Shown: in pieces, positions 1 through 22,357 of the stretch | How positions within the stretch are numbered: position 1 is the first letter of the stretch | Layout: the number at the start of each line of letters is the position of its first letter | IMG/VR virus record: IMGVR_UViG_3300009183_006933 | Span: 1 to 22,357 of that record | Origin: a virus | Length of the DNA stretch: 22,357 bases | Direction: 5' to 3' (one strand) | Translations under genes and position numbers: made by a program | The notes under the pieces: generated by a model | What the model saw: the letters and a program-made list of their open reading frames with translations, nothing else | The model's database searches: none | Told to the model about the DNA's origin: nothing

Positions 1-1
1 T

Positions 2-3000
2 CCCAAGTTAAGAGATTGGCTCGCTGACAAATACTTCGACCCCGAAATGGCAAGCGCAGGAACTTTGGAAAGACTATCTTCTTTGAATCGTGATTCTGGA
101 GCATTCTTCTCTAGTCTTGAGAACCCAAATGCTGTAGCTGGTATTCCTGTTAGAGGCCAACAAGGTTTTATTTCTAGGCAAAATAGAGGAGCAAGAGCAG
201 GAGCTTTCTTGAATGCTTTAAGGACGAGATTGCCAGATTTTGTTCCCGGATCTTTGCCAAATTTAGCTTCTGGTTTTATTCCTAATTTTGCTCCTCAACA
301 AATGGATTTTAATTTGTCAGGTGGAGCAGCATCTGCTCCTGCACCTACACCAATTCAAACTGATGAATCAATGGCAATTGGAGAAAGAAGCGGATCTTCT
401 TTATTAATAAAACCAGACGGTACTTTAAAAGTTTCTTTTTTACGAAGCACAGAAGGAAATCCTTTATTTTCTATAATCAAAGGTCTTAAGAAGGGCCTCA
501 TTAAAAAAATTGATGCTGGTGCTGTTATTGGACCCAGAGTTCCTAATCTTATTACTGGATTAAAAAATGCTCTTCCTGATTTAAGAAAAAATAGTCCATT
601 AATTCCCCCTTCTATTCCTATTTTAGGAATGTTTTCTCCTAAAGAGTTAATGTCAAATCTTTATAAAGATAGAGCTAAATTACAGTATTCTCTTGACAGA
701 GATTCTTTAGATCAGATTAATAAATACTTAAGTCCAAAAGGATTTGAAGTTAGAAGCGGAGCAGGGAACAGATATGATACATATTCAACAATTGATAAAT
801 CAATTGGTCAAGCTGCTACATTTTATAATTCGCAGGACAATGTCTTTTTGCCAGAGTCTTTTTCGATGAACAGCTACACGATGAAAAAGATAAAAAACAT
901 ACCCGGAGTCAATTTAAATTTGAAGAAGAGAAGAGAAGCTGGCTCTTATGGATACAACCGTGAAGATTTTTCAAAATTAAGAAAAGCTTTTGAAGAAATG
1001 GGCATTTTATCGACTTCTCTAGAAGGCAAAGCTACTTGGCAAAATATGTCAGATAATGGTTATGGAGAATATATAAGATTAGAAAATCTTTATCCTAATG
1101 GTCTTTCTAAGGGTTTTATTCCTAACTTTAATCCAGTTAAAGAAGCAATGGGAAGAGAGATGGCCGCTGGATACTCCTCTTCTCAAGTTAAAGTAGGTCA
1201 AAGTTCTAAATTAAAAACAAATTTCAATCCAATGGGATTAGGAGTCTATAACTCCACAGAAGGTTCTCTTAATGGTGGAATTGGATTAGCAGAAAAAGCT
1301 GGCATAAACCCCAAAACAAAAGGTATGTCTGCAAGGGGGCATATTCCTAATTTTGCTGAATTTGGTGGGGTAGATGCTGTTATATCTGGTGGCGCTTTAC
1401 TATTATTTTATTCCTCTATTAAAGACATCACTGGAGAACTTAAAAACTATAAAGATTCGATAAAAGCAGTACAAAAAGAACAAATTGACGCTGTTAATTC
1501 TTATTCTCAATCAATAGGTCAAATTCCAAAAAGTCTAGCAAAAAAAGAAGCAGCCATACAAAACGAAATACAAAGCACTTTTACAAATGTAGACGAAAGA
1601 TTAAGATTAACAGGCACTTCAACTGGGGCTTTAGTAAATGGTCCTTTTACAATGGACCCACTGAGTCGTAAATTATCAAGATCTCAAGTAGAAGCTTCTC
1701 CAGAACAGGTAGCAAGGTTAGAAGAATTAAGGACTCAACTTGCTGAAGAGAGAAAGCAGACGGCAGTTAAACTAAAAGAAGCTAGAGCGTCAAGACAAGA
1801 AGCTACAGATAATTTCAAAAGAACTCAAGATCCTATCTTTGGGAAAGGAATGTTTCAAGAAGGATCTAAATTCTCTACTTTATCAAAAACAATGGGTCCA
1901 AGCATAGGTATCCTAGGGGCTGGTTTGGCAAATGTAATTTCAGAATTTATTCCAAAACAAAACAAAACGACAAAAGCTCTTGCTTCTGGAGTTGGAGATG
2001 TGCTTTCGTCAGCAGGGGCAGGGGCTGCATTTGGTCCAGCAGGGCTTGCTGTAGGGGCTGTTTATGGCGTTTATCAGGCTTTTCGTAAGTTGGAAGAAAG
2101 CAAGGCAGCAGAAGTCATTGAAAAAATAAATGATAATCTAGAACTAACTAAACAAAAAGCTTCCGATTTTTCTGGCGCTGCTCAAAATTATGCTACCTCT
2201 TTAGAAGGATTACAATCTGCTTTAAATGATCCTAAAACTAAACCAGAAGCTTTATTAAAATTTCAAAATAATTTAACAGATGCTCTTAGCTCAATTCCTG
2301 ATGAATTTAGGAATAAAGTATTACAGGCAGGAACAGATATAACTAAAGTTTCTGAAGCTATTGCTGGAGTCAATAAAGAGTTAGGTAATACTCAGAAAAA
2401 TTTAGAAAGACAGTTGGCTATTTCTGCTCTTATTAAAGATGAATCTAGTATTTTTGGAAATGCATCAGTATCAAAGAAAAATCAAAACACATTAAATTCC
2501 TTATTCTCTTCTTCTGTAAACCCAGAGTCTGTCGCAAAGAATTTTCAAGGCGGTTCAGCGGCAACAGATTTAAATACTTTCTTTGAAAATTTAAAGAGAG
2601 AAACCACATACACTAGAGATGTTTATAGCATGAGCGGAGGGATGACTTCTGCTGTAAAAATTGGAGAAGAACAAGCTTTAGATAGGGGTTCTGTAGAAAG
2701 CATAAAATCTAAATTAAAAGACAAAGGCATCCTTTCTGAATCAATTGCAGATATCCTTGATAATGCGTTTGGCAAATTGGACCTTGCCGCTGTAACGTCT
2801 ATTATAAATGCAATTCAAAAACAAGGATTAGCTGTCGTTGATAGCGCGAGAAAAGCGAAAATCCTTACTGAAATTCTAGAAGTCAATACTAAAAGAATTA
2901 TTGCTAATGCTGAAGCTCTTAAAGGCTTAAATGAACAATTTAATGACATCAACTTACAAATATCTAATCAAATAGATATAGAGAAAAACCGTGGTAAAAC

Positions 3001-6000
3001 GATTAGGGAAATTAATAAAATTCAAGCAGAGGGCGTGGTTTCTACTCAAAGAGCCAGAGTTAAAGGCGCTTTAGACGCTTTTGCTCCTTTTGTCGGCGAA
3101 GGAACAAAAAATAATATACAAAATCAATTAGATACTAATGAAATAAATGTAAGGCAAAATTCTCAAATAAGAGACGCCACAAGTAAGCTTCTTGATTCTC
3201 TTTCGGATTCTATAACTAAAAAAGTCGAAGAAGCTAGAGGAAAAATAGTCCCAGCTATAGAAGGAGCTACAGGTACAGACAATATACAAAAGCAAAGAGC
3301 GGTTTTCCAAAGACAAATCGACTTATTGACTCCTGTTGTCACTCAAGGATTGAAAGGAATAAATGAAACAGGAAATGTCTCTGACACAAGAGGATCATTA
3401 ATAAAAATAATACAGGACAATGCAGGAATAAATAAAGCCTTTACAAAAGAATCTTCTGAGCTTTTAATACAGTCTCTTGATGTCTCTTTTAACGAATTTC
3501 AAAATGAACTTGCGAAAATCAAAGCTCAAGGCGATGTAGATTTAGACATACAAAAAGCTTCTAGAGAATATCAAAAACAATCATTAGCTTTAAATCAAAG
3601 ACTCTCTTTTGCTGGCGGCGCTCAAGCTTTGGGTTCAACTGGTAAAATTGGAGTTTCTGATCTTTTTGACAACCTTTCTGAAATAGTTTCAGAATTTAGA
3701 AAAACTAATGCTATTGGAACTGCCGCTGAAAAGGGCTCTACTTCTTTTAAGCTTTTAGACATCTTAACTAATCAATTACAGTTAAATAGAGCTACTGAGG
3801 CTCCTGTGCCGTATAGAGATGCTCAAAGCTTTAATGGACAAGTTTCCTCTGATTTAAACCCATTAGCAGCCACAGCAATTGCAGGAAGAGTTCAGCAAAT
3901 AAGAGATAGTTTAGATTTAGCTAAAAATGTTACTGAAATTCAAACTGGAAAATCAACACAAGGCACTGCTTTGGGTGCAGCTTTCGATCAAGCCAGAGAA
4001 GGCGCAGTGCAGACTGCTTTGGATCAAATTGCTTCTCAATTTAAGTTAGAGAATATGGGAAGTTATCTTGATGTATTGCAGCAAGAAGCTAGATTTTTAA
4101 ACGAATTAACTCAAGATCAAAATTCTATTTTAGAAAGCGCTTTACCAGCTAGTATAAATGAAAATTTCAAAAAAGTTATAGAAACTGAAGTAGGTGCTAG
4201 ATTAGAAGCTTTGACCTCTTCTTTAACAGAAGTCATTAATAAACTCAGCACTTCCACGCAAAGAGGTACTCTCCAAACTGATCTTTACAATAAACTGCCC
4301 GCTGATATATCGCCAGCAAATAGAGAAGCTCTGTTAAAAAGAATACAAGATTCTGGTGAGTTGAAAGCTACGCCTTTAACTACGCCAACTACAGAAGGTC
4401 AAGAAGCAATTAACGAGCTAAAGAAAAAAAATAAAGAAGAACTAAATAAATACAGTGAAGCTCTAGCCACAGTTGCAAAAGATAAAGAAAGAATGAGTAG
4501 TGGTAGTAGTTATGAAGGTGAAGAAGCCGTAAAATATATAAACAAAATTAGAGCGAAATATAATATTGATGGGAAATCAGGAGAATTATCCGTAAAAGAA
4601 GTGCAATCAAAACAATTAAATGTTGATGAGCTTCCAAAACAAATGCCTGATTATGGAAATCTTTCTGGGACATATAAAGAATTTATTGATAAAGCAAATC
4701 AAGAATTTGGCTCCTCCATAACAGAAGAGACCATGAAGTCCATTAAATTTATATCTGATGAAATAAAAAAATTAGACAATGCTCCTGCTTTAATGTCACT
4801 GAAGGACTCTGGAGGAGAGAGTCCAATTGGAAGATCTGAATCGCTTCAATATCTTTTAGAAGCCAAAAATGCCACAAAAGCGAATCTGTCCCCTGAATTA
4901 ATTAGGAAAAGAGAAGGTGTAGACAAATTAAATAATTTAACAATAAGCGCGACTGCAAGCGAAGAATTACAAAAACAAGTTAATAACTTATTGAGTAAAA
5001 AAGATAGGAACGTAGAGCAAGAAGCTGAACTTTTAAAGAAGCAAATTGAGTTAAGAGACAGGACTCTCGCTAAAGAAAAACAAAATGCTGAATATAATTT
5101 CGATTTGTATTATAAAAAAGGAAGATTAGGCGACAAGTCTTTCAAAGACGAAAGAGCGGTTTTTGCTAATGCCAGAATTGAAAGTAATGCTCGCCAAGGA
5201 AATGTAGATATAGGAGCTATCACTGAAAAAAATACTACTTACAACAAAGCAGATTTTGCCAGAGACACTGGTCAACTAATTGATACATTTCAAACTGATT
5301 TCAAATCTGGTATTGGCAGCGCATTTGGCGAAGCTATCAAAGGTACTAAAACCCTTAAGGATGCATTTAGAGACATGTTCCAAGGCATCTTAAATAGAAT
5401 GCTTGATAAGTCTTTAGAGATGGGAGTTGATGCTTTGTTTGCTTTTGGTAAGGCTTATACTACTGGCAAAAAAGATGGAGGGCCAATTAAAGGCTACAAT
5501 TCTGGAGGTATGGTTACTGGCGGCTCTGGGATGAAAGATGATGTGCCCGCGATGATGAGCGGCGGCGAGTATGTCATTAAGAAATCTTCTGTTGATAAAT
5601 ATGGAACTGACTATTTAAGAAATTTGAATGGTGGAGCCGTCCCAAGATATGCAACTGGAGGATTCTCTATTGGCCCATTACAAAATGAATTCTTATATGA
5701 TAATCCTGATCGCCCAACTTCTGGAGAATACGCTGTTGATTCTAGATTGTCAGCCGCAGCCCTAACTGACGACAGTAATCCTCAAAATAAGTTAAGACAA
5801 GATCGTTATGAAAAACTTGATCAGTACTTACAAGACCGAGCGCAATATGAGGCAGACAAGAAGCAGAGCCTTAAAAACTATAAAAATCAAGTAAATAGTA
5901 CCTTCTATTCAGGATTAGCTGCCGCTGGCATTCAAATAGCTTCTGCTGGTCTCACAATGGGAGCAGAAAAATTAAGAACACCTAAAGCTACAGTCGGCAA

Positions 6001-6607
6001 ACCTTATCAGGCGTACTCATCTTCTATGCCTAATTATACTGGAAAAGCAAGTGGTGGTTATATTGCCAAATTTGCTGGCGGCGGCTCTACAGGCCAAGAC
6101 AATATCCCTGCTTTGTTAATGGGCGGCGAATATGTCATGAATAAAAAAGCTGTTGATATGTACGGCAAAGACTTCATGGGCCAATTGAATTCTGGTTCTC
6201 TTCCTAAATATGCTAGTGGCGGAATGGTTGGGACAAGTTATAGCGGCCAAACCAATACAGACCAATCATCTAGTATGGATGAATTAGTGACAGCGTTGAA
6301 TACTTTAAATGATAATCTCACTAAGGATTCAGGAATAACTCAATCAGAATCAGGAAGAGCTTCTGCCGCTGGAGCTACCCAAGAGTCTGGTATGTCTGTA
6401 GTAAATAATATTTCAATCAACATGTCTCAAGGCGGCGAAGTTACCTCTGAAGCTAACTCCTCCACTCAAAAAGGCGCATCCAATTCCAAAAACGATCAGA
6501 ACAGCATGCAAAACAATGGCAAACTTGCTGAGTTACTTAGAAGCAAAGTTGTTGAAGTATTGGTCGAACAAAAGAGACCCGGAGGTCTACTTTACGCCAG
6601 TAGATAA
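2..6607 (+). CDS. Tail tape measure protein, 5' end outside window
   Basis: This protein would sit inside the tail tube, set tail length and help DNA delivery. At least 2201 residues are visible. The frame is open from base 2, and no Shine-Dalgarno site precedes the ATG at 47, so the true start is probably upstream. Residues below count from that ATG. GFIPNF-type motifs lie at about 76, 356 and 431, around unrecognised segments. Helical, Lys/Glu/Gln-rich sequence covers about 465-620 and much of 700-1760. A hydrophobic Gly/Ala-rich stretch near 650-680 could be membrane-active. The C-terminal part has two copies of a DDVPAMMSGGEYVIKK-like motif, commonly seen near the end of tape measure proteins, and the protein ends in RPGGLLYASR, as many family members do. 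Lambda's homologue is 853 residues, so this one is very long. The family call is firm; the N-terminal modules are not identified. Confidence 0.9.
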   Translation, partial: PKLRDWLADKYFDPEMASAGTLERLSSLNRDSGAFFSSLENPNAVAGIPVRGQQGFISRQNRGARAGAFLNALRTRLPDFVPGSLPNLASGFIPNFAPQQMDFNLSGGAASAPAPTPIQTDESMAIGERSGSSLLIKPDGTLKVSFLRSTEGNPLFSIIKGLKKGLIKKIDAGAVIGPRVPNLITGLKNALPDLRKNSPLIPPSIPILGMFSPKELMSNLYKDRAKLQYSLDRDSLDQINKYLSPKGFEVRSGAGNRYDTYSTIDKSIGQAATFYNSQDNVFLPESFSMNSYTMKKIKNIPGVNLNLKKRREAGSYGYNREDFSKLRKAFEEMGILSTSLEGKATWQNMSDNGYGEYIRLENLYPNGLSKGFIPNFNPVKEAMGREMAAGYSSSQVKVGQSSKLKTNFNPMGLGVYNSTEGSLNGGIGLAEKAGINPKTKGMSARGHIPNFAEFGGVDAVISGGALLLFYSSIKDITGELKNYKDSIKAVQKEQIDAVNSYSQSIGQIPKSLAKKEAAIQNEIQSTFTNVDERLRLTGTSTGALVNGPFTMDPLSRKLSRSQVEASPEQVARLEELRTQLAEERKQTAVKLKEARASRQEATDNFKRTQDPIFGKGMFQEGSKFSTLSKTMGPSIGILGAGLANVISEFIPKQNKTTKALASGVGDVLSSAGAGAAFGPAGLAVGAVYGVYQAFRKLEESKAAEVIEKINDNLELTKQKASDFSGAAQNYATSLEGLQSALNDPKTKPEALLKFQNNLTDALSSIPDEFRNKVLQAGTDITKVSEAIAGVNKELGNTQKNLERQLAISALIKDESSIFGNASVSKKNQNTLNSLFSSSVNPESVAKNFQGGSAATDLNTFFENLKRETTYTRDVYSMSGGMTSAVKIGEEQALDRGSVESIKSKLKDKGILSESIADILDNAFGKLDLAAVTSIINAIQKQGLAVVDSARKAKILTEILEVNTKRIIANAEALKGLNEQFNDINLQISNQIDIEKNRGKTIREINKIQAEGVVSTQRARVKGALDAFAPFVGEGTKNNIQNQLDTNEINVRQNSQIRDATSKLLDSLSDSITKKVEEARGKIVPAIEGATGTDNIQKQRAVFQRQIDLLTPVVTQGLKGINETGNVSDTRGSLIKIIQDNAGINKAFTKESSELLIQSLDVSFNEFQNELAKIKAQGDVDLDIQKASREYQKQSLALNQRLSFAGGAQALGSTGKIGVSDLFDNLSEIVSEFRKTNAIGTAAEKGSTSFKLLDILTNQLQLNRATEAPVPYRDAQSFNGQVSSDLNPLAATAIAGRVQQIRDSLDLAKNVTEIQTGKSTQGTALGAAFDQAREGAVQTALDQIASQFKLENMGSYLDVLQQEARFLNELTQDQNSILESALPASINENFKKVIETEVGARLEALTSSLTEVINKLSTSTQRGTLQTDLYNKLPADISPANREALLKRIQDSGELKATPLTTPTTEGQEAINELKKKNKEELNKYSEALATVAKDKERMSSGSSYEGEEAVKYINKIRAKYNIDGKSGELSVKEVQSKQLNVDELPKQMPDYGNLSGTYKEFIDKANQEFGSSITEETMKSIKFISDEIKKLDNAPALMSLKDSGGESPIGRSESLQYLLEAKNATKANLSPELIRKREGVDKLNNLTISATASEELQKQVNNLLSKKDRNVEQEAELLKKQIELRDRTLAKEKQNAEYNFDLYYKKGRLGDKSFKDERAVFANARIESNARQGNVDIGAITEKNTTYNKADFARDTGQLIDTFQTDFKSGIGSAFGEAIKGTKTLKDAFRDMFQGILNRMLDKSLEMGVDALFAFGKAYTTGKKDGGPIKGYNSGGMVTGGSGMKDDVPAMMSGGEYVIKKSSVDKYGTDYLRNLNGGAVPRYATGGFSIGPLQNEFLYDNPDRPTSGEYAVDSRLSAAALTDDSNPQNKLRQDRYEKLDQYLQDRAQYEADKKQSLKNYKNQVNSTFYSGLAAAGIQIASAGLTMGAEKLRTPKATVGKPYQAYSSSMPNYTGKASGGYIAKFAGGGSTGQDNIPALLMGGEYVMNKKAVDMYGKDFMGQLNSGSLPKYASGGMVGTSYSGQTNTDQSSSMDELVTALNTLNDNLTKDSGITQSESGRASAAGATQESGMSVVNNISINMSQGGEVTSEANSSTQKGASNSKNDQNSMQNNGKLAELLRSKVVEVLVEQKRPGGLLYASR
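272..1357 (+). repeat. Three GFIPNF-type motifs in the tape measure N-terminal part
   Basis: Three short protein motifs recur in frame: GFIPNFA at 272-292, GFIPNFN at 1112-1132 and GHIPNFA at 1337-1357. The second is followed by NPVKEAMGREMAAG, and NPMGLGVYNSTEG lies between the second and third. I recall similar PNFA motifs in large virion proteins of marine phages, but cannot confirm that here. They bound segments of about 273 and 68 residues and could be linkers, docking sites or processing sites. Confidence 0.65.
5477..6231 (+). repeat. Two copies of a GGEYV-type module near the tape measure C-terminus
   Basis: Residues about 1811-1874 and 2003-2062 (from ATG 47) are two diverged copies of one unit. 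Shared elements in order are a Gly-rich start, D[DN][VI]PA[ML][ML], GGEYV[IM], VDxYGxD[YF], LN[GS]G and P[RK]YA[ST]GG. The DNA around GGEYVM/I is also nearly identical. About 130 residues separate the copies, including a charged helical stretch and a small hydrophobic segment. Confidence 0.85.
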
Positions 6608-7414
6608 TTCTTTGATCTTAGAGTCTATAGTCAGTATAGCCTGATTATAGATTTGTTCTATATTGTTATCTTTGGCTAGTGGTAGGTTTAGGAAAGGAGT
6701 CTTGTCTACTTTGAGAATAAAAGAATGGCTAGAGTATTCTTTATTTGTCGGTTTATTTAAAGTGATACGATATCGTTTTATATAGATCTCGCCCACAAGG
6801 AAGTTGTCTTTAATTTTTTCATCTAATTCTACAAAAGTAGAACCCTGTTCTCGCTTAACATTCAATACAGAAAAGAATTTTAAAACCTTTTTGTCATGCT
6901 TGCCTAGGATTAGGCTTACTTTTGCTCCTTTGCCAGAGCCGCCATCTAATTCTGCTTGCTCAAAGTTTTGAGTGAATTTGCCATTATTAATTAAATGGAG
7001 TTCAGTAATACCTCCATTGCTATCAATAGATTTGACTTGGAGGATAGCTCTTTCGTTTCTATTGTTGCTAGAATCGAAATAAGTATTTTTATTAATGTTT
7101 ACATATTCGTTTCCTTTGTATCCAGATCCAGCCTCAATAATTTCATTAACTAGTGCAGTATAATAAGTAACAAAATAACAATCAATAGTATCGCCATCTA
7201 AAACTAAATCATTAATGGTGCTATCGATTTTAATTGTAGAATTTGACTCTACTGTAAAGACTTTATTGTAATTAATAACATTTGCGCGGACAACAGAGAA
7301 CGTCTCTTCGTCGCCTATGATTTCAATCTCTTTGCCGGGGTCAATTATAGACCAATCTGCTAAGTTGTTAGAATAAATAAACTCATCGCCAAAAGAAAAT
7401 AATACATCTGTCAT
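6587..7414 (-). CDS. Unrecognised tail-region protein with GSGY-type module (275 aa)
   Basis: This is the last gene of the minus-strand tail tip operon, 2 nt after the 232-aa gene. I do not recognise a named family. Residues 1-80 look beta-rich, with the acidic stretch EIEIIGDEETF. Residues about 89-170 carry EAGSGYKGNEYVNI, an Asn-rich loop, GGITELHLINNG and GGSGKGAKVSLIL. This pattern resembles a GY-containing beta module in the neighbouring 232-aa protein. The last 30 residues look helical. There is no signal peptide or membrane segment. Its stop codon lies inside the end of the tape measure gene, giving a 21-bp convergent overlap. The operon position after J suggests a tail tip or fibre accessory protein, or an assembly factor, by inference only. 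No Shine-Dalgarno site is visible. Confidence 0.8.
   Translation of the reverse strand: MTDVLFSFGDEFIYSNNLADWSIIDPGKEIEIIGDEETFSVVRANVINYNKVFTVESNSTIKIDSTINDLVLDGDTIDCYFVTYYTALVNEIIEAGSGYKGNEYVNINKNTYFDSSNNRNERAILQVKSIDSNGGITELHLINNGKFTQNFEQAELDGGSGKGAKVSLILGKHDKKVLKFFSVLNVKREQGSTFVELDEKIKDNFLVGEIYIKRYRITLNKPTNKEYSSHSFILKVDKTPFLNLPLAKDNNIEQIYNQAILTIDSKIKELSTGVK
6621..6654 (+). terminator. Possible hairpin after the tape measure stop
   Basis: The arms CTATAGTCA (6625-6633) and TGATTATAG (6642-6650) pair around an 8-nt loop, with one G-U wobble. Pairing can extend to about 13 bp with two more wobbles. It starts 13 nt after the tape measure stop and lies inside the 3' end of the convergent gene. 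No U-tract follows, so a terminator role is weak. The wobbles favour a structure in the plus-strand RNA. Confidence 0.22.
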
Positions 7415-7416
7415 AT

Positions 7417-8115
7417 TTACATTATATTCGAAACCTTTGCTTTTAGAATAGGATGTTTAGCGTTTTCTCCTTCGTATCCACTGATTTTAATTTCTGGATC
7501 TGAGATGTAACCACATCCTAATTTTTCCATAGACACAGAGAGTAATTCTCCTTTTGAGCCTCTAATAGCGTGAGCAGCCGCCACTAGTCCATAATTATAG
7601 TCCGTCTCTTCAGGAGGGGCAATAGTAACGCAAGGAACAGATTCTGAGCAACCATAACCGGGGTCGATAATCTCTATATCTACTATGTTGTAAAATGCAT
7701 TAAATTTATTAATCTTTTCGCAGTCGTGCAAGTGATACATTTCTGTTCTGCATGAGAGTTCTCTTAAGAAATTTTTATTCTTTTTAATTACTTGCGTTTG
7801 TCTGTTGTTCGGAGATTCAAGAGAGATAAGAAAGTCTATATCAAGCTTTTGCAATAAGGCGTTTCTTTTAATTGTTATGTCTTGGATTTTTTTATTAATT
7901 AGATTCTCTTTTTTCCAGATGGAACTGCCGTCAGGTAAATACTTTCTATCCTCTAATGTGCTTTGATCGATATGTTTATCTAATGGGACTATATAATCAA
8001 CAAGATCATAATTTATACCTGCTAGATGTAAATTATCTAAGTTATTCATTATGTCAAATGAGGTAGAGAGATATTGATGACTACCATTGATAAAGTAAAT
8101 AATATAGGGTTTCAT
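7417..8115 (-). CDS. Unrecognised tail-region protein following J (232 aa)
   Basis: This gene starts 3 nt after the J stop and ends 2 nt before the 275-aa gene, so all three are probably translated from one message. Residues about 75-100 (KKIQDITIKRNALLQKLDID) recall the short helical 'RxxLLxxxD' segment seen in many small phage tail and fibre assembly proteins. Residues about 145-211 hold an internal pair of GY motifs, IIDPGYGCSESVPCVTI and KLGCGYISDPEIKI, each followed by polar sequence. The second is followed by an Ala/Lys strand. The module resembles one in the next gene. Genes directly after J in lambda-like phages often encode fibre or assembly proteins, but the function here is inference. 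No Shine-Dalgarno site is visible. Confidence 0.8.
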   Translation of the reverse strand: MKPYIIYFINGSHQYLSTSFDIMNNLDNLHLAGINYDLVDYIVPLDKHIDQSTLEDRKYLPDGSSIWKKENLINKKIQDITIKRNALLQKLDIDFLISLESPNNRQTQVIKKNKNFLRELSCRTEMYHLHDCEKINKFNAFYNIVDIEIIDPGYGCSESVPCVTIAPPEETDYNYGLVAAAHAIRGSKGELLSVSMEKLGCGYISDPEIKISGYEGENAKHPILKAKVSNIM

Positions 8116-8118
8116 TTG

Positions 8119-11100
8119 TTAGTAAGTTATTACTATTGATAATTCTAATGCTTGGATGTGGAAGTTATATTTTGGTATGTTTCCTAATGCTTTTTTAGCA
8201 GACAAGTGAGCGAAAGCCAAATTCTTTGGATCATTAAACTTCCAAAATTGTTGATTAACAAGTGGAGTCGTTATAGCTGATCCTGCGCTATAAGAATTAG
8301 CATAAGTATAGTAATTTTTAGGGATTAAATTATTTAAACTAATTGCTATGTTATTAGAAACCCCTTGTTTTATTTGAGTGGTGTTTACTTGTGCGCTTGT
8401 GAGTAGATCTTCACCATTATAGCACCAAACTTTAATCGTCTTTGTTTGAGTTGGCAGATCTGGAATTTGTATTGCTATTGATAGACTGCCTATATTTGCT
8501 AGCACTGGAACTCCAGCATAGTATAGATCATTGAGGTTAGAGATAGCAAATTGATTATTAATACTAGCCCCATCTAAAGAGTAAACTGTGACTGCTTGAG
8601 AAGAACTAGACAAAGAAACAGAAACGTTCTTTGGCGAGATGCCTATATCTTTGCCATTGTCTTCTGGAGTAATGTTGATTACGTTAAATGGAGAAGAGAA
8701 TATTCCGTTATTAATTAGCGCATTAAATATAGTCTTAGAGTTCGCTTCAGTATTTGAAGTGGTAGAATTTACAAGAACGCTGTTGTCTAATGCGAAGTTT
8801 AGATTTTGGTCATTTACGTCTTTCTTTAGTTCTCCAGACAAATCGCTTAGTCTAATAATAGAAATATCAAAAAGCTCTTCGCCATCTTTTCCAAAAGAAC
8901 TGTCTGCAATTGCGCTTCTGATTTGGAATATATTTGATACAGCGCCTTCAGGAGATGCCCCTTCCAATAGTTTTGTTTGAGAGGCGGAATAGGGGCCAGT
9001 ATTTTCTACTAATGCTCTGGTAAATATTTTGTTGCCATTTAAAGGATAAGCTCTCTTGCTTTGAGGTATATTAGGGGAGATAGAGGAAGCCGTAGCAATA
9101 TTCCCTCTATTCTGCAAAGAGAGTTTGTAATAAGCATTACTACCATTTGGATCTGTAGAAAGGATAGTATTATCTTGAGTGGCTGTTAAGTTGGTATTTA
9201 AAGTAGGCTTATAAACCACACTCTTTCTGCTAATAGTATAGTTAGGGAATACAGACGATGCAGCAACAGAGGCATCGAAAATATTTTCTATCATCATCGT
9301 TTGATTCAAAGTGAAGTGAAGGTACTTGCCGTCAGCCTCTCTTATTATATTCTCTAAAGAAGCAGTATAAGTTGGGTCAACAGCTTTCTTTATTCCAATT
9401 GGGCTGCTGATTTGAGGATAAATTTTACCAATACTGTCGCCTTTATCAATAAATAAAGAAGTATAGTCTAGGATACTTCTTGTCGTTCCATCTTCTGAAG
9501 AGTTCGCCCATGCAGACATTAAAGAATCTTGTGCTATTAAATAAGCTTTATAAGCAGTTGAATCAAATGGCTTTCCATTAGTATCAGTGTTTGAGTTAAA
9601 TGAAAATACAAGTTGACTATTTGGTACTGATATAAAATGAGAATCTATAATTTCATTTCCTGAAGCGTCTTTAATTCCAAATGGATAAGTATCTTTATAT
9701 ATTACGGTATTAACTCCAAATTGGAAGTTCTGAGAAATAGGAACCAGCAGCAAATAGAATTGATTAACGAAAGAATCTGCGAAGCTTTGATTAATTACAA
9801 TGTTTAAATAATTTGAAGCGTTTAAAGTAGTTATTGAGAAAGAGTTGCTTTTATTTGTTAAGATTGCATCCAAAGAAGATTTTAAATCTGAATCTTGATT
9901 GTCATATGTGAATAGCAAAAATCCATTTTCGTTTTTAAAATCATTTGATGTAGAATATAATCTTCCTCCTACAAAGCTAGACTTGTCTATAGCAATAGAA
10001 AAGTCTCTGTATTTTGCTCTGCTAGTGCTAGTCAGATAGGTATATATATTATTTGTTGGAATGATATTATCATCACTGAATATGTAGCTAAACGGATCTG
10101 AAGAGGCTTGATACTTTAATAGGCTAGCCATGAAAGAGGCTTTTGTTGTGACTTTTTCAGGAATCATTCTCAGTCTATATGGATAAGTGGCATTATTAAA
10201 TTTTGTCGAATCAGAGATGAAGTCCAAAGGAATGTTGATTGCCAAAGAACTTGCTGGTCTAAGAGTTTTAGCATCTGTTGGTGTTGACGAAGCAAAATAC
10301 ATGTTCCTGTTTTGAAGGACGGGTGAATTAAAAGCGTAACTGACGCTATTTAAAGAAACATTTTTTGGATTAACATCTTTATATGTGATTGGTATACCAG
10401 CCGGGAAAGAGGTTATGTTGGTATCAGTACTATCTTTGCCTTCTGTATAAGACAATGGAGATTCATTGTTAATGTTTACTCCATATACTCTTATGGCTCC
10501 ATTAGTAAGGGGCTTGTTTATTGAAGCGCTTATATATGATTCATAAAGATTAATAGGGACAAACACAGATCCGTTGTTTGTATTTGGATTAAAATCAGAA
10601 CGATAATCATTACTAGAAAAGACTTTAAATCCTATTGTACTAGTCTTAATTGATGAATCATAATATATACCCAAGTCAATGTTGCCTCCGTTTAAGGTAA
10701 ATAAAACATTTGATGGAGAAGAAGCTTCGCTCGCGGGAGGCTTTGGAGGTGTGATATTTAATCCAGATTCTATTTGAGCATACTTTAAGTTGTATACTTG
10801 AGAACCTAATACTGTGTAATTAGTCCCTTCGGTAGACTCTTGAATTCTAAAGATTCTGTAAAAGTCATAATCGCTGTCTGTAGAACCGTCAAGATTGCCA
10901 GAATTTTCCAAAGCCCAAGTTATTGACTTTGGAGAAAGCCCAGAAGCTCCAGTGAAATAACCTAATCCAGTTACATTTAATCCAGCGGCCATCGTAGAAG
11001 TCGCCCCCGTGACTCTAATGGAATCATAATTTTGACCAGTGATCAAGTTCCCGCTATTAATAATAAATGAATTAGTTAAGGGTTTTCTATATTCATTATA

Positions 11101-14100
11101 GTCATTACTTGTGGCGACGGCCCCATTGATGCTAGGGTCTAGATTATATTTAGGAGAAAGGATAGTTAATTTATAGTTTTGACCTCCAGAGAAATTGAAA
11201 TCGAGCTTCCGATCTAAAGTCAATGTCCCAGTAGTGGTATTTACATCTCCAGAAATGTCAATATAATTTAAGCGCCCACCTACTGTTTTATATTTCTTGT
11301 TATAGTCATGGACTTTAATTACGTCTCCGGGTTTTAGGTAAATACATTCTGGGCCAGCTTCAAAAGATACAGTTTCTGTTTCGTTATACTCTGAAGCAAG
11401 TAGCCATCTACCAAGTCTTTGAGCTTGTCCTCTGCTTGTACATCCAAACGCTGTCAACTCGCTTTCTCTAAAACCAAATTTTCTAACTGCTTCCACATTT
11501 TCTACATATTCTACTGCTGGTTTATAAAGGTTATTCTTATCAATATAACGGACATAAACAGCAGAGTTTCTATCCTTTAAAGAAGTAGACTCGTAATTAA
11601 AGTTACCATCTATTACATTAGAATTCGTGAACGAATAAACAGGAGTCTCTTCTGGCATGTCGTTTATTGAAAAAATAAATCCATTTGAGTAATAGAACAT
11701 ACCTCTAAATATTGAAGCCATATCAGCCAATACTTTAAGAGCATCTTCTTGAGTTTGGATATAAAGGTTACAAGAGAATCTAGGTTCTACGCCGCCAAAG
11801 CCGTCGCTAACTAGTTCGTCGCAATATTTAGCAATTTGATACAAAGACCATTTATCTACGTCGCTTTCAGAAACATAGTTCCCTGCCCCATATCTCTTAT
11901 TAGTTAAGAGATCATAGAAACACCAAGCTGGATTGTCTGTCCATTCTTTGCTGGCTTTAAAAGTGCCATCCCAATAATCAGAGGAAGATGCATAAGATTG
12001 AACTACAGTAGGAACATAAGTAGTTGTTTTCCTTGGAAGGCCTTCCGCGAGTAAAGTTCTTGAATAAGCTTTAGAAAGAGAAACTCTATCAAATTCAATT
12101 TGATTAACTCTAATAGAGTCAGCAAATCCAATAAATTTTCCTCCAAAAGTGCTGGCGCTTTTATCTGTAAAGATTTCTATTTGAGAGTTATTATTGATAA
12201 AATAGGCAGGAATGAATGGCCCAGTTTTAGTATTCGTTTTGTTAAAAGCGTCAAAAATTTGGGCACCTTGTAAAGGAAGTAAAACATTAGTTTGACTTGA
12301 AGATAAACTTACAGAGATGGAAGACGCATCAAAAGTTTTGTCTATATTTAGATTATTGTAAGTATTTAAAGCTTCTTGAGATAATTTTTCAACCGTTTGT
12401 CTTTCAAAAAGTACGCTCGCTTGATCTCCTTGATTAGCGTCTGTAGTCGCTTCAAATGGTCTCCAATCATATCCTGCACAAAGAGTTTGATAATAAGGGT
12501 AATTTGCTATATTTACATTGCACTGTATCTGTTTTTCTAAATCTAAAAGAACGTCTATCTCTGCGTTTAATATATCTGGGAAATAGTCTTTTGCAAGTTG
12601 TCGATTACCATAAACGACAGCGTTGTTAGGTTGATTAAAAGTGAATGCAATATATTTCTGGCAGTTCTTTGGAAGATTAGATATTTCTGTATAGTCAGTA
12701 TCTTCTCTAAATGAAACTCCTTGGACCATTGAGGTCCACTGATTTATGGTTAACCCTAATTCTCTTGCTAAAGCTGCATCGTCTACGTTAACGGCTTTTC
12801 TTAAAGTAGCGAAGTAAGTGTCAATCCAAGTCATATCGCTGGCATTAATATTGCTAATTTTGCTTGCGTTTGGTTTAAATAATAGAGTTGGTTTTACTAT
12901 TTTTGGTAATACATATAAACTGACTCTTGTGAATTTGCCTTTAAGTATTGTAGTTGAATATTTCGACGTATCTAAGGTTTTTGTTATAGTATAATTTTTG
13001 GTTTCATTACTAGAAATAATATTTAAAATTAAACTAGTATTATCGCCATCTAATTTTATACTAAGATTAAACTGACTATCTCTATGCATTAAAGAATATG
13101 TTCCATTTGTAATAGCTGGGTCTAGTTTTAAATAGAAATCACAATAAAAACTACAAAATCCTTGCTCTTTTAAAGTAAAGTTTTGTTGAAAATTCCAATT
13201 TTTCCAATATCTTTGAGGTATCAAGTCGAATTCATAATAATTCGCTGGAGTAAGCGTAGAGATGGTGTAAGGCTTGCTCCTCTGTCCGTTAGCACAGATA
13301 GTTTTCAAAGGCATCTTCAAATAAGTACTGGCTCCAACACTAAGAACATTTGTGTTATAAGCGCCAGTGGTCGTGGCGTAAGTTAAACTGTTTCTAGTTA
13401 CGTTCCATTTATTATTAAGCCAGTTTCTAACTTTAATAGAGTCAGTCTTAGAGAGCGCTTTTTTATAAATTAACACTTCAAAAACAGTGCATTTACTTTT
13501 CTCTGATGTCCAGTTCACTGCAAGCCCTTGCGGCGCGACAATGGTATTTGTTGCTTTTATATAATAAACGCTATTTTGCCAAAACAAATTTACATCTTTT
13601 GCACTGCTGACACTTGCTCCTATAATATATGTATTTGAATCATTAGTCGTCCCTCCCCAATAATTAGAACGGTTAAATTGACCAAAATTTCCCGGTAAAA
13701 CGCCATATACCCCATCACCGATAAGGAAAGTATTATTATGACCATTCCATTGTCCCAATGCCCAGTTATTAGGGTTTGAATACGAAGATAAAATTCTTTG
13801 TCTTTCTGAAACAGTAGTAACTGTACTGTCCCATTTTGCTACAATAAATACAGTATAGTTTCCGTTTGCATCACAAAACGCAGTTGGAGCTTCTGCGTCG
13901 ATAAATTTTACATATTGACTAGTGGTAAATGATATTCCATAGCTGTTTCCGTTTGGACTTGTCTCGGAAGACCCGCTTCCTTTTGTCGGCTTACCTGCTG
14001 CACCAACTGGAGAAGCATATGTTCCATTGCCTAAAACGCATTTTACAGGTGATCCAGCGACACTGTTATTCCAAGTAGCTACGGTTCCTGCTGTAGCCGT

Positions 14101-15504
14101 AGCTACATTTGCGTCAAATTGGGCATATAACCCATCTGTAATTGGAGGAGTTGTGTCTGTCGTGTTCGCATAGGAATTATCTTCTCCTATAAAATAATTA
14201 GGATCAATAGTCTTATCAGTCTTAGAGTATGCGTTAGTAGTAGTAATTGTGCGAGTTGCGCTTTCTCCATATGTTTTTGTTAAGGGATCATAATTAGAAG
14301 GAACTTTAACTTTTAATAATTTTACATCATAAGTCCTTTCTGGAATTTTGGAAAAATAAGCTGCATTAAATTTAGAAGTAACAGTCGCTGAATTTGTATA
14401 CCTAAACGAAGAAGAATAAATTTCAGTAATACTTTCTAGAGAAACGAAAGAACTTCTTGAAGAATAAGTATCTTCTGGAGTAACTTTTAATACAGAGATA
14501 TCCCAACCTATCCAATTTTCATTTACATTCAATGCGGCAAAAACTTTAGACATGTCAAAGACAATTTGTTTAGAATATCCTTGAGTGACTTTACCTTTAG
14601 ATTCTATTTCTATTACTTGAGGGGCTGCGTCTAAAGCGATAGAAAGATCTTTAGTGTCAGGAACAGATTTAGCGGCAGAGGAAACTATATCAAGGACAGC
14701 AGCATTTGGATTATAACCTTCTTTATAAACTGCACTAATTTTTACTCTTATTTTAAATTTATAATAAAGAACAGATCCAACGCCACCTTTTATGCTAGTT
14801 GCATCATTTTGCAATTGTCTGTCTGTCGTACTTAACCCGAAAGATGAATCGCTTACACTAGCGCTATCAACACCCTCTATTGTTAAAGTTTTATTTGCAA
14901 CAGGAGCTAGGTCTTGATATTTTAAAGTAACATAAAGAGAAGATATTCTAAAATTTAAAGATATCTTTTTGCATTCTTTATTCGATATACGGTAAGATCT
15001 TTGATAGTCAGCGACTTCATCTTGAGTTGCGGCTAGAGTATTTGGCCCTCTCAATCTTTCTCCGATTGAGCGAATGTAAGAAACATTGTCAAATGATCCA
15101 TTTACAGAAGTTCCATTTGGACCTCCATTTGTAACATTTACATTTATTTGTTGAAAATTATATCTATCTTGACTATCTAAGATAGGAGTTTGATTCCATT
15201 GAATGGATTTCAAATAGTTTACTTGCGAAGTCTCTCCCACTGTTATAGGGTATTCATTATAAGTTACTTTACCATATCCCAAGTTACCAATATTTCCACT
15301 AAAAACATATTGTCCATTTACTAATCCATCAATTGGCCCTTCAGAAAGAAGATCTTTTACTTTTCCAAATTGATAAACATTATAATTAGTTCCATTATAA
15401 ATAAATCCTTCTGGATCTTCATATGCCGCAGTCGGTTGTGCTGCTTGTGAGCCTCCTCCGCCGCCAAAACCTTTTATGTATTTAAAATTGTCAAGATTGT
15501 TCAT
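8119..15504 (-). CDS. J: Lambda J-like tail tip / host specificity protein with large insertion (2461 aa)
   Basis: J forms the distal tail tip and contacts the receptor. Residues 49-64 (VKDLLSEGPIDGLVNG) match the start of lambda J. Residues 355-413 (ITEI, PERTYDV, VPSNYDPLTKTYG) match the segment before lambda's WDGTFK. The match resumes at 1177 (YWDGTFK) and runs through DNPAWCFYDLLTNKRYG, VDKWSLYQIAKYCDE, DGFGGVEPRFSCNLY, LKDRNSAV, AFGCTSRGQAQRLG, PGDVI and TLTLDRKL (about 1434). The roughly 760 residues between are an insertion (separate entry). FN3-like sequence ends near 1687 with RVYGVNINNESPLSY. The last 770 residues are beta-rich, Ser/Asn-rich and unrecognised, and are the likely receptor-binding region. 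Lambda J is about 1130 residues, so this is more than twice as long. The start is 2 nt after the I stop, with an A/T leader and no Shine-Dalgarno site. Confidence 0.95.
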   Translation of the reverse strand: MNNLDNFKYIKGFGGGGGSQAAQPTAAYEDPEGFIYNGTNYNVYQFGKVKDLLSEGPIDGLVNGQYVFSGNIGNLGYGKVTYNEYPITVGETSQVNYLKSIQWNQTPILDSQDRYNFQQINVNVTNGGPNGTSVNGSFDNVSYIRSIGERLRGPNTLAATQDEVADYQRSYRISNKECKKISLNFRISSLYVTLKYQDLAPVANKTLTIEGVDSASVSDSSFGLSTTDRQLQNDATSIKGGVGSVLYYKFKIRVKISAVYKEGYNPNAAVLDIVSSAAKSVPDTKDLSIALDAAPQVIEIESKGKVTQGYSKQIVFDMSKVFAALNVNENWIGWDISVLKVTPEDTYSSRSSFVSLESITEIYSSSFRYTNSATVTSKFNAAYFSKIPERTYDVKLLKVKVPSNYDPLTKTYGESATRTITTTNAYSKTDKTIDPNYFIGEDNSYANTTDTTPPITDGLYAQFDANVATATAGTVATWNNSVAGSPVKCVLGNGTYASPVGAAGKPTKGSGSSETSPNGNSYGISFTTSQYVKFIDAEAPTAFCDANGNYTVFIVAKWDSTVTTVSERQRILSSYSNPNNWALGQWNGHNNTFLIGDGVYGVLPGNFGQFNRSNYWGGTTNDSNTYIIGASVSSAKDVNLFWQNSVYYIKATNTIVAPQGLAVNWTSEKSKCTVFEVLIYKKALSKTDSIKVRNWLNNKWNVTRNSLTYATTTGAYNTNVLSVGASTYLKMPLKTICANGQRSKPYTISTLTPANYYEFDLIPQRYWKNWNFQQNFTLKEQGFCSFYCDFYLKLDPAITNGTYSLMHRDSQFNLSIKLDGDNTSLILNIISSNETKNYTITKTLDTSKYSTTILKGKFTRVSLYVLPKIVKPTLLFKPNASKISNINASDMTWIDTYFATLRKAVNVDDAALARELGLTINQWTSMVQGVSFREDTDYTEISNLPKNCQKYIAFTFNQPNNAVVYGNRQLAKDYFPDILNAEIDVLLDLEKQIQCNVNIANYPYYQTLCAGYDWRPFEATTDANQGDQASVLFERQTVEKLSQEALNTYNNLNIDKTFDASSISVSLSSSQTNVLLPLQGAQIFDAFNKTNTKTGPFIPAYFINNNSQIEIFTDKSASTFGGKFIGFADSIRVNQIEFDRVSLSKAYSRTLLAEGLPRKTTTYVPTVVQSYASSSDYWDGTFKASKEWTDNPAWCFYDLLTNKRYGAGNYVSESDVDKWSLYQIAKYCDELVSDGFGGVEPRFSCNLYIQTQEDALKVLADMASIFRGMFYYSNGFIFSINDMPEETPVYSFTNSNVIDGNFNYESTSLKDRNSAVYVRYIDKNNLYKPAVEYVENVEAVRKFGFRESELTAFGCTSRGQAQRLGRWLLASEYNETETVSFEAGPECIYLKPGDVIKVHDYNKKYKTVGGRLNYIDISGDVNTTTGTLTLDRKLDFNFSGGQNYKLTILSPKYNLDPSINGAVATSNDYNEYRKPLTNSFIINSGNLITGQNYDSIRVTGATSTMAAGLNVTGLGYFTGASGLSPKSITWALENSGNLDGSTDSDYDFYRIFRIQESTEGTNYTVLGSQVYNLKYAQIESGLNITPPKPPASEASSPSNVLFTLNGGNIDLGIYYDSSIKTSTIGFKVFSSNDYRSDFNPNTNNGSVFVPINLYESYISASINKPLTNGAIRVYGVNINNESPLSYTEGKDSTDTNITSFPAGIPITYKDVNPKNVSLNSVSYAFNSPVLQNRNMYFASSTPTDAKTLRPASSLAINIPLDFISDSTKFNNATYPYRLRMIPEKVTTKASFMASLLKYQASSDPFSYIFSDDNIIPTNNIYTYLTSTSRAKYRDFSIAIDKSSFVGGRLYSTSNDFKNENGFLLFTYDNQDSDLKSSLDAILTNKSNSFSITTLNASNYLNIVINQSFADSFVNQFYLLLVPISQNFQFGVNTVIYKDTYPFGIKDASGNEIIDSHFISVPNSQLVFSFNSNTDTNGKPFDSTAYKAYLIAQDSLMSAWANSSEDGTTRSILDYTSLFIDKGDSIGKIYPQISSPIGIKKAVDPTYTASLENIIREADGKYLHFTLNQTMMIENIFDASVAASSVFPNYTISRKSVVYKPTLNTNLTATQDNTILSTDPNGSNAYYKLSLQNRGNIATASSISPNIPQSKRAYPLNGNKIFTRALVENTGPYSASQTKLLEGASPEGAVSNIFQIRSAIADSSFGKDGEELFDISIIRLSDLSGELKKDVNDQNLNFALDNSVLVNSTTSNTEANSKTIFNALINNGIFSSPFNVINITPEDNGKDIGISPKNVSVSLSSSSQAVTVYSLDGASINNQFAISNLNDLYYAGVPVLANIGSLSIAIQIPDLPTQTKTIKVWCYNGEDLLTSAQVNTTQIKQGVSNNIAISLNNLIPKNYYTYANSYSAGSAITTPLVNQQFWKFNDPKNLAFAHLSAKKALGNIPKYNFHIQALELSIVITY
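11983..14265 (-). other. About 760-residue insertion in J with LamG-like lectin domain
   Basis: The insertion covers J residues about 414-1174. Residues about 457-702 look like a concanavalin A/LamG-type jelly roll: DGLYAQFDANVA, then TVATWNNSV, YTVFIVAKWD, a central WALGQWNG and, at the end, EVLIYKKALS followed by VRNWLNNKW. That ending is typical of LamG_3-type domains. Residues about 766-870 have strands compatible with a second beta-sandwich, but this is weak. Residues about 890-1000 are helical and include LARELGLTINQW. The rest, up to about 1174, is unrecognised. Confidence 0.75.
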
Positions 15505-15506
15505 TT

Positions 15507-16247
15507 TTATATATTGTTTATTTGACCTTTAACATCTGCTGATGTTGATTTAATATCTAGTTCGACATTGTTCATGGATATCTCAACAGTTTGAGATCCT
15601 ATTTTCATTCTTCCGTATCCAACTGGTACAGGTCCGCCCTCTCCAAGAATGTTAGAAGGTCCGTCAAATAAGTAATTAGGCTTGCCGCCGCCGTTATCTA
15701 TTTTTCTAAAGTCATCAAATTTTGGAGGAGACATCATTAATAAAGTAACACCTGTTACAGCTAAACCAATACCTGCTCCAATTAAAGCGCTAGAAATCAT
15801 TGCAGTAGAAGTGGCTCCAGCAGCGAAAGTGCTTCCCATAAGCGTAAATCCTCCTGCTGCTCCAATTCCTGTTGCAATCAATATAACACCCAACACTAAG
15901 GCTAGTATTCCTTTTGTGCTGCTTCCACCTCCTCCACCGCCAGCGCCTTTGATAATAGGCACAATATCTAAACTCTCTAGTTTATCATTTATCATTACTA
16001 GTTCAGAGTTAAAAATAGATTCTGGCCTTTCTAAAGAAAGGTCTTCTGATGACATCATTTCTCTTTTATTAACGAGAATCTTGTACTCGACGCTTTTCTC
16101 TGCGGCACCAATTAAATACTTTAATAACTTTCCTTTCGACAAGACTTGAATAGCTCGCAGAGCTTCCTTTATGGAGTTTACTTTTAAAGTCCAATTTTCT
16201 CTACCTACATGTTCTGCTATTTCACCGTGTAAAGTTATGTTAGTCAT
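15507..16247 (-). CDS. I: Lambda I-like tail assembly protein
   Basis: This 246-residue protein matches the lambda tail assembly protein I family, needed to build the tail tip. Residues 1-98 form the N-terminal domain, starting ITLHGEIAEHVG with EALRAIQVLSKGK near 28-40, as in the family's ubiquitin-like fold. A run of glycines at 101-108 leads to a long hydrophobic Gly/Ala segment at about 113-172, enough for one or two membrane-spanning or membrane-active helices. The C-terminal motif FDGPSNILGEGGPVPVGYG with MKIGSQTVE (194-222) is a hallmark of this family. The stop is 2 nt before J, and the start overlaps K2 by 8 nt. Only a weak purine-rich site precedes the start. Confidence 0.9.
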   Translation of the reverse strand: MTNITLHGEIAEHVGRENWTLKVNSIKEALRAIQVLSKGKLLKYLIGAAEKSVEYKILVNKREMMSSEDLSLERPESIFNSELVMINDKLESLDIVPIIKGAGGGGGGSSTKGILALVLGVILIATGIGAAGGFTLMGSTFAAGATSTAMISSALIGAGIGLAVTGVTLLMMSPPKFDDFRKIDNGGGKPNYLFDGPSNILGEGGPVPVGYGRMKIGSQTVEISMNNVELDIKSTSADVKGQINNI

Positions 16248-16986
16248 AGAGGCTGTTTCTCATTATGTAAATTACCCATTTTTTATAGCCATTAGAAAGT
16301 CTTTCGGTGATAGAAGTGCTATTACCGGGATGGTGCAAAATCATATCTTTACCCAAATAAACCGCACAATGAATAGGAAAATTGAATTTCTCTGTTCTCA
16401 TTATCAGAACATCGTTTTTCTTTAAGTCGTAAACCTGCCTGAAACCATTGTACTCAAAGTATTTTTTAAGATAATCGTCTTTATCTTTTAAAGATTCTGC
16501 TTCATTAATGAATCTTTTACTCGCCATTTTATTATACTCTTCTTCAGAAACGTTATTTTTAAGAATTTCTAGTTCTGAACATAGATGAATATTCAAATCA
16601 TGACAGTAATAATCTTTTACTAGCCACAAGCAGTCAGCAAACCCCAAAAGGAAAGGTCTTCCTGTGTACTGAATTTTGTAACTATTTGGGTTATAAATAT
16701 AGAAAGATCCGCTTTGTTTATTGTAAACAACACAGGTTAAACCAAGTCTTTCCGAAACAATCTTGTCTGCTTCTGAAATAGCATCAAAATCAATATGAGA
16801 ATGATAATATGCAATAATGTCAGACTGACCATTCAAGTCCATCATAAACTCAGTAGCAGAATTAATTAGATTTTCTTTTTTTTGAATCGCTAATCCGCCA
16901 TCTGTGCGTACTAAAAATCCACACACTTCATTATTGGAAGTATTAGCGTGTTCAATGATCTGATTTTTTATTTCTTCTGTTAACAT
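16240..16986 (-). CDS. K: Lambda K-like tail peptidase, second copy (K2; JAB/MPN + NlpC/P60)
   Basis: Two predicted peptidase domains are present, as in lambda K. The N-terminal JAB/MPN metalloprotease domain shows Glu20 and the metal motif YHSHIDFDAISEAD (His62, His64, Ser71, Asp74). The gap from the second His to Asp is nine residues, one fewer than in K1 and in the usual HxHx10D. The C-terminal NlpC/P60 domain (about 110-248) shows catalytic Cys119 in GFADCLWLV, His206 in PIHCAVYLG and a third polar residue, His218, in MILHHP. NlpC/P60 enzymes cut cell wall peptides, so a role in local peptidoglycan opening or tip maturation is likely. A strong Shine-Dalgarno site at 16996-17001 drives it from within K1, and the 7-nt overlap suggests translational coupling. 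It is a paralogue of the gene just upstream. Confidence 0.92.
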   Translation of the reverse strand: MLTEEIKNQIIEHANTSNNEVCGFLVRTDGGLAIQKKENLINSATEFMMDLNGQSDIIAYYHSHIDFDAISEADKIVSERLGLTCVVYNKQSGSFYIYNPNSYKIQYTGRPFLLGFADCLWLVKDYYCHDLNIHLCSELEILKNNVSEEEYNKMASKRFINEAESLKDKDDYLKKYFEYNGFRQVYDLKKNDVLIMRTEKFNFPIHCAVYLGKDMILHHPGNSTSITERLSNGYKKWVIYIMRNSLYD

Positions 16987-17738
16987 ATTTGATTACTCCT
17001 TACGAAGCAATAGATCCTTCTTTTCTCTGCGTCTGTGAGTTTTTCAATGATTGATTTTTTATTTCTTGGCTGGTGTAAAATATAATTTTGTCCAAGGTAA
17101 ATACCAAAGTGAGAAGGGTAATTTTCTAGGTATTTGAATACAATGATATCGTGTTTTTTGGCGTTTTCTATTCCTTCGATCTTAACGAAATTTTCTTTTT
17201 CAAAGAATTTATCAAAATTTTGTGAGTCGCAAAACTCTGCTAATTTATTTTTTACAAACTCTGGATAGTCCTTATCCCAATCTGCTGTTCTTTCATAATG
17301 AAAAATCTTAATGCCGAATTCTTCATTGTAATAGTTTTCTACTATTGATAAGCAGTCAGATACCCCAATCACAAAGTCTTTATCAATGTATTTATTGTAG
17401 TAATTTTCTGGAGAATACTCTTCAAAAGAATCCCTTTTCAGTATATAAACTATGTTTTTTAGGTTAAGCTTGTGGCTTATCTGCTTATCTAACTCTGAAA
17501 AAGAATTATCTTGTATACAATGAGAGTGATAAATGCCAACAATTTTGCCATTCATTGCTGCTTTTAAGTAGTCTAGCTGACATACAATGAATTCATTCTC
17601 TTTATCTTGAGCGACGTTTCTGCATGGAAAGGCTTCTAATACATTTTTATTATTTAAAAGCAAGAGGCCGCAACATTCATCTGGATTTTCCTTTAATGAA
17701 TGCGTTTTTATTTTAGCTTTTATCTCATCTGAAATCAT
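16980..17738 (-). CDS. K: Lambda K-like tail peptidase, first copy (K1; JAB/MPN + NlpC/P60)
   Basis: This 252-residue protein has the lambda K layout. The JAB/MPN domain has Glu21 in DECCGLLL and a complete JAMM motif, YHSHCIQDNSFSELD (His71, His73, Ser81, Asp84), with the standard ten residues between the second His and Asp. The NlpC/P60 domain has Cys129 in GVSDCLSIV, His210 in PSHFGIYLG and His222 in YILHQP. Both active sites therefore look intact. The start codon shares one base with the L stop (TAATG), a typical coupled arrangement, with a purine-rich GAGGGG sequence shortly upstream. It shares layout and many residues with K2 (SDC/ADC, YLG, ILH[QH]P, IxERL/IxEKL) and probably arose with it by duplication. 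Whether both enter the virion cannot be seen. Confidence 0.93.
   Translation of the reverse strand: MISDEIKAKIKTHSLKENPDECCGLLLLNNKNVLEAFPCRNVAQDKENEFIVCQLDYLKAAMNGKIVGIYHSHCIQDNSFSELDKQISHKLNLKNIVYILKRDSFEEYSPENYYNKYIDKDFVIGVSDCLSIVENYYNEEFGIKIFHYERTADWDKDYPEFVKNKLAEFCDSQNFDKFFEKENFVKIEGIENAKKHDIIVFKYLENYPSHFGIYLGQNYILHQPRNKKSIIEKLTDAEKRRIYCFVRSNQIC
16996..17001 (-). promoter_or_regulatory. Strong Shine-Dalgarno site for K2
   Basis: The minus strand reads AAGGAG here, 9 nt before the K2 ATG. It lies inside the last codons of K1, so K2 can be initiated independently although the genes overlap by 7 nt. Confidence 0.75.
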
Positions 17739-18865
17739 TACATCGCCCCTCTATTGTAATTAGATACTCCATAAAATCCTCCAAAAGGTAAAGGATTTTC
17801 TCCAAATCTAATTTTACAACCTTTAATGCTTTTAGAGCATTGATCTGCTAGCCAATATTGTCCATTAGGGGGAGGTATATTAATTGGGACATCTGATTTT
17901 GCGACGAAATAAAAGTTTATCTCTTTTTTCGCTATAAAAACTACATCTCCTTTGTAATATTTAGTTGATGACCCCCATTCGCTAGGATTATTTGAGATAG
18001 GGATGTTTGACACTTTAAACAAAGGCATATCTTTAATTACTTGGTCATCTTCTGTACCGCAAACTGGTGCTGATACTCCAAGTGAATCGCTTTGATTTGG
18101 TATTGGGGTAATTGTTCCATGAGCGTCTGTAGTTAATCTATTTTGATATTCGTACAAACATCCTTCTCCCCTGTATTGCCAAGGACAAATATAACTTAAC
18201 ACTCTTCTTTTAGGTAACCTTACTCTATCTAGGTCTATTGCACTTGAAAGCTCAAACTGAATACTGTTTTTATTTTCTGAAGACTTTCTATCAAAGTAAT
18301 AAATATCTCTAGGAAATTCACAATTTGGATCAGGATCAAATCCATCTGGTATGATTAATTTATCTGGAGATAGCGCAGAAGTGCCGTCTGTTTGATAGAA
18401 ATTGCTTCTGTCAAGAAACTTAGCGAAGGTTCTAATCCTTGTAAATTTAGCGCCAATTAAGTCTCCAAAGTTAACAGTCCCCCTAAATAAAGAGAAAACA
18501 TCAAGCATATCGTCAGAGAAGCTGATTTGCACTTTAGGTTTTGGAAATACACCTCTAGAAGCTAATTCAAAACCTTCAGTTGAAAGAGGCGCTGGCAGAT
18601 AAGCATTACCTTTCCAGTAAATAATATTTCTACCCAACTTAAGATTATTATGCAATCTAATGACGCTATAATTAAACATCCCGCTGTTTGTTCCGGGTAA
18701 AGTTAACTGAAAGTTCCTTAAATTAATTACAAATTGAGAAGCATTTGATATTCCAAGATTGGTTAAATCAACTTCAAATAAAGAAATAATCGAAGAAGGT
18801 TCAAGAGAGAAAAATTCTTTATTTACTTTTAAAGATGCGTTTTTGATTTCTTGTTGAGTAGCCAT
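17738..18865 (-). CDS. L: Lambda L-like minor tail protein with [4Fe-4S] cysteines and an inserted carbohydrate-binding-like module
   Basis: This 375-residue protein matches the lambda minor tail protein L family. Seen in order are SLFEVDLT (28-35), RLHNNLKLGRNIIYWKGNAY (70-89), a KVQISFSDD strand, TRIRTFAKFLDRSNF (142-156), PRDIYYFDRKS (185-195) and KIRFGENPLPFGGFYG (351-366). Lambda L binds a [4Fe-4S] cluster with four cysteines spaced C-x8-C and C-x6-C. The same spacings occur here at Cys227/Cys236 and Cys343/Cys350. In lambda about 22 residues separate the two pairs; here there are 106. The insert contains SEWGSSTKYYKGDVVF ... FVAKSDVP ... YW (295-338), resembling CBM5/12-type modules and the N-terminus of M. 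It starts 4 nt after the M stop and overlaps K1 by one base. Confidence 0.92.
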   Translation of the reverse strand: MATQQEIKNASLKVNKEFFSLEPSSIISLFEVDLTNLGISNASQFVINLRNFQLTLPGTNSGMFNYSVIRLHNNLKLGRNIIYWKGNAYLPAPLSTEGFELASRGVFPKPKVQISFSDDMLDVFSLFRGTVNFGDLIGAKFTRIRTFAKFLDRSNFYQTDGTSALSPDKLIIPDGFDPDPNCEFPRDIYYFDRKSSENKNSIQFELSSAIDLDRVRLPKRRVLSYICPWQYRGEGCLYEYQNRLTTDAHGTITPIPNQSDSLGVSAPVCGTEDDQVIKDMPLFKVSNIPISNNPSEWGSSTKYYKGDVVFIAKKEINFYFVAKSDVPINIPPPNGQYWLADQCSKSIKGCKIRFGENPLPFGGFYGVSNYNRGAM

Positions 18866-18869
18866 AATC

Positions 18870-19424
18870 TTATGCTGGGACTTCTTCGAAGGTAGCTTTT
18901 ATAGAGAAATTATTAAAGAATGGATTAGATGATCCCCATCTTCTACATACAAATAATTTGGCATCTGTAGCCGCAACTGTATAAGGTGCAGATGGGTAAT
19001 AAATAAAAGCTGTCTTGGCTGACCTTGCGCTAAAGAAATGGAGAATAGCAGTACATTCGTCTAATGTTAAGCCATCAAAATTCAATTCAAAATTGAGCAG
19101 ATTAAAGTTAATTTGATCACTTACTCTTTTTTCATAGCCATCTCCATATTTTATTACGCTAACTTTAGGATCAAAATTAGCTTGAGTTTGGTAAGAAGGC
19201 TTCCAAATAAACAATGGATAGTCTTTTTTGACAACAGGATGTTGAAAGAAGCCTCCCCAATAAGCATCCGAATTAGAAATAACGCTAGAGTAAACTGGCG
19301 CATTATTCGCGGGCACAGCGGCTTTAGCGTAATAATACCGATTATCTGTGTATACGATAATATCATGCTTATTGTATGCGACAGAATTACTCCATGAACT
19401 AATATTAAAAATTGAACTAGACAT
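18870..19424 (-). CDS. M: Lambda M-like minor tail protein with N-terminal carbohydrate-binding-like module
   Basis: This is the first gene of the minus-strand tail tip operon. Residues about 68-183 match the phage minor tail protein M family: PLFIWKPS, then PKVSVIKYGDGYEKRV, NFELNFDGLT, HFFSARSAKTAFIYYPS, FVCRRWG and a final FSIKATFEEVPA. Lambda M is about 109 residues, so the first 65 or so are extra. They contain WSNSVAYNKHDIIVY (11-25), RYYYAKAAVP (29-38) and AYWGGF (54-59), the W...Y..xD[IV]V...YY.AK...P...YW pattern of CBM5/12 (chitin-binding-like) modules. The closest relative visible here is the insert in L. The protein is predicted to join tape measure and tip. Two AAAGG units lie just before the start. 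Confidence 0.9.
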   Translation of the reverse strand: MSSSIFNISSWSNSVAYNKHDIIVYTDNRYYYAKAAVPANNAPVYSSVISNSDAYWGGFFQHPVVKKDYPLFIWKPSYQTQANFDPKVSVIKYGDGYEKRVSDQINFNLLNFELNFDGLTLDECTAILHFFSARSAKTAFIYYPSAPYTVAATDAKLFVCRRWGSSNPFFNNFSIKATFEEVPA

Positions 19425-19440
19425 ACCTTTTACCTTTTAC
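19425..19440 (-). promoter_or_regulatory. Tandem AAAGG ribosome-binding-like repeat before M
   Basis: Read on the minus strand, this is GTAAAAGGTAAAAGGT directly before the M ATG. It contains two 7-nt direct repeats, each with AAAGG. The nearer is very close to the start and the farther lies about 8 nt away, so the outer copy is the better Shine-Dalgarno candidate. Confidence 0.45.
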
Positions 19441-19444
19441 CAAC

Positions 19445-19475
19445 TTATTATTACACTTTTTTGTGTAAATAATAA
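19445..19475. repeat. AT-rich inverted repeat in the divergent spacer
   Basis: TTATTATTACAC and GTGTAAATAATAA flank a six-T centre. They pair over 12 bp with one bulged A. The repeat lies in the 57-bp spacer (19425-19481) between the minus-strand tip operon and the plus-strand tube-like genes. Promoters for one or both directions must lie here or farther back inside the genes. TGTAAATAATA on the plus strand weakly resembles T4-type late promoters, but it is too close to the ATG for a confident call. It may be an operator or just an AT-rich promoter region. Confidence 0.5.
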
Positions 19476-19481
19476 AATAAG

Positions 19482-20300
19482 ATGGCATTCTCTAGAATAA
19501 ACAAGAAAAATTTGGATTTCTACCTGAATCAGAAGCAGATTCATGGTGTTCAGGATATCCAATGCTCTTACAAAATACCAGTTGACCATAATAAGTTCAT
19601 TGGTATGAGTAGCAGTACCCATACGCCTCAAGGAGCCAGAATAGGAAGTCTTTCTGTAAACAGCTTGCTAACAACAAGTAATGACTTTCTTGCGCTAACT
19701 GGTGATATCGCTAACTATGGGTTCATAACAAAAAAAGCAAATCCTAGCTCCAATATATTGTTTGGATTCCAAGGGTGTTATCTGAATTCTTACTCTTGTT
19801 CTGCTCAGATAGACGAAGTGCCTATGGTCAGAGCTTCGTTCGATATATTTAATGATGCTGGTACTATCCCTTCTTCGGGCGCTTTTAATTCTTCAAGCGC
19901 TGTTTCTTTAGTTAATTCTAATACTATCGATATTGGAATATCAGATTTTGCCACAAACAGAGTATCCTCTTTTAATCTAACAATAAATACTCCAAGATAT
20001 CCAGTATACTATATAGGCAGTCAAACACCCTTTTCTGTTACAACTGACTACCCAATAGGAGTAGAGTGTGATTTCACTATTTCGCAAGACAGCTATACTC
20101 TTCAGAAATTATCTACTTTGAGTTTTGATTTGAAAAATGCAAACAATTTTTATATAAATACTAAAGATTTTAATGGAAATGCTGTTAATTTTAACTTTGC
20201 TAATGCATTATCTTATTTTATTGATGTTTCCGAAGACTTCTCTGCTAGTGTAAATTCTGCTGTAGAGGTTGTGGTAAAGTACAAGGGGTTTTTTAAATAA
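19482..20300 (+). CDS. Putative tail-tube-like structural protein, paralogue 1 (272 aa)
   Basis: This is the first gene of the rightward block. No named family is recognised with certainty. The protein is beta-rich, without signal peptide or membrane segment, and looks like two related halves. Half one (about 20-127) ends with GCYLNSYSCSAQI followed by VRASFDIF. Half two (about 160-271) starts with SFNLTINTPRYPVYYIGSQ. The first-half ending lines up with GLYFQNGYITNYSIKG/VDVEVKVF in the 359-aa protein and with GMFYPSRFSLNI/ATASFSNY in the 269-aa protein. A 'strand, loop, G-YxxSYS, strand' layout with two halves per chain is seen in phage tail tube proteins, so that is my best guess. The ATG lies 57 bp from the M start with no Shine-Dalgarno site, only AATAAAATAAG. 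Confidence 0.8.
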   Translation: MAFSRINKKNLDFYLNQKQIHGVQDIQCSYKIPVDHNKFIGMSSSTHTPQGARIGSLSVNSLLTTSNDFLALTGDIANYGFITKKANPSSNILFGFQGCYLNSYSCSAQIDEVPMVRASFDIFNDAGTIPSSGAFNSSSAVSLVNSNTIDIGISDFATNRVSSFNLTINTPRYPVYYIGSQTPFSVTTDYPIGVECDFTISQDSYTLQKLSTLSFDLKNANNFYINTKDFNGNAVNFNFANALSYFIDVSEDFSASVNSAVEVVVKYKGFFK

Positions 20301-20303
20301 GGA
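20298..20303 (+). promoter_or_regulatory. Shine-Dalgarno site for the 20311 gene
   Basis: TAAGGA overlaps the stop codon of the preceding gene and lies 7 nt before the next ATG, a good match to the 16S 3' end. It fixes the start at 20311 and suggests coupling. Confidence 0.65.
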
Positions 20304-20310
20304 AAAAGGG

Positions 20311-21120
20311 ATGAAATATTTTAATGAGTGTGACGTATTCGTCAATTCGATTTTTGGATCAGGGCTAATCCAAGCTCAGAATGCTTCTGTTAATGTAAAT
20401 AGAAGTATAGATTCTACTTATACATTTGGAAGAAAAAACACTTCTCAAATGATCAAAACTAAGGCAGACGAAACAACTGTTGATTTCTCTTATTTTTTGT
20501 TTTCTGCTGATCCTATTTTTAAGTGTTTCGATTACCTAAAAACAGGAGTTTTTATTAATAGTTTTCCAGAGTCTAGAATTCCTATAGTTTTGAAAATTGC
20601 TGGTGTTAGCGGGATGTTCTATCCTTCTAGATTTTCTTTAAATATTGTGCCAAATTCGAAAATTCAAGCTACGGCTTCTTTCTCTAATTACTCTGATATT
20701 TCGGGATCTTTGCTTGGCAAGACAACTTCTAATATATTTAGCAGTGGATCTGGATTGGCGCATTCTTGGAATGTTAGAGTTTCTGGCGCTGTATCAAATA
20801 CAGCTTATAATGTGCTTGGTCTTGATTATTCTCTTTCTGTAAATTGGAATCCAATCTATTCCGTGGGTCAAAGAAGGCCAAGACAGATAGACCTTTCGGC
20901 AGGGCAAGAAGATTTTAATTTCACAATTGAGGACTTTAATTCTAATTTTTCTAATTCTGTTGTCGCTACAGCAGAAAATGCAAAAGTTAATATTCGTACT
21001 TTCGGAGGCGATTCTATTTTTATTATAGATACGTCTGGAAGTAAAATAGATTCATCTACCATGACAATTAATGTTGATGAATATGCAGAAAGTAAGATAT
21101 CATTAAAAAGGAGTTTCTAA
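20311..21120 (+). CDS. Putative tail-tube-like structural protein, paralogue 2 (269 aa)
   Basis: The protein is all-beta in appearance and lacks signal or membrane segments. Half one (about 18-130) has SVNVNRSIDSTYTFGRKNTS, TVDFSYFLF and GMFYPSRFSLNI, followed by ATASFSNY. Half two (about 165-269) has DYSLSVNWNPIYSVGQRRP, FNFTIEDFNSNFS and a closing YAESKISLKRSF. The 'NxNRS...YTFGRKN...VDFSYFL' pattern is what I expect of phage tube-type proteins, where a basic loop precedes a strand. Both neighbours share this plan, and the closing strand lines up with YARSEFTLKQDF in paralogue 3. It starts 10 nt after paralogue 1 and its stop abuts the next ATG. A tail shaft role is inferred from fold-like pattern and context, not from a family match. 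Confidence 0.8.
   Translation: MKYFNECDVFVNSIFGSGLIQAQNASVNVNRSIDSTYTFGRKNTSQMIKTKADETTVDFSYFLFSADPIFKCFDYLKTGVFINSFPESRIPIVLKIAGVSGMFYPSRFSLNIVPNSKIQATASFSNYSDISGSLLGKTTSNIFSSGSGLAHSWNVRVSGAVSNTAYNVLGLDYSLSVNWNPIYSVGQRRPRQIDLSAGQEDFNFTIEDFNSNFSNSVVATAENAKVNIRTFGGDSIFIIDTSGSKIDSSTMTINVDEYAESKISLKRSF
21108..21113 (+). promoter_or_regulatory. Strong Shine-Dalgarno site for the 21121 gene
   Basis: AAGGAG lies 7 nt before the ATG at 21121, inside the last codons of paralogue 2. The stop TAA and the ATG are directly adjacent, so the two genes are probably co-translated. Confidence 0.8.
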
Positions 21121-22200
21121 ATGTTTTTTAATTATAAAAATTGTACGTTTAGCTTTAGTGGCGTTGATATCCTCGCCTCTAATGTTAACATGTCTCTTGA
21201 TTCATCTAACACTCCTGTCTACAATGAAGAATTTAAAAAGAATTCTTATTCTTATGTAGCCGAAGATACAGTAGATACTAGTTTTTCAATTTCTTATTAT
21301 TTAACAGGTAAAGACTTTGTAAAAGAATACCTATTAGGGGTTAATTCAGAACAAGGAATTTCTGGAAATTTTTGCGGTTTGTATTTCCAAAATGGCTACA
21401 TTACAAACTATTCTATAAAAGGATCTCCTGATTCTTTGGCTAAAGTTGATGTAGAAGTTAAAGTTTTCGAGCCTCTAAAAGGAGCCTTCTCTGCAACTAC
21501 TCCTATTAACAGACCAGAATTCACTCCTTTAAATTTCTCAAGTTTTTATTTGTCAGGTAACTTAGATGGAACGCCTTTTGATTCAAATGGTTATAATTTT
21601 ACTAATTTTAGTTATCAATACCAGAGAGAGGTTCAGAAGTACAATAAAGAGGGTTCCACTACTTTTGATCAAAGCGGCAGGGCGTATTTAGGAAAGAGAT
21701 CTCAGTCTCTTTCTTTTGAATTAGATAATTTTAATGCGTCTCTTCCTTATTCTGGCGTTCCTTGTACTTTTTCTATTTCTTTACAAACAGGAGCGGTGCC
21801 TTTAGATACGCTTTCTTTTGCGGGGATAGTCTCTTCAAAGAGAACTTCTGTAGAGACTCAAGGTTATGCAAGATCAGAGTTTACATTAAAACAAGATTTC
21901 TCACATTTTAAACCAGTAATAACCGATTTTACTCCAAGAGTCATTTTGCCCGGAGCGACAGTTACTATCAATGGCAGTAATTTTATTAATGTTAAAAAAA
22001 TATTTTTTGGTAATACTGAGGCTATTTCTTTTAACCCAGTTTCTACTTCTTTAATTACTGCTGTGGCTCCTATTAGTTTAAAAGGTGCTGCTGCTATTTT
22101 AATAGATACAGAAGAGACGAGTTCTTCTTCTATTTTTAATTTCAAAACAAGTGTACTCGTTAACGATATAAGATTATCTTTACAGTTCCAAGGATTATAA
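21121..22200 (+). CDS. Putative tail-tube-like structural protein with C-terminal IPT/TIG domain, paralogue 3 (359 aa)
   Basis: Residues 1-258 repeat the two-half plan of the previous two genes. Half one has NVNMSLDSSNTPVYNEEFKK, TSFSISYYLTGKDF and GLYFQNGYITNYSIKG, then VDVEVKVFEP. Half two has FSYQYQREVQKYNKEGS, LSFELDNFNASLP and YARSEFTLKQDF. Residues about 264-342 add an IPT/TIG immunoglobulin-like domain: KPVITDFTPRVILPGATVTI, NGSNFINVKKIFFGNTEA, then TSLITAVAP and AAAILIDTEE. Lambda's tube protein V also carries a C-terminal Ig-like domain on the tail surface, which supports a decorated tube or tube-related role here. The IPT/TIG call is firm; the tube assignment is inference. The gene directly abuts paralogue 2. 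Confidence 0.82.
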   Translation: MFFNYKNCTFSFSGVDILASNVNMSLDSSNTPVYNEEFKKNSYSYVAEDTVDTSFSISYYLTGKDFVKEYLLGVNSEQGISGNFCGLYFQNGYITNYSIKGSPDSLAKVDVEVKVFEPLKGAFSATTPINRPEFTPLNFSSFYLSGNLDGTPFDSNGYNFTNFSYQYQREVQKYNKEGSTTFDQSGRAYLGKRSQSLSFELDNFNASLPYSGVPCTFSISLQTGAVPLDTLSFAGIVSSKRTSVETQGYARSEFTLKQDFSHFKPVITDFTPRVILPGATVTINGSNFINVKKIFFGNTEAISFNPVSTSLITAVAPISLKGAAAILIDTEETSSSSIFNFKTSVLVNDIRLSLQFQGL

Positions 22201-22201
22201 C

Positions 22202-22357
22202 ATGCCAACTTACAATACAGGTTTGATCAATCAGAGGATGCGCGTGACTGGCGCAGGGCTTTACGCAATAAGCGGATTACAGGTTCCCGGCGCTGGTTTC
22301 ATTGATTTTTCCTATTATGATTCAACTCCTGAGTATATAGAATTTAATGTCCCAGAA
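22202..22357 (+). CDS. Unrecognised gene, 3' end outside window (52 codons visible)
   Basis: An open frame starts with ATG 2 nt after the preceding stop (one base between) and runs to the window edge. AAGGA at 22190-22194 lies 7 nt before it, supporting this start. The visible part begins MPTYNTGLINQRMRVTGAG and continues with a Gly-rich stretch and DFSYYDSTPEYIEF. I recognise no family. Its spacing places it in the same operon as the tube-like genes, so it is probably another structural protein. Confidence 0.7.
   Translation, partial: MPTYNTGLINQRMRVTGAGLYAISGLQVPGAGFIDFSYYDSTPEYIEFNVPE

Follow-up and report, generated by a model that had tools for sequence, protein, structure and literature searches.

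The two cysteine pairs in the minor tail protein L of phage lambda are 22 residues apart, whereas 106 residues lie between the corresponding pairs in the L protein of an uncultured virus, IMG/VR record IMGVR_UViG_3300009183_006933. The whole record of 22,357 bases was analysed and is referred to here as the window. The locus raises the question of what is held between the putative cluster ligands of this protein, whether other phages use the same position, and what such an insert might do at the tail tip.

L is a lambda-type tail tip protein with an enlarged loop

The window encodes M, L, two copies of K, I and J on the minus strand and in lambda gene order. The following features of L are relevant to the cluster region.

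17738..18865, minus strand: L, minor tail (tail tip hub) protein, 375 aa, by PF05100, PHROG_18 and 8iyk_L
18188..18865, minus strand: L residues 1-226, tube-like hub domain (HDI equivalent), by structure match
18158..18187, minus strand: first putative ligand pair C227-x8-C236, invariant in 35 L, aligned with lambda C173/C182
17816..17839, minus strand: second putative ligand pair C343-x6-C350, invariant in 35 L, aligned with lambda C205/C212

L matched PF05100 Phage_tail_L above the gathering threshold (E 1.4e-35, 122.9 bits against a cut-off of 25) and PHROG_18 with E 5.7e-53. In the VIA structure comparison its model matched lambda L (8iyk_L) with a Z of 15.5 over 155 residues, and model residues 11-216 superpose on 8iyk_L 5-162 at 2.8 A. 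The protein is a lambda-type minor tail protein L with a tube-like hub fold in the model, and the likeness to lambda gpL and gpM (8iyk) comprises fold, cysteine ligand spacing and the order M-L-K-I-J. A BFVD search returned L-type and tube-like matches; one of these, from an uncultured phage, is named ChiA1_BD domain containing.

Some neighbouring genes deserve a short description. K is a tandem duplicate (window 16240-17738, minus strand) encoding two JAB plus NlpC/P60 proteins with 28% identity over their length; all close relatives examined have the pair, and distant relatives apparently have one K. J (8119-15504, minus strand) is 2461 aa long, with Phage-tail_3 at residues 1251-1400 as the only recognised domain. 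Three consecutive genes lie on the plus strand at 19482-22200, the first with a weak match to Phage_tube_2 and the third with a C-terminal IPT/TIG domain, and it is possible that this trio represents a decorated tail-tube set.

L contains six cysteines (182, 227, 236, 269, 343 and 350), and only C227, C236, C343 and C350 are invariant among 35 relatives reaching down to about 35% identity. In a HMMER alignment to 8iyk_L these four fall on lambda Cys173, Cys182, Cys205 and Cys212, which surround the cluster density as ligands in the cryo-EM structure (PMC10721106). The spacings C-x8-C (227/236) and C-x6-C (343/350), which an earlier note made from the DNA letters had given as those of lambda L, are borne out by this alignment. 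We regard the four residues as putative cluster ligands, a case that is made by alignment to lambda. It would also be conceivable that they form no cluster here and that the ligand framing is wrong: the AlphaFold2 model is of low confidence around L 211-237 (pLDDT 37-43), leaving the cluster region poorly modelled, and lambda homologues lacking a cluster exist (PMC13243795). We consider this very improbable given that exactly these four cysteines are invariant and that they align to the lambda ligands.

The insert was correctly delimited in the earlier note, as window positions 17840-18157 encode exactly residues 237-342, i.e. the 106 residues from C236 to C343, compared to the approximately 22 that the note gave for lambda and 21-22 in lambda-type proteins. 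The gap measures 91-159 residues in nearly all members of the clade carrying the module described below, the exceptions being one of 77 and one of 266 that holds an extra F5/8C domain. It is 21-22 residues in S-H1-like L and in nearly all lambda-like L, and at most 25 in all 57 prophage L proteins in which it was measurable. A short loop is the norm among L proteins.

The insert contains a module with predicted CBM5/12 fold

The insertion-point map shows that inserts begin after the END.P loop and stop just before D.CxK. In the present L this divides the 106 residues into two parts, and the module comprises only residues 288-342 or so, the C-terminal half.

18005..18157, minus strand: L 237-287, linker plus the usual short L loop, preceding the module, by insertion-point map
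17840..18004, minus strand: L 288-342, predicted CBM5/12-fold module directly before the third putative ligand cysteine, by VIA; conserved in 93 distinct modules
17906..17914, minus strand: aromatic triad F318-Y319-F320 of the L module, columns 99-100% aromatic in 93 distinct L modules

Within L 237-287 the stretch APVCGTEDDQ corresponds to G.PVADEND of lambda-type L. The module itself was modelled by AlphaFold2 with block-mean pLDDT of about 72-89 for L 291-340, and in the VIA comparison L 288-342 matched the A-1(L) fibre (8kec_a; Z 6.5, 1.7 A over 50 residues), Milano (8fqc_Q1; Z 5.9, 1.5 A over 45), Streptomyces griseus ChiC (1wvv_B; Z 5.6, 1.9 A over 45), MmChi60 (9fbp_A; Z 5.6, 1.4 A over 42), and ChiB and 2d49 (Z 4.6-5.0). 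Z values of 5-6 over 45 residues are modest, and their weight comes from the many chitin-binding chains that fall in one range and from the low rmsd. According to the model, L 288-342 folds separately and adopts a CBM5/12 (ChtBD3) fold, and both the model confidence and the structure matches agree with the expectation of the earlier note that the region of 290-340 would form a fold of its own. The pattern W..S..YxKGDVV..YFVAK..VP..YW that the note had pointed out is present and is conserved in 93 distinct L modules, and therefore is not due to chance. The strongest conservation is found at probable core and junction residues, namely Y, PPN, YW and the D before the cysteine, and the core is retained across L proteins that are just 32-42% identical.

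Membership in the CBM5/12 family is a different matter. The L module did not match Pfam CBM_5_12 (PF02839), the best E value among 35 L being 0.16, and the M module described below reached 13.0 bits against a gathering cut-off of 26.2 (best E 0.024 among 33 M). When the L module was searched by sequence against Pfam and the PDB, only L itself was matched, and the similarity of the module to ChiC was no better than that of shuffled controls. In chitinases an exposed aromatic pair, at the AKWW position in S. griseus ChiC, serves chitin binding. None of the 93 L modules is aromatic at the two aligned columns, and in 71 M modules these columns are 0 and 3% aromatic. Since the Pfam scores stay below the cut-off, the aromatic dyad is missing and the similarity to ChiC does not exceed that of shuffles, family membership is not supported, and we describe the module as CBM5/12 by predicted fold and not by family. 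The carbohydrate-binding-like module proposed in the earlier note thus stands as a separately folded loop insertion in the model, but a gathering-level Pfam match was not obtained and the dyad is absent.

The chitin-binding CBM5/12 domains of ChiC (2d49/1wvv), Serratia marcescens ChiB and MmChi60 resemble the L and M modules in fold (1.4-2.4 A over 42-46 residues) and share the W..Y core pattern. However, these domains are enzyme-borne and possess the aromatic dyad, whereas the present modules lack it, score below the Pfam cut-off and are carried by the tail tip. The nearest structural matches, A-1(L) (8kec) and Milano (8fqc), are CBM5/12-fold modules of phage fibres, as is that of the F2-pyocin fibre (25vf). 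The F2-pyocin tail-fibre module is a profile match (E 1.5e-4) and was matched by both the L and the M module. All three are located in fibres or receptor-binding complexes, in contrast to the L module in the cluster loop.

A related module in M and distribution of the pair

The neighbouring gene M carries a second module of this kind.

18870..19424, minus strand: M, minor tail protein (distal tail protein), 184 aa; PF05939 with E 7.8e-15, lambda gpM 8iyk_E with Z 13.8
19254..19406, minus strand: M 7-57, second predicted CBM5/12-fold module in an N-terminal extension, by pLDDT, 9fbp_A and the L profile

The N-terminus of M is about 65 residues longer than that of lambda gpM, which at 109 aa is without the module. 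M residues 11-40 were modelled at pLDDT of 90 and above, and M 7-57 matched MmChi60 (9fbp_A 506-550) in the VIA comparison (Z 5.8, 1.7 A over 44 residues). When the profiles of the L and M modules were compared by hhalign, they matched with a probability of 87% and E 4.2e-6, while control pairs gave 0.07-0.6, and by this profile comparison the two modules are related. The columns equivalent to the L triad are 97-100% aromatic in 71 M modules, and a triad of the form [YF]Y[FY] is kept at 97-100% in L and M modules; it might form another binding face or an interface. Beyond L and M no further module was found in the 22,357-base window, and Pfam searches of J and the tape measure protein yielded no CBM.

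The L module was found at 183 loci in aquatic IMG/VR records, corresponding to 101 distinct L sequences, some of the 183 being duplicate fetches of the same contig; L and M modules occur together in about 100 distinct cases. Every contig with an L module and a complete M also encodes the N-terminal extension of M (94 distinct pairs), although some extensions had diverged beyond the reach of the module profile and were identified by eye. In the six exceptions the M gene is truncated at the end of a contig. Three apparent counter-cases were dismissed, as the frame lay upstream of the start codon or the match late in the frame. In lineages that lack the L module, M is short. The carriers represent one related group, and the pairing should therefore not be read as a count of independent events. 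A tblastn search of 50,697 cultured-phage records revealed neither an L holding the greater part of the module nor an M with the N-terminal module, and when prophages in 84,980 species genomes were first searched with the window family, no relatives were detected.

Other domains in the same loop

Several other L proteins carry inserts of a different kind at this point. An L of an uncultured phage (L197) has a B_lectin insert above the cut-off (E 2.9e-10), and another (L366) has a B_lectin match with E 1.3e-29 within a 718-residue insert; further inserts gave weaker B_lectin matches. The exact QxDxNxVxY motif, which we take to mark mannose binding, occurs in 24 of 33 distinct B_lectin inserts and in none of the shuffled copies. 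These two L proteins share the insertion point with the present L, but their insert is a lectin fold of the D-mannose-binding type whose motifs are intact, and no M module was detected there. B-lectin (D-mannose binding) domains in the L cluster loop were also seen across L322-L354. In a further L of 652 aa (L145, 469-2424) an F5/8C domain (E 9.7e-7) followed by a CBM-like module is located between the cysteine pairs.

Inserts in this position have been described before. In the hubs of RcGTA (g13) and roseophage R4C the cluster domain is split by an oligosaccharide-binding-like domain, roughly 82 residues long, that lies between the cysteine pairs and for which the authors proposed sugar binding (PMC7296036, PMC10276861). 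The design is therefore known in kind, and its uniqueness, which the earlier note had implied, is not supported. The RcGTA and R4C insert differs from the present one in that it resembles the insertion domain of the phage LKA1 tailspike and a T4 hub domain, and not CBM5/12; in the VIA listing the RcGTA hub matched L only at 11-219, while L 288-342 matched CBM5/12 modules. No CBM5/12 module has been reported for the RcGTA and R4C distal tail proteins, whereas the present M has one. The literature searched did not describe the versions with CBM5/12-fold, B-lectin and F5/8C domains or the pairing of L and M modules, and a search for ChtBD3 together with phage tails found nothing.

It is conceivable that the loop tolerates any insert, and that the module is a neutral or lineage-specific insertion without specific function. 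In line with this, L proteins of S-CBS4 and relatives (L050, L372, L377 and L385) carry inserts of 180-275 aa in this loop that resemble a helical hairpin bearing a small domain and gave no Pfam match, and the inserts of S-CBS4-like L, L372 and L377 are coiled-coil-like, with coiled-coil-like ends, and without a known glycan-binding family. We nevertheless regard neutrality as improbable, as the module core is conserved across L proteins with 32-42% identity, a sister module exists in M, and several unrelated inserts are of glycan-binding type.

Possible function of the modules

The reading that we favour, at slightly better than even chances, is that the loop serves, on the outer face of the tail tip, as an insertion socket for glycan-adhesion modules, occupied here by a CBM5/12-fold module in L and accompanied by one in M. 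L would keep its lambda-type cluster domain and use the surface loop between the cysteine pairs as insertion site, where different tailed phages would place different glycan-adhesion modules; the present group would have a CBM5/12-fold module in L and a related copy at the N-terminus of M. Lambda L forms a trimer and lambda M a hexamer, with the cluster domain on the tip exterior (PMC10721106). Assuming a lambda-like stoichiometry, nine modules (three from L and six from M) would ring the tip. They may make weak multivalent contacts with the host surface polysaccharide, which would hold and orient the tip before J engages its receptor. Sugar binding by the L and M modules is putative, and weak multivalent adhesion to glycans of the host surface would be their most likely use. 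This reading is favoured by the predicted folds, by the relatedness and co-occurrence of the L and M modules, and by the B-lectin, F5/8C and oligosaccharide-binding-like domains at the same point in other hubs. Against it stand the missing aromatic pair, the concentration of conservation at probable core and junction residues, and the similarity to ChiC that does not exceed that of shuffled controls.

The main competing explanation, possible but somewhat doubtful in our view, is that the modules are structural or docking domains. Their CBM5/12 fold would have lost sugar binding and would serve contacts between proteins instead, for instance by linking the M ring with L or J or by holding side fibres in place. 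The loss of the aromatic dyad, the strong conservation of the aromatic triad and of PPN..YW..D beside the cluster, and the strict L/M pairing would all fit such a role. The neck fibre of A-1(L) has a distal carbohydrate-binding module that failed to bind the host (PMC10966104), which favours docking and calls for caution with the adhesion reading. Against docking speak the real lectins with intact mannose-binding motifs in the equivalent loop of relatives, the sugar binding proposed by the R4C and RcGTA authors for the domain located there (PMC7296036, PMC10276861), and the fact that lambda-type tips assemble without any insert.

The ligand loop of L-type hubs might be a general exchange socket for CBM5/12-like, B-lectin, F5/8C and OB-like domains, so that hubs close to the membrane-facing tip, besides fibres, would set adhesion to the host surface, with M doubling the system in the present group; we give this broader view an even chance. 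The cluster domain of L is conserved and, in lambda, surface-exposed. That glycan-binding-type domains recur exactly between its ligands points to a cluster that may staple a variable loop at its base, such that adhesive modules could be exchanged without disturbing the tip. This gives the cluster a role that can be tested and indicates where host-range determinants might be sought in uncultured phages.
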